Assembly: GCA_905221615.1 (NCBI GenBank)
Contig: CAJNDT010000133.1
Location: 235,321 to 299,320, forward strand
Direction: 5' to 3'
Source of the DNA: Symbiodinium sp. CCMP2592
Taxonomy: Eukaryota; Sar; Dinophyceae; Suessiales; Symbiodiniaceae
DNA length: 64,000 nt
Each line of letters begins with the position of its first letter. Positions within the stretch are counted from its first letter, which is position 1. The notes beneath the pieces are model-generated. The model did not search any database, had not been told where the DNA came from, and saw only the letters and a list, made by a program, of their open reading frames with translations. Below, piece after piece: positions 1-64,000 of the stretch. Position numbers and translations under genes: made by a program.

Positions 1-302
1 GGAACTACCAACAAGCCGCTGTTTTTCGGTGGAAAGCTATGCCTCAACGCCCTCACCCCGTGAGAACTCGAGCCTTGATCTCCAAGTCTGTGGGCTTCTC
101 GCTACCTCTCAGCACCTCCAGCAACTCCGAAAACGGCTCCTTGGCTCTGCCGGGCACCGAAAGAAATCGACTCCCGAAGGAACGTCTGCTGGTCTCAAGG
201 ACAAGACTTCATAGCCACCTCGAAGTGGCGCAGCGGGTGTCCGCCAGGGAAGAGAACCCCCAGCCCCCGGAAAAGAAAGGACGAGAATAAGACCACCTAC
301 AT

Positions 303-396
303 GAGTACTATATGTGAATATATCTATATATCTATATATCTATTTATCTATATGTACACATACACATAATTTCTATGGATGTATGTGTTCATATTT

Positions 397-425
<29 letters not shown>
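303..425. repeat. AT-rich microsatellite
   Basis: Runs of TATATATC and a pure (AT)n tract near 398-420. No coding signal is visible here. Apart from this tract I see nothing supportable in positions 1-1,100. Confidence 0.8.
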
Positions 426-427
<2 letters not shown>

Positions 428-1108
428 CCATGTTATATACGTATGTTTTAGTAAAGTACCATATTTTGTACAACCGAACCTTTTGCCGCCCGCGCTTCGA
501 GCAGCTCTCGGCCCTCCACCTCTTTGGCGCCTCAGGAGACACTGGAGGCAACTAACTCTTCTAACCTTTTCGAACCTTTTCAGGGATCCATAAAGGCATC
601 TATAGGGCTTAGGATCTAGGGTCTACTTGGAGGATCATGGGACTCAGTGAATTCGCGTGTAAGTACGTCTAAATGGACTATAGGTAACTGTAGCTAATAC
701 GTACAGCTCCCTTGTTCATAATCTGGTTGCTATGCATCCCATGATCCTTCAAGTAGGCTATTCGAGGTGCCGGGATTCGTCGGAGGCTGGGTGGGTCACC
801 TCTGGATGCATGTCAAATGAGTCAAGCTCTGGGCATTCCGACCGCTAGATGCCTCGAGGAGTCTGCTGCTTGCCCTGCACTTGGATTCCGGTGTGAGCTC
901 CACACTGGTCCCCTTTTCTGAACTTTCAGTTATTCAGACGACCAAGAAGAGCGGCGCTTTGAAGCTAGAGCAGACTGCACTCTCTTGCGTTACCCTGTGA
1001 TCCACAGTCACCATCGAGACAAGCGGCTGTAGGCTTCCATTAGAAGCTCGATGGTGTTTAGGAGCTCGTCATCCAGCGCCTGGGAGTTGCAGGGGAAGAT
1101 ACTTCGCA

Positions 1109-1324
1109 TCAAGAAATCCTCTTAGAGTCTTCAATGTCCCATAACCGTAGGGGGTGCTCCTCGCCCAAACTATCCTCAAGCCCACGTGTGCTGGCGTGTC
1201 CGATGCGGGGCACACTTTTGCATCCCGGGCACTTGCCGGCCAGCAGGGGCCTGAGCCGGGCTTTCCGGGCACTTGGCACTTGGCACCTGGATCGATCGCA
1301 GACAGAAGAAAGGGCGATGATCAA
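1109..1324 (-). CDS. candidate exon with a CPGC motif
   Basis: An open stretch on the minus strand containing KCPGCKSVPRIGH and then GEEHPLRLWDIEDSKRIS. The CxxC pair could be half of a zinc site. No clear splice sites were fixed and no family was recognised. It is listed because its composition resembles coding sequence more than the surrounding DNA does and because other minus-strand exons follow at higher coordinates. Confidence 0.22.
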   Translation of the reverse strand: MIIALSSVCDRSRCQVPSARKARLRPLLAGKCPGCKSVPRIGHASTRGLEDSLGEEHPLRLWDIEDSKRIS

Positions 1325-1379
1325 GGTGAGTAGGAGGGCACGGGCGATGATGATGCCTGTAGCGGCTTGAAGACGAATG

Positions 1380-2110
1380 ACGGTTCTATTGAAGCACTAA
1401 CTGCGCACTGCTGGTCACAGCAGTGGGCCTGGAAGGCAGGGTTTTTCCGCTCTCATCCGGACAAAAACCTAATCCGTTGCATAGTTCGCCGCACATCGTG
1501 CACTAGGAAGGCGATTGACCCCGAAGCATGATCTCGGCCCAACGCCTCCACAGCACGCGCTGTAGCCCCCACCTCGCCCGACAGAGGCTGACCTTGGAAG
1601 TCATGACAAACGGCCGCTGCCACAAGCCCTCAAACACTTAAAGCCTCAAACCCTGCAGAGTCTGAGACATGGATTCGCTGCTTGCTACCTTGACTGCCAG
1701 TGATCAGCGATTGGCACCAGGACACGGGACAGGCCGGGCCCTGAACTGCTATTTGAGGAGGTGCGGCTCACAGCAACCAGCATCATTGCATGCATCACCC
1801 TTTACCTTTTACGTCAACGACAAACTATGACTGAAGATGGTTGGCTCCCTGACGAAAATGGTTGTACCCCGTGCCTCTGCGCTCATGTCTGAGTCGAGAG
1901 GCTGACCACCCTCTCGATGTCTTCCTTTGAGCCAGAAGTTTCTCAGCACCGGTTTGATCTACGAAAACAGATTGCGTCTGTTTGTTAAATTGGTCTTGTA
2001 CATATGGGCAAGTGCAAAATTCAAGGAGATTTCAATCCAAGACATTCAACCTATGCCGCCTGTCGGCATGGCGAGGCAGGACTCCAAGATGCCTGAGGTT
2101 ATCAGTTTGT
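1380..2110. other. no gene seen
   Basis: I see no convincing exon or repeat in this stretch. The short open frames on both strands lack recognisable motifs and convincing splice signals. Confidence 0.5.
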
Positions 2111-2121
2111 CGCCAAGATAC

Positions 2122-2221
2122 GGTGTCGTCGCCCCTGGCCGACGCAGAGCTGCCCTCGTCACCCTCTGCCACGTCCGTGTCTTCGGGCTTCGGGGGCTGG
2201 AGCCTCGCAGAAAGCTTGGAG
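2122..2221 (-). CDS. acidic low-complexity exon
   Basis: Read on the minus strand, an acceptor ending AAAG at the high-coordinate side is followed by about 33 codons containing PPKPEDTDVAEGDEGSS and ending at a GTATCT donor. The translation is acidic, Ser/Gly-rich and probably disordered. Clean splice boundaries on both sides and a non-random translation support an internal exon. Function is unknown. It may belong to the same gene as the exons at 2.4-3.2 kb. Confidence 0.4.
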
Positions 2222-2362
2222 CTTTCAGGGTGGCGATCTCCATCTGCACGCTGTGCTTGCAGACCAAGGGCAAACACTGTTCTTAAGATTGTCATCCTTA
2301 TTACTATCTAAGGGCTATAAGGAGGCGATTGTGTCACTGTTACTGGAGGTTCAGGCCCCTGA

Positions 2363-2380
2363 ACCCTAAACCCTAAACCA
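2363..2380 (+). repeat. telomere-like CCCTAAA dimer
   Basis: Two and a half CCCTAAA heptamers lie between exon candidates, so probably in an intron of the minus-strand gene. Confidence 0.7.
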
Positions 2381-2394
2381 GGGGAGCTCAGGAA

Positions 2395-2447
2395 CCCCAA
2401 CTGCGTGAAACAAGCCGAGCGGCTTCCCAGCTGCGCCTTTCGTCATC
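2395..2447 (-). CDS. short charged exon candidate
   Basis: After an acceptor-like ACCAAG on the minus strand the frame reads KDDERRSWEAARLVSR. It is highly charged and helix-prone like the exons at 2.8-3.2 kb. The donor is not certain, so the low-coordinate end is approximate. Confidence 0.3.
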
Positions 2448-2588
2448 CTTGGTAACATATTAAAATACTGCGTCATAGACCGTACTAGCGTACAAGTATT
2501 GCATACTAGAATATGCCAGAATATATTGGAACATACTAGACAGTAAAATACAGTGGAAAACTCTAAGGCATAAACTGATTTGGAGAAC

Positions 2589-2660
2589 CCTTGAAAAAGG
2601 GCTTGGGACCCCTCGCAGTGCAAAGAGCCATATCAACAAGTTGGCCCTCATCAAGGTACA
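2589..2660 (-). CDS. short exon candidate (YLDEGQLVDMALC)
   Basis: An acceptor TTTCAAG precedes a 72-nt minus-strand exon reading YLDEGQLVDMALCTARGPK and then PFFK, ending at a GTTCTCC donor. The translation looks coding. The phase does not match the exon at 2,813 directly, so either an exon is missing between them or one boundary is off. Confidence 0.33.
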
Positions 2661-2812
2661 CTTGAAATTGGGGTCCTAAAGTATCACCATCCCCCAGCCC
2701 TACAACCCTGAAGGCCTGGACCCTAAAGCCGAACACCATCAAAAAAAGCTCCAGGAAGGAAAACAGCCTTCAAAGCACCGGAAGAGGATGAAAAAATTGC
2801 CACCCCAAACTC

Positions 2813-3212
2813 CTGGGCAGCGGGCATGAAGAGGAGTTTCTCTTCCCGCTCCGCTAGCTCGGCTTGCGCTTTCTGGCGCTTCAGCTCCTGCAAACGGCAG
2901 GTCCGCCAAAAACATGTAGTATAGTAAAGCGTGTACAGACATGTAATGTATAACGCTGTATATAAAACACATAATATCCAAATACGGGTAGATTCGTTGA
3001 CCTGGTTGAAGGGTTTAGGGCTAAGGCACTCCGAAGCGGTCTGCAAGCCTCTTCCTCCGCCGCCTCGCGGGCGCGGCGAGCCGCCTCATCCTGGCGGGTC
3101 AATGGCATCTTAGGGTTTAGGGTTTACCTGAACCCTAAACTCCAAAGCCGTACCTGAATACGAATCCTGCTCCTGCTCTTCAGGGCTCTCTCCGAAGTCT
3201 TCGCAACTGGCG
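2813..3212 (-). CDS. three joined exons of a coiled-coil protein
   Basis: Three minus-strand exons join in phase 0. The first, about 3212-3154, ends SERALKSRSRIRIQ before a GTACGG donor. The second, 3108-3049, reads MPLTRQDEAARRAREAAEEE and ends at a GC donor. The third, 2887-2813, starts after TTTGCAG, reads ELKRQKAQAELAEREEKLLF plus MPAAQ, and ends before GAGTTT, a possible GA donor. Joined, they give a continuous Glu/Arg/Lys-rich helix typical of a coiled coil. The exact 60-nt and 75-nt lengths and phase continuity are the main evidence. The parent protein was not recognised. Non-canonical GC and GA donors are known in dinoflagellates. Confidence 0.5.
3109..3153 (-). other. 45-nt intron built from telomere-like repeat
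   Basis: Between the first and second exons of the coiled-coil segment lies a 45-nt GT...AG intron. Most of it is telomere-like: a TTTAGGG-type segment followed by CCCTAAACCCTAAG in the opposite sense, so the intron can fold on itself. It is unusually short for a spliceosomal intron. Confidence 0.45.
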
Positions 3213-3219
3213 AGGCTCT

Positions 3220-4020
3220 TGGACCCGAAGCCCGAACGAACATGTCTGGGCCAAAGCCTTCTGAAAGGGATCAAAGCCTCTGAAGTTAATAATTTTCACA
3301 GGACGTGGAAGTCCTAAGACGACAGCCTCCTAGACTCCACACCCATTCGAGTCAATCATTGAACCCCAGAAACTCAACCGCTGTGAACTCCAAGAACGTG
3401 GCCTGAATGGAGGCTTCGTTACTCTTGTAAGACTGAAGCCTCGGTTCGCGCCTGCTCCGCGGAATCTCGGCTCTCCTCCTCATTTGGTCCAGTTCCTGGC
3501 TACGGCCGAGAGCTGGACCACCAGCGCACCGCGACTGGCCTTTCTGCTGAGGTTCATCTTGCCTGATACTGTTGTGATAACACAGCTACCGACGCTAAAT
3601 GTAAGTCTGGCACCTTGGGATCCACTTGTTGTCTCAATTCCCCAAGCACCCTCCGACCCCTGCAAACCCCGGCGAATTGTTGCCCCAAACCCTTTGGGAA
3701 ATCGTGGCACTCCTTCGCCAGTGGGAAGGACTTCCGCGGCTGCCTCCACCTGAAACCAAACCGTGACATTAAGATGCTATATTGAGCATACTTTACCAGA
3801 ACCAGAATAATAAGGGCCCCTCGAAGGGGATGATTCACACCATATTGGGGTTTACTATACCACAACGATACGGTCCTGTAACGGATACCACGATAGTATT
3901 CTGCTAGCCTGGCAAAGGTGCTCAGCTCTGGCCTTGGCATCGACTTCGTTCTGGCAGACAGGGCCTCAGATTTTTCACCGCACGTGCATTCACTTGCCTG
4001 GCAAAAGAGAGCCGTCGGGG
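3220..4020. other. non-coding stretch, nothing certain
   Basis: Overlapping open frames exist on both strands but show no motifs or splice-bounded exons that I trust. Confidence 0.4.
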
Positions 4021-4025
4021 AAACC

Positions 4026-4135
4026 ATGTGGGAGTTTCTGAAAATAAGGGACCCTATAATGCAGTACCCTAAATATGGTAGGAATCCTACTATAAGGACC
4101 CCAAAATAAGGCACCCCTAGTTTCCGGAAACCCCC
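4026..4135. mobile_element. half-copy of a foldback MITE
   Basis: This segment matches one arm of the foldback element at 7,213-7,425: GGAGTTT..GAAAATAAGGGACCC at one end, AGTACCC..AAATA..GTAGGA in the middle and a GGAAAC end. Only one arm is present, so it looks like a solo or truncated copy. Confidence 0.5.
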
Positions 4136-4251
4136 ATGTTACTGTTACGTTGATAGATGGCCACACGGCGCAGGTTTTTGCAAGGGATTGTCTGGATTCG
4201 CCTCTTGCTTTGGGCTGTGGAACATATCGTTGCGGTGGCGGACATGGGATC

Positions 4252-4346
4252 CTGCCGGCCGACGCCAGCGAAGCGGCCAGGGCACAGAGAAGGGGCAAGG
4301 ACGTGAATTTCGCCCGCTCCTCGCCGAGGTAGTTGCTCACCCACTC
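4252..4346 (-). CDS. internal exon (EWVSNYLGEERAKF)
   Basis: On the minus strand, acceptor CAGCACAG is followed by 95 nt reading EWVSNYLGEERAKFTSLPLL and then an Ala/Leu/Ser-rich end, stopping at GGCAG before GATCCC, which would be a GA-type donor. The translation is protein-like (amphipathic, ordered). No family was recognised. Confidence 0.42.
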
Positions 4347-5060
4347 CTGTGCTGGGGAGGCTCTTTCAGAACCTCTAGCATAGCTATCGTATATATCACA
4401 GCTCATACCACATCTCTTATCAACTCTGCATCATAGGTCATGACTGCTCACCAGATCACGGTTTACATTCTACAGCCTAGATGAAATCACGGCCCCAGCT
4501 CCAGCTCCCCGACCAGCTTCTCGGAGCGCTCCTGGCGTTTCGCACGGTATCAGGGCTCTCTGCCAGGGTTCCGGTACGACATGGGTTACGGCTGCGGGTT
4601 TAGAGTGCGACTCTGCAAAGCGCAGAATGCCTGTGCCTACGGCGAAGCACCCGCTCTCTTGGAAACAAATCGGGCTAATCGCCATCCCTCCGTCCTTCAG
4701 CTTTTTCAAGGTCTCCACCTCCTGAAAAGCAGGACTTTGAGGGCTTCTCTGGAGGTGCATGGGTCTCGGCTGCTTCACACGTGCAGAAGACAACTTTGGG
4801 GCTATTTGCATGATGACCTGCAGGTTCTCGTCATCCGTCCAACTTCATCGAGAGTGAGCCAATCCCAACCCTGACTCTCAACAACCACGAAGCCCTCCCG
4901 TGCTTATCCTCCACTCCTGGCCCCCTACCCCAGCACCCTCGCCTTCCCCAAAGCCACTTTCAAACCACTATAGTAGATTATAGTCTAGTAGTAAGCTATA
5001 TTGTATACAGTAGTGTATCAGTAAGTTATACCCGAGTGCCTTCTAGTATAACACAAGGGA

Positions 5061-5147
5061 AAAACCCTAAGCCCTAAACCCCTAAACCTCGAAATCCCTA
5101 AACCCTCAACTAAGACCCCGAAATCCCTAAACCCTAAACTAAGACGC
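5061..5147 (+). repeat. telomere-like CCCTAAA cluster
   Basis: Degenerate CCCTAAA heptamers mixed with GAAATCCCTAAACC units. The cluster abuts the donor of the minus-strand exon at 5,148, so it appears to be intronic. Confidence 0.75.
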
Positions 5148-5240
5148 CTGCCCGCAAGAGGCGGCCTTGTCCAGGACGAGCTTCGCCTCCTTCTGCTCGA
5201 ACTGGGCCTTCTCCCACCTCGGCTTCGCGGGTCCGAAGCC
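5148..5240 (-). CDS. Lys/Glu-rich helical exon
   Basis: The minus-strand frame reads PAKPRWEKAQFEQKEAKLVL and DKAASCGQ, ending at a GC donor (CAG|GCGTCT). It is charged and helix-forming like the 2.8-3.2 kb exons, consistent with one long coiled-coil gene. The 5' edge, near a GAAG acceptor, is approximate. Confidence 0.42.
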
Positions 5241-5395
5241 AAGGTCCCTTCCAGTATACTAGAAGATACAACAATACATACGATAGTATGCTCCATAATA
5301 TACTAAAATATACTATGATAAACTATAATAACCTACAATATACTAGAATATAAGATCATATACTATAATATATACGATAATATCTTGATGATTTC
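5240..5395. repeat. AT-rich TACTAGAATA-type degenerate repeat
   Basis: Repeated near-copies of ATACTAGAATAT and ATACTATAATA. A related AT-rich tract occurs near 2,450-2,550. No coding signal. Confidence 0.6.
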
Positions 5396-5473
5396 GTTAA
5401 GAGTCGGTGTCCTTCGACTTGGCTCAAAGCTCCGAAGCCCCGGATGCCCGAAACCATGGACGCTAAACGCTCT

Positions 5474-5514
5474 AGGGGTTTAGGGTTTAGAGTTTAGGGC
5501 TTAGGGTTTAGCCC
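5474..5514 (-). repeat. telomere-like TTTAGGG cluster
   Basis: About five TTTAGGG-type heptamers, some degenerate, in the orientation opposite to the cluster at 5,061. Confidence 0.75.
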
Positions 5515-5568
5515 TCGAACCAGCCGTTACGCCGCACTCGGACCCCATCTGGGTGCCCAGTATCCGAT

Positions 5569-6296
5569 CCCGCAGAGCATCCATGTCCCAACCATGATAA
5601 CGTCCAGATCAGACCCCATCCATGCCCGCAGAGCATCCATGTCCCAACCATGATAACGTCCAGATCAGACCCCATCCATGCCCGCAGAGCATCCATGTCC
5701 CAACCATGATAACGTCCAGATCAGACCCCATCCATGCCCGCAGAGCATCCATGTCCCAACCATGATAACGTCCAGATCAGACCCCATCCATGCCCGCAGA
5801 GCATCCATGTCCCAACCATGATAACGTCCAGATCAGACCCCATCCGTGCCCGCAGAGCATCCATGTCCCAACCATGATAACGTCCAGATCAGACCCCATC
5901 CATGCCCGCAGAGCATCCATGTCCCAACCATGATAACGTCCAGATCAGACCCCATCCATGCCCGCAGAGCATCCATGTCCCAACCATGATAACGTCCAGA
6001 TCAGACCCCATCCATGCCCGCAGAGCATCCATGTCCCAACCATGATAACGTCCAGATCAGACCCCATCCATGCCCGCAGAGCATCCATGTCCCAACCATG
6101 ATAACGTCCAGATCAGACCCCATCCATGCCCGCAGAGCATCCATGTCCCAACCATGATAACGTCCAGATCAGACCCCATCCATGCCCGCAGAGCATCCAT
6201 GTCCCAACCATGATAACGTCCAGATCAGACCCCATCCATGCCCGCAGAGCATCCATGTCCCAACCATGATAACGTCCAGATCAGACCCCATCCATG
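5569..6296. repeat. 56-bp tandem repeat, 13 copies
   Basis: Thirteen head-to-tail copies of a 56-bp unit beginning CCCGCAGAGCATCCATGTCC, at exact 56-bp spacing from 5,569 to 6,241. The copies are nearly identical; one near 5,845 has G for A in CATCCATG. Fifty-six is not a multiple of three, and the frames that run through the array on the minus strand change frame each unit, so it is not a coding repeat. Confidence 0.95.
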
Positions 6297-6604
6297 GTAT
6301 GTTGACTGGTTCTTGCTGAGTCTGAGTCGCGGATGTCCCCGATAGGCCCTCGGCAAAACAGGCAGCACGGGACAAGGGGAAACCGAAATCTGGTTGCAGT
6401 GAGGGCAGACTGGCAGCAGCAGGGGAATCCCTCGACTCCGGCAGCGGAGCAACCATCGTTCTTTGACAGTGTGATGACCGGATCGGATTGGTCTAACCCC
6501 GGCTTGACCTGTCCCAGCATTCTAGCTCTTTGGCCATAATATCCGGTCTTGCTCCGTCCCCTCGTAGTTTCATCTCGTAAGATGCACTCCGGTCAGATCC
6601 AGGG

Positions 6605-6674
6605 CCCGCAGAGCATCCATGTCCCAACCATGATAACGTCCAGATCAGACCCCATCCATGCCCGCAGAGCATCC
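6605..6674. repeat. isolated outlier copy of the 56-bp repeat
   Basis: One full unit (6,605-6,660) plus 14 bp of the next lies about 310 bp beyond the main array. Unique sequence separates the two, so either the array was once longer and was interrupted or a copy was relocated. Confidence 0.9.
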
Positions 6675-6679
6675 TTATG

Positions 6680-7020
6680 AGCAGCTGCACGACAAGGAGC
6701 CTTGGTCGATACTTTGAACTTCACAAAAAAAAAACACCAATTCATAGAGCACAAATTCTGCCAAAATCAGCCTCCCACGAACAAATCACCAAAATCCTCC
6801 GACATGCACGAAGTCCCACGCTGGCCAAGCAAATCGACTTCAAAGCTCTTTGAAGCCCTGGAAACGGCTTAAAGCCGAGGTGGCTATTTTTGAAAAAATA
6901 GCCACCTGGACTTCAGGACGTTTCTCTTCTTGCAACACTGCGAAAGTGCCGCGCCTGCCAGTAAAAACAGCATTTGCGGGGAGCTCCTACGGCCGTGCCT
7001 GCGGCACAACACCCGGTTCG
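6680..7020. other. no gene seen
   Basis: Unique sequence with a small inverted repeat (GTGGCTATTTTTGAAAAAATAGCCAC near 6,880). No exon was recognised. Confidence 0.5.
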
Positions 7021-7024
7021 AGCG

Positions 7025-7112
7025 GGGTTTAGGGCTTAGGGTTCAGGATTTAGGGTTTGGGGTTTAGGGCTTCGGATTTAGGGTTTAAGGCTTTTGGCTT
7101 GGGGTTTAGGGT
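7025..7112 (-). repeat. telomere-like TTTAGGG cluster
   Basis: Degenerate GGTTTAGGGCTTAGGG and related heptamers over about 90 bp. Confidence 0.75.
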
Positions 7113-7212
7113 CCTGCATTTCACCCCACTCTGGGGCGGGACGCTTCGTCACGGCCTGCGACATCTCCTCACTGAGCTGCCTCTTGCCCTCCTTTCCGGT
7201 GGGACTAAGAGG

Positions 7213-7425
7213 GGAGTCTGCGAAAATCAGGGGACCCTTAACATAGTACCCCAAATAGTAGGATCCTTATTATAGGGACCCCAAAGTAAAGTACCCCTAA
7301 TTTTCGGAAACTCCCGCTCTAGGAGTTTCCAAAAAATTAGGGATACCTTTTCTTGGGGGTCCTTGTCATAAGGATCCTACTATTTAGGGTACTATGTTAG
7401 CGGGTCCACTAATATTCGGAAGCTT
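7213..7425. mobile_element. foldback MITE-like element
   Basis: Two arms of about 100 bp are imperfect reverse complements separated by only a few bases (near 7,314-7,318). Landmarks shared between arms are GGGACCC, ACATAGTACCC, AAATAGTAGGATCC, CCCTAATTTT and GGAAACTCC. Nothing is encoded. A half-copy occurs at 4,026. Non-autonomous DNA element is the simplest reading. Confidence 0.65.
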
Positions 7426-7504
7426 CCATGTGGTTTTAGGGTCGAGGGAACCGGTCTTCGTGGCTGTGGCCACCGAGTTGGGGTTCGCCACTGCCCAAGA
7501 ATTG

Positions 7505-7535
7505 GTTTAGGGTTTAGGGTTTTGGGTTTAGGGTA
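7505..7535 (-). repeat. telomere-like TTTAGGG run
   Basis: Four heptamers, one degenerate. Confidence 0.75.
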
Positions 7536-7662
7536 ATTCTTCATGGAATCCTCGGACCTTGTCCGCGCATGAGAAACATAGAGAGGATCTAGGACGGCGG
7601 AGCTTGGTGCTTCTGGGCTAGCTCTAAAGCAAACTTACAGATCCCTAAAACAAAGCCGGCGC

Positions 7663-7710
7663 CTTCTTCATCTCATCCAACTTCTCATCGATGCCTCGGC
7701 TTGGGGCTGG
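7663..7710 (-). CDS. short exon (RGIDEKLDEMKK)
   Basis: After a CCCAG acceptor the minus strand reads PSRGIDEKLDEMKK, then either a GC donor (AAG|GCGCCG) or a TAG stop a few codons later. The charged helical character matches neighbouring exons. Boundaries are approximate. Confidence 0.33.
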
Positions 7711-7871
7711 GCTTTACAAGCGGCTCCAAAGGCCTTCGTGCATGCATCAAGGGAAGACAGTGTTTGTGGACATCTCGTAGACTCCTAGCCCAAACCACGA
7801 CCATAAGGTTGGCGCCCTGCGGTCAGTCCAACACGCCCGGTCCACGGAAAGACCCCCTACGCTTATCCTGA

Positions 7872-8060
7872 GCCTCCTATGTGTTACACTATGCAGGTTC
7901 GCAGCAGGCTCGAGATGACGAGGCCGCGGCGTTTGAGGTACTTCTTCGGGCGCTTGCGGTTCATCCGGACGCTCGGATGCCAGTTCTTCTTCGTGTGCTT
8001 GTTCTGGTAGAGGCCTTCTTCTTCCGATGGCGAGAGAAGGGGCAAATCTCCCTAACTTCA
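7872..8060 (-). CDS. strongly basic exon
   Basis: Starting in phase 0 after an AGTTAG acceptor, the minus-strand frame reads GDLPLLSPSEEEGLYQNKHT, then KKNWHPSVRMNRKRPKKYLK and RRGL. It has no internal ATG until late, as expected for an internal exon. The block is very basic and aromatic and would suit nucleic-acid or acidic-partner binding. It follows in phase from the exons at 8,474-8,792. No family was recognised. The donor is probably GTCATC or GTGTAA. Confidence 0.42.
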
Positions 8061-8093
8061 CGCACCGCATGCCGCATGGCGACCTGCACCTTG

Positions 8094-8131
8094 ACTAAAC
8101 CCTAACCTCCGAACCATCCTAAACCCTATAA
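8094..8131 (+). repeat. telomere-like CCCTAA run in an intron
   Basis: Three degenerate CCCTAAA-type units lie between the basic exon and the acidic exons. Confidence 0.6.
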
Positions 8132-8473
8132 AATAACGCAAAGAAGATCGACTTTGGGATCATCTCCCACCTCCCAGGCTCACTTCCGGAGCTCCCCAGC
8201 GAGCCTGCATGGGGTGGACAGCTTTGACATCGGTAAGGAGCACGGCTCGGGCTTTGACAGAGAATTCGTGCTTGTCTCGCCAAACACACATGGTGTCCAG
8301 TTGCAGCTTTAAGAGAGTGAGGGCGAAAGCAGCTCTGGCTCCAGGCGAAACAAAAAGAAACTGATGGCATGTGATTCCGGATCAACCCATCTTCGGGTCG
8401 GATACATTCTGGAGCAATCGAGCAGTGACACGGTTTCGTTCTCAAGACCTGAGAATGACAATCAAGCAGATAC

Positions 8474-8792
8474 CTGAATGGGTTGGGCCATCGCCTCGTT
8501 GCGGTAGTCGATGACATCGGGCTCCACGGACGAGTCGGATTCGTCGCCTTCCTGCGAAGACCCGAGTTTGCAACACATGTGCCTTTGCGAAGCTGCATAA
8601 AGAAAGAGACGAGGAATGCACGTAGGCTTGTTTTTTAGAAGCACGCAACTGCCGACAGCTATCACCACTCCACCAGACCCTAAACGCTAAACCCTAAACC
8701 CAAAGCCCCTAAACCTCCAAAATGCCCACCTCCTCCTCGCCATTCTCGGGCTCCGAGGGCTCGGGCTCGTCGTCGTTGGCAGCGGCCTGGGC
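8474..8792 (-). CDS. two joined acidic exons
   Basis: Exon 8792-8730 is exactly 63 nt (21 codons), starts after AAACAG, reads AQAAANDDEPEPSEPENGEEE in two glimpses (AQAAANDDEP, EPSEPENGEEE) and ends at GTGGGC. Exon 8551-8474 is exactly 78 nt (26 codons), starts after TTCGCAG, reads EGDESDSSVEPDVIDYRNEA plus MAQPIQ and ends at GTATCT. Both are phase 0 and join cleanly, giving a very acidic, probably disordered segment, followed in phase by the basic exon at 7.9-8.06 kb. Clean boundaries make this one of the best exon pairs on the left side. Function is unknown. Confidence 0.52.
8679..8723 (+). repeat. telomere-like CCCTAAA run in an intron
   Basis: Four heptamers, two degenerate, sit inside the intron between the two acidic exons (8,552-8,729). 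Confidence 0.7.
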
Positions 8793-8799
8793 CTGTTTT

Positions 8800-10260
8800 G
8801 GACGGTCAGCGACGGCACAAAGTTCATGAGCTTCGGGTTAAGGGTCTTTTTTTCCTAAGCTCCTTTTTCTCAAAAAGGGTTGAGGGTTTAGAGTGTGAGG
8901 GAACATCAGGGTAGAAGCAGGATAACATGATCCGCGAAACCAACTTGGGGTAGATTCTGAGCAGCTACAGTTCCAACTCCTTGGGCCAAAGGCTCCAGAA
9001 ATGAGGTGTGATGACACGGCAGCATGGATGTAACAGGAAATGGAACCAGGATGAGTCAAAGCCCCGCTGCCGGGATTGCTTAGCGATGATGAGGGAGAGC
9101 GTATGGCATTGTCGTTGGACAATTGGGATCGGTTGGACTCCAAGCTGCGCTGGCATAAGTAGCCAACACCTCAACACAGTGTGCATCTTTTCGGTGTGAT
9201 GGCTTGAAGTGCCTTCTTCATCGCCTGCTCCACCACAGAGGCAGCTCGATCCTGAGCGAAATGACACAATGTAAAGCGGCAGAAGGCCTTATGCTCTTGA
9301 AAGGATTGCCGAGGAATGTGGACTGACGAACTCGATATAAAGATAAATAGCGGCGAGCATCTCCGAAAGAAACCACGGAAAGAAACCCTGCAGCACGAAA
9401 ACGTCAACCGAAGCCCCAAACTCCAGGCCCCAACAAGCGGGACTTATCCCGAGCTATACCCGCACCAGCAGCCCCTCCTACGCCCAACCCTTCGACTCAA
9501 CCGCAAGCGACATGTAATTTACAAGGGCTCCGTGATTGTAGCTTGCTTGATGCTCCCTTGCCCAATGTTCGGATTTGGACGCTTAGAGTTACGGGATATT
9601 ACGGGCTAAATGTTCTAAGGCTCTAAGATCTACTGCGTCCCTGTTGCAACCAGGAGACGACCTGTAGCTGGGCATACGCCACCTGCTCAAGAGGCATTCG
9701 GACTTAGGCATTGATCTCGGGTGTTCGGAAGTGGTGCAGCTGGCAGTCAGGATTTCGGGCTTCAGCCTAAGGATCTGGACCTGAGGCGTGCAGCAACCCA
9801 GGAAGCATGCTGTGATGAAGATTCCGGACTTTGAATGCAAGTGCCACAGCACGTCGGATTTGCGTATTTGGGATACCAGATATTTGGTGGGTTGCGGTCT
9901 ACGGTTTAGGAGTTCTTGGGCCGCGACTGTCCTTGTTGTTTGGACCTTGCCTTTTGGGTTACGATGGCTCCACTCCCCGTAGTTTGAGTTCATGCGAATT
10001 CAAAGGGTTTAAGGGTGTGGGATTCCACTGGTTTTCCGGAGCCGACTGCGGAAAGTCTATCTTCGGCAACGGTGCACGCTCCGCCTCAGCTCCGCAAAAA
10101 GCTATCGTCCCTGCGGCGCCTGCTTGTCTTGCTCCTCCACTTGGGAGTCTGCCTCCTCACACCTTGAGTCTCACACCATGATTTTCTGCAGGGTCTAATG
10201 CTGACTGCTTCGCCATTTCGGAGCTCTTCGGTTCGGGCTGACTCTCGGAAGAGGTCCCTG
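8800..10260. other. intron or intergenic DNA, no gene fixed
   Basis: Several open frames of 60-130 codons overlap on both strands but none shows a motif or bounded exon. A possible minus-strand exon near 10,110-10,165 reads CEEADSQVEEQDKQAPQ but its edges could not be fixed. Confidence 0.35.
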
Positions 10261-10267
10261 CACTCAC

Positions 10268-10317
10268 CAAGCTCTGTGCTGCTTCTCCAGAGCATCTCGC
10301 TGCGACTTGATGCTTTC
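10268..10317 (-). CDS. 50-nt coiled-coil exon
   Basis: Acceptor TTGCCAG, then ESIKSQRDALEKQHRAW, then a consensus GTGAGTG donor. Very short but well bounded. The heptad-like charge pattern suggests a coiled coil. Confidence 0.42.
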
Positions 10318-10938
10318 CTGGCAATGCCGATAGCATTGAATTTGCAGCTGCACAAACACTACGTAGCAGAAACAGTAGGTAGTGACAAAAACGGTAGGAA
10401 AACAGAATGACCCAAATCGAATCTCAAAGGCTCAGGAGACCAAACCGAGGAGTGGCAGCAAAGAGACCGAACCTAGTCTAGGCCATGAGCCACAGCAACA
10501 ACAACTGCCAGTTTCCTATCAGGTTCAAGAGGTGGCCTCTCCCTATAGGCAAATAAAGTTGATGTCCGTCACCACGGTTCCAACGCCTCGGAACCTGATC
10601 GCGCGGCAACCTCGCTTCTTTGGGCCCCAGCAGGGATCGCAACCCCCCAACCACGATTAGCTCTGCTCCTCGCGCACACCAATCTCAAATCTACAGAAGT
10701 CGGTGGATATGTGAGGCTATACCGAGAGGAGCGACACAAGCTGCGGCAGGAATCCGGATCGAAGCCGCGAGAAAGAGTGAATGAGAATTCTGGTACAGGA
10801 AGTCTGTTGTTCTAATGGCAACCGCGTTCGCCTGTTCCCAGACCGTAAAAAGCAATGGCTCGAGGTTTCAATCCGGCAAGGAGGGCCGTGGCGGCATCCG
10901 CCTTCTTTCTCTTCTCCTGCAATCAGGGGCCCCCCAAC

Positions 10939-11295
10939 CGAAGAAGCAGCCCGTGCAGGAAGTCCAAAGCAGGGCTCGCCTCATCCTTGAGTGCGCGCCA
11001 CTCCTCGATGCAGTGTCGGTGGAAGACACAGTTGCACGCCACGAAAATGGCCGAGCCTGGCTCAGAAGGGATTATTAGAATGGGTCTGGGGGTATATTAT
11101 ACTAGCATTATAACACGGGCCCTAAGTGATTACCTATTCTAATGTGGGGGGTTCCTCATCATAACTATAGTATTATTTGGCTTGGCTCTCCCCAAGCGGG
11201 CACGGCAACAAGGTGTGCCTGGATCGCACTCGTCCATGCAAATGGAGCACTCGCTGACCTCGGCTGCGAGGCTTGGGAGATCATGGATTTTCCTA
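10939..11295 (-). CDS. RING-like zinc finger, two exons
   Basis: The upstream exon (about 11295-11204) ends with VSECSICMDECDPGTPCC before a GTGCCC donor. The next exon (11056-10939) starts after GAGCCAG and reads AIFVACNCVFHRHCIEEWRA, then LKDEASPALDFLHGLLL. Joined in phase, the cysteines and histidines give C-x2-C ... C-x-C-x2-H-x2-C-I-x2-W, the layout of the first part of a RING or RING-variant finger. RING proteins usually act as E3 ubiquitin ligases. The final C-x2-C pair was not found and may be in an unrecognised downstream exon. The position between coiled-coil exons is consistent with a RING/coiled-coil protein, but linkage is inference. Confidence 0.5.
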
Positions 11296-11299
11296 CCAC

Positions 11300-11800
11300 T
11301 CCGACTTAGGCACCACAGAGTCCGTCGAAGCTTTAGGCGGCCTTAAGAAGCTCATGAGCTGCTGCTAAGGAACCGTTTTTCCCAGGGCGTCCTTCACCTG
11401 CGGACCAGGCACGCTTTCAACATCGGCTCCAGTTCATCCAGCAAAAGCATCCTAGATTCACCAGTCCTGCATGGCAGGCCTCATGCCTACTTACTATGCA
11501 TGCATACATTGAACCCACGACGTCCAGGCGCCCTGATCACTGCCAATGCACTTCACCCACAGACCACGCGTCTGCAGATAGATGACCCAGGCAGCACGTC
11601 GCCATCACTAACATGGTCATCATCACAGCCATCACATAACACAGTATCCTTCATGATTATCGTCGCGTCTTCGTCTTCGTCGCCCGGCCTCGGAGAGGAT
11701 AGGCCCTAGGCAGCCCTGCTCCTGACAGCTCCGAGGAGATGAACCAAGGTCGCAGCTCTTCGCAATGAAGCCTCAAAGTCTCCGGACTTGTGGTTTCAAA
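11300..11800. other. no gene seen
   Basis: No bounded exon or repeat was recognised in this stretch. Confidence 0.4.
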
Positions 11801-11807
11801 ACACAAG

Positions 11808-11899
11808 ACCTGGATGCATTTGAACTTCGACCCCCGAAAGAGGGTCCTGCAGCCCGTGGTGCTCAATGCCCTTCTTGGCCTCGGCAGATTGTTCAAGCT
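11808..11899 (-). CDS. exon candidate (EQSAEAKKGIEHHGLQ)
   Basis: The minus-strand frame reads LEQSAEAKKGIEHHGLQDPL and then SGVEVQMHPGLVF before a TGA. Helical N-terminal half. The upstream acceptor is unclear. It might be a last coding exon or an internal one with an earlier donor. Confidence 0.3.
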
Positions 11900-12254
11900 T
11901 ACAGCTCCTCTTCGATGCTTGTTGCTGCTGTGCTGTTGCTTTGAGTGTAGTTCCCATTCCTCCGCTTGTAAGCTAGCTCTTTAAAATGCAGCGGTCTGGT
12001 GTTGTATGGGGCCCTGCGATTGGACCCGACAGCTGTTGAAGTGCGGACGTCTCTTGTTCCGAGCATTTTAACCACGGCTTCAAAGTGGAGTGGAGGTTCT
12101 CGGCCCCGGGCAGCATCCATCATCGCCCCGGTCGCTGCCTGGCAGCCCAGCCATGGGCCACATGTCCAATGCTTCCAACAGGGCCATTGCAGCTTCGACC
12201 GCCACCACTGCCAACTAAAACTAACAATGATCTGAAGAATCCGCCCACAACAAG

Positions 12255-12345
12255 GCACATTGTGGCATCATCAAGCGAAACTGAGGATGCGGCGTCGCCG
12301 ATCCCCCGCGACTTGTCGACCTTGCGCAGTTTCAGCCTATTCCTA
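12255..12345 (-). CDS. exon candidate (LKLRKVDKSRGIGDAASS)
   Basis: The minus-strand frame reads NRLKLRKVDKSRGIGDAASS and VSLDDATM. Composition is protein-like, but splice boundaries were not fixed and no family was recognised. Confidence 0.25.
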
Positions 12346-12399
12346 GTGAGAGCAGATTGCGGTGTCCGCAGAGACAAGCAACAACTGTGGCACGGAAAT

Positions 12400-13140
12400 T
12401 CTGCCGTGATTGCGACCCCGTGGCACCTTTTCCAAGCCATCGCTTCTTCAGACCCGAAACACGAAGACACCCGCTCTCAAACGTGAAGACTAAGCGTAAA
12501 ACCAGTCACTGGAATGTTTGACCGTTTCTTTCCCCGCGCGCCTCGATCTTGGGCGTGGCTGTCAGTGGGTATCCTTTCGGAACTGTCACGAGCAGCGTCA
12601 CCCACACCTTGAATGAGCAGCGTGTCTTCAACACCGGGTGGAGTACGGTCCAACGATGATTGGGAGCTCAGTGGTCATCCGACTCTTCAGCTCCAGGGTT
12701 CACCACATGCAAGGCCTTCCCGCCAAGAGATCCCTGAAACCAAAAGCTTGCACCCAAAAGACCCTCAAGAGCCCAATGAAATGTCATTTCATGTGTCCAT
12801 AATAAAAACCTAGTGAGACCTATTTAAGGATGTGTAGTCCCCTGCAAGGGTCCCTATGATCACCAGTCTTCGGCCACGGGTCCAGCTGAAAGCCTTCCTC
12901 GCTCATCGGCTCGAGGTCAACTTCTAAGCAACAGATTGGCTCCTGGAAGTCTTTGGGCTCTCCGTCAGCATTTCTAGCTCTAAGCTTGGGGGTGTGGGCT
13001 CTAGGCTCTGGGACTCGGTACTACGGTGTCGAAGCTACGAGTCCCATGCAGAAGACAGGGATGGCAACATCACCGCCAACTCTTCTCTACTACAACCTTC
13101 CTTGTTCAAAGCATAAGTAAGCAGGATGCTTGAAGGTGCA
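12400..13140. other. no gene seen
   Basis: No repeat or splice-bounded exon that I can support. Confidence 0.4.
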
Positions 13141-13146
13141 ATCAAC

Positions 13147-13236
13147 CTACCTTTGGCTAGTAGGGAATGGAGGAATGGGGTATAATTATAACTACTATTA
13201 CTACCATTCTTCCATTCCCTACTTACCAAAGGTAAG
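13147..13236. mobile_element. palindromic MITE, copy 1
   Basis: About 90 bp with long terminal inverted repeats: CTACCTTTGG..TAGTAGGGAATGG at the left and CCATTCCCTACTTACCAAAGG..TAAG at the right, around a core TATAATTATAACTACTATTACT. Two relatives occur at 19,189 and 19,316. Confidence 0.7.
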
Positions 13237-13269
13237 TCAAAGGGTGACATTTGGACGAGGTGTCGCTAC

Positions 13270-13363
13270 TCCGAGCCAATGCTCCTCGCCGTCATCCTGG
13301 ATCCTCTTCTCTTTCAAAAGCCTTTCAGCGGGAGACTTGGAGATCCGCTTCAGGCCGAGTGCA
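13270..13363 (-). CDS. internal exon (ALGLKRISKSPAERLL)
   Basis: Acceptor TTCTGCAG, then a 94-nt exon reading SALGLKRISKSPAERLLKEK and RIQDDGEEHWLG, ending at a GTAGCG donor. Basic then acidic, protein-like. The entry phase does not match the start exon at 14,094 directly, so another exon is expected between. Confidence 0.42.
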
Positions 13364-14093
13364 CTGCAGAATGTGCTAACTTCACAACCACATCATCGGG
13401 AGCAACCCACGCCCTCTCTCTGAAAGACGCTGCTGCAGGAGACGGATCCCTGGTGATCTTTGCTGTCCGCATTGCTCCCCGCGCCTCACCGTCTCGTCTC
13501 CATAGATGGCCTTGAGACTGTGGAGTTGAAGCTACTTAGAGCTATGGCCAAGATGTAGCACCATCGTGAGCACTGCAGGACCCGTGGCATGGCCGGAGTT
13601 ATGAGCATCAGCCGACAAACGCCTAACACACCGATCGAGACAGCCACCATCAATCCGGGAGCATCCGCCGACCAATGCCTTTATGCCTTTGACGGTGCAG
13701 AGAACATCCAGCATCATTCCGGGTATCATGAGCACCAAACGGACGAAGGGCAAGCATGACCGGCATCAGCCGACAGATGTCTTGCACTCCTTTTGCCAAG
13801 GTAGGTTAGGATACAGGAACATACTCTTCTCAAACCCTCAAACTCTTCTTTAAAAGTCTGATATGGTATGAACAATCTGATACGGTTTGATTTGATTTGA
13901 TTTGATGGGTTATGCAATGCTATGCAATGCTATGCAATGCTATGCTGTGCATGATATAATATGATATGATATGATATGGTATCTACTAATCTAGACACAT
14001 ATGCATATAAATATGTAAAAATAATTCCAACCTTGATTATATACAGGCATATATAATTTATAGGTAGATATTCAGGCAGTGCTTCCAGGCTAC

Positions 14094-14153
14094 CCTGAGG
14101 ATCTCCAGCTCCTCCTGGAGAGCCTCCGGCAGCTCGCAGGGCTCGGGCGGCAT
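14094..14153 (-). CDS. possible first coding exon (MPPEPCELPEALQEEL)
   Basis: ATG at 14,153 followed by exactly 20 codons, MPPEPCELPEALQEELEILR, up to a GTAGCC donor. No AG acceptor lies close upstream on the minus strand, so this may be an initiating exon. It points toward the RING and coiled-coil exons at lower coordinates and could be the start of that gene. This is inference. Confidence 0.38.
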
Positions 14154-14618
14154 GGCGATGGCGGTGGGATCACACCCATAAAACTATCTCCTACTAGCTA
14201 GGCTTACGAGCGCCTATTATGAACAATGATGCTGTTGCAGGTAAAACTAAACCTCAAAGCGTTGCGACGATCTCGTGATCATCATGGTGCCGTGATCTGC
14301 ATCATCAGCGTTTCTTGTTGTCTCCTTGTCTTGGAGCATGTCATGTGCATGGCGACGTCCGTAACGATGCTGCCGGATCCCTGGATCCCTGTTGGTGCTG
14401 ACTACTGGGACTGGCGGTGGTGAATGGCTGGAGGTGAGTGGGGTCCGAGGGTATTGTGTGGAATCTGCTTGATCACATGACGGCTTTGGTTGAAGCAACT
14501 TCGTGTCATTGTCCATGGACATTTAAGCTTCCAACTCCAGAACTCACACTTCCGTCCTCTAAGCTCGACGAGACTCTCTTGCTCTACCTTCCTCGATGTG
14601 ACGCGGGCAGCACCTTCT

Positions 14619-15693
14619 TCACAGCAGGGAGCTCTGCAAGCCACTTTGGGCCATGCTCCGAAGCCTCTGGGGCAGCCAAGGCAGCTCCACGTTGTCCACC
14701 CAGCGTCGTGTGGACCATTTGGAGGCCGTCAGGTCAAAAAGCTCCAAGCGCTTCGTCCGGCCGCCCAGCCAGGGGACCACGTGCGCCACGAACTGGAGGG
14801 CCGTCCCTTCTGCCAGCCTTGGCTCGTCGGAAGCCGAGCAAAGCGCCAAGGTCTCACAAACCAACTCCACAAAGCGTTCCGTCACGGGGAGGCTCTCGTC
14901 CCATTTTGTGTTGAGCAGAGGTCCGCGGCAGTTCAGCCATGTAATCGGCACGAACATGTAGGTGCGATCGAAGTCCTCAAAGTCTGTGAGCCCTGAAGGC
15001 GCCTGGAAGCCCCGTCTCAGAGAGCCCTCCACATTCAGCCCATCCGCGTAGAGCAGCGCCGTGAACATGTCCTCGTCCTGCGTCAGGCGCTCGTAGCCCT
15101 TGGCCCGATCTCGCAGGAGCTGCCCCAGCGGGCCCAAATCGCCCAGGGGCCCCCCATCTTCGGCCAGAACCACGGCCTTCTTGACGAGCAGAGCCCGGTA
15201 GGTCTCGTTGCCCGCGAAGTGGAAGGTCGCCATACGGTAGCCCCCGAAGTAGCGGCCGAGGGTCTGGGGGTCCAAAGTTCCGATGAAAGGGATCCCCACA
15301 CCAAAGATGAAGACGTAGAGCCCCGAGCTCCCGGGATCCTTCCAGAGCGACAAAGGGCCAGAGAAGCCCTGCTCCAGGCAGAGCTTCCCAGAGCAGACCA
15401 ACATGTACCTCAGCAGCTTTTCAAGTTATCAGAGATCTGTGGGGCCTTCAGGGTATAGGGTTCACAAGTTCGGAGTGTGCCAGGAAAGCAGTGGGGTGCT
15501 CAAAGAGAGAACCCATGCTCAAACTTGGAGCAGCAGGCATGGTCATCACATTCCAGCGGTAGGGGCCCATGCCGAAGAAGAAGATGAAGACGTGCATCGC
15601 CAATGCCAGGAGGATGAACCACTCCGCAGATCCGGGGAGCGCCCCCAGGACCATCCCTGAGCAAACCCAGAAGGACACATCCGGCTTCATCCG
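14619..15693 (-). CDS. C-terminal half of a DUF3556-like membrane protein
   Basis: Two minus-strand exons. Exon 15693 to about 15,600 starts after TTTTCAG and reads RMKPDVSFWVCSG, then a hydrophobic segment ending FIFFFGMGPYRWNVMTM. The terminal exon begins near 15,413 (acceptor GAAAAG, phase 0) and runs to the stop at 14,619. It contains SGLYVFIFGVGIPFIGTL, GGYRMATFHFAGNETYRALL and, near the end, a conserved-looking VPWLGGRTKRLELFDL. The hydrophobic helix ending in RWNV, the F-x-F/Y-A-G-N block and the soluble tail resemble my recollection of DUF3556 / HTTM-like transmembrane proteins, whose function is unknown. The match is from memory, not a search. Confidence 0.42.
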
Positions 15694-15978
15694 CTGAAAA
15701 CCGACTTCAAAGCAAAAGCGGAATGATCGGAACGATGCGAGAAATTCGCTACCTGACGATTCCAGCTACACAAAGCGCTGAGCCGCTCCCTTCCATGGAC
15801 ATTAACTATCATTTAGTGCAACTTCCTGAAACTTGCTTGGATCTCACCGATCTCTCCCTGTCCCAGTGGCCGAGCCCGGCCAACATCTCGATCCAAGTCC
15901 CGGCCGCCTTCGGCGTGGAATGCAGAGGCGGCATCCGCAAGAGCCAAGGTTCGAGGTTCGAGGCCGGCACTGGTTAGT

Positions 15979-16075
15979 GTTGATGATATAAATCCAGCAT
16001 TACCTTAAGGACCCTAAACTATGGGAATTATGGTAGATTCCCTATTATGGGTAATGCAGGATTTATATCATCAAC
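15979..16075. mobile_element. MITE with 26-bp terminal inverted repeats
   Basis: Left end GTTGATGATATAAATCCAGC then ATTACC; the right end is its reverse complement with a single mismatch. The 97-bp element encodes nothing. It lies in an intron of the DUF3556-like gene. Confidence 0.75.
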
Positions 16076-16129
16076 CGTTATCACTGGCTGGTATGTGGGT
16101 CGTTATCTCTGGCTGGGATGTGGGTCGTT

Positions 16130-16213
16130 GTCAAAATATGGTCCCTTTTGGGGATCCCTAAATATTAGGTGCCGTACTATATCAGGGACCCACAAAGGGA
16201 CCATAATTTTGAC
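16130..16213. mobile_element. small inverted-repeat element
   Basis: Ends TCAAAATATGGTCCCTTTTG and CAAAGGGACCATAATTTTGA are reverse complements apart from small differences. The core shares GATCCCTAAATA and GGGACCC words with the 4.0 and 7.2 kb foldback family. Confidence 0.6.
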
Positions 16214-16416
16214 CTTCAAGGTCTGATCTGACGACGACTCTCTCCTGGCAGTGAGACCAAGTCGAACCGAAAAAGTGAAAACAAGCGAACGCATCGCGAG
16301 TGGTTGCTCTTGGTGTTTAGTGACTGAACCTTGTCAACATCATCGTCGTCATCATCATTGCCATCATACTCGTCAGCGCCATGCTCTTGTTCTTCTCCTT
16401 ACCGACATCGTCATAG

Positions 16417-17861
16417 TCAACATCTTTGTGGTATTTTTGCCTTCGTCGTAACTTGACTGTTCATCACTGTGAGGCACGGCATGCAGGCAAGCCGCCCCGA
16501 ATGCACAAACTGCAGGCCGTGGAAGGTACTCCTGCGTCGATGGTCTGCCGCGACCAACTTGGGACGAAGCTTCCAGGTCATAGAGCCTACGAAAAACCTC
16601 CGGCTGAGAGGCTGTGAAGCGATGAACGTCGGCTCCTCTGTCAGATACAGGCGGCGGAAGTACCAGGAGATGGCTGAGAAGTTGAGGAACTGGTATTGGA
16701 ACATGAAGCCATGGAAGAAACCACGGAGCTTGTACAGGCCGGACCAGAAGTACCTTAACAAACCAGATTGCGACATTTTCCGAAACACTCCAACAAGGTC
16801 TGTGAAATTCGCAAGTCTAGAATCTGAAGTGCTCTTTTTGCTTTGAGAGACACAGACAAGCCAGCAGGGTGTAGACATTCAATGCTGGCTCCTGGGGCAA
16901 CGAACGGGCAACAAGATACAACTACGGAGTACAGCTGGTCGACAGGGCAATGGAATATGATGTTGCAGACCCAACAACCCGGCCCGGCCCACCTCACCTT
17001 CAGCAACTGAGGCTGAGAATTTCAGGGGGATTGTAAAAAGAGGACCCCAGGTTCACAGGTGATACTCGAGCTAGATTGTCAAACGAAGCCTCCTCAGCAG
17101 CACGCGGCGTCTCCGAAAACCCACAGCACCCCTCCGCTCCTGCAGCAGCGTGGCGGCCAGGAACTTGAGGATGTCGGAGGGTCGAGTGGAGTGGAAGAGG
17201 CCCCGATCCTGGGGGCGCGAGTCTGGGGTCGGAATTTGGAACAAGGCGAGAGAAAGGAAAGAAGGGGGGTCTGGGAAGGTCGCACTCACGCTGCATCTGG
17301 TTGCGTCCCCAAGTCCAGTTTGCATTTGCAGAAGAGGGGAGATAAGCCGAGCGGCAAAGATGCAGGCGAGCAGAAAGAGAGCCAGGAAGACGGAAACATC
17401 CTCCATTGGTGCGGCGGTCGTCCCCGGAATGAAAGCTCTTGTGCATGCCGGCACCATAAGCGAAGGATATGGATTAAAGAGTGGGGCTGACAGATTGCCT
17501 AGGGTCTGTGGAAGTTGAGTCTCCGACTTGCTAGATACACCAACATTAGCCAATGCACCAGCAACTGCCGAATCTGACACCTAGCAGATCTCTGGACAGC
17601 TCCAGTCTTCGCTCGGGTCCATTCGTGGCTAGCAACATATGTTGAAACTTCCCAACAACGTGAAATGTCTAAGCCACCTGAGTCCTGGTCGCTGACGCGA
17701 TACAGGATCAGCTGGTAGATTGCAAGGATCACAAAGGAAGCGTAAGCGGTCGCCCCTAAAACCTGATCGGCTGTCCATCCACGTAAAGAACGTCGGGGCC
17801 AATATGACAAGAAGCAGAAGAAGAGAGACTCATCGCAAGAGAGTGGATCGACAGGCTGCAA
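16417..17861 (-). CDS. likely upstream exons of the DUF3556-like gene
   Basis: Minus-strand frames here include WTADQVLGATAYASFVILAI (near 17,700), MEDVSVFLALFLLACIFAAR (near 17,390), SDILKFLAATLLQERRGAVG (near 17,150) and YFWSGLYKLRGFFHGF ... SRRFFVGSMTWKL (near 16,750-16,590). They are hydrophobic or amphipathic segments as expected from the N-terminal half of a polytopic membrane protein lying in the right order before the 15.7 kb exon. Exon edges were not resolved, so this is a region call and not a gene model. Confidence 0.3.
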
Positions 17862-18046
17862 CTGAGGCTACGTTTACAATTTTCCTACATCGTTGTGCTG
17901 TCGCATACAAACCTCCATCATAAGTCCAGGGGCACTCTGCTGCTTTGGCAGAAACGAAGGCGCCCAAGGAGTTACCACGGCACCTCGCCATGCGCTGGGC
18001 GTATGGAGGCACAGGATGACCCTCCTCCTGAGCCTGACTGGCGGGG

Positions 18047-18150
18047 AACCCGAAACCCCAAACCCTAAACTCCCCAAACCCCGGACCGACCCCTAAACCC
18101 TAAACGCTAAACCCCTAAACCCCTGAACCCTAAACCCCTAAACCTTGGAC
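18047..18150 (+). repeat. telomere-like CCCTAAA cluster
   Basis: About ten CCCTAAA-type heptamers, half of them with one base change. Confidence 0.8.
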
Positions 18151-18273
18151 CCCTAAGACTGCTTCTGCGAAGTGAAATAACGGGGCGCCTGGGCGGAGGA
18201 GTCGAAGCGCGAAGGGCTCCTGCGCGGAGAAGGACATGAGCAGAGCCTGGCATTCGGCGAAGAAGACGGTTTC

Positions 18274-18305
18274 GGGGTTTTAGGGTTTGAGGTTAAGGGT
18301 TCAGG
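18274..18305 (-). repeat. telomere-like TTTAGGG run
   Basis: Three heptamers facing the 18,047 cluster, making a loose inverted pair around a roughly 120-bp spacer. Confidence 0.65.
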
Positions 18306-18309
18306 TCCT

Positions 18310-18840
18310 ACAGTAGGGCTTCGGTATACTTTCGGAACGGACTCCAATAGAAGATTCTACAAGGTACCCGGAGTCATGACTCGACTCGTGCATCTGAAGG
18401 CCATACAAGCTCGGCTGAAGTCCGTCTGGGAGGCCTGGCCGGAAAGACTTCAGAACCACCTTATCCCAAAAGCAACTGGCTTGCCCCAGAACTGCTCTCT
18501 ATGTGCGCGCTAACATGCCATGAATGTCACGATGTTCGAGAGCACCCGATGACCAAGAGCCGGGAACGCAACAACGTTTAGGGCCTTCAAACCTTACTTG
18601 AGATCTAAGCTCAACTGCGATAAAAGGTGACTGGAACATGGCCTGCAACCCTGCAACTGGCACTCCCACATATAGGGCCACACCACAGATGGCAACCAAA
18701 AGCTCCAACTGTCCCCAAACCCTCGGAGCAGACTTCGCTCGCCTCATCTAACCCAAGGGCTGCCAGCAGGTGGTGCAGCATCAACACCTCCGGCCCGTGT
18801 CCCAATCTAAACGTCATAAACACCTTGAAGATGAACTCTA
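18310..18840. other. no gene fixed
   Basis: A minus-strand hydrophobic stretch (LELLVAICGVALYVGVPVAG near 18,690) could be an exon of the membrane-protein gene, but no boundaries were found. Confidence 0.25.
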
Positions 18841-18992
18841 AAGCCTAAACCCATCACCCCTAAACCCTAAGCCCTAAACCTTAAACCCCTAAACCCTAAA
18901 CCCCCAAATCCATCAACCCTGAACCCTGGGCCCTAAACCTTGAACCCCTGAACTCCAAACCCCTAAATCCCTCAACCCCAAGCCCTAAGCCC
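18841..18992 (+). repeat. long telomere-like CCCTAAA cluster
   Basis: About 150 bp of CCCTAAA heptamers with variants such as CCCTGAA, CCCTAAG and CCAAACC. Confidence 0.8.
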
Positions 18993-19188
18993 CCTCGAAC
19001 CGAAGGAGCCAGGAGCCGAACCAGCCCTCAAGCGATCTCCGCTCTGCGTCCACGGGGCCCAGCGGAGGCGGCCCAGGTCGAAGCGGCGGTAGACGGTGGA
19101 GCCCAGAACCGAGGTCCACACCAGAGCCTCAAGGAGTGTTTCATAAAACACTACCAGGGCCTCAGGGAGCCCAGAGTAATGAGTAAAA

Positions 19189-19279
19189 CTTACCCTTGGT
19201 TACTGGGGAATGGAGGAATGGGGTACAAATATAACTACTATTACTACCATTCTTCCATTCCCTACTAACCAATAGTAAG
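19189..19279. mobile_element. palindromic MITE, copy 2
   Basis: Same family as 13,147: CTTACCCTTGGTTA..GGGAATGGAGGAATGG at the left, CCATTCCCTACTAACCAATAGTAAG at the right and nearly the same TATAACTACTATTACTACC core. Confidence 0.72.
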
Positions 19280-19315
19280 ACCAGAGCCTCAAGGAGCCCA
19301 GAGAAATGAGTAAAA

Positions 19316-19384
19316 CTTACATTTGGTTAGTAGGAATGGAAGAATGGTAGTCCATTCCTCCATTCCCTACTAACCAAAGGTAAG
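19316..19384. mobile_element. palindromic MITE, copy 3 (core deleted)
   Basis: Same inverted repeats (CTTACATTTGGTTAGTAGG and CCCTACTAACCAAAGGTAAG) with most of the core missing, leaving a nearly perfect palindrome. The 36-bp segment before it (AGACCAGAGCCTCAAGGAGC ... ATGAGTAAAA) repeats the sequence before copy 2, so element and flank were duplicated together. Confidence 0.72.
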
Positions 19385-19808
19385 AAAAGAAGTGAACTTA
19401 GCTCCAACGGCCCGGGGCACGTCGACATTTCAGGCAGAAGAGCCTCAAGTTACGATGCCATGATGTCTAACATGTCATCAATGGATTTTATCTGCGGCGG
19501 GCGGGTAGCTTCAACATGCGGGCACCATGGCAAATTCTTACGCAATCCTATGTGTGACCTGCAACAGAGGCTGTGGTGAAAGAACAACTTGAGCCGATGG
19601 TTGTCTAGAGTCTACGGTCGGGACACCTCTGAGAAACCAGCTCGCGTCTCTAGACGGACTGCATACACCAGCCCAGAACAATCGAGAATGCAACACCGTT
19701 CGCCCTTCAACTCGTCTCAACTTCATAAGGCCGTGACCTAGAACTAACAGGCCCAGCTGCACAAACGTCAAATCTGTGGTCATGTGTATCTGTGGGTTCT
19801 TCTGAAGT

Positions 19809-19921
19809 TCAAGGCGCTGCCAGCAAGCGACCCTGCGTCATCCTCAGGTTCTCGGCGCCCATCTTCTCGACGATGTACTCGAAAGGCGAGGCCCAGTCCT
19901 TCTTCGCCTTGCGGACGTCTC
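19809..19921 (-). CDS. terminal exon (DVRKAKKDWASPFEYI)
   Basis: Acceptor GTGCCAG, then 113 nt reading DVRKAKKDWASPFEYIVEKM and GAENLRMTQGRLLAAP and a TGA stop. The translation is clearly protein-like. It would be the last exon of a minus-strand gene whose other exons lie at higher coordinates. No family was recognised. Confidence 0.45.
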
Positions 19922-19929
19922 CTGGCACG

Positions 19930-21190
19930 TGTCAGCCGAACCGTTCAGACGACCCACTGACGGCAACGAAGACTGCATGACAGCCTCGGGGAGACATCGT
20001 CTCCAGAAGCCCGGGGACGACCATCGCATCGACACATTGACGTTCAACGAAACATGTGCTCGACGATGCAACAGCACTTTACATGCCAGATAAACATGCA
20101 AAAGTTAGGAAGCAAGCCGTTGTGGGTACATACTGGAGACATGACCAGACGTACTCGTAACGATAACGGGACACTCTTATGTGAAACCTTGACATGTCTC
20201 GCCACGCACACAACTTCAGCTGAGATTGCCGAGTGCCCAGGAGGACGGGCTACATGAATGAAGAGCTTCGAGCCAGTGCTGATATGCCACCACGCTGTTC
20301 AAAGAAAGCTCTCACTCACGTCGCAGCCAAGTTGTGTCATCAGGCCTTTCTGTAAACTTCCAAGCAGCACTTTGCAAGCTCAAGTTTAGTTCAACTTTAC
20401 ATCCTTTGCAGTCATTTCCCCTGGATGATCCACATCTTCCTGGCAAGTTTCCTGCAGGCCGCGTGGAGACGAATGCGTCGATACTCGTGCTCCCGGGTAG
20501 AGAATGGAAGATATTGGCTGGCCAGGCAAGAAACCCATGTAGGGAGATTAGGGTACCGTGTACGGTTTTATCTCCCTGTACTGTATCCACTTCTGTTGCA
20601 TCCTGCATGCCTCCGAAACCCTTCATGCTCGAACAGCACTCGTCTCCTGTTTTTCTGCATTGTCTGGGCACACTCAAGAGCAGCTGGTGGACCTGCACAG
20701 GCATTCTGCAATTTGTTGCGAGCACGGGGGCTTGACAAGAACGATTCGATCTACTGCTCATCCACTTACGGAGCTTCTCCACGTCCAAGTTGCAATTGAC
20801 ATTGCTACTGCGATTCTTCCACAAGCTGCAGCGTTCCATGACAGCAACGCCAGATGAGGCAAAGAGCCCTTCTTTTCATCGCAACCTTCCGGTGTCTCTC
20901 ACCAACCACCATGCAGACCACGAGACGCAGACCAGAACCCAAACCTAAACGCCTAGCCCAAAACCCGAACCCATGTTAAACCCAAAGGTATCCTGAATCC
21001 TAAACTCTACGGCATCAAGTCTGCAGTCAAAACTTCCGACGTTGCCGGCCGCATCGGACGTACCACATCCAGGCAGCTCAGCCGCGGAAAGGTTTGGAGA
21101 TTCTTGCTCTCAAACGCATACATGTCTTATCATGTATTTGCATGTAAGTATATTTCTTCATAAAATGTAAGATACACTTCTCGTCAAACT
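19930..21190. other. mostly non-coding; telomere-like remnants near 20,937-21,010
   Basis: Overlapping long frames at 20.3-20.85 kb on both strands are low in motif content and look like chance frames. CCAAACCTAAAC-type heptamer remnants occur near 20,940-21,005. Confidence 0.35.
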
Positions 21191-21215
21191 CTAGCAGTAG
21201 TGAACATCTTTGTGT

Positions 21216-22760
21216 TCATTCCTCAAGCTGTTTCTGGGCACGCTGTTCCAAGTCTTGGAGCAATGGAGCCACATCTGTTGCACTTGTTGCCAAAGCGGAG
21301 GTGACCAGCCTGGTCAGCTTGTGGAAGCAGATGCACTCGGTGAGCCTCAATGGAACCACCCAGGCAGGCATCTGTGCGTTGACTTCATCACCGCTTTGGA
21401 TTTCGTTGAGGAGGTTGCAAATTGCGTCTGCCTGCTCCTTCGGCGTTTTGGCTGCGCTCACGTCCTGCATGAGGAAGCCCATCTGTTTCACAAGGCCTAA
21501 GAACACCGGTGACCTCAGACGCTCCATGACTCTTGCAACTTTCAAGTCCGCTTGCAACGTTGCAGCCATGAACTTCACCATCATGGCTTGCTTGGCATCC
21601 ATGACGCCAGCCTTCTTGAGCTCCTCTTCAATTTCGGACCAAACTTGGCTAAGCGCCGCTTCTGCGCTCTTGACTTTCTCTCGTGCATTCTGAGCAGACT
21701 TCTCGGCCGTCTGCAACTCATCTCGTATGACCTTCAAGCTTGCAATTGTCTGTGCCTTCACACCGCCGATCCCAGCGAAATCATCGCTTTGACTTTTTCG
21801 GCCTTGCCGCTTCTCTTCTAGATTGGCAATCTCTTGCAACTTCTCAGACCGTTCCCTCTCGGCCAGCTCCACATCTCTTTTCCACGCCTCCACATATGGG
21901 CCCCATTTGTTCCATGTATACCTGCGCAAGCGCTCTTCAATCGCCTGAAGCTCTTGCTTGGCAACACTGATCTGGATGCCCGGCTCTTCCTCTGCACTGA
22001 GGAGACGCTTTTCTTTATCCTCCATGGCACTTCCATCTGCTTCGGCTTTGTGCAGCTTTTTACGCAGCGCTTCCAAGTGTTGCTCTTTTTCTTCACTTGT
22101 GCGTGTGGCATCAAGCAGAAGCCCCTCTGCCTTGAGGAGTCTGTCGTTGTAGGCCTTCTCTTTCAAGTCCGAGAAGCACTTAGTGACCACTTCTTTGAAC
22201 AGAGCTTCAGCCTGCTTGTATGCCAGATTGATCTGATTTTTCCCGGGCACACTGACAGCTTCCAGCATCTTCAGAATTGGCCACACGATTTCTTCCACTT
22301 GCTTTGCATAATCCTTGCGGGACTGTTTCCCTTGCTTGATCTCACGTTCGATCTGATGCCGAAGCGACATCAGCTGCTCACACATTATCCTCAGCTCTGA
22401 CACCGCATTAACTTGCAAGAGGCCCTTGTCTTCTGCCTGCTCAGCAGCTGCCTCTGCAGACTCGATGGCAGCTTCCAAGTTCAACGATTTCAGTTGATCA
22501 CCCATGATGAAGCGAATAGCGTTCAAGCGATGATTCACTGTGCCGATGATCTTCAGCGTTTGAAGAAAATGCATTGCATGCTGATTCTGGCAGACTTGAT
22601 CTGCCAACTCAGCGTCAGGCTTCAGCAGCAAATCTGCAACTTCCGGCTTGCTGACCTCGGGCGCATAGCCTGCCCCTGCTGCTCTAGTCTGCATGCGATG
22701 CAAAGGAGGCTTCAGCTTCCTCACGGTGCTGGCGGCAACGCGTACAAGAAAGCCAATCAT
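21216..22760 (-). CDS. 514-residue coiled-coil protein
   Basis: The longest uninterrupted frame on the left side. The first ATG is at 22,760 (MIGFLVRVAASTVRKL); the frame is open a little further upstream without another ATG. The N-terminus (about 30 residues) is basic and mildly hydrophobic and could be a targeting sequence. From about residue 80 to 430 it is rich in Glu, Lys, Ala and Leu with heptad-like spacing (for example EAAIESAEAAAEQAEDKGLL and REKVKSAEAALSQVWSEIEE), so a long coiled coil is expected. The C-terminus ends DLEQRAQKQLEE. No catalytic motif was seen. A single-exon, well-composed frame in otherwise intron-rich DNA suggests a genuine gene, perhaps retroposed, coding for a structural or scaffold protein. 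Confidence 0.75.
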   Translation of the reverse strand: MIGFLVRVAASTVRKLKPPLHRMQTRAAGAGYAPEVSKPEVADLLLKPDAELADQVCQNQHAMHFLQTLKIIGTVNHRLNAIRFIMGDQLKSLNLEAAIESAEAAAEQAEDKGLLQVNAVSELRIMCEQLMSLRHQIEREIKQGKQSRKDYAKQVEEIVWPILKMLEAVSVPGKNQINLAYKQAEALFKEVVTKCFSDLKEKAYNDRLLKAEGLLLDATRTSEEKEQHLEALRKKLHKAEADGSAMEDKEKRLLSAEEEPGIQISVAKQELQAIEERLRRYTWNKWGPYVEAWKRDVELAERERSEKLQEIANLEEKRQGRKSQSDDFAGIGGVKAQTIASLKVIRDELQTAEKSAQNAREKVKSAEAALSQVWSEIEEELKKAGVMDAKQAMMVKFMAATLQADLKVARVMERLRSPVFLGLVKQMGFLMQDVSAAKTPKEQADAICNLLNEIQSGDEVNAQMPAWVVPLRLTECICFHKLTRLVTSALATSATDVAPLLQDLEQRAQKQLEE

Positions 22761-22914
22761 TGCAAATGAGCTCTCGGGCAAGAAGCCTCGGACCTACGAG
22801 TCTGAGATTGTTTTCTCTTTGAGCTGGAACGCCGCTGATTTGTGCTGCCAAAGTACTCAAAGCCAGTTCAGAACTAAGCCAGACCAGTAGCAAAACTAGC
22901 CCAAACACATGTCA

Positions 22915-24330
22915 AGACATGCCAATGAGAGGGCTCGCATCAACATTCAGCCTCATCGCCACAAGTCGTCATGGGGTTGTCTTAGAGAAACAGCAATACT
23001 GGAAAACTGCAAAACAACCTGCATCGCAACAGACTTTCACCGCAAATCCTGCAGCCCTGTGCTTGGCCTCATCCCTCCTGGATCAGCTCGCTCAGCTCGA
23101 TGCGAAAGAGACCTGAGTCTGATTTCGAGCAGCCAAGACAGGAAAGAAGGTGCAAACTGCGCGGGTGCTACTTTCGGCTCACCTGCGAGGATCCCTCAGC
23201 CGAACCTCTGCCTGTCATCCTTTACTAGGTATAAGTACTAGCACTCACCGTCACCACCAACGCCAAGCTTGCCATACCCTGCCACAAACGTTGCCGCTGC
23301 TGCTCCTGTTGTTTTCGCTATGATAACTCAATCCGTGATCCTTGAACCGCTTTATGCCGCCGGGCATTGCCCTCTTGTGGCTCTTCGGTGTCGTACAAGT
23401 TCGTCGGCTGCAAAAGCAAGAACTTCTTGGCCGCCGCTTGTTTGTAGCGGGTCCCTTTACAACATCCTTGTTGCTTAGACAAAGCCACACTCACAGGATC
23501 TCATGCAGCGATCATGGCCTGAGGGCAAGGGACCATGCAGAGCACACAACGAAAAGGCGTGTGCACTTCCATGAAACCCTAATGGAGCGTAGATAATTCA
23601 AGCCGGGCTAGTCGGAATTTATCCGCAACTGCTGCAGTCAGGGTTAAGACTTGAGGGTTGGGATGTGGCAAACGACTATCCAAGCACCGCAATCCTGCAC
23701 GCAACCATGCTTCGGTTTCCGACGCGCCCCGTGTGTCCAAGCAACCCCGGAAGCTAGCGCATTACAGCAAAAGCCAACCATCTCCAACTCCTCTCAGGCG
23801 CCGGCACAGCGGGCCGCACACTTCTCCAGACTCGCCGGCAGGCGCAAAGAGAGTGGTCGGATGGCTTCGCGAGGCTTCTTCTTGAGTTTGGATGTTTAAG
23901 GTTCCGCGGGGTTTGGGTTGCTCTAGTAAGGTACTGACTAATCTTTAGCACTGGCACAGTGTAGTGTACGAGTAGTCTACTCATCGCACCACAGCAGGTG
24001 TAGCAATAGTATATCAGGATGTAGGGCTTCTACGGGAGAAGGCACGGCGAGCAGCTGGCACACTGCGCAGCAGCAGCTGCGGACTGGGCCCGTGTGTGCC
24101 GTCAGGTCCCGGAAAAAGGCACAGCAAACCAGCTGGCTGCAATCTGCGCACAAAAGCTTCTCGAGCTTAGCGCAGCTTTCTTAAGCGGTCAAATAAGCAC
24201 ACAAAGATTCGGATGCGGAACGTTCAGCTCTTCGACACTCTCTTAAGCGGCCGAAGGAGCGAAAAAACTTTGGACTGGATCGTTAACCTTAGCTACGCTC
24301 TCTTTTTGGAACGAAAACGGGTGAGGTGTA
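22915..24330. other. no gene seen
   Basis: Only short overlapping frames without motifs. A (TC)n tract follows at 24,341-24,372. Confidence 0.5.
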
Positions 24331-24340
24331 CATTGTCCGT

Positions 24341-24372
24341 CTCTGTCTCTCTCTCTCTCTCTCTCTCTCAGT
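24341..24372. repeat. (TC)n microsatellite
   Basis: About fifteen CT dinucleotides, running on into GTCTCAGTCTCAGTC. Confidence 0.9.
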
Positions 24373-25439
24373 CTCAGTCACGCATCACGCAGAGCAACTC
24401 TACCAGCCGTCCAACGTAAAGCATCTACATGGGCCCATGCTTGTCTGTTCTAAGCCAAATAAAAGTTGTAGAGTCCGCCATACATCTGTTTTGCGAAACT
24501 TTACAATGAGGTTCAGCCACCATTTTTCCATGGGATGATGATGTATTGCATGGTGTATCTGGTGGACACCAGGAAGCGGGGAGTTAGAAGGTACGGTCGT
24601 GCGACGCTGACAGGGCTATGTCATAACAAGTTCGGCCTAATTAATGTTGGCGAAGGTTGCCAACGCATCGTCTGTGTAAACGTCTGTAAGCATGTTCTGC
24701 CTGAAAGGTAGCTACATGCTCCCACGAGCCTGCGTGTCTATACCTGGCACAAGCAGAACCGTCGCGATGAAATGAGTTATTTGGTGGGAGGGTGACAAGA
24801 GTTTGGGCGCATATTCATGAGCGAACTGAAAAGATATGTTTGCGAACCTGAGCCGTATAAAAGGATCGCCAGCAACAGCTGGGAGTGAACTAAAAGCTGT
24901 TTTTCGGCTGGATGCTGGAAGAAGCACGGAGACACTTAGCTGCGTGGAAGCTGCGTGGGCTTGCCTATGCTTATGCATAGCGTTTTTGGCGTCCGCGCTA
25001 ACGGAAGAGAGCTTCATAAGGTTCCTCTGAGGTCTCTTTGTAAGATTTCCAAAAAAAGCTTAACGAGACTTTCTGTGCTGAGCCTTGAAGACAGAAGAGC
25101 AGCCAGTATCTGTTGATGTAACGCACCCTTGCGCTTTCTTTGAAGACCTGGAAACGCTCTGCAACAGAACTCCATCACAGAAAAAAATGAGAAGGAGCCG
25201 ATGCACATGCTCTTGGCTCTACGAGACATGTATGCCTAATGAATAGACACGGGGACAAAGCGGCAAAAAGGCTGACAGCTTCATGGCTTCAGTGCATTCG
25301 ACAAACAACTGAGAGGATTGAGCTTCCTGGCTAAACCTTGCAATTAGGAATCTTATTTGCTGTGAGCGAGCTGGGCTGCGATGGCCGAGCAGCGAAGATG
25401 GCAGGATGTGTGTGACAAGAAAGCCATCTGGGTTGCTGA

Positions 25440-25960
25440 TCTGATGAAAACAAAGAAAACACAAAAAGCATTCTCCACGAACGAAACAAGGAGAGGAAAA
25501 TACAGAAATCTTTCTCCACAACACGAAAGAAGGAGAGTCCCGCGAAATCGCGTTAGGGGGTTTCAAAAAAGAAAACGCAAGAAGAAGGCATTGGAGGGAA
25601 AAGTAAAGCAAGAAAAAATCGACTGGAAAGTGAAAGTCCCAACGCGAAAGAAGGAGAAGTCCACACGAAATCGCTTTAGGGCGGTTTGGAAGAAAAGCAA
25701 ACAAAGACAAATCTTTCTCCACAAACAAAACAAAAAAAAACCCACACGAAAACTTTAGAGAAAAAGAAAAGGCAAAGCAAGGAAGAGTTGACTGGAAGCG
25801 AAAGTTCCAACATGAAAAGAAGCAGAAGTCCACACGAAAAATCGCGTCAAATGAAACATAGAAATCATTCTCCAACACGAAAGAAGGAGAATGCACACGA
25901 ATCGCTTTGGGCTGAAAACGAAAAAAAATCGCCTCGACTTCGGAACGTTGAGTTCCAGAA
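25440..25960. repeat. purine-rich degenerate repeat block
   Basis: The plus strand is overwhelmingly A and G. A phrase like CGAAAGAAGGAGAAGTCCAC followed by ACGAAATCGCTTTAGGG recurs near 25,524, 25,646, 25,811 and 25,878 at irregular spacing. Frames stay open on both strands because of the composition (Lys/Arg-rich one way, Phe/Ser/Leu-rich the other); I do not call either a gene. Confidence 0.6.
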
Positions 25961-26553
25961 TTCTAGAAAAGAGAGTTAGGAACTCAGAATCAAGAGTTCT
26001 TCGAACCCAAAGCTGAACTCCAGGAGGTTTGGAGTTCAGCTCTGAATTTATGTCCAAGTTTCGAACTCAGAGTTTAAAGTTGTCCGGAATCCATTTTTTT
26101 GGCGTGGTCAAGTCGTCGACGGCATCTGGTCCAACCCGAAGAAACCGTTCATTGAAACAGCACTTGATGTGTAAGTGCAGGTGAATTGCAAATCAGGTCC
26201 GTTATCATGCATTGTTGGCCTTACAACAAAATCTTTTCTCTTTTTCGCACGGCTGGGCAACGCTACGGCAAAAGGCGGCTGTGAACATGGAAGTGCAAAA
26301 TGCGGCAATGACCTGGCAGCTCCAGATCTACGCAATGTGTGAATTTTGTTTTTAGCGTCGGCGAACCTCGCAGCTAAACAAACAAACACGTAAGAAAACA
26401 GCGGTGAGTAAATTAGCAAGCGATGGCTACGTACCTGCTGCAGCGCGCGGACTTCGTCAGCAGGAGCTGTTCAGCAAAACAAAGAGACGCCTTGCCAGCG
26501 ACTCAGCAAAGACGACAGTGGGTCGGCACCCAAAGCCACCCAAGACAATGAGT

Positions 26554-26714
26554 GTTCTCAGTAAGAGTACTGTGAGTTTGCTAGAGCGATGCAGTAACAA
26601 AGCGAGGAAGCGCTCTCTTTTTTACTCGCGAAGGATGCTTGAAGTCGGTGCGAGGCAATGCGATGCCCAGAGACAGGAGAAGCGGGGCAATGCGTTGCCG
26701 AGCTCCTTTCCCCC
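26554..26714 (-). repeat. split direct repeat B2 (3' terminus)
   Basis: 161 bp, from GTTCTCAGTAAGAGTACTG to GAGCTCCTTTCCCCC on the plus strand. It is identical to B1 except for one T in a homopolymer. Confidence 0.9.
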
Positions 26715-26730
26715 GGGTTGGGAGGGTGGG

Positions 26731-26857
26731 TGAAAAAAGCTAAGTACGGAAGCGATCCGGGTCGACAGCTTGAGCTAGCAGTGCGGCGCGGGGCGAAGCA
26801 ATGCAAGCTCAAGTACTTACAGAAAACACTGTCGACCAAAACAACAAACTCACGACA
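26731..26857 (-). repeat. split direct repeat A2
   Basis: About 126 bp between B2 and B1, starting TGAAAAAAGCTAAGTACGG and ending AACAAACTCACGACA on the plus strand. It contains its own inverted words: GTCGACAGCTTGAG against CTCAAG...CTGTCGAC, and AAGTAC against GTACTT. Confidence 0.9.
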
Positions 26858-26860
26858 AGC

Positions 26861-27022
26861 GTTCTCAGTAAGAGTACTGTGAGTTTGCTAGAGCGATGCA
26901 GTAACAAAGCGAGGAAGCGCTCTCTTTTTTTACTCGCGAAGGATGCTTGAAGTCGGTGCGAGGCAATGCGATGCCCAGAGACAGGAGAAGCGGGGCAATG
27001 CGTTGCCGAGCTCCTTTCCCCC
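26861..27022 (-). repeat. split direct repeat B1
   Basis: 162 bp, the internal partner of B2, lying just after the RT-RNase H frame in the element's own sense. Confidence 0.9.
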
Positions 27023-27197
27023 TCTTTAGTTCGACTTCAGCATCCTCTGCCTTGCGGGCTCAGAAACCCCCCTCGCACGAGGATGGAGAAGTAGACCTGC
27101 CGGGACGGACAGAGAGAAAGCAAGAAACGTGCCAGAGCACAAGGCGTGCAGGGGCAAAGCTCTGATGCAGAGTTTTTCGTTCACGACGGTGAGAAGG

Positions 27198-29138
27198 TCA
27201 ACGCAGTAGGCTGCGCTGTGCCTCGCAGAGGCGAGGGGGGAAGGTGTTCTCCTCCCCTCGAAGTGAAACTGTATGCGAAGCAGACGCGAGCTGTGCAAGG
27301 CTGATGCGTACGCGTTCATCACTGCGGTGCTTAATAAAGGCAAGGCGTCCGCGGCTGAGAGCGTCAGCCCAGGTGTTCTTTTCGCCAGCCAAGTGTTCGA
27401 CCTGGAACTGGACACGGTGCAGGTGCGCCCAGGTGGCGGCGAGGCGCAGAAAAGTGCTGAGCGGTTCTGCTGTCGTAAACAGGCGGTTGACGCCACTCTC
27501 GGCAGAGGTGTTGTCGCTGGCGCTGGGAAGCACGAAACGCGTGTGTTTATGCCGAAGTAGGGCCCATGAACAATGGGCCAGCGCAAGCTGTGCCAATGCT
27601 TCGAAACAGGCTATGTAGCTTTGCATGGAACCGTGCAGTTGAGGCCATTCAGCGCGGACCTCTTCGGCTGTGAAGATCTCGCTATACCACACGAAGTGCG
27701 ATGAAGTGCTGAGCCAGCCGCCGATACCCATGCGGTCGGTGTCGGCGAAAGCATCTGACGCGCTCATGCAGGGCGCAACGGGAGGAGTGCGAAGGCTGCG
27801 AGGTTGCTCGTGCTTAAAACAGAGCTCTAGCCAGGCGAGGCAGAACTTGCTGTCTTGCTTGAGGTGAATTTCCGTGCGATTGGGGTCTGCGAGACGGACC
27901 CACTGGTGCTTGTGAGAAGGCGGCACGCGGGGCACGTCAGACTTAGAATGTATCTTGATGGATCCAACCTCAAGGAGCTGTGCATTGCGAGGCAGCCAGG
28001 ATCCGAGAGGCGTGGAAGAAAGCTTTGCGGTGCTATCAAGGCAATCGTAGAAAGACGCCCAGGCCTGCGGGGCGATGCTGTGAAGGGTTCCTGCACTGCT
28101 GTGCAAGTCTTTATAAAGGCATGACATGAAGGAGCGCATGTGCGGGCTCAGAGTGGTGGCCCAGTTAAGCAGGCCCAGGCACGCTTCCAAGTCCTTTTTG
28201 AGGATTTTGGATGCGGTGCGAAGCTTGCAGAGCTGCTGGCGCAGTTTTTCCAGCTTGCCCTGGACCAAGGCCACGGTTTCTGTGCGGAAACAAAAAGTCC
28301 AGCCGCACCAAGTGATTTGATCGCCGAGCTGTGCCTTTTTCCAGCTGATGGGTGCGTGCAGCGCGGCAAGCAGTGCAACTATGAGGGCGACCGGCTGGTC
28401 CAGCTTGTCACGCAGTAGCGTGGCCAGAATGTCGTCCACGTAGAGCCAGGCTTTATGCGGGTATTTGCAGAGCAGAGCATGCAGAATGCGCAGGATGAGG
28501 GATCCTGTGCGTTGCCACCAATATGCTGAAAAACGGGCGCCGAAGTGGCAGACTGTGTAATGATAAAGTTTATCTGCAATGCGGAAGAGCAGCGTGCCTT
28601 GCTCTGCGGGGCGAACTTTTTGCGCCTTGTGCGCCGCTTTGAAGTCCAACGAAAGGCCTTGCAGACGAGCGAAAGGGTTGGAGGCGAAGAAAGTGCGTTG
28701 CACGTCCAGGGCGCTTGGCATGGAGACACGCTCCGGGAGATGCACGGATGGGTTTAACCCACACACAGAGCTGTCGAGAACTAGGCGGGGATCTTTGCCG
28801 TCTGCGTGGACTATGTTGAGTTTCCCGATTGCGGTGCCGAGCGGCCAATGCTTTGCAGCGTCTTCTGCGGAGCCGTGGAAAGGTGCAACGTGTCCGGCAG
28901 AGATTTCTTGGTCAACCAGCTGCTGAAGCAGTGCAGGATCGCGTTCAGCGGCAGTCCAGTTGCCCGCACAGTGTTCAAGGCGGTGCGGGTCAAGGTCGGC
29001 AGACGTATCAATGTTTTGCGGGGCTGAAGGCCAGAGCCCGCTGGGCGGGAGCGGTGAGAAAGCGCCAGTGGGAACACCCTCCTTTAGAATGGGGGGCACC
29101 AGGCCTGTGTCAGGATCGTCAATGGCGCGAGCGAGCAT
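27198..29138 (-). CDS. reverse transcriptase-RNase H
   Basis: 646 codons from an ATG at 29,138, although homology-like sequence (EPGQPFRLEVLE) continues upstream in the same frame. The RT palm is clear: RLVLDSSVCGLNPSV, then DFKAAHKAQKV, then the catalytic YVDDIL. After a thumb-like region an RNase H fold follows: SDAFADTDRMGIGGW, a central Glu (CFEALAQL), SDNTSAESG, and the C-terminal AGEKNTWADALSRG. This layout and the last motif are typical of DIRS/Ngaro-like elements. The product would copy the element RNA in the nucleus or cytoplasm. The frame is intact; regulation is not visible. Confidence 0.85.
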   Translation of the reverse strand: MLARAIDDPDTGLVPPILKEGVPTGAFSPLPPSGLWPSAPQNIDTSADLDPHRLEHCAGNWTAAERDPALLQQLVDQEISAGHVAPFHGSAEDAAKHWPLGTAIGKLNIVHADGKDPRLVLDSSVCGLNPSVHLPERVSMPSALDVQRTFFASNPFARLQGLSLDFKAAHKAQKVRPAEQGTLLFRIADKLYHYTVCHFGARFSAYWWQRTGSLILRILHALLCKYPHKAWLYVDDILATLLRDKLDQPVALIVALLAALHAPISWKKAQLGDQITWCGWTFCFRTETVALVQGKLEKLRQQLCKLRTASKILKKDLEACLGLLNWATTLSPHMRSFMSCLYKDLHSSAGTLHSIAPQAWASFYDCLDSTAKLSSTPLGSWLPRNAQLLEVGSIKIHSKSDVPRVPPSHKHQWVRLADPNRTEIHLKQDSKFCLAWLELCFKHEQPRSLRTPPVAPCMSASDAFADTDRMGIGGWLSTSSHFVWYSEIFTAEEVRAEWPQLHGSMQSYIACFEALAQLALAHCSWALLRHKHTRFVLPSASDNTSAESGVNRLFTTAEPLSTFLRLAATWAHLHRVQFQVEHLAGEKNTWADALSRGRLAFIKHRSDERVRISLAQLASASHTVSLRGEENTFPPRLCEAQRSLLR

Positions 29139-29177
29139 CTCGAGGACCTCGAGGCGAAATGGCTGGCCTGGTTCTAT

Positions 29178-29846
29178 TCACAGGGCTTCGGCCGATGGCA
29201 TATGCCGAGCAAGGTGAAGTCTAATAATTTCTGCGAGCACGGAACCATGTTGTTCCGAGAGGGGCGGCTCTGGCAAACCCGCGTGCAGGTGTGCTAGAAT
29301 TGGCTTAAGTAGTTGTTCTTGACGCAGATACTCCAGCATAGATTGCGCAACCGTAGCTAGCGGTGTGCTGGGCTTGTTGGTGCAGTGCATGTGATCAGCA
29401 GAGCTGACATTGCCTGCACCGTCGCACACGGGGGAGCGTCTGCAGTGAAAGGTGGACGCTCCCAGGCTGTGCAGTGCGTTCAGAGGCAGTGGAGCTGAGG
29501 CAGACTGGGACGTCACATCGGCTGTGCAGAGGGAAGCCAAGGAATGCAGATCCGGGACGCCGTCCGAGTGCAATTTGGTGTGCAGGGAGCAGCTAATCCC
29601 TATGAGCCTGCGGTGAGGTGAGCGCATCCATGTACACGTGGCTGCGAGTTCTTGGGCGAGTTGCAGGTACATATCGAAAATCTCTTCCGTAGAAGGCTGA
29701 GGGAATGCAAAAATGACATGTGCGCCTTGAAGGTGAGCGGCGCGGTGCAGGGCGCAGAGGCTGCGATGGAAAGATGCTGAGTAGGAACTTGTATCTCCGA
29801 GGATACATAGCACTGCAAGGGCTCCAGACCAAGCAGCTCCCTGCAT
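29178..29846 (-). CDS. N-terminal extension of the RT frame, cut by one TGA
   Basis: 222 codons from an ATG at 29,846, in the same frame as the RT and separated from it only by a TGA at 29,178-29,180 and about 13 codons. Its end, ILAHLHAGLPEPPLSEQHGS ... LARHMPSAEAL, is charged and helical; the rest (for example AHVIFAFPQPSTEEIFDMYL) has no motif I recognise. Same frame and direct continuation suggest one polyprotein with a nonsense codon, or stop read-through. The element also has frameshifts elsewhere, so mutation is more likely. Confidence 0.55.
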   Translation of the reverse strand: MQGAAWSGALAVLCILGDTSSYSASFHRSLCALHRAAHLQGAHVIFAFPQPSTEEIFDMYLQLAQELAATCTWMRSPHRRLIGISCSLHTKLHSDGVPDLHSLASLCTADVTSQSASAPLPLNALHSLGASTFHCRRSPVCDGAGNVSSADHMHCTNKPSTPLATVAQSMLEYLRQEQLLKPILAHLHAGLPEPPLSEQHGSVLAEIIRLHLARHMPSAEAL

Positions 29847-30306
29847 TGAAGCTAGTATACATCAGGATGCCAGTGACCATCTGAGTTTTGCAGGGCAGGC
29901 GGAGAGGCGAAGCTGTGCAGGGAATTGTTGATTTGCTTGGCAGCCTGGAAAAGGTCTGGCGGCCAAAAGAGCAAGTAGCGGGCGGGGGCAGTGCACGTAT
30001 AGGCAGCCGAAGCAGGGGCAGGGCAGACGGAGTCGCTGTCGTCTGACTCGGAGGCTTCGCTGGCGGAAAGGTTGCGATGTTGAGATGAAGGCTGGGCAGA
30101 TGTGTGAGCCGCGTCAGGCGGGGCAGGGCAGGGCGGCTTAGCAACCTGAGGGGGCGGGGCCTTAAAGGGCTGCGGGACTTAGAACCACTAGGTGAGGTGC
30201 AGGGAGAGGCTGAGCAGGATGCGCAGGAAAGCGAGAGAGGCGAATGGCTGCGCTGATTCCGGGCTGCTGGCAAGAGATTGCTCCCGGATGCCATCTCCTG
30301 CGTGTC

Positions 30307-31600
30307 TCAAGACGGGCTGGGCTTTTCCACCTTGTGGTTGCACGCTGCGTGATTTTTGCCGCAAGGCTGGCCTGAGGGCAGCTTAAATGCACACTTGTGT
30401 TCAAACTTGCAGTTTTTGTTCGTGCAATTGCCTTTGTTAAAACGGATGCAAAGGGTCTTATCGCCAAGCTTGGTGGCGAGCGGTGCGGTTTGCTGATTGC
30501 CCGAGTTGGGGGTGCGAGGCTGCTTGCCGGGCTGTCGCACGCCTTTACCATTGGCTTTGCCGCCCTTGCCGCGGATGCGGTCTTCCCTGGTGGGGCGGAG
30601 GGGCGGTGCGGGTGGCATGGGCTTGGCACGGAGTTGCAGTAGGGAACTAATATCCGCGCGGACGCTGGTAATTTCATGCAGGGCGTCATCCAGGGACCAC
30701 CCGGAGCTGTGCAGTGCGGCAATTTCTTGCCAGATCTTTCGATCGGCGACGAGCAGTTCTTGCGTGGTAACGGTGCGCACGTGCAGGTCCGGCGAAACGG
30801 TTTGCGTTGCGAGGTCGAGAACCTTTTTGTCAAACGCCTTCAAGCGCTGCAGGTGCGCTCCGTTGCATATTGCGATAGCGTTGCGGAATACCGTTTGCAC
30901 GCGTTGCAACCACAGGCAGAGCTGAGGCGAAGGTGATCGACAGCCATTTCGGGCGTGTCGTCGAAAAATGCGGCGCTGATGAGGTGCGCTTCGGTGCGGA
31001 TTTGCTTGGTGGCCTTGCTCTGTATGATCTCGTCATACTGCTTTGCAGACAGGCGTAGCTGCCACGGTATCCAGGTAATAGTGTGTCCCGGTTGAAACCA
31101 CCGATGGACAAGGCTGAGCAGACGAATGCTTGGCATGGCATCGCTGTCGAGGTGTTCGCCGGGAAAAGCATCCTTAAAGGCTTGCACGAGGCGTTGCACA
31201 GCAGATTGATCAAGGCGAGGCGGTGCGTGTTCTGCCCATGAGTTTGCGGGGCTAGCAGTGACAGGTGCGGGGGCTTGCTGTGCTGATTGCGGCTGGGGCG
31301 GCGTTGGTGCCGACATAGCTTTGGCCTGCTGCAGGGCTTTGCGGAGGTGGGCCATTGCCGGTGAGATGCGGGGCACAGGTGCATCTATAGCTCCAGCCAG
31401 ATATGCGCAAAGTCGTCGCCGCAGAAGTGATCCAGATCTGCTGTTTCCGAGAAGGCATATGCGAAATCCGACACGGATTCAATGCCGGTGCTGTGCAGTG
31501 CGGTGGACAGCGAGTCCGGAACTTGGCATGATTGGAGCAGCTGGGCAAGAGCGCTTGCCGGCACATGCGGTGCTTCGTCGAAAGAAAGATCCGCTGCCAT
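30307..31600 (-). pseudogene. gag-like protein with CCCH zinc finger, frame-broken
   Basis: Starts at an ATG at 31,600 (MAADLSFDEAPHVPASALAQ). The frame stops near 31,385 at LEL, while the +1 frame continues as GAIDAPVPRISPAMAHLRKA, so a frameshift lies near 31,395. A second shift near 30,925 moves the sense into VQTVFRNAIAICNGAHLQ. The C-terminus has LCIRFNKGNCTNKNCKFEHK, then C-x8-C and H, a CCCH-type finger followed by further Cys/His, as in RNA-binding gag proteins of such elements. The protein would package element RNA. The two breaks make this copy non-functional unless they are sequencing indels or programmed shifts. Confidence 0.6.
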
Positions 31601-31876
31601 CGAGTAGCGGAGATGTGCTGGAGAGAATTAAAAGCGGTTTCGAGCCGAAAGACTGGGAAGGTGCAAATGAAATAGCTGCGAGCTAAGAAGAAGTGCAGAA
31701 ACATGGCAAGGCGGGCAGCGAGCCACGTAGGCCTGGAACGGCGTGAGGTCGACGAGCAGCGAGTACCTGACAGGAGGGCAGTTAGAAAACAGCCAGAGGA
31801 CAAAAGAGGGACCGGGGTGCAGGGTCTAGGCAGAGGAGCGAAAAGCTGAGGCGGTTTTGGCAGCACGCGGCCGAGG

Positions 31877-34142
31877 TCAGGTTTGCGAGGCTGCAAGTCG
31901 CAGAGCGACGCATGCTTTGCGTCTGCAAAAGGGGCCCTGAGGGGCTGCACTGGTAAGCGATCCCAAACCTAAGCGGGTGCCACAGGCCGGCCGCAGGGTG
32001 CTGTCCCCTGCGTCCGAGCTGAGGAGGCTGTGCCAGCATGCCCACGGGCCGTTGCAAGCGAACAGAGCATTGTCTGTGCAGAGAGGCAAAGGAGGCGGGA
32101 CCGCGGCGGCATCGTCCGAGTCCATTTCTGATGCGCTGGAGGAGTCGGGGCTAGGCGGGGCGTTGCGGGCAGCACGTTCCACAAGCATGGCTTCTTCGTC
32201 ATCCGAAAAACCAGAGATAGGATCATCCCCCGAGAAGTGCTCAATGGGATCATCCAGCAAAGAGTCAAGGTGCTGTTGCAAGGCGGACGTGCTGGCAGTG
32301 TCCGCTGGGGCAGGAGAAGGAGGTGCTTGCATTGTGTGCAGGTGTTCATGCCGAGTGGCGAAGCGAGACCAGGAGCCGTTGAGGATGTCCTCGGGCCGAA
32401 CAGATTGAAGCACTGGGCCCGGAGCAATGCTGAAAGGCGGTTCGGGAACGGGTGCTTGACCTCCACGGGCAATGCTGCGTTGCGGGCGCCAGCCGGTGCT
32501 GACTGCAGTGGCGAGGTCTTCGTTTCGGGAGTAGAGTTGTGCGAGGCGGGAGTCTTTGGGGAGCGTAGATTTGAGGCTATGCAGGGTGAGGGACCTGGCC
32601 TCCGACGGGAGAAGCCCAGCCCCAGAAGGCCAGTTGCAAGTGCAGGCCCATCTCAGAGAGAGCAGGGCTGTGCAGTAGCTGGCTGGCGCCAGTTGGGCAA
32701 GGCAAAGGCGACTGGGCGCCGTGTGGAACCAGAGAAAGTCGATTTGCGCAAAAGAGTCATAGAAGCGGTGCGTGGCCTGAAGTATGGCGTCGAGCCAATG
32801 CAGAACCCAAGCAGTGCGAACGTCACGCCCAGAGAGTCCCCCTAGGCGGCAGGCCCAAGGCTGACCTTGTGATGTAGTCTTTGTAGCAAAGCAAGTGCCG
32901 TGCAGGGCTTGGCACGTGAGCGAAGCTGGAGAGGTCTATGCGTTGCAAATCAGCAAAGCGCAAGCTGCAGTGTAGTGCGAGGAGCGCTGCCCCCAGGATG
33001 AGGCGCGTGGTGAGCGGTGCCTGGCTGTCGCAGACACGGCGCTCCCAACTGACGACCAGCGACAGTGGTATCGGCAAAGCCTCTTTCCGATCCTTGGCTG
33101 AGCTGGAGAAGGTATAGGCGGTGATGACTGGGCTGCAAAGGGCGGTGCCGAGAGCCTGCCATTGGGCATGCTTAGCCAGCCATCGAAGGGCTTTAATGCA
33201 GGAAGGAACGGTCATCTGATGGATTTCGCGATCTTTCTTTGCCGAGGCGCGGGCCGCAGCTATAAAGTCCAAGATGACATGAAGGGCAAGTGCAGCTGGC
33301 AGAATGCAGGAGCTGTGCAGGAAGGCAAAGAAGTTAAAAGTAACCCGAAAGTAACGTTCCAAGGTGCCCTGCAAGGATTGCCAAAGAAAAGAAGCCCCGG
33401 CTAGGATCCCCAAGGCCTGGCGGCGCATGTCGTGTTGGCGGCGGCTGAATGACATCGGCACCCCCTGCACGCGAGGGACAGGGATAGGCGGTTGGGCGGC
33501 AGGGGGAGGTGACGGCGCAGTTGCGATATAGCCATGGGGCGAGCCTTGCCCCGAAACATCCGGTTGGGTCTTATTAAGGTTCAGGCTGCGTGGCATGGCT
33601 CGGGCCGGTGGTGAGGGCCTGCCCCCACGGGGAAGAGGCGGTGCAAAGCCTGACTTAGGGAAAGGCTTATTAAGACTAGGGCAACCCAAGGCGGGGGCTG
33701 GGTACTTTACCACGCGACGAGGCGGGCGCGAAAGGCCTTGAGTAATGCTGTGCGGCAGTCTGGGCAGGTCACCCGGAAAGTCCACCCGTACGGCAATTCC
33801 AGGTCGCTGCGGTGCTTTGCTGGTGAGAGGCAAGACCCTGGGCGAGGCTGGGGTATCCGGCAAAGTTGGTTCGGGCAAAGGGCTTAAGGTCCTAACTAGG
33901 CGGAAAGGCAAGGCTGATTGCGATGCGGGTGTGCCTGGCGAGCTAAATTCGTCTTCTGAGGCTGATTCATCAACCTCAAAGAAACCTAAGAACACAGGCA
34001 GATGCGACGGTTCATCGTCCGAGTCCGAGGCATGCGGAGCTGTTGCAATGCTTGGCTGGGTTTTGGTCGCTGAAGGCTGCGATGCAATGCAGGCTGCAGG
34101 GTCCGCGAAGGAGCCGAATTTGCGTTTCCATCGCTGTCGCAT
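31877..34142 (-). pseudogene. tyrosine recombinase, frame-broken and shortened
   Basis: Probable start ATG at 34,142 (MRQRWKRKFGSFADP), followed by a long acidic/proline-rich linker and a helical core-binding region (LERYFRVTFNFFAFLH). The first catalytic box is LHCSLRFADLQRIDL, with the Arg. The frame then runs into a stop at 32,823, while another frame continues as SQGQPWACRLGGLSGRD, placing a frameshift near 32,880. Box II reads LTLHSLKST and the probable nucleophile is in AQLYSRN, only 16 residues from His to Tyr. Typical tyrosine recombinases have about 35 there, including a further catalytic His/Trp box, so about 20 residues seem deleted. A Cys-containing tail (ACGTRLG ... CRRKAC) follows. 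It would join the circular cDNA to the target. Confidence 0.6.
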
Positions 34143-34562
34143 GGTGCAAGCAGGGCGTAGGCAGAGAAACGAAGAACAAAGGCCCGAACAGGCTACGGGC
34201 TGAACGTGCCTCGAGCAAGAAGCCGGCAGAAGCAACCTGCATGCGTGAAACCAAAAAGGGGCAGTCAAAAGAAGTGCAAGCTTACACAGCGGCGTGCAGG
34301 AGCAGAAAGGCGGGGCACTGGAGGCCGAAGCAAAGCCTGACAACAAGAAATGCGGGTGCATGGCGAGCGCCCAAAAAATAGTGCTGAGCAGAGGCGCTGC
34401 AAGAACGTGCCTGGGTCAGCATGAAGGCGGGAGCCGGATGGACCTGAGCAAGCAAAGGGAGAGGTGCATGAAACCCTGAACAACCAGAATGCAGAAGCTA
34501 GGCTAAACGGGCGGCGGCCGTCCTTTTTGCAGTGCAGTGCTGTGCGGGTGCAGGAGGGGAGC

Positions 34563-35480
34563 TCACTGCTCTTCCCTCTCCTCCTTGCTCTTGCAAATCG
34601 AGCAGCGGTGCTTATTGTGCATCTCTGTTGCCAGAGGCTGTGCAAGGCGGAATGGCTTACCACATGGCAAGCAATCGCCGGAGCTGTGCGTGGAGTCGCA
34701 TTGAATTGCGCAGCAGGCCCGACCGTGGCGATCTCGATACCACGGTCGGGCCTGGCGACTCCAGCGGACGTCCGCCGGAGTGCGGTGCGATGCCCCAGGT
34801 GCCGATTTGCGGTGCATGTGCAAGGTCCTCACCCCGCTCCTTGGGAGTGCTGGGGCGGGGCTGAGAATGCAGGGCGGGGGGAGCTGGTGCGGGATCTGCG
34901 CAGCGCTTTTCCTGCTGCGTGAACTGCTTGGGCCAAATCGGCGCCGGGGGCGGTGCAGGGTTGACAAAGTCCAGCGGTGGCTGCTGTGCAGGATCCGACA
35001 TGTCAGCCCAAGACTGAGGGGCAGCTGGTGCCGGATGCGGGGCACGAAAAATTGATCTCCCACCGGTGTCAAATAGAAAGCTCCGGGCGGGTATGCAGGC
35101 ATTGCTTTCACAGGCACTGAGCTCTTGGCCTGCGGTGGCGGGGGATAGGTGCCGCGCGGGTCAGAAAAGACAGGCGCGGGGGAAGGCTGAGCTGCGGGGC
35201 TGGTGCGGGAGCAGGCGATGGCTGTGCGGGGGGGTCGGAAGGTGCAGAGCTGGCCGGGGGTTCCGGAATAGTAGGCAGAGGCTCGCGAGGCGTCTTGTTG
35301 CCTTTGCAGTGCGTGTCGATCTTGGCCAAGTAAGCGCCGTGCGTGAGGCAGGCGCTGAGCCTGAGGCTTTGCAGGGGTCCAAGGCGCTGCGCAGATTCCA
35401 CCAGTTCCTCATTGGTGGCAGAGGCGAGTGCGACCCAGGCAGCGCCCAAGCCAGACATGATGCAGGAGCGGTGTAGGGCG
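34563..35480 (-). CDS. element leader ORFs with CxxC pairs
   Basis: Upstream of the recombinase, the minus strand has proline-rich frames: one reads SATNEELVESAQRLGPLQSL ... HGAYLAKIDTHCKGNKTPRE (35,459-35,160), another ends HSSGDCLPCGKPFRLAQPLA then C-x2-C (34,680-34,563). The two CxxC pairs about 24 residues apart could form a zinc ribbon. The frames overlap and shift, so the true product is uncertain. It is probably an accessory or 5' gag-like product of the retrotransposon. Confidence 0.3.
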
Positions 35481-35499
35481 AAACAAAGCAATGGTTTTT

Positions 35500-37500
35500 C
35501 CAGTCTGCTGAGCGACCTTATGCATGCGCTAAGCTAAAGGGGCAGAGCTGTCTGCAGTGCTGTGCCTTGAGAGGCTCTAGCCACTAGCGGGGCTGAAAAC
35601 GAGTGTGTCCTCGGCCGAGAAGCTGTGCGACGAGCCTTGCGTAGCCCGCTGAGCCAGAGAAGCGACGGCGTGCCCAACGAAAAGTCAGCACAGGCAGCTG
35701 AAGGCGAAGGTGCAACGAAGAGCCGGGCTGCAGGAGCTGAGGCCAAGACGGATAGAACTCGAAGAAGACGAAGTGCAGACCTGAGCGCGGCAGCCAAAAG
35801 CAAAAGGAAGCAAAAACCCTTGCAGAGGCGCTAAGCAGGGGCTGGGCGATGCGATCGCGTGCAGCAAAGTGTTGTTGGACCTGAATCCAAGAAGGCTGGC
35901 TGCGCAAAAGCGAAGAGCAGACGGCTCTTAGAAGCAAACCGCGATGCTGTGCAGGATCGAGATCCTGAGAGAATTGACCTGGGCCAGGGCAAAAAACTGA
36001 AAATCGATAACAGCTGCGGCCCAAGCGAGGGCATGCCAAGCTAGGTCGAGGCGAACCAGGCAAGAAAGGCGGCAGGCGTGCCTCGGCCCGCGGGCTCAGA
36101 GAAGTCCACGAAGTCGATGAAGAAACCTGGCAGGCGCAGGAGAGAACAGAGGGGAGGGCAAGGCAAGCAAACAAGAGAAACGGACAGAGGCTGGAGCCAG
36201 TGCTTTTGCAGTGCTGGCCGACATGCGTTGCAAACTAAAGAGCAGTGCTTGCAGCGCCGCAGTTGTGCCGTGGTGCAATGGCATATAAGGGTGGAAGAAA
36301 CCACCAGGCAAAAAATCTAGAAGTACATTGGCATTGCTGGGCTGAGCATCGCAGAGCGAAAAGATAGGCACAGCCGAAATGCCGTGCTGAAGTAAGGGCC
36401 TGCGGTACCAAAGGGCCGCGCAGGGCGGTGCATTGCTGCTGTAGTCGCAAAAGTAAGAAAGATGGTCGCGGGTGCGGATCTCCAACCATTGCTCCCAGAG
36501 AGCCTGGGAGCTGCAGTGCAGGGCGCGGGTCTCTTCCGGCAGCAGGGCGGAGCAAAGGCTGTGTAAAATGCGTCGGTCCAGAGCGTATCTTCCTCGAGAG
36601 AAAGATCTGCAGTGCAGGAGCCGTGCATGCAGGCGAAGGCGCCTTGGGCGGTGCGTTGCGATGCGAGCCAAGCGGCTGCGCGGCGCGATGCTGACGCTTC
36701 GGCCATGGCGCAAGCCGCCGCCACAACGCTGCTGCGAAAGCTGCTGGGCGTGCTAGACCTATCTGATGCAGCACTGAGCGGGCTATCCTCTGCTCGCCAC
36801 AGGAGCCGGGGCGTTGCAGAGCAGTTCCTGGGCGGAATACCGCAGCCATTCGGAGCCGGAAGGCATAGCGAACGAGGCGAGGCGGGAAGGTAAGGGGCTT
36901 GAGTCAGGGCTGAAATCTCCTCAGGTGTGAAGTGCAGAAGTTGGTTCAGAGCATTGCGTGCATTTCTGCTTGTGCTGGAACCAGGCTGCGAAAGGAAGCT
37001 GTGCAAAAGTAGCCGAAGAAAAAGCCGGCAACGCGAAATTGAAACCAGCAAATGCATAATGCAGGTTCTGCCTGAAAGTGGACGCGTGGCGAGGTCCTCC
37101 AGAAGGCAAGGCGGCGCCTGAGCAGGACTAGGCGGGGCAGGGCGTTACCTCAGAGGCAGGGGCCGAGGCTGTTGGTAACGCCAGCAGAAAACCTCAGGTT
37201 GCGAAAAGCGACGCTGAGCAGAATGCGTCTGCAAGAAAGAAACACGTCCCAGGATGTGCAAAGGTGCCTGTAAGAAGCGATGCAGAGCTGAGCCAGGCAC
37301 CGGTAATCATAAAAGCAGAGATAACGCCACAGGGCCCAGCGAGCAACAACAAGCTGAGCATGTGAACGAATGCACGGCGGTACTGGCAGATGCGACTGCG
37401 GCTCGGTGCGCGGCCTTTTGATAAATCCGCGTCGGCCCATGGCGCGGAGTGTGAGGAGCTAAAAAGGCCTAGCTCAAAAAAGTTCAAAGAAAATTGGTTA
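35500..37500 (-). other. 5' region of the retrotransposon
   Basis: Long GC-rich Ala/Ser/Pro-rich frames (36,317-37,057 and 36,096-36,713) overlap in different frames and have no recognised motif. I read this as untranslated leader or decayed coding DNA. Confidence 0.35.
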
Positions 37501-37533
37501 TGCAAGCAAACTCAAGCAGCGTGTGCATGTGCT

Positions 37534-37656
37534 GTGAAAAAGCTAAGTACGGAAGCGATCCGGGTCGACAGCTTGAGAGCAGTGCGGCGCGGAGCGAAGT
37601 AATGCAAGCTCAAGTACTTACAGAACACTGTCGACCAAAACAACAAACTCACGACA
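37534..37656 (-). repeat. split direct repeat A1 (5' terminus)
   Basis: About 122 bp, the distant partner of A2, with small differences: a few substitutions and short indels such as TGAGAGCAG for TGAGCTAGCAG. It marks the 5' end of the element. Confidence 0.9.
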
Positions 37657-38051
37657 GTTTCTTTGCGAGTCGTGAACATAAAGTCCAAAGTCCAAGCAGA
37701 GTAGCACGGAGGCAGAGGCAGAGTGGGTGGCAACTCCACTTTGCGTCTACTTATCAATGTGCCTTGTATGTAGCCTCTCTGGCCGGTTGTTCATGGCCAC
37801 GCAGCTACCAAATGAACCCGCTTGTGTTGGAGCCGCGTTTGTGCAACTGCATTGTGTAAAAGTAGATTAATTTTTGGCGTGGGCGGGCCTCGTAGACAGC
37901 GGCTGCTGCACTCGGTCCCAGTAAGAAACTTCAATAAGATACAAGAACCTAAAAAACATCAAACTAAAGTGAAACAAGGTGGCTGCGACGACATACAGAC
38001 TTGGCCGGCAAAGCCGTTCAGCACGAATTAAACGCAATCAGGTCTACCCGC

Positions 38052-38245
38052 TCATTGGCCCCGCTCCCCGTAAAATTTGGGTCGCGTAGTGGCATGCATC
38101 ATACCTGGCACCGTAGTCCGATCAAAGAGTTGTGCAATGGCTCTAGCAAATGCGGTCACCAGCTGCGCGTCTGCCGATTGCGCATGTGACTTTGGAGGTT
38201 TGGGCGACCCAGCTCTCCGCGGCAGCGGCAGGCGATAGCAAGAAC
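38052..38245 (-). CDS. exon candidate (KPPKSHAQSADAQLVTAF)
   Basis: Just outside the retrotransposon the minus strand reads GSPKPPKSHAQSADAQLVTA then FARAIAQLFDRTTVPGMMHA. Protein-like, with an amphipathic helix, but boundaries and family are unknown. Confidence 0.27.
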
Positions 38246-38669
38246 CATTTATTTGCCGGAATCCATGTTGGCGTAGCAGCCTCATGGTCGGACAGCCAGG
38301 GCACACAAAGATCCAAGTGTGTTGTGTGTAGTCCACAGATGGATGAGAACCTTGCTCATCCGGTGTAACTCGCACCGTAGACTGTGGGCAAGCAAATAGT
38401 CCAGCACAGTGGCCTTATGGTCGAATGGCCAGGACACACACTGATGGAAAGAGGTCTCAAGCCACGCAGAATTAGTTTCTTTCACTCCACGCTTGAGCCA
38501 AACACTGAAGTGTTCAGCACGGTCTCTTGCGGAGTCTTGCGCAGCAAATTCCGTCTCACCTTTACAGCAGTGCAAAGCCACTCTGTTCTACCGGCACCGG
38601 TTAGGCGGTGTGAAAACTTCTGCTGGAACCTTGGATAGTGGCCGTAGTGGGTGGCCTCTAGCCTGCACT

Positions 38670-39142
38670 CAGAGTTTAGAATCAAAGACATTCTGTCGAT
38701 CCACATCTGGCAGATTGATTCAGCCAGCATCTCATTCTCGAGTCAAGATTTTCTAGAAGAAAGATTACTCGAACTTTCCATTGAATTGCATTGTCTGCTT
38801 GTGAAGATCACGAAAGGATTTGCTGGAAGCATTGTCCGTACCGGGAAAGCAAGAGAACGGATTCAAAGCATGGAAATTGTTGCACGAGAGATTTTGGATT
38901 TCTGGCAGAGACCATGGAATGGAAACATGAGCCGAATTTTGCTTTTTGAGTTTAGGAAGGATTTCTTCGAAGAAGATTTCATTGCCTTCGTTGTCTTGAA
39001 GAAGAGAAAAAAGGAGACTGGCGGAGATGCATTGAGTGAAGATGTTCTTGTCGCATTGCTCATAAGCAAGACTGAGGAAGCATTGCTTGGAGCTAATATA
39101 AAGCTCCAATTCAGACACTATTCCTCGAAATGGCGTTGTTGA
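38670..39142 (+). CDS. open frame of unknown status
   Basis: About 155 codons with stretches such as EERLLELSIELHCLLVKITK and FEEDFIAFVVLKKRKKETGG. The opposite strand is also open over much of it. No family and no clear start codon, so a real gene is doubtful. Confidence 0.2.
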
Positions 39143-39149
39143 AGGAAAC

Positions 39150-40550
39150 TGTTTGAAAGTGTTTGCCAGGCACAATGGGAACGAAGCCTAGAGCGACTGA
39201 AAAGATCATGTCTCGCTGTATAAACAACAGCAACGAATCGAAGTACCAAACTTGCTTGTTTGGAGGCATAGCGGACTACTACTCTTAGAGAGCTGAGCCA
39301 TGTTAAGCAATCAAAGAGCATGTCATTTCTAACATCCAGGTCTTGATCTTTTGCTCTAGCACGTTGTAGGGCGGCTTCCAGACATGATGCAGTGGCCAGA
39401 GTCGTGGCGACTCACAGCCGGTCGGATGCGGACGGCGGCCTCAGCTTGGTTTGGCTCCACCTGTTGTTTTGGACAGCTCAGAGCGGCGGCTCTTGTTGCT
39501 CCGGATCGATCGCTGAGGCTCCGTAGCTGTGCTGAACGGCTAACACCCAAAGTCTGTGCACTGCAGCCCTTGTAGAGCTTCGCTTTTGTCTCACCGCTTT
39601 GTTGTGTTTTAGCTTAGTTTGTTGTCTGTTTGGTTGTAGGGACCGAGTGCTACAGCCGTCGACGAGACCCTGTCAAGCCAAAAAGAAAAGCCCACAAGTC
39701 CCTAAAGAGCCCTCTGCTTGATAGTAGTTTGGAGAACGGTGATTTGCGTTTGTCACACTTGTGTCAAACACAAGCCTCCGCGCCCAGAATTCTCGAGAAT
39801 GCGGGTGCGTGGTGGACGACAGGTTTGAAGAGCAGAAAAGGGTTGAGGAACCCAGAAGGTTGATGGCTTTTTCGCTGCCTTCTGCAAAGTGGTCGGCAAG
39901 CGGCCCTTCAACACAGTTGGCTCTTCAGACGACAGAGGCCCTCGCATGGAACAGATCATGCGTTTTCACGTCCGTTTGTTCCAGCTAAGCACTGGTTCGG
40001 CGAAGACTATATTTTCATAGAGGTGGCAGGCGAAATAAAAAAGACTTTGGGTTTGGGAAAGCAGGTTTGAGTGAGGTTGGAAAGCAAAAACGGAAAAACG
40101 CGTTTTTTGTTCGCTGGCGGCGCGCGCTCTGCACGCGCCGTTAATTTCTTTTTAATTAATAATTACTTACCGCGCAAAACGCCGCGCCCGGCGTAGTAAA
40201 TTCCAAGCCCAGCTTCCCACCAGAGTGGGTCTTGAACACGCCAGGAACAGTTAAGCCAGGTGAATGCGTGTCTGCAAATTTCTGTTAATTGTCTTGGACA
40301 TTTGACACATTGTTGCGCATTGTGGAATGGATCACGGGTGCTACCTGTGTATTAGCTGCCAAAGAAGACAAAGCATTACAAGTTGTGGAAGAAAACTTAT
40401 GTTGGCCATAAAGATTTGCATACTCTGCTAAATTTAAAGCGGAAACACCCGAAGTTCCAAAAGAGAGAAATGCATTTGGGTAACACCAATGCATGTGCTG
40501 TAACCGACAGAAAGTACTGGTAAAAATTATACAAGTGCTTGAAGGAAGAA
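39150..40550. other. no gene seen
   Basis: No repeat or motif beyond a GCGCGC-rich palindromic patch near 40,110-40,190. Confidence 0.4.
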
Positions 40551-40564
40551 CAACAACAACCCGG

Positions 40565-40800
40565 AACCCAGGTTTAAAACCTGAATTTAACCTGGGTTGA
40601 ACCTGGGTTTGAACCTGGGTTTGAACCTGGCTCTATGGGCCCCTTTTCCTTTGATAAAGACTGGCTTAAGGGAAGGCTTTAAGCGGGCTTTAAAGGGGCT
40701 TTTCTGGGGGTGAGCAAAGGGGGGCTTTGACAAAGAGGCTTTGAAGGGGGCTTAAGGGGGCTTTAAGAGGTTTGAACCTGCGTTTACTTGGAATCCAAGT
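40565..40800. repeat. low-complexity AACCTGGGTTTG and GGGGCTTT repeats
   Basis: Tandem AACCTGGGTTTG units at 40,565-40,630 are followed by GGCTTTAAGGGGGCTT-type repeats to about 40,770. Confidence 0.7.
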
Positions 40801-41119
40801 ATAAGAGGCAAGAAGGTTACAGCCGCGACGGCCACCTGAACTACAGCTGTGTAAGTCAAGCAAAATGCCAGGTAAGCATGTTGAGAAATGCGCCTAAGGT
40901 ATTGTCATTGCGCAAGGTTTGAGATCTCGGCTTGGAAATCAAAGCACCATGCATAAGGTTTCAAGCTTGGCATCTGTCCCCGAGATTCTCGACCAAGCAG
41001 ACTGTGCACTTTCCTACCTAGCAGGTCCGCAATAGCCCGACAGGAGCAATCGGATGAGTTCTGGGTGGTGGAATATGAGTGGCACAAGCAAGGAGTTGTT
41101 CTGTCTCTGGGGCATGGTT

Positions 41120-42036
41120 GTTCTCTTGCATATCTGCTGAGAGAGGCGTCCGGCAAGGATGTGCGCTCAGTCCTCTGCTGTGGAGTCTTTTCACAGAACT
41201 CATTTATGAAGAATTTCAACACATCATTTAGCAATCGGATGTCTCACCAGACATTGTCTTTTTTGCGAATGATAAGCACTTGGGCTGGCTTCTACACAAA
41301 CCACAGGAACTGGCTTTGGCCTTGGATCAGTTTGGCAAATTTCTTTTTGCTTCGTGCCTTTGGCCTCCAAGCAAATCCGACAAAGAGCAAGGCCATTCTC
41401 TTTATGCGTGGCTCTATATCTCAAAGCCTACGTCGTCTCTGGGTGTCCTCTTACAAGGGTGAGACTTGGCTTCGCATCCCTGTGGGAATACACAATGAAT
41501 ACACACCTATGGTACAACAAATTGACTACCTGGGTATTGTCTTGTCGTATGGAAAGTTTGAAGACCTCAGTTGGAAGCGACGACTTGGCGTCTCTCAGGC
41601 CAGCTTTGAGCGCATTCGCAAGATTCTTCTAGGCCACCACGTATTATCTTTGCCTCACCGCATACAATTGTGGCGCGCTATTGTTTTATCCTCTGCTTGT
41701 TATGGCCTCGTTGGTGTTGGCTGGAGCCAGTCAGGCTATGAACGGTTACACGGCATGTGCAGGAGGCATATACGTGGCATTGCACGAGCTCCTCGACATC
41801 TCACTCGCGAAACCAATGACCACTTGTTGCAACGGCTGGGGTTCCAGCACTTGGTGAGCATCTTCATCGCATCGCCAGTCGTGCCCATGAATATCATGCC
41901 TCTTTGTGTCAGCACTTGGACTCGTCGGATATTGCGTGTAAACCATTGTATTCAATGTATTCAGAATGGTATGGGGCCCTCTCTGAACAGATCCGTAAGG
42001 CGGTCGACAGAACAAGTCTGGTATCCGTTTCCCTGA
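41120..42036 (+). pseudogene. LINE reverse transcriptase remnant
   Basis: The frame beginning upstream of SAERGVRQGCALSPLL carries the RQGC-LSP block of LINE RTs. After TELIYEEFQHII comes a TAG stop, then SPDIVFFANDKHLGWLLHKP. This is the place of the catalytic x-A-D-D box, but it reads A-N-D, so one catalytic Asp is lost. Another shift leads to LRAFGLQANPTKSKAILF and QQIDYLGIVLSYGKFEDL, followed by SLPHRIQLWRAIVLSSACYG, the usual thumb and connection region. No RNase H was recognised. Confidence 0.65.
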
Positions 42037-42049
42037 GACAGGATTCTTT

Positions 42050-43404
42050 GGATCTGCCGCACTCGTGCGAGTTCTGTGATCGTACCTATGCCACCATGCG
42101 GGATTTGAGGGCACAACAGACTAAGATGCATTCGGATGACTTGCCGCTGGACTGGAATCGCAGCCAGATCACGCTTGAAAACGTTCGTACATATGCAGTC
42201 GATGGTATGCCTACATGTTCATTCTGTCTTCGTGATTTCAAAAACTGGCAGAATTTGTACACACACCTGCTGCATTCGCGTTGCTCTGCTGTGACAGAAG
42301 GGCTCGAGCCTGTAGTGGCTGCCTCAGCTTCCTCCACCTCTGTCTTGCCCTTTGTCAGGAACTCTGCATTTTTGGCTAAACTTCGGCAGCGTGGCATCCA
42401 ACCTTTGCGGAAAGCCAATGGTGTATTGCAGGAGCTTCGACATCATTGCTGTATTTGCAGGCAGTGGCTGGTTCACTCAGACTACGTCTGCTCGCATTAT
42501 AAGAAAACACATGTGGCTTTGTGGAAGGCGCTTGAATCACGTGTACGAGCCCTGGTGCGACCCTGCTATTTGAGTGCACAATGTCCGTATTGCTTGCGTC
42601 GGCCCTCCCGGAAGGGTCGACACAGATGCCCTGTTCTTATTCAGGTACATCTGGCTTTACTGCTTGATGGACGAGATTCTTCGAGAGGGCCAGGAACTGG
42701 CTCCCCCCAGCCGGGAGGAAACCAAGTACTTTGCGAGCATGTTTCCCAAACCTCATTCTCCCACCCCATCGCTGGAGCCGACAGCCCCCATGGATACCAG
42801 GGAACAACCAAAGCGTGGCATTTTAGAAGATTCTTCGGTCAAGGAGGAGGGACAGCAGAAAGCTCACAAAGCAGCAGAGAAGGCCACACCGAAGGCAGAG
42901 CCAGCTCCAACAATATCCACCACAGCCACCCCGACCGGATCTCAGAGCTCGCAGACTCAACAGTCCCTGCATGCAGCTCCTTCGACGGCAATCAACGACT
43001 CACAGTCGAAGGGCAAGAACAAAGGCAAGAAGGACAAGAACAAGGGCAAGGGCAAAGGCCAAAAGAATGGCAGCAACGGTCCCTCGCAGACTTCTTCAAG
43101 CAATCAAGACAATCTAGTGTCAGCCATAGGACGCCTGTCTGTGTCTGCGGCACGAAGCTGCGATCTCGATACAACAAGCCAACCAAGGATACATCTTCTT
43201 CCTACGAACAGCCGGGCCAGAATCAATCATTCCGCCACTAGCCCGAGTATCGCAAGCATGGAACCTGGCCAAAGAAACCGAGATCCCCCGCTATCCTCTT
43301 CGTATCGTTCTTCTGTCAGCCCTCCTGGAAGCCACCATAGAGCGTGCAGAAGCGGCCGTGACTCCGGAGAAGAAGGGGGGAAACAGTACAGGCGGGACTT
43401 GTGA
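42050..43404 (+). pseudogene. zinc-finger and basic linker part of the LINE protein
   Basis: Cys/His motifs are CEFCDRTYATMRDLRAQQTK-MH, CSFCLRDFKNWQNLYTHLLH, CCICRQWLVHSDYVCSHYKK-TH and CPYCLRRPSRKGRHRC. The first has Gln where the first His is expected. A shift near 42,650 moves the sense into the frame reading DEILREGQELAPPSREETKY, then SKGKNKGKKDKNKGKGKGQK, a nucleic-acid-binding-type basic linker. These fingers probably bind element RNA or target DNA in the intact family. Confidence 0.55.
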
Positions 43405-43789
43405 TCGACAAAGGCGAAGAGTTGTATTGGCCATACATCCAGTGGAATCAAGAACAGCGCACGGAAGAGGTGATCTCCACGGACCAGGCACGGCCATTGG
43501 AACATTCGCGACTACTGAGGAAACTGAATCACCTGCGGGACTCCATCACGCCGGTCACCACAAGATTGCGGAACAGCTGGAAACCGAGGTCTATCGTCTG
43601 GTTCTGGAAGTCGAAACGGTTGGGGAGGAAGCCCAGAACATTCACGAGTGGCTTCGTCTTCTTGCGAACTGCACGGTTTGGAAGCTGATCGGAGGCCGAT
43701 TTCGGAGGGAGCGATTGGGACGCTACTGGGGCAGTGAGACGAAGTGCTGATGTGGCTCCCGCTTCTTTTCGACTCCCTCGAAACTACAA

Positions 43790-44625
43790 GGCGCCAACTA
43801 TGACACTACAAAATCCACAGAATCTCTGTTATGCGAACTCGGTGGCTATCTCGCTTGCTTGGATGGGATATATATATATATATATATACCACAACTACAC
43901 TCATGCTGGCGGCAGGTGCTCTGGATGTCTGAGTGTTGTGCTTGGAGCTCGGATGTTACTTCTTACGAACTCTTTGCCATGGTTGATGATATTCGCTGAC
44001 TGGCCTCAGGCTCATGAGCAGCACGACGCTGCGGAATTTCTCACTCATTTCCTTGACAAGGCTACTCCGAGTGCTTTTACTGGTCTGTGGCAATCCCGAG
44101 CAGAACATGCGCATGGCATCCATGTTCAGGATCGTGGCTCACTGATGATTCCCTTGACTCTGGACAGGTTGGGCGCGGATCTTCAGACTTGCGTTGACAT
44201 GTGGGAAGGACAGTCGTATGTACATGCTCTATCTACTTTTTGGTCCTGACCATGGCCTTGTCTTGCAGCTTCATCGGTTTTTGCCTACGGACTCGGGTGC
44301 AGGCAAGGTCTTCACCAAGGTTGCAGTACGTCCAGGTCAATCGGTTGCAGTGCCAATGTTTGAGACTTCTGACTCCACGATTACTCGCATGGTCAATTGT
44401 CGACTGGCTTTTGTGATATATCACATTGGACCCACCATGCTCGCTGGTCATTACAAAACTGCGATATGTGTGCCTGGCGAAGTATTGGGGTTTCGTGGTA
44501 GCTAGAAATTTGTTATATGTAACGATGCCCAAAAGCCTTACCTGGCCACTGCAAATGATTATGCTGAGATTGAGACTGGCTGCTATCTGATTGGACTCTA
44601 TCGTCCTTCTACTCCGGGCGATGCA
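43790..44625 (+). pseudogene. ubiquitin-specific-protease-like domain
   Basis: Cys box: LQNPQNLCYANSVAISLAWM, with the N-x-x-N/Q-x-C-Y-x-N pattern of USP (peptidase C19) enzymes. Middle box: EQHDAAEFLTHFLDKATP, matching the conserved Q-x-D-A-x-E-F. His box: ITRMVNCRLAFVIYHIG then AGHYKTAICV. The domain ends with ICNDAQKP ... GCYLIGLYRPS after an in-frame TAG at 44,503. It has a frameshift near 44,200 and an (AT)n expansion coding YIYIYIY right after the Cys box. A USP would remove ubiquitin from proteins; its job in a LINE is unknown. Confidence 0.6.
43868..43889. repeat. (AT)n expansion inside the USP-like domain
   Basis: About ten AT units, in frame with the surrounding sense (encoding Tyr-Ile repeats), just after the Cys box. 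Confidence 0.85.
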
Positions 44626-44629
44626 GGCT

Positions 44630-46150
44630 CATCTATGCCGTGTATTTGGCCAGCATTGTCTGATCCGATGACGCCTGGGCGGTGTGAGCCATTGCTGACT
44701 CTGAAATGAGTGATGCTTCAACGTGTGGTCCTGATGCGGCTCTTTCGTTTTTATGTTTTCTCAAGTCTGAGGCGCTTATGGGCTCTGTATGGATGAGCCG
44801 CATCATGACTCTGATACTCCTTGCTTGATGTGAACTGTTGAATGCACTTCTACTGATGCTCCTGCATCTGCATTGTAGTCGGTATGGGTTATTAGTGGTA
44901 CTCAAGACAGTTCTATGAGATCTTTGTTTCGTGCATTCCTTATTCCCACTTGGTATACACTTCTTCACAACAGGCAATGGCACCATGTGTCTGGAGACTA
45001 TTTTCTATCGGATTCTTCATTATTGTTTTCCTAGGCCCCGTGTTCCTGCTTTCCCCTCTCCTCATGTCAACCGTGGTGCAGTTGCCAACGTGCCGTTGTT
45101 CCTGGGCCACACTGGGGTCTTGCGCTGCATGGCTTTGGATCACGATCTTATGGCGTTCTACACTATGGGATTTGATTTTACTCGCTATGCTGCATCCTCC
45201 TTGCCTCGGCAGTGGTACCACACTGGCAGCATCTCATTGTGCTGACACCGTTGGGAATGCCCATTTCATGTGATGTAGGTCACTTCTATATCGTATATGC
45301 TGACTTGTTCTTTCGAAACGGGCAACCTGCAACACTCCGATGTGCAGTACTGTAGTTGCGCACTGGTGAGCTCTCTTTGGTTGCTATGGCTTCATGCATA
45401 CTATGCTGCCGATTGACTTGTAAGGTGCCTCATGCTGATGCAAAGTGGTTTCACATCGTAATCGTTCTCAGCATGCAGTTTCTTTTAGTTTGGCTTGGTA
45501 TTGGTTGATGCAGATGTGTTCAGCATGAAGGCCACCACTGGCAGTGTTCTGCTTGCTGTAAGCTTCCCTTCACATATGACCGATTTGGACAGTGAGCATG
45601 AGCCTTACTGGCCTCTTTTGCATTCGGTTTATGCGAATGAAGTCGTGAAGCAGCGACTAATCCGCTTGCGTAAACCGGCTTGGCATACAGCCAGCAACGT
45701 GATTGTGATGGTTGCAGCGGATGGCCTCTTGGTTGTACCTAGCCTTCTATTATGCAACCTTCCCTCATCTGACATTGTACACTCACAGCTGCACCATGCG
45801 TGACCCGTATCCTTGTGCTGCGATGCTCCAAGATTTGTAATAACTACGGATGTCACAGCTTGATACTCTGTTTGTTTGTGTGTTACTGTGAAGTTGTAGT
45901 AACGGGGCTCATTTAAATTCCATCCTGTGACATCTGTAGTTCTGCATTGCACTCTGAAGCTGGATGTCTACACATCTCTCACTCCTTATGAGCAACATGC
46001 CATCTAGGCACTTGTGTGAGCTCCATGGTCGAGCTATGTTATGTACTCTGTCAATTCTCCGGTATATGGCGCAATGCTCCGTGGAGAGAACCTCTTTCAG
46101 TTTCTTCGAGCTGTATGAAGGTACTGTATGATTATGTGGCCGGCTACTAC
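44630..46150. other. unassigned DNA downstream of the LINE
   Basis: Plus-strand frames of about 100 codons (44,931-45,245 and 45,495-45,803) have no motif I recognise. They may be a further decayed LINE part or its 3' region. Confidence 0.3.
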
Positions 46151-46164
46151 AAGGCGGCCTGAAG

Positions 46165-46595
46165 TTAAAAAAAAAAAGAAATGTGCCAAAAATGTGAATC
46201 AAAATGTGAACGAAAATGTGACTGTACCTGAATGTGAAATAAATGTGACGAACAATGTGAAATAAATGTGCCAGAAATGTGAATCGAAATGTGACCCGAG
46301 AATGAGATTGTGTGGCACCTGTGACATAGATGTGGCCAAAAATGTACCAAAAATGTATCAAAAATGTGAAGAAAATGTGACCTGAAATGCATCAGCAAAT
46401 GTGCCTACTCTACAGTTATTGGATGTCCTTAGCCGCCTAAGCCCCAGACTCTTTGACAATTTGCAGAAAATGCCACAGTAAATGTGAAAGAAATGTGAAA
46501 CAAATGTGAAATAACTTGTGAGAAAAATGCGACATGCGTATGATATGTAGGATCCATCCATGTGCATGGCGGCTAGTGCATGGAAAATGTGCCAA
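46165..46595 (+). repeat. AAATGTGA array
   Basis: About 25 irregular copies of AAATGTGA, mostly AAAAATGTGAA, GAAATGTGAC and AAAATGTGCC, in two blocks (46,170-46,400 and 46,470-46,600). Confidence 0.85.
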
Positions 46596-46599
46596 ATTT

Positions 46600-46790
46600 C
46601 TTTATTCACTGCACCTAAGGTTTGTTGCTGTGTTTAAGATTCCCGGAACCGGGGTTCAAGGCACTGCCAAGCCAAATCAGCCTGCCCTTTTATGTGGTTT
46701 TTGGCTTGGTTTTACAGTGCTCTCAGCTGCACTTGGACCTGCTCTTGGGGCTTGTTGTAGTGGTATTTTAGTGGTATTTCAGTAGTGGTA
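46600..46790. other. no gene seen
   Basis: Short unique spacer between two repeat families. Confidence 0.5.
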
Positions 46791-47075
46791 TGTCAGTGGT
46801 AGTACAATAAATTTAAGGCACCCCAATGTCTGCCCCACCCCCTCCTGGCACTACTCGGCCCTACTCGGCCCTACCCGGCCCTACTCGGTCGTACTCGGCA
46901 CTCCTCGACACCAGAGGCCGACCTCAGTTGCCCCACCCTTTCTATTTTAGTGATTTTAGTGGTATTTCAGTTGTAGTGGAATAATTTAAAGGCACCCCAA
47001 TTTCTGCCACCCGGCCCCACTCGATCCTACTTGGCACTCCTCGGCACCATAGGCCGTCCTCAGTTGCACCACCCC
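46790..47075. repeat. GGCACCCC / CTCGGCCCTACTCGG repeat family, plus orientation
   Basis: Two tandem copies of a unit of about 165 bp: TTTCAGT-GTAGTGGAATAATTT-AAAGGCACCCCAAT-TCTGCC..CCC, then CTACTCGGCCCTAC repeats, then CTCGGCACC-A..AGGCCG-CCTCAGTTGC. The same unit occurs inverted at 48.2-48.85 kb. Confidence 0.7.
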
Positions 47076-47079
47076 ACGT

Positions 47080-47580
47080 TTTTCAGGGGTCGGCAGCACT
47101 GGCAGCAGCCATTAAATATGTATGACGAAAAAAGATGGAGCTTCAGCTGCCAAGGAACTTCCAGAATGACCCTAGGTTTATCGGTTATCGAAATTTGCCG
47201 CTCACTCGTCCCAAGATTTGGGCTCTCATCTTGTAAGCAAGCCAAATCCTGCCAGGCACTTGTCCCGAGTTTCGGGCTCAAGTCGGCTTGAACAGCAGAT
47301 TTGTCCAAGCATCTATCCGGTGATTACGGCCTCACAAGCAATTCTGTCCAAGCATTTGTCCGGACGATTTGCCTGGGTTTATGGTGGATTTGACCCAGAT
47401 TTGTAAAGACCAATCTTCGTATGGAACTGGCCCTCCCAAGTTACATTGGCCGTTGGAAATAATCACATTGTCATGACATGTCTCTAAAGATATGTGCAGC
47501 AGGTTTCGAAGCTTTCGGCTTTCGAGGCGTTTGCTGCAATTTGGAATGCCCGCCGCCCGCCTGGTCCTCTGTTCTTGCCC
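47080..47580. other. no gene seen; short internal duplication
   Basis: CACTCGTCCCAAGATTTGGGCTC (47,203) and CACTTGTCCCGAGTTTCGGGCTC (47,258) are related, with inner palindromes. Nothing else was recognised. Confidence 0.5.
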
Positions 47581-47584
47581 GATA

Positions 47585-48128
47585 AACATTCAGAGTGGAG
47601 AACCACACGTGCGAGGAAAACTTGAAGTCTCGAAGCGGAACTGTTTAACAATCCCATATGTGAAAATCTTTTCAAGTGTATATATGTTCAGCAAGCAATA
47701 TTTATTGAAATACAGAAGACATGCTCGGGGACAAGCGCGGAGATTGATACAACATAGGGATTTGTACAGGAGCAGACGGTCAGACGACAGATTTATCCAG
47801 TACGCCTTATAGACAACTTGGACAACTCTGTGCAACTCCTTGTTTCATTCCTGATTAACATTCAGAGTTGAGAACCACACGTGCGAGGAAAATTTGAAGT
47901 CTCGAAGCGAAACCGTTTAAAAATCCCATATGTGAAAATCTTTTCAAGTGTATATATGTTCAGCAAGCAGTATTTATTGAAATACAGAAGACATGGGTGC
48001 GGCTAAGCGCGGAGATTGATACAACATAGGGATTTGTACAGGAGGAGACGGTCAGACGACAGATTTATCCAGTACGCCTTATAGACAACTTGGACAACTC
48101 TGTGCAACTCCTTGTTTCATTCCTGACT
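47585..48128 (+). repeat. 272-bp direct dimer
   Basis: Two head-to-tail copies of a 272-bp unit starting AACATTCAGAGT-GAGAACC (47,585 and 47,857) and ending TTGTTTCATTCCTGA. They differ at roughly a dozen positions. Frames in it are short and differ between copies, so it is not coding. Confidence 0.9.
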
Positions 48129-48189
48129 AAGCGCCGGCCAAAATTGCAAACCTTGCCGAATGCGTTTGATTTCTTCGACTTTCCCTACA

Positions 48190-48850
48190 GGGGTACCCAA
48201 ACCCCGAAGGAGAGATGCATATGAGTCATGAGCCCGGGGAACATGGGGCCAAAAACCAGCCTAAAGTGCAGTTGCCGCTCCAAAAACCAGGCAAAAGGGA
48301 AGAGGTGGGGCAACTGAGGACGGCCTATGGTGCCGAGGAGTGCTGAGTAGGACTGCGTAGGGCCGGGTAGGGCCGAGTAGGGAGTAGGGCCGAGTATACA
48401 GGCCATCCTCGGTTGCCCCACCCTGTCTATTTCAGTGGTATTTCAATTCTAGTAGAGTAATTTAAAGGCATGCCAATGTCTGCCCCGGCCCCACCCTCTC
48501 CCGGCAATGCTGCTTGGCAGACATTAGGGCAGGGTGCCTTTAAATTACTCGACTACAGCTGAAAGACCACTAAAAGCGAAAGGGTGGGGCAACCGAGGAT
48601 GGCCTGTGGCGCCGAGGACTGCCGAATACGACTGAGCAGGGCCGGGTAGGGCCGAGTAGGGCCGACTAGTGCCGGGGGGGGGTGGGGCAGACATTGGGGT
48701 GCCTTTAAATTACTCTATGGTGCCGAGGACCACGGAACATACCACTAAAATAAAAAGGGTGGGGCAACCGAGGACGGCCTATGGTGCCGAGGAGTGCCGA
48801 GTAGGGCTGAGTAGGGCCGAGTAGTGCTGGGAGGGGATAAAATAGAATTG
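48190..48850. repeat. GGCCGAGTAGGG repeat family, mixed orientation
   Basis: At least three copies, mainly inverted relative to 46.8-47.1 kb, with GCCGAGGA-TGC-GAGTAGG..GGCCGAGTAGGGCCG cores and ends TGGGGTGCCTTTAAATTACTC or its complement. Adjacent copies in opposite orientation create inverted repeats. Confidence 0.7.
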
Positions 48851-48955
48851 CCCCGGCATAAACACCCCTCCAGCCTAAATCTTTCGCCCTCACGGCTCGA
48901 ATGCAAATGCAAACCACGAAGACGAACGCATAAACCTCACAATTTTCGGGAGCCA

Positions 48956-49112
48956 AACCCTAAACCGTTTTCAGCCAGACGCCCTGGCAAATCACCTAAA
49001 CCCTAAACCCCTAAACCCTAGACCCTACCCTACACCCCAAACCCCTAAATCCTAAACCCCTAAACCCTTAAACCTCACATTTTCGGGAGCCAAATGCTAA
49101 ACCGTTTTCAGC
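48956..49112 (+). repeat. telomere-like CCCTAAA cluster
   Basis: Ten or more heptamers, with a 50-bp unit (TTTTCGGGAGCCAAA-CTAAACCGTTTTCAGCCAGA) duplicated at 48,941 and 49,081 on either side. Confidence 0.8.
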
Positions 49113-49483
49113 CAGATGCCCCCGGCAAATCACCCACAACACAGAAACCCACTTCACTGCATCCCGCTCTGGGACTTTCACACCTCGGCTTGTGCTTCGC
49201 CCACGTGCCAGCTGCACAACTAACTACACACATCCAACTCCTTCCTCATAAAATTGCTCCACGAAGGGCTGGAAATCAAACATGGGGCTCGAACACGCCG
49301 CGGCTTAGCTACCCGGCCGGATTTAACCCATATACTCATGCGGTGATGTGTGCTGCGCTGTGTGTGTGTGTGTGACTGTGCATGTCTCACTTGCAACGTC
49401 CGCCGCCGCCTCTCAGCGGCGTAGCGGGGCCAATCATGGTGGGACATGGCCATGGCATGTCACAAAGTCACAGAGTCACAAAC

Positions 49484-49530
49484 ATAGCTTCTAGATTCTA
49501 GATTCTAGATGCTTCTAGATTCTAGACACT
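49484..49530. repeat. TCTAGATTCTAGA repeats
   Basis: Four tandem, self-complementary units around the XbaI-type word TCTAGA. Confidence 0.8.
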
Positions 49531-49554
49531 GACAGCACTGCACAACACGTCCAC

Positions 49555-49705
49555 TTGACACTTTCAGGCAGCGGCCAGAAAACTTTATTAGCCCGTGGGC
49601 CGGTAGCCGTAGGCTGTAAGCGGTAGGCCCGGTAGGCCGGTAGGCTGTACTGTACTAGGTTGCTAGGCTGTAGGCTGCAGGTAGGCTCAGGTAGGCAGGT
49701 AGTTC
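49555..49705. repeat. GTAGGC microrepeats
   Basis: About a dozen GGTAGGC / GCTGTAGGC words in 150 bp, ending about 115 bp before the ATG of the four-exon gene. Confidence 0.7.
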
Positions 49706-49819
49706 CGCGGGCCGCATTTTTGTCTCTGACTCCTTCGGCTGGCTTGTGCGCCCCTCCCCTACTACTCGTGCTGCTTTGCACTCTCTGTGCTGAGTGGGAC
49801 TCCAGTCTCAGGTACCAGG

Positions 49820-50453
49820 ATGGTTCACAACGTCGCCGATGTGAGAAAGGCTATCGGCCAGGCGCGGACCGAGGGTCCTCCTTTGGGGTGGCTGGGAGTT
49901 GGACTTGAAGTGTTGCATTGCATCAAGGCCATTTTGGATGGTGAGATGTCCCGTGCGAAGAAGGCAAGCACCTCAGAGCACCCCACAGCATAGGTTGCCG
50001 CAACTCTGACTTGACCTTAAATACCCTGAGCCCTAAACCCTTAGAAACCCAAAGCCTTAAGCCGTGCGAGCCAAGATTCAGCTCATCGATATGAACACGT
50101 GGACGGATGCCGTGTGGAAGCGCATCCTGCGGGCCTGGATCCAAGTCCACTTATATTAGACTTATTAAACTTAAACCAAAAAGATTCGGGCCGAGCCTAG
50201 GACCTGGAAGAGAGCCAATTGAACGTGCCAGATGCCAGGGGCTCAGCTGCCAGCCATTTGGAATCGATTGGCCTCGGCATTGACCCGGAATGCAGGTGCT
50301 GTGCGTGGTGGGGGTGGCGATGAAGACCTACAACCGGTCCCCTCCGACGTCGAGGTGGGTTAGAAGGTGGGTTCAAGGATGCTGAAAGTGTGCTGACTTG
50401 GCAGTCAGCTCCAGAGTTCCGACATCGGAATGTCGGAGTCCGAGGACGACTAG
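49820..50453 (+). CDS. four-exon gene for a 115-residue protein
   Basis: Exons 49820-49940, 50062-50144, 50201-50295 and 50405-50453 join in phase (121+83+95+49 nt = 116 codons with the stop). ATG at 49,820 starts MVHNVADVRKAIGQARTEGP and runs to ...HCIKAILD before a GTGAGATG donor. Exon 2 reads VRAKIQLIDMNTWTDAVWKR-ILRAWIQ. Exon 3 reads DLEESQLNVPDARGSAASHL-ESIGLGIDPEC. Exon 4 reads SQLQSSDIGMSESEDD then TAG. All three introns are GT-AG; the first contains CCCTAAA-like repeat. The protein is helical and amphipathic with an acidic tail; no family was recognised. Exact phase at three junctions and an acidic natural-looking C-terminus make this the cleanest gene model in the window. An AG sits upstream of the ATG and could accept a spliced leader. 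Confidence 0.65.
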
Positions 50454-50695
50454 GCCGGGCATGGATCACCTTTGAAACACCTTCAGCTTGTGTCGCTGCT
50501 TACTGCTGATTGCGTGGAGGCTCTGGCGACTCTGGCGGCTGGTGGCTGGTGGTGAGCCGTGGGTCCACACTTGGAGGGTCGCGGGGCTTGGTAACTGGTT
50601 ATTTTAGGGACTTATAACTACCCCATAACCGTAACCCCAATTAGGGTCCCATTTAGGGTACTTATAAGTCTACTTACTACCTACTTACTAAGTTA

Positions 50696-50941
50696 CTAGG
50701 TCCCCCGACCGTCCAAGCAGGGCTGCAGTGCATTGCATGGCAAGGCTCCTTTGTAAGCGTCCGCTATAACTGTTGATAATAATAGGAAATATATGTGGGG
50801 CATAAAGTCATAGAGAGCGTTGCCTTTGCAGTGTGATGCGGCCGATGCGCTTCGATCCCTTTGCAGTGCCGCGGCATCGTCAATTTTGAAAAGAGCCTCT
50901 GATTCTGATTGCTGAGTGCTGCCTGTGCCGTGCCCTTCCAA
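50696..50941 (-). CDS. open frame of unknown status
   Basis: Minus-strand frame of about 80 codons with QQSESEALFKIDDAAALQRD and SASAASHCKGNALYDF. It reads protein-like but has no bounded exon or family. It might be one exon of an opposing gene. Confidence 0.25.
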   Translation of the reverse strand: MEGHGTGSTQQSESEALFKIDDAAALQRDRSASAASHCKGNALYDFMPHIYFLLLSTVIADAYKGALPCNALQPCLDGRGT

Positions 50942-51062
50942 CCTTCGGCCCTGCGATCACCGATCAAGTGCGTGTTGAATTAGTGACGTAGTAACGTAGA
51001 AACTGGTAGTTAGCCGTTAGCCACGAGGAGTTTCAGTACTCAGCAGTCGTAGTTAGTAATGG

Positions 51063-51094
51063 CAGTAGGTAGTTGTAGTAAGTAGTAGTAGTAC

Positions 51095-51183
<89 letters not shown>

Positions 51184-51190
51184 ATAGCAG
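51063..51190. repeat. (TAG)n trinucleotide repeat
   Basis: About 40 GTA/TAG triplets without interruption between 51,098 and 51,180. On the minus strand it reads as a long poly-Tyr frame, which is an artefact of the repeat. Confidence 0.95.
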
Positions 51191-51552
51191 TAGTAACCTA
51201 GTAACAATAATTTTGTATTACCAGGACTACTGTAGTGACTACTGTGAGTGACTATCACCAATATCAATACAAAGTAACAATTCCTGCCAGATTTTGTTGC
51301 CTCAATCCAGGTTTGAAAACAACCATCAAACATCAGCCATGCTCGCATAGCCATTGGCTCATTGCGTGCGGGTGGATTGTTTTTTCTGGGCAGTGGCTGG
51401 AGTCCAGCAGGACTCATTGTGCGAGACGTGTGGCAGGACTGGTGCAGCTGGCTATAGTTGTGACTATAGTGTGCTGCTTCAGGTAGCTGTTGCATTGCGA
51501 TAGCAGCAAGCCAGGTGTAGGCTGGCTGCTTTGCTCAGTTGCGGTCATAGAG

Positions 51553-54216
51553 ATGACAGAGATGGCCCATGGCTGGGCTGACTTACAGGAAGAGTTGCTT
51601 TCTTCTCAAGAGTCTCTGGCCGAGTTGTCAGAGATTGCAGATGCTTGCAGATCAGAGACATCAACTTCAGATTCTTTGCCTGACTGCAGTTTGTGGTGGG
51701 TGAACCAGATCAAATGTCATAGCAGTGGATATGAAAGGCCACTGCCACCAAAGCAAGCGATAACATTGCTGTCAGCTTGCTCGGCATCCTGCGCAGAGTG
51801 CATGGTGCTCAAGGCGCTGGGTCGGGCGGCAATTGCAGATTCTAGATTCTGGAGAGCAGGGCTGGGTTTGGGTGGCAGTGTGAATGTTTTATGATTCATA
51901 CGAGAGTCTGCAGGAAGCACTGCTCAGTAAACATGTCTCTGAACATCCATCTGTACATGCCACTTTCAGTTTCATGTCTTGACGCTGGCGACCTTTGTGG
52001 ACATTGACACGGTAATGATGCTTCAACCCTGCTGTGCTGCTGCTACTGGTACTGGTAACTGGTAGCTGATAGCCGATAGCTGCTACTCAAAGCTGCTGCT
52101 TGTTGGCACAGTAGCTCAGTAGTTGTAGCTGCTCACAGGTTGCTTTGTAGTACACAGTTAGTAAGATGGATAGTGATTGTTCTTGTTACTGCTACTGCGA
52201 CTGATCAATGACTTCAGGCTAGCGGCTTGTGACTAGTGAAAATAGTGTCTGACCCGTGACTAGTGACTAGTGACCAGAGTATAAACAACATGTACCAGCT
52301 TCACTCGACTCTGCGACTCTAGCTGGACCTGGACTTACTTGTACCGGCACCTTCCTAAGCCCCCTTTGACCTCTTGACCCTTTGGTGCTGCAGGCCTTGG
52401 GAATCCCCTTCACTTGCGTGAGCACGTCAGAGCCACAGAAGGCCTTCCGCGCTTTCCAGGCTGCAAATCCTGATTTCTGTATCCAGCACATGCATCATAC
52501 AATGGGAGATCAGACGATGGGTGCGGCTTGCAGTTTGCATCCTGAGAATGAGGAGTGCCTGATTCCGGAAAGCCCTTCTTTGGCAGTGTTCGGCACTCCA
52601 TGTCCCCCATACAGCATGTTTCGATGCAAAAGGGAGGTCGCAGGAAGTGTTCGCTCACACAGGGCATATGATGTGATGTTCAAAGACTCCATAGACTGGT
52701 TGCGGACTCATCAGCCAGCAGCTGCCATCGCTGAGCAAGTTGCCGGTTTCGCTGCTAGTGAGTCCAACGATGTCAGCGAAAGCCCCCTGGACAGGTCGGC
52801 TCCTCAGTCAGTTAAGTTCACTGCTGAGCTGCTGCTGCTGCTGCTACTGATACTGCTACAGTACAGTATCTCAGTAGCTGCTACTGCTGCAGTTGCTCCT
52901 GCTACAGTGCTAGAGCTGCTAAACTGCTAGAGTGCTGCTACAGTGCAACAATGTACTACAGTGCTACGGTTAGCTAGCCGCTACCGGTTAGCTGTGTTTA
53001 GCTTGAGTTTGGTTGAGGCTCGGGTTTCAGATGTTTGCTGACGGTGACAGTTCACAGTTCAGTCAGTACTGACAATTCTCAGTCCTCGTCACAGCTGTCA
53101 CTGTCAGAGTCAGCAAAATGCAGCAACTCGCCGCTACTCACTAGTCACTAGTCGTCATTAGTAACTAGTAAAAAGTACCAATGTTCTAGTAACTGTAACT
53201 CGTAGTAACTAGTGACTGGTGTCACGAGTGGCTGTCACTAGTGTTCACTTGTGATGATGGCTGCACGGCCACTGCGGCTACTGACTTCTGCGCTGTGGTG
53301 GCTACTCAGCTACCTCGCTGTGTTGCTAGCTGCTAGCTGAAAGCTGTCAAAAGGTCGCTAGTCATGCCTGTGTTATGTTTGGTTCTCCACCATCACGCAC
53401 TGTTCACGATGCTAGCTAGCTAGCTGCTGCTGACCATGACACAAGCTGGCACATATTTGATTAATTGCACTTAGTTGAGTTTTGCTGTTGGCGTCCACTT
53501 GTTTCTATTGATTCTAGTGACTAGTGACTGGTGTTTTTTTCGTAAATTCTAGTGATTCGAGTGAGCTTCCGATGACCTCTGCCAACATACTCACTCCAAT
53601 ACATCTCAACTGATAGCTCAGCGGCTGCTTGAAGCCAGCTTGCGAGTTCAACAACGACATAATGATTCACATAATGACATGGATGACATAGGAGGTGTCC
53701 AACCCCGCAAAGCTTCCAGAAACTGAACAAGCTCCACATCTTAGTCAGTCTTAGAGTCTTAGCTCAGCAGGTCAAAAGCCCAATTCCTTTCCATGCAGGT
53801 ACATGACTCTGCTTCGTGATGCTGGCTTTCCTCACGGCGGTTACCATGTCCACATCCAGCACATGGACATGAGCACATTTGTGCAAGTTTCGAGGCCAAG
53901 GACAGCCAGGGCTGCAGGTTAACGGTTAGTTAATAGTTAAAGGTTCAGTGCCATTATCATTATCATTATCAGTATATCAGTAACATCAGTATCATCCTAA
54001 GCTGATCATTAGCCACGCTGGAAGTCAACAAGCCTGCTGCTGCTAAGTTTGAAGGGCTGTGTGGTTTATACAGAGTCACTGAGTGGTGAGTAGTGACTAG
54101 TGAGACTAGTGAGCTGAGTAGTGAGCACTGACTATATTAACTGTTGTGTACTGGACACTCTGGGTTTCAGCGGCCTTTGGGTTGGCGAATACTCAGAAGT
54201 CTGAGTGTCTTGGCAG
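51553..54216 (+). CDS. C5-cytosine DNA methyltransferase, catalytic half (motifs I-VIII)
   Basis: Exons 51553-51813, 52394-52794, 53799-53917 and 54171-54216 join in phase. Exon 1 has ITLLSACSASCAECMVLK at the cofactor-binding (motif I) position. Exon 2 continues ALGIPFTCVSTSEPQKAF, then motif IV AVFGTPCPPYSMF with the catalytic Cys, then DVMFKDSIDWL and IAEQVAGF at the position of motif VI (normally ENV). Exon 3 gives RYMTLLRDAGFPHGGYHVHI and FVQVSRPR, the motif VII-VIII region. Exon 4 reads AAFGLANTQKSECLG. The first intron has a GC donor (AAG|GCGCTG) and the others GT. The enzyme would methylate cytosine in DNA in the nucleus. Motif I lacks the usual F-x-G-x-G, so activity is uncertain. 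Its C-terminal part is 9 kb downstream. Confidence 0.65.
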
Positions 54217-54219
54217 GTC

Positions 54220-54995
54220 CAGAGTCCAGGTACACCAGGTACAGGTATGGCAGGTAAGGTATGGTATCGGTACAGGTACAGTGCAGGTTTTCGGATATTC
54301 AGAGGAGAATGAGGGCTCCATAGTTCGACATTCTCCAGTTTCTACAGTGTAAATTGTACATTGTACATGGGTTCTCATGTTGTGCAGCGGTGCAGTGTCT
54401 GTGTGCGCCAGTGTGCGCATGTGGCCAATTGCTGTGTCACTGTGTGTGCAGGTGTGTGTGTGTGTGCCTGTGGGCCTGTGGCACTGTGCTGTAGCTGTAG
54501 CTGTGTGTAGCTGCAGCTGTGGCTCATCAGCTTGCTGAATGAAGGCCAGCTGAGCTCAGCTAGCCAATCAAGGCTTACCGGCATACCACAAGCCACAAGC
54601 TTGACTGCTGAGCATAACGGTATAACGAGCCTAACAGGGCCTAACAGGTACTCACACTTACACCTGACTGATTTCAGCAGTTAATGCTGTTATAGTGACT
54701 ATTATAGTGTTACTGATTACTTACTGAGTACTGGTAGTAACCGCAGTAACCCTGGTAGTAACTAATTTGTTAGCAATATAGTTATAAACATACTGAGTTT
54801 ACATAATGACATCGTGTCCCTGCTTCAAACGCTGCTGCTAATAACAAGCTGTTCATATGCAGGTGACTGTGAGTGAGTCCAGGTTCATGCTACTGCTATG
54901 AGGTTAAGTAGTCAAAGTAGTCGCACTACGTCTATCGTCCTTCACACTTCGAACTCAGTTGAGATGGGTCATGAATGATGATGGTTGGGCTTCTG
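54220..54995. other. intron-like, microrepeat-rich DNA
   Basis: GTGTGTG, GCTGTAGCTGTAG and AGGTAC words dominate. An exon linking 54,216 to 55,002 is needed for phase (its length should be 2 more than a multiple of 3) but I could not identify it. Confidence 0.4.
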
Positions 54996-55001
54996 TTGCA
55001 G

Positions 55002-58000
55002 AGCCTTTGCAGCCAGCTGCACCCCCGGCCGCCAAGCGAGCCCGGGGTAGACCGCGGAAGCCAGAGCAAGGTGTGGCAGCAACAACTTCCAGAGATTCCT
55101 GTGATTCCAGTGCTGTGCAGGGCCGTGGCGGCTACAGTCCTGGTTCAGTGGTTGATCGTGTGCTTGCAGTGGGAGGCAACATCTTAGGAAGACTTGGATC
55201 GTTATTTCAACGCAGGCTTTGGAATGCGTTGTGCAAACATGTTGCTGCTCCGGCCATCCCCGAAAGGAAGCCGCAAGACAACCCTGCTGCCTTTCTGGTA
55301 GAGTCGATGCCGCTTTTAAATATCTCGACACAGCAGAAGGTCCTGCCAAGAGCCGGCAACAAGGAGACTTTGAGCTTGGACGAGAAGCGCGTAGCCACTT
55401 GTTCGTTACTGTTTGCAGGCCAAATGGTGGGATTCATGATGGCAAGATGCTTGGAAGTAACCTCCCTTCCAAACTGTAACTGGAAATTGGTTGCTCTGCT
55501 GAAGCGCAGGAGATACGACGAAACACCGACTCGCATATCACTGCGGGAGAAGAGGAGTGTCAGGGCGTCCGAGAAAGAGTTTGGCAAGCAAAAAGTCACA
55601 ACAGAATGTGCCAAAGTCTTCCAGACTGAGCTTGGTTTGGGGCTTGTTTTGGCCAACAAGTCGTCAGGGCAAAGTTTGTTGATGCGGTTCACGATGCCCA
55701 CAATCATGAGCTGCGTCGACAGTGCTTCTGCGGAGAACGTGAAGCGCACACAGCTGGAGGCAGAGGCATTAATTGCATCCTTGGACGAGATCCAGAGCAA
55801 AGTTGGCCATGTCTTTTCGCTGCCTTGTACAGATCGGGCATCCTCCAACATAAAGGCTGAGAATGACATTGGGAGCCAAAGCGCAAGTGCTGTGAACTGC
55901 CACTTCCTGTGCCAGGTCCACAAAGCATCCCAAGTTCAGTCAAAACAATTTGACCATTGCGAGAGACATATATCCGGGCTTCTTCACTGCGCCCTGGCCA
56001 TGCGCGGGGCTGGGACCCGGGGTGAACTCCGGAAGATGCTCTTCGAAATCATCGAATCAAGGCTCAGCATTCACTTGGGTGAGGCACCACCCCAATATGC
56101 AGAGCATCGAAACTGTGTGTTGGACCTCTATGTCAATGGTAAGTACAACCAACATGGGAAATCTCCACAGAAGCGATTGGCATTGCAGAGATGCATCCTT
56201 TCATACTTCTTCCCAGGAAACATCCAGGATGAGAATGTCGTCGAATTCTATGTGAGGGAACCAACTTCGCGACAAGAGGTTCTTTCTTGGTACAAGCAAT
56301 GGGCCATCCCTATGCTGTTGCCGAGCGTTTGCCCGATCTACCCTAGGTCCAGATGGATAGGTGGTGAGTGCAGCTTGAACTGGGCAGGCCTGCTCTGCTC
56401 CTTTCACAACTTGTTGAAACCCTTGATGCTGAAGTTCGGAGCTCCTCGTGGATTTCCCGCCCCAGCAGAAGCACCCAGGACTTCAGCAACCTTGCACACA
56501 TTTCAAAGTGGCTGGGATTGTGTTGCAGTGCCTGCAGAGGTCCGGCCTGACGAGTCTCATGAGTCTGAGCATCAAACTGATGCACCTGATCTTGAAGCTG
56601 AAGGTTGGGCCAACTCAGTGGATTACAACCCTTTTCTGGCTGCCGACAGTGAGCGGGACTTGCTGGACAGGGCAACCGGCAATGTGGACTGGCAGCGCTT
56701 AAATGCATCAATGAAGCTTCGGGCCGCACGGTGGGCCGATCGTCCCGATGTTGGTGCTGCCCTCATCTGCATGAGGAGCTGCATGGAGCCGTGCCTCCAC
56801 CTGATGCACAGTTTGTTGGAGCTGGCATCCTTGAAATTCGACAGGAAACAGCAAAGTCTGGTGGCTCGAGGCAAAGTGCGTGACTACCGAGTTGTGGCAG
56901 TTGCAAACTTGACAGTGAGGGTCTTCCAAATGATCAATGGCAAGTTCCGTGACACAGTTCGAGCTTTGCCCTTGCAGCACATGACACGCAGGACCCGAGT
57001 TCTGCTTTTCAGGATGCTCTCGAGGGCAGGTGGTGGGATCAACATGCTCATGGGCCGCGACCAAGGATATCCCTTCAGGCTTTTTCATTTGCTCCTGTCA
57101 GGGCAGGTGGAGAAGATCTTTCAAGATCCTGTTTGCTTGTATGATGAGCTTACCACCAAACTGCTCATGAAGTTTCCAGATTCTAAAGCTTTGACATCGC
57201 TGGAGGGATCATCTGTCGTGGAAGCTCTTGCAGAGATGATTTCTGTGGACATCGCTGGAGTAGAAGCTCGACATGCTGCTGCTCGCAGAATCAACAGCAT
57301 TCGTTCATGCCAAGCTCACACGATGAGTTTCGAATCCTTATCCTCCTTGACAATCACACGAAGTCTGGTTAAACACCGCCTCGATTGGTTGGAAGCCAGG
57401 GGCCTTTTGCCTCCCAAGGAGAAAAGGAGAAGGCGGCGAGAGGCGAAGGAGAAAAAGTTCCATTGTGGTGGTGGGGCATGGAGAGCTTTTCTTCACCTGA
57501 AGAAGGGTGGCTTTGCCAAGAGCAAGGCCCTGAGTCCACTGTACCAGCAGATCAAATCTCAGGGTCTGCAAGAGTGGCAAGACTTGAAAGAGATTGGGAA
57601 GATGGGCACTGTGTCAAGCAGAGCCGGGCATGCCTCATTTGGCAAGAGGAAGTTTGCTGGCAAGAAGCAATTGCAAGCCATTGCTGCTCCCAAAGCCTTG
57701 GAGCAACAGCTATGTCGGGTGGCGCAGGCTTGCAGCCAGGAAGCTTTGCGAGACAAGGAGGATTGGCAGCAGACAGTGGCTAGTGTTGCAAAGCATGCAA
57801 GTGAAGAATGCGGCCGTCTTGTTTCGCTAGGCCATGCTGCAAATGATGGGGGGACGCCTGTGACCAATCCAGCAGCGCTGCTGGCCAAATCCATGGCGCC
57901 CTCGATGCTGCCTTTGTCTTTGTCTGGATCCATGCTTTCCAGAGGGCTCCCAGCTGCAGAGGTTCCAGACACTGAGGTGGATGGGTTGGATGGCTCAAAC

Positions 58001-58102
58001 TCCGGGTCCAAGCCATCTATGCTTTCTGTGGAGTGCCTACCTCCAGTGGCAGAACTTGTCAAGGACGGGATGGTTTCGGCCCCAAGTTCAAGCAGCCTGT
58101 AG
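55002..58102 (+). CDS. AT-hook protein of about 1,030 residues, possible transposase
   Basis: Largest frame in the window, entered after a CTGTTGCAG acceptor and ending TAG at 58,102; no ATG is needed if it is an internal exon. N-terminus: KRARGRPRKPE, an AT-hook for A/T-rich DNA. About 260-300 residues in: LPCTDRASSNIKAEND and NCHFLCQVHKASQVQ, a D ... C-x-x-H spacing reminiscent of hAT-type RNase H-fold transposases. Later: RWIGGECSLNWAGLLCSFHN, GVEARHAAARRINSIRS and a basic KEKRRRRREAKEKK. From memory, multi-copy dinoflagellate proteins share the RW-G ... HN-L and E-RHA-RR blocks. Transposase function is a hypothesis. It could also be a domain inserted into the methyltransferase. Confidence 0.6.
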
Positions 58103-58119
58103 GCTCTAGACTCTAGACT

Positions 58120-58150
<31 letters not shown>
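58120..58150. repeat. (GT)n microsatellite
   Basis: About fifteen GT units a few bases after the stop of the 1,030-residue frame. Confidence 0.95.
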
Positions 58151-58159
58151 TTATGGCTA

Positions 58160-58940
58160 CTTACTACAACCTGTCTTGGTTCAGTAACTGTAGCAACTGT
58201 AGCGCTGTAGCCAGTGTTTAGTCTCAGTGTGTAGGTGAGCCAGTGACTGCCAGTGGCAGAGGTTGACACCCTTCCCCCGACCTGAAACCTGAGCATATAG
58301 CAGGCAGCCATTCTCCGCCAATCACCAGTATGATCAGGACCCAACAGCTGAATAACTGGGACTAGTGACTAGTGACTAGTGGCTACTGAGCGACAATGAC
58401 CAGGACCTAGACTCCTCTACTCGACGTGGCAAACTCAGACTTGGACATACTTTGTCATCTTTTGCAGCCCACCTATCTTGGCGGCTACTGAACTGTGCTA
58501 CATAGATCTGATCTATCAGAATCTATCATCTATCAGCTATCAAAAGAGAGATTGACAGATTAACAATTGTTGACTGCTGATGGCTACCAGTGTAGACAAG
58601 AATGTCTACTAGTAGTTAGTAGAAAATCGTGATTGTATTGGTTGTATTGAATTTTATTGATTGTCGTGTGCCAAAATTGACTTAGCCGGACATAGCCATG
58701 GAGTCGCAGACAAGCAGGGTTTAGGGAGTGTCTGATACTCGTTAATCCATTGTTGAAAGCATTTGTTGAATCACCATCTGGGCTAGACGGCTAGAGTCGG
58801 CTAGAGTCGGCTAGCGGCTAGAGCGCTTGGCAGAGGTTTCTCTTGTTGTTGTTGTTGGTGGTGGTGCTGCTGCTGTTGCTGCACAGATCTAAACCCAATC
58901 CCCAACCTCTGACTCTACTTGATATCATTAAAATACAAAT
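58160..58940. other. intron-like microrepeat DNA
   Basis: ACTAGTGACTAGTGACTAGT, CTATCAGAATCTATCATCTATCA and CGGCTAGAGTCGGCTAG runs. No coding signal. Confidence 0.5.
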
Positions 58941-58951
58941 ACCTCCTCCAG

Positions 58952-59809
58952 CCCCTGAAGGAATTCTTCAGCACTTTGCCCAACAGAAGTGGCTTGCTCA
59001 AAGAGCTCGTGGAGGTCACCCAGTCTCAATCTGCAATGCGTCTGCACTGCGATGCCCCATCTCTGTCTGGGGTGCACAGGGGGCTGGACTTTCATGAGCA
59101 GGAATGTTGCAAAGTTGCAGAGTGTGTTTGTGGCAAGCACGTGACTGCCCAAAGGATTCATGCCAATCTGGTGTCACTTTTCCGCCCTTTCCTGCGGGTC
59201 AAGCCTGCAGCAAAAGCCAAGCCAGACGCCGACAGTGCTCGGCAAGGATCAAAGCCTGCAGTGCAGAAGGGGAAGAAGCCTGTCCCGCGGCTTTTCATGG
59301 AGCAAGGGCTTCTGGTGTTCAAGTTCACAAAGCTGCCGCCAGAGGGACAGATGCCGAGTTTTGACACAAGTGCAGGTTGGGACACAGTCTGCCAAGAACC
59401 TCTTGCGGATGCTGATCAGGACTCCGGACAAGGCGTGGAGCAATCCCACGTGGACGAAAGCATCTGGGTGCATGTTTCATATGCCAATTTTCGGGACTGG
59501 CACTTCAGCTTCCTCCTGTTGGATGAACAGCCTGAGTCCCAGGTAACAACAGATGGTCGGCAACTGACTGTGCTGCGAGTTCCGGAGCCCTCAATTTTCT
59601 TGCGGGACACTGTGGCATTCAAACAGAGATTTGATCTCAAGTTTGCTTGGAAGGCTGCGATGTATATCATCTTTGTTGACGACAGCGAGCTGGCTCCATT
59701 AGACATGGCGCCTGAGGTTGTTGAAGTGCTTCGGCTGGCCTCTGTTCCGGAGCTGCTTGTGTGGAAGGCTACTGTTGGTTGCAGCGAAGTGTGTTTTCAC
59801 ATGTGGTGA
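58952..59809 (+). CDS. 285-residue frame, probable exon
   Basis: Entered after a CCTCCTCCAG acceptor (PLKEFFSTLPNRSGLLKELV) and ending ...EVCFHMW TGA at 59,809. A basic linker KPAAKAKPDADSARQGSKPA and KKPVPR separates two ordered parts. HEQECCKVAECVCGKHVTAQ has four Cys and a His that could bind zinc; SIWVHVSYANFRDWHFSFLL and FAWKAAMYIIFVDDSELAPL look like a folded beta-rich domain. No family was recognised. It follows the AT-hook frame in the same direction and may be part of the same protein. Confidence 0.5.
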   Translation, partial: PLKEFFSTLPNRSGLLKELVEVTQSQSAMRLHCDAPSLSGVHRGLDFHEQECCKVAECVCGKHVTAQRIHANLVSLFRPFLRVKPAAKAKPDADSARQGSKPAVQKGKKPVPRLFMEQGLLVFKFTKLPPEGQMPSFDTSAGWDTVCQEPLADADQDSGQGVEQSHVDESIWVHVSYANFRDWHFSFLLLDEQPESQVTTDGRQLTVLRVPEPSIFLRDTVAFKQRFDLKFAWKAAMYIIFVDDSELAPLDMAPEVVEVLRLASVPELLVWKATVGCSEVCFHMW

Positions 59810-59814
59810 TCTCT

Positions 59815-60228
59815 TGTTGTTTCAGTGTCCAGTTATTAGACTGACTAGTTTCCGCTGCCACTAGTAGTTACATTAGTTATCATAAGTCACAGTCATTACC
59901 CAGTTAGTCAGTTAGTCACTGTTAGTTAAGTTAGTTAGCTAGGTCGCTGGGTTAGTTAGCTCTTATCAGCACAGCTGAGTAGCTAGCAGCTAGCAGTTAT
60001 GTCATTTTTGTTACCGCAACAGTCATAACATTATGGAAGCAGATGCATAGGCTGCAAGTAGAGTCAAGTGCGCATGGAGGGAGTAAGGCTCGGTAATAAA
60101 TTGAGACTAAATCACTAAGTCACTAAGTCACTAAGTGGCTCAGAAATACAATTTTCCGGTATTCAATAGTCAATAGTCAGGAGCGATAGTTTGATAAACA
60201 TGCTTCAATTCTGCTGTTTTTTGCCTTG
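59815..60228. other. intron-like microrepeat DNA
   Basis: GTTAGTTAGCTAGG, CACTAAGTCACTAAGTCACT and TAGCAGCTAGCAG words. No coding signal. Confidence 0.5.
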
Positions 60229-60231
60229 CAG

Positions 60232-61169
60232 TCTCTGATCAGGGTGCGATGGAGGAAAAGAGACTGCAGAAGCTGTATGGCACGAAGAAGCGCAGTGGTG
60301 GAAAACCGAGAAAAAGAAAGAACAAGAGTTCATCTTCTCGACCTTTGAAGAAGCCGCGCCAGCTTGGAGCAGCTGCTGCTGCACCTGACGATGCTGAAGC
60401 TGCTGATGGTGCCGACAATGCCGCTGCAGCCGAGGACAGTGAAGGAACTGATTCCCAGGCTTCTTCGGAGGCCGAGGCATTGTCCGATGATGATGCTCCA
60501 GTCGCTCCATGGATTCTCAGACAGATTGATGTGGTAGAGGCTGCCAAGGCTGCCAAAGCCAAGGCCAAGCCAAAGAGTTTGGCCCAGAAGATCAGCAAAT
60601 GGCTGCCGAAGCGTGGGCCCAGATTTGGTGGCGACACTGGAGGGGGAGATGGGCCTGCAGGGCCAGCTGCATCAGCAGAACCGGCATCGTCGTCGACCGA
60701 CCCCATGCCAGCTCGTGCAAATCCTCCTCCAGCCGAATCTGCAGAAGATGGCGATGAAGCCCTCCAAGTGGCAACTTCTGGCAGGAAGCGGTCCTACCTC
60801 GAGCAAACGTGTGATATTGATGGTTTTGGTTCCATTCACTTCTATCCACCAGCCCAAAACTTTGTTGCTTTCTGCCGCCAAAAAGGCCATGAAGACTGCA
60901 GAAAATCCAGGACATGCAAGCCATCAACTTTACCTGCCCGTGCAGGGCAGGGCAGACCTCTTGGACTGCTGGCTCAGTGGCTTTTCTGCGGCAAGGACCA
61001 TTCCACTCGAGAGGCTCACCAAGCTCCTAAGCTGTTGTCATCCTTTACACAAGCTGAACGATTGTCGGCCCGGCAACGCTTCTTGAAGCTCCCTGGTGCA
61101 GAGGCGATGGCCCGCAACGAGCGGGTGAGAAGGGAGGATGAAGCTGAAGAGCCGGATCGAGTTCCATAA
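60232..61169 (+). CDS. Lys/Ala/acid-rich frame of about 310 residues, probable exon
   Basis: Acceptor TTGCCTTGCAG, then SDQGAMEEKRLQKLYGTKKR and a basic stretch (RKRKNKSSSSRPLKKPRQLG), an Ala/Asp/Glu-rich disordered region, KAAKAKAKPKSLAQKISKWL, and an ordered C-terminus: SYLEQTCDIDGFGSIHFY, GQGRPLGLLAQWLFCGKD and ERLSARQRFLKLPGAEAM. It ends EEPDRVP TAA. The GRPLG-L--WL and R--FL-LPGAEA blocks are ones I recall from repetitive dinoflagellate proteins. An internal ATG at 60,249 could start a separate protein. Confidence 0.52.
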
Positions 61170-61378
61170 AGCGGCTCCCATGACAACATCAGATGCTCGG
61201 TACGCGTGTTGCAGTGCTTTGCCCATGAAGAGAAAAAAAGCAACTCAGCACTGCCAATTTTGCCAGATTCAGTGATGCTCAGCACTTGCCAAACTAGCAG
61301 CTAGCCGGGAATCCCCTTTGCATATGCAATCCCACCAATCCACTCTCAGATTAGATCAGATATGTGTTCCGGCAGGAT

Positions 61379-62494
61379 CTACATGGTGCTGCTGAGGAAG
61401 GACATCTACTCTGCAGATGATGCGACCAAGCTGAGTTGCATCATGCAGGCGCTTTGGGCTGCAGTGATTGCAGTGAATATGAAAGTTGCCAGCTGTTTGA
61501 GCATGCAGCAGGTGGTTAAAGTTTCGGCCATCATGTCAGTTGCAACATGAGTCTGAGTACAGTGTACAGTGTAAAGCAAAGGCTAAGTCGGCTAAGTCGG
61601 TTGAGGGATGTTAATCTGCTAATCAGTGTGTTTGCTGCATATGAGGAGATCTTGGATGGCCAAAAGGAGGTGCCTCCAGCGTCTATTCGTGAGCTTATGA
61701 TGCAGCCTGACCATCCACAATATGAGAAGAACCTGGAGATTCTTGCAAAGCAAGGGGCGAAGAAGGCCTGGCAAGCTGGGATTGGGTGGGCATGTCAAGG
61801 GTCACAATTTCTGTCACATTTCCTGCTGATTCACATTTCCCGTCACATTTTTCGAACCATGGATTTTCCAGTGCTTTCAGGGCCACATTTTCGGAGCTTT
61901 TTTTTCACATTTGATTCACATTTGATTCACATTTTTTTCACATTTTTTTTCACATTTTTTTCACATTTTTTTTGCATTTTCCCTAGGGAGTGACCACTTT
62001 TCGGCCCAGGCCAGGGCGGGCTGGCATGGGGGGTCTGGGGGCGGTGAACGGGGGGGGCCGGGCACTCCCCGCACCAGCCCAGGGGCCCAGGCCTGGGGCC
62101 CCGGCCAGGGCCAAGGCAACGTGAGGATTGGGGCCGGGCCGGGCGTGGGGTCTGTATTCTGGAGCTGTGGCCTGGGGTGGTTGGGGCGCCTTGCTTTGAG
62201 ATGTTGAGGGAGGGGGCACAGGTTATGGGTGCGGGCCCGGGGCTTTGGGGCCCAAACTTTGGGGTGCACAGGTTGCTTACTGACTGATAAGTGGTTGGGG
62301 ACTTTCCGGGCACAAAAGGTTGCTTATGCTGATGGGTGGTTTAGGCTTCAGGGTTGCAGAACAGCTCCATACAGAGTTTGATTTGGGTCCCTTTGGGGCC
62401 TGCATTGTCTTGAGGAAGCTTAGCGGCTTAGCTGCGTTGCGTTGTTTGTTCAGTCTTGCAGCTTGAGTTCTTGGAAGCGTACAAGCAAGGCCAG
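61379..62494 (+). CDS. three small exons leading into the methyltransferase C-terminus
   Basis: Exon near 61,379-61,452 (after TTCCGGCAG) reads IYMVLLRKDIYSADDATKLS-CIMQ up to a GC donor. Exon 61627-61765 (after AATCAG) reads VFAAYEEILDGQKEVPPASI and RELMMQPDHPQYEKNLEILA-KQGAKK up to a GC donor. Exon 62462-62494 (after CTTGCAG) reads LEFLEAYKQGQ up to a GC donor and joins in phase to the exon at 63,146. The join between the first and second is not in phase as drawn, so one boundary may be wrong. The region would form the variable target-recognition part of the enzyme. Confidence 0.42.
61795..61982 (-). repeat. TCACATTT array
   Basis: About twelve TCACATTT words, opposite in orientation to the AAATGTGA array at 46.2-46.6 kb, ending in T-rich CACATTTTTTTT runs. 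Confidence 0.85.
61984..62275. other. very GC-rich block
   Basis: GGGGGCC/CCGGGC-rich segment, proline-rich in minus-strand frames, sharply different from the AT-richer introns around it. No coding motif. Confidence 0.6.
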
Positions 62495-62710
62495 GCAGAC
62501 TGTGACTATCAGATCATGGATGATCATAGTTGTTCATGTTGTGCTGCATGTTTCCCTTGGGCCTTGGGCTGATTTGCTTCGGCATGCGTTGTCAGAGTCT
62601 GTCGGGGTTTGCCAGAAGTCAATGTAGGAATGTAGGCTGTGCAGGTCAGTGCTTTGTTGAACAGATGTGCATGCCCAAGAGTCCAAGTCCAAGAGCCAAA
62701 AATCAATAAT

Positions 62711-62761
62711 TTAGAAGCTGCCCGCACCCTGTAATAGTGCCATAAGGATTATATTAATATT

Positions 62762-62800
<39 letters not shown>

Positions 62801-62851
62801 GGCCCTATTGTATTCCTATTATACCACTATTACAGGGTGGGGGCAGCTTCT
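62711..62851. mobile_element. MITE with AT core and 9-10 bp target duplication
   Basis: Terminal inverted repeats of about 27 bp: TTAGAAGCTGCCCGCACCCT then GTAATAGTG at the left and CACTATTACAGGGTGGGGGC then AGCTTCT at the right. AATCAATAAT flanks both sides (62,701-62,710 and 62,852-62,861). The core is (AT)n. A 9-10 bp target duplication suggests mobilisation by a Mutator-like transposase, by analogy. It lies in the last intron of the methyltransferase. Confidence 0.8.
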
Positions 62852-63145
62852 AATCAATAATCTATCAATATAAACGACAATCATTAATCATTAATCCCAT
62901 TCACCAAAATTTCCTGGCCCTATTGAACTATTGATAATGATTACTTATAATGTCCAATACTTTCTCCAAATAGTATTATGTTAGTATGTTAAATCTTCTT
63001 ATTGCCATTGTAATGTACCGCATTGGCGCCGCATTGGCACTAGTCGCTGTTCACTATTCAACACGGTCACCAAAGCCTTTAGCAGTCACTCGGGTAATTG
63101 GGCAATTGGGGGACTTCATAGTTCCAAGCAGATTCTTCTGTGCAG

Positions 63146-63724
63146 GATGCCCGCACTCGTGGCGACAGCGGGGGCTTCCCTGCCTGGAAGGCACAGGCGG
63201 TTCGGTGGAGCGAAGCCATTGGAGTTGATGTTGCTAAGCACCGTGTTTGGACAAGTCGGCGAGACTTTGTGGGACGGGGTGTTCCACAGAATGAGCGGGT
63301 GCAAACCATGCTTGATCTGGTGTGTCTCCAGAAGTGGTCTGAGCATCCAAACCGTGGGTACCTTCGTGATGTTGTTTGGCCTGACCTCATGTGCAATGTG
63401 TTCCTGGACTGGAGCCAAAATCCAGCTCGCAGGGCTTATTCAGGAAAGAATGGAGAGATGCGCTGTTTGACTACATCCTCCCAACTCTACTCCTTTGAAG
63501 CCGACCGGGCACTCTTTCCGATTGAGTACATGAGGCTCCAGGGATGGGGCTTTGACATTGCTATCCCTGAGCAGTGTGCAGGGAAGATGCGAGAGCTGTC
63601 AGGGCAAGGCATGTCGCTGCCGTGCCTCGGAGTTGTGATTTGGGCAGTGTATCTGCTGAAGGGCCTCCCGTCTTGTGCCGTTCATGCTGATGATGATGGT
63701 GATTGGGAGCTTGATTTGCGCTGA
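63146..63724 (+). CDS. C5-cytosine DNA methyltransferase, C-terminal exon (motifs IX-X)
   Basis: After a TGTGCAG acceptor the frame reads DARTRGDSGGFPAWKAQAVR, then a region typical of target recognition, then GEMRCLTTSSQLYSFEADRA and LFPIEYMRLQGW, the motif IX type block, and MRELSGQGMSLPCLGVVIWA-VYLL, the motif X block that closes the cofactor pocket. It ends HADDDGDWELDLR TGA. It fits only as the C-terminal part of the enzyme whose motifs I-VIII are at 51.5-54.2 kb on the same strand. Confidence 0.7.
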   Translation, partial: DARTRGDSGGFPAWKAQAVRWSEAIGVDVAKHRVWTSRRDFVGRGVPQNERVQTMLDLVCLQKWSEHPNRGYLRDVVWPDLMCNVFLDWSQNPARRAYSGKNGEMRCLTTSSQLYSFEADRALFPIEYMRLQGWGFDIAIPEQCAGKMRELSGQGMSLPCLGVVIWAVYLLKGLPSCAVHADDDGDWELDLR

Positions 63725-63764
63725 CAGACCTCTTGCTTTTCTGAGCAACTTTCAATACTTCCTC

Positions 63765-63835
63765 CTAGGTCCTAAGTCCTAGGTCCTAGGTCCTAGGTGT
63801 AGGTCTAGGTCCTAGGTGCCAGGTCCTCACTGTCG
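63765..63835. repeat. AGGTCCT microrepeats
   Basis: About eight CCTAGGT(CC) units right after the stop of the methyltransferase; related CCTAACG/ACCTAA words continue to the window end. Confidence 0.8.
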
Positions 63836-64000
63836 CAACCCAACCCAACAAACCGAACCGTACCTACCGGACCTAACGACCTAACCTAAAGACCTAAACT
63901 ATGCCCTATAACTATAACTTAACTAATAAACTAAATTTACCTGAAGTATAAATTAATTGAGTGATTGACTGTTATTAACAGTAACAAACAACTACCTAAA

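Follow-up and report, generated by a model that had tools for sequence, protein, structure and literature searches.

A gene with a predicted hAT-like transposase fold nested in the motif VIII intron of a putative C5 cytosine methyltransferase gene of Symbiodinium

Two interlocked genes on the same strand, forming a transposon-like composite in which the second lies inside the motif VIII intron of the first, are the probable content (roughly 58% on our estimate) of one part of the window, the whole stretch of 64,000 nucleotides of Symbiodinium sp. CCMP2592 (C133:235321-299320) that was analyzed within a genome of 1,098,105,373 bases in 5,383 contigs (G000). The exon structure (by homology), an intron position common to sequence groups and a single nested gene were observed, together with a predicted transposase fold with its triad and an order of parts kept across many copies.

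The interrupted methyltransferase gene

The features of the unit were located as follows.
51553..51813, +, methyltransferase exon 1, with the ATG and the region that we take to be motif I (ITLLSACSASCAECMVLK)
52394..52794, +, methyltransferase exon 2, with motif IV GTPCPPYS and the motif VI-like EQV
53799..53900, +, methyltransferase exon 3, first part of motif VIII, ending in VSRPR; GA donor, phase 2
53901..61375, +, methyltransferase intron 3, 7,475 nt, containing the nested gene A-B-C
54971..58072, +, exon A of the nested gene; carries an AT-hook-like stretch and the D-D-E core resembling hAT/Hermes
55388-57370, +, part of A for which a structure was predicted
58961..59777, +, nested gene exon B, joined to A after the gene model P0002
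60232..61169, +, nested gene exon C, with a basic N-terminal part, a conserved GRPLGLLAQWL part and the stop codon
61376..61511, +, methyltransferase exon 4, remainder of motif VIII, IYMVLLRKD; an alternative earlier GC donor is possible at 61448
61646..61765, +, methyltransferase exon 5, its join matching the gene model P0001
62711..62853, no strand, MITE-like inverted repeat in methyltransferase intron 5, with 35-nt arms flanking an AT-rich palindrome
63146..63724, +, methyltransferase exon 6, motifs IX and X and the stop

The six methyltransferase exons gave 532 open codons when joined, or 511 with exon 4 ended at 61448, the form used as the query, and the intron donors read GC, GT, GA, GT and GC in order. 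The 511-aa model scored 35.7 bits against PF00145 over profile positions 57-305 (cut-off 22), with the exon-2 frame by itself reaching 16.1 bits and the frame of the last exon alone giving no match to this profile. With PF00145 above its cut-off across both halves, the product is predicted to be a C5 cytosine DNA methyltransferase, in agreement with a sequence-only reading of the same DNA, which had recognized such an enzyme in both parts and had placed motifs IX and X in a C-terminal exon on the same strand. Exons 2 and 3 scored 18.9 bits together and 28.5 bits once exon 4 was added, so that the residues past the 7.5-kb gap are read by PF00145 as completing motif VIII.

The acceptor of exon 4 was also ranked among all candidates by joining exons 2 and 3 to each AG and scoring the joins with a profile of four uninterrupted C5 methyltransferases from the same genome. 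A total of 743 AG were present between exons 3 and 6, 328 of them open and in phase, and the acceptor at 61376 came first among these with 31.6 bits, against 27.7 bits for the runner-up and 19.4 bits for exons 2 and 3 alone. Five other C5 methyltransferase loci of the genome were compared, and the junction was aligned through in four of them (L002, L006, L007, which has stops, and L008) and not in L001. The gene model P0001, made by others for the copy on contig C4921, contains identical 61511/61646 and 61765/63146 joins. As read from these alignments, the gap interrupts motif VIII and precedes the target-recognition part. The earlier placement of the insert in the target-recognition interval between motifs VIII and IX was thus not upheld, the interruption being the intron within motif VIII instead. 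The N-terminal exons that had been traced to 54.22 kb were recovered at 51.55-53.90 kb, without the fourth: the first half ends at 53900, and a piece at 54.17-54.22 kb is not needed as a methyltransferase part, exon 3 joining 61376 in phase. Of the small exons noticed between the two parts, those at 61376-61511 and 61646-61765 belong to the methyltransferase, in keeping with the joins of P0001.

The catalytic PC of motif IV was present in the window (GTPCPPYS) and in the loci on C1224 (GTPCNPFS) and C335 (GTPCPPFS). All three carry EQV as motif VI, in which the E and V are kept and the N of the usual ENV is replaced. The motif I of the window reads LSACSASCAE, unlike the LSACSGGLTE of C335. 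The joined C1224 methyltransferase, one join of which is a guess, scored 20.6 bits against PF00145, under the cut-off of 22, and its first half only 14.1 bits. A sequence search of solved structures returned no relative of the methyltransferase or of exon 6, a word-limited search of a protein database returned P0001 as the sole methyltransferase relative, and a pattern-based search of viral contigs, which reaches close methyltransferase relatives only, returned none. Across the genome, at least 124 PF00145 matches were listed, many being near-identical single-frame copies, as would be expected of methyltransferase-bearing retrotransposons.

The nested gene and its transposase fold

The exons A, B and C gave 1,618 codons when joined, with no stop short of the end; these joins follow P0002, a gene model in which A is joined to B, and alternative joins are possible. 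Three long frames had been reported between the methyltransferase parts, and they were recovered with 1064, 298 and 323 codons from stop to stop. The gene model P0005 (1,603 aa) carries A-, B- and C-like parts in a single chain, and P0006 (1,026 aa, Symbiodinium sp. KB8) contains the end of A followed by B and C.

The predicted structure of A contains an RNase-H-like core with a Hermes-like helical insertion, and its likeness to the Hermes structures extends over about 359 aligned residues. The D-D-E triad and the C..H pair were kept in all 14 rows that have residues at each site, the correspondence of A with Hermes residues being deduced from the motifs and their order and not taken from coordinates. 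On the strength of the model, A is predicted to have a hAT transposase fold with a conserved D-D-E triad. The Foldseek comparison with PDB and viral models gave nothing at E 0.001 for A and is not significant alone; no hAT model was matched by Pfam at E 1 among 16 members of A2, nor any hAT family by P0001-P0006. A sequence search of solved structures gave none for A1, and the pattern-based search of viral contigs gave no relative of A. A first model of A, built from six sequences, was useless (pLDDT 33.8), and three structure matches of A2 (including TBP at E 0.003 and eIF5 at E 1.1) were taken as low-complexity chance. In frame A, the GGGAWRAF region at 57410-57680 recalls an HMG box, and Pfam HMG_box gave weak matches in two of the 16 relatives (best E 0.13). 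No reverse transcriptase was matched in the frames of 51.5-63.7 kb or in P0001-P0006, bearing out what had been read from the sequence.

Copies across the genome and rival explanations

Matches in the genome numbered at least 53 for A, at least 84 for the methyltransferase and at least 85 for C. They were clustered by contig and strand with gaps below 15 kb, and 98 clusters were obtained; contigs that are nearly identical, which may be alleles or duplicates from the assembly, were counted separately. Groups of such near-identical copies lie on C335/C1112/C2254/C3691, on C935/C2117/C596/C1312/C1977/C546 and on C628/C397/C3524/C813/C2202. A single kind of part was present in 37 clusters (C in 28, the C-terminal methyltransferase half in six and the N-terminal half in three), and the other 61 contained two or more kinds. 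All 61 of these keep the order N-terminal half, A, C, C-terminal half, so the search for further copies in the same order, proposed earlier, was answered positively. The N-terminal half is accompanied by A or C in 38 of 41 clusters, A by a methyltransferase half in 33 of 42, and the C-terminal half by A or C in 31 of 37. The end and phase of exon 3 were identical in the window, C1224 and C269, which match by construction as the profile was built from them, and in the independent loci C1844/C5031, C5351 and C4963/C5296/C5108. C335 gave a weak match (E 0.79), and no match to the exon 3 profile was obtained at C5089 or in the C5373 flank searched. The acceptor side of intron 3 was read in the window, C1224 and C335.

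The flanks of the window are shared with C529, C2924 and C4921 as far as they were read, with rearrangements in C4921, and these near copies are therefore taken as alleles or segmental copies, with no transposition event visible among them. Inverted-repeat searches at five loci gave no convincing terminal repeats, and the true ends of the unit were not located; a match on C275, considered as an empty site, was rejected because it stops at the end of the contig. Compared with C4921, substitutions amounted to 1.06% in the methyltransferase exons (17/1,599) and 0.60% in the A-B-C exons (29/4,856), against 1.5% in introns and 3.1% upstream. Only two of the 47 indels lie in coding exons, both insertions: three bases in C, in frame, and one base at 63699 in the methyltransferase, which alters the tail of the C4921 protein nine codons before the stop. 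Synonymous and non-synonymous changes numbered 6 and 11 in the methyltransferase and 12 and 17 in A-B-C, indicating constraint that is mild at most. A different short inverted-repeat element lies downstream of the methyltransferase on C2924 (L024:7272-7390), while C4921 does not have this element at that place but has another close by, a pattern that suggests recent small insertions.

Long flanks common to the near copies and the lack of detected terminal repeats favor a host methyltransferase family in which a domesticated gene of hAT origin has resided in the intron for a long time, with segmental duplication and not transposition having multiplied the two together; genes nested in introns and host DNMT genes rich in exons are both known in this lineage. 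The conservation of the triad in all 14 rows and the many dispersed, diverged copies fit this explanation less well without deciding against it, and we regard it as unlikely, yet deserving serious weight. The earlier proposal of a transposon with its own methyltransferase was the best of the three options put forward, in view of the predicted hAT fold, the D-D-E triad, the lack of a reverse transcriptase match among the parts and the repeated order; both transposon options require mobility, which is hypothetical here.

The boundaries of the nested gene bear on another explanation, in which the N-terminal half, A, B, C and the C-terminal half form one giant protein with the insert as an enlarged targeting module. 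The conserved order and strand and the AT-hook-like stretch in A would agree with it, as would P0001, which fuses C to methyltransferase exons 4-6; however, P0001 drops the motif VIII residues IYMVLLRK, and the phase-2 junction restores this motif without the insert. An ATG was observed just upstream of the conserved N-terminus of A in six of nine loci (window, C1224, C1844, C5108, C335 and C1062), the others having none (C5373) or an ambiguous one (C409 and C5351), and several loci contain in-frame stops closely upstream of the start. C ends just past an acidic stretch in all three loci compared (window, C1224 and C335), with the same end in P0005 and P0006, and the gene models P0002 and P0003 contain A but no methyltransferase. 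The giant protein, one of the options first raised, is accordingly disfavored and appears improbable.

An assembly artefact or a pseudogene cluster is a very remote explanation: a stretch of N on C2924 precedes a duplicated piece of the locus (L024:8214-8501, probably a scaffolding error), C275 ends inside a match, and stops were listed in parts of the C269, C5089 and C5373 copies, but long contigs with diverged copies show the same order, all nine exons of the window copy are open and its coding exons take very few of the indels. That an unrelated element inserted just once, into a single methyltransferase gene, is hardly credible: the insert does form an intron with its own gene, as had been suggested, but diverged copies at many loci share the nesting, so a single local event is the part of that suggestion that failed.

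Proposed working and comparison with known systems

Under the preferred reading of a transposon-like composite, the first gene would encode a C5 cytosine methyltransferase and have its motif VIII interrupted by an intron; the second, with its own start and stop in that intron, would encode about 1,618 residues with the AT-hook-like stretch and the hAT/Hermes-like D-D-E core. Several observations weigh against this reading: the failure to detect terminal repeats, the flanks common to near copies, the missing Pfam hAT matches and the non-significant Foldseek result, the low C1224 score, the three loci in which A has no clear ATG, the altered motifs I and VI, the one-base insertion on C4921 and the stops in the C269, C5089 and C5373 copies. 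Spliced-leader trans-splicing is usual in dinoflagellates. A single pre-mRNA may span both genes; removal of the 7.5-kb intron would join VSRPR to IYMVLLRKD and yield the methyltransferase, while processing at the second gene's own 5′ acceptor, probably by spliced-leader trans-splicing, would yield the transposase. The transposase might then move the unit, and the methyltransferase might mark the DNA of the unit or of its target. We infer transcription, splicing and mobility of the locus, both enzyme activities and its self-methylation. If the catalytic domain of the methyltransferase existed only with the transposase gene spliced out of motif VIII, the choice of splicing could act as a switch between moving and methylating. 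Such a DNA transposon family, with the two enzymes mutually exclusive on one transcript, is a tentative and rather unlikely proposal.

Short terminal inverted repeats and target duplications of 5-8 bp are hallmarks of hAT elements. A resembles hAT transposases such as Hermes in its predicted fold, D-D-E triad and C..H pair, whereas A-B-C differs in matching no Pfam hAT family, in ends that were not located, in the extra B and C and in the methyltransferase gene around it. In the excerpts available of one study (PMC5890265), Symbiodinium DNMTs are described in LINE- and DIRS-type retrotransposons and in long, exon-rich genes. SymbioLINE-Dnmt and SymbioDIRS-Dnmt3 are, like the locus, repeated Symbiodinium units with a C5 methyltransferase, but their DNMT frame lacks introns and is accompanied by a reverse transcriptase, whereas the locus has a predicted DDE-transposase fold, no reverse transcriptase found among its parts and six methyltransferase exons (PMC5890265). 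The exon-rich DNMT genes share the long multi-exon layout, and those excerpts mention no nested transposase gene (PMC5890265). Fungal DNA transposons, hAT included, are described in part of another report as carrying TET/JBP dioxygenases (PMC12730594); they likewise combine a DNA transposon with an enzyme acting on DNA methylation, but these enzymes oxidize 5mC, which the methyltransferase here is predicted to make, and neighboring genes are described there in place of a gene nested in the intron of the other. For Polarella glacialis, the text available gives 4,898 and 3,359 predicted intron-nested genes with full-length transcript support (PMC7245778); these are also complete genes within introns, while many diverged copies of a single host-guest pair are seen in Symbiodinium.

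In the partial texts returned by our literature search, no dinoflagellate was described with a transposase gene nested in a methyltransferase gene. Transposon-like units with an epigenetic cargo are already known, and we call the interlocked layout the new feature because that search gave no transposase-fold gene nested in a methyltransferase intron in diverged copies. Methylation of most CGs has been reported for Symbiodinium genomes, and a contribution of retrotransposon-borne methyltransferases to it is a speculation of de Mendoza et al. (PMC5890265). If our reading is correct, the nested transposase-fold gene, present in many copies, would provide a second route, via a DNA element, and would show in nature how nesting lets two enzymes share a single transcript. 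Automatic gene models can wrongly split and fuse such genes, as in P0001 and P0002.

Two other frames were noticed in the window. The frame at 43689-44249 (+) contains NLCYANSVAISLAW, which recalls a ubiquitin-specific protease box, and gave no Pfam match at E 0.01. The frame at 27198-29177 (-) is reverse-transcriptase-like, with YVDD and an RVT_1 score of 25.7 bits (below the cut-off of 29.6), and perhaps belongs to a DIRS- or LTR-type element outside the composite described here.
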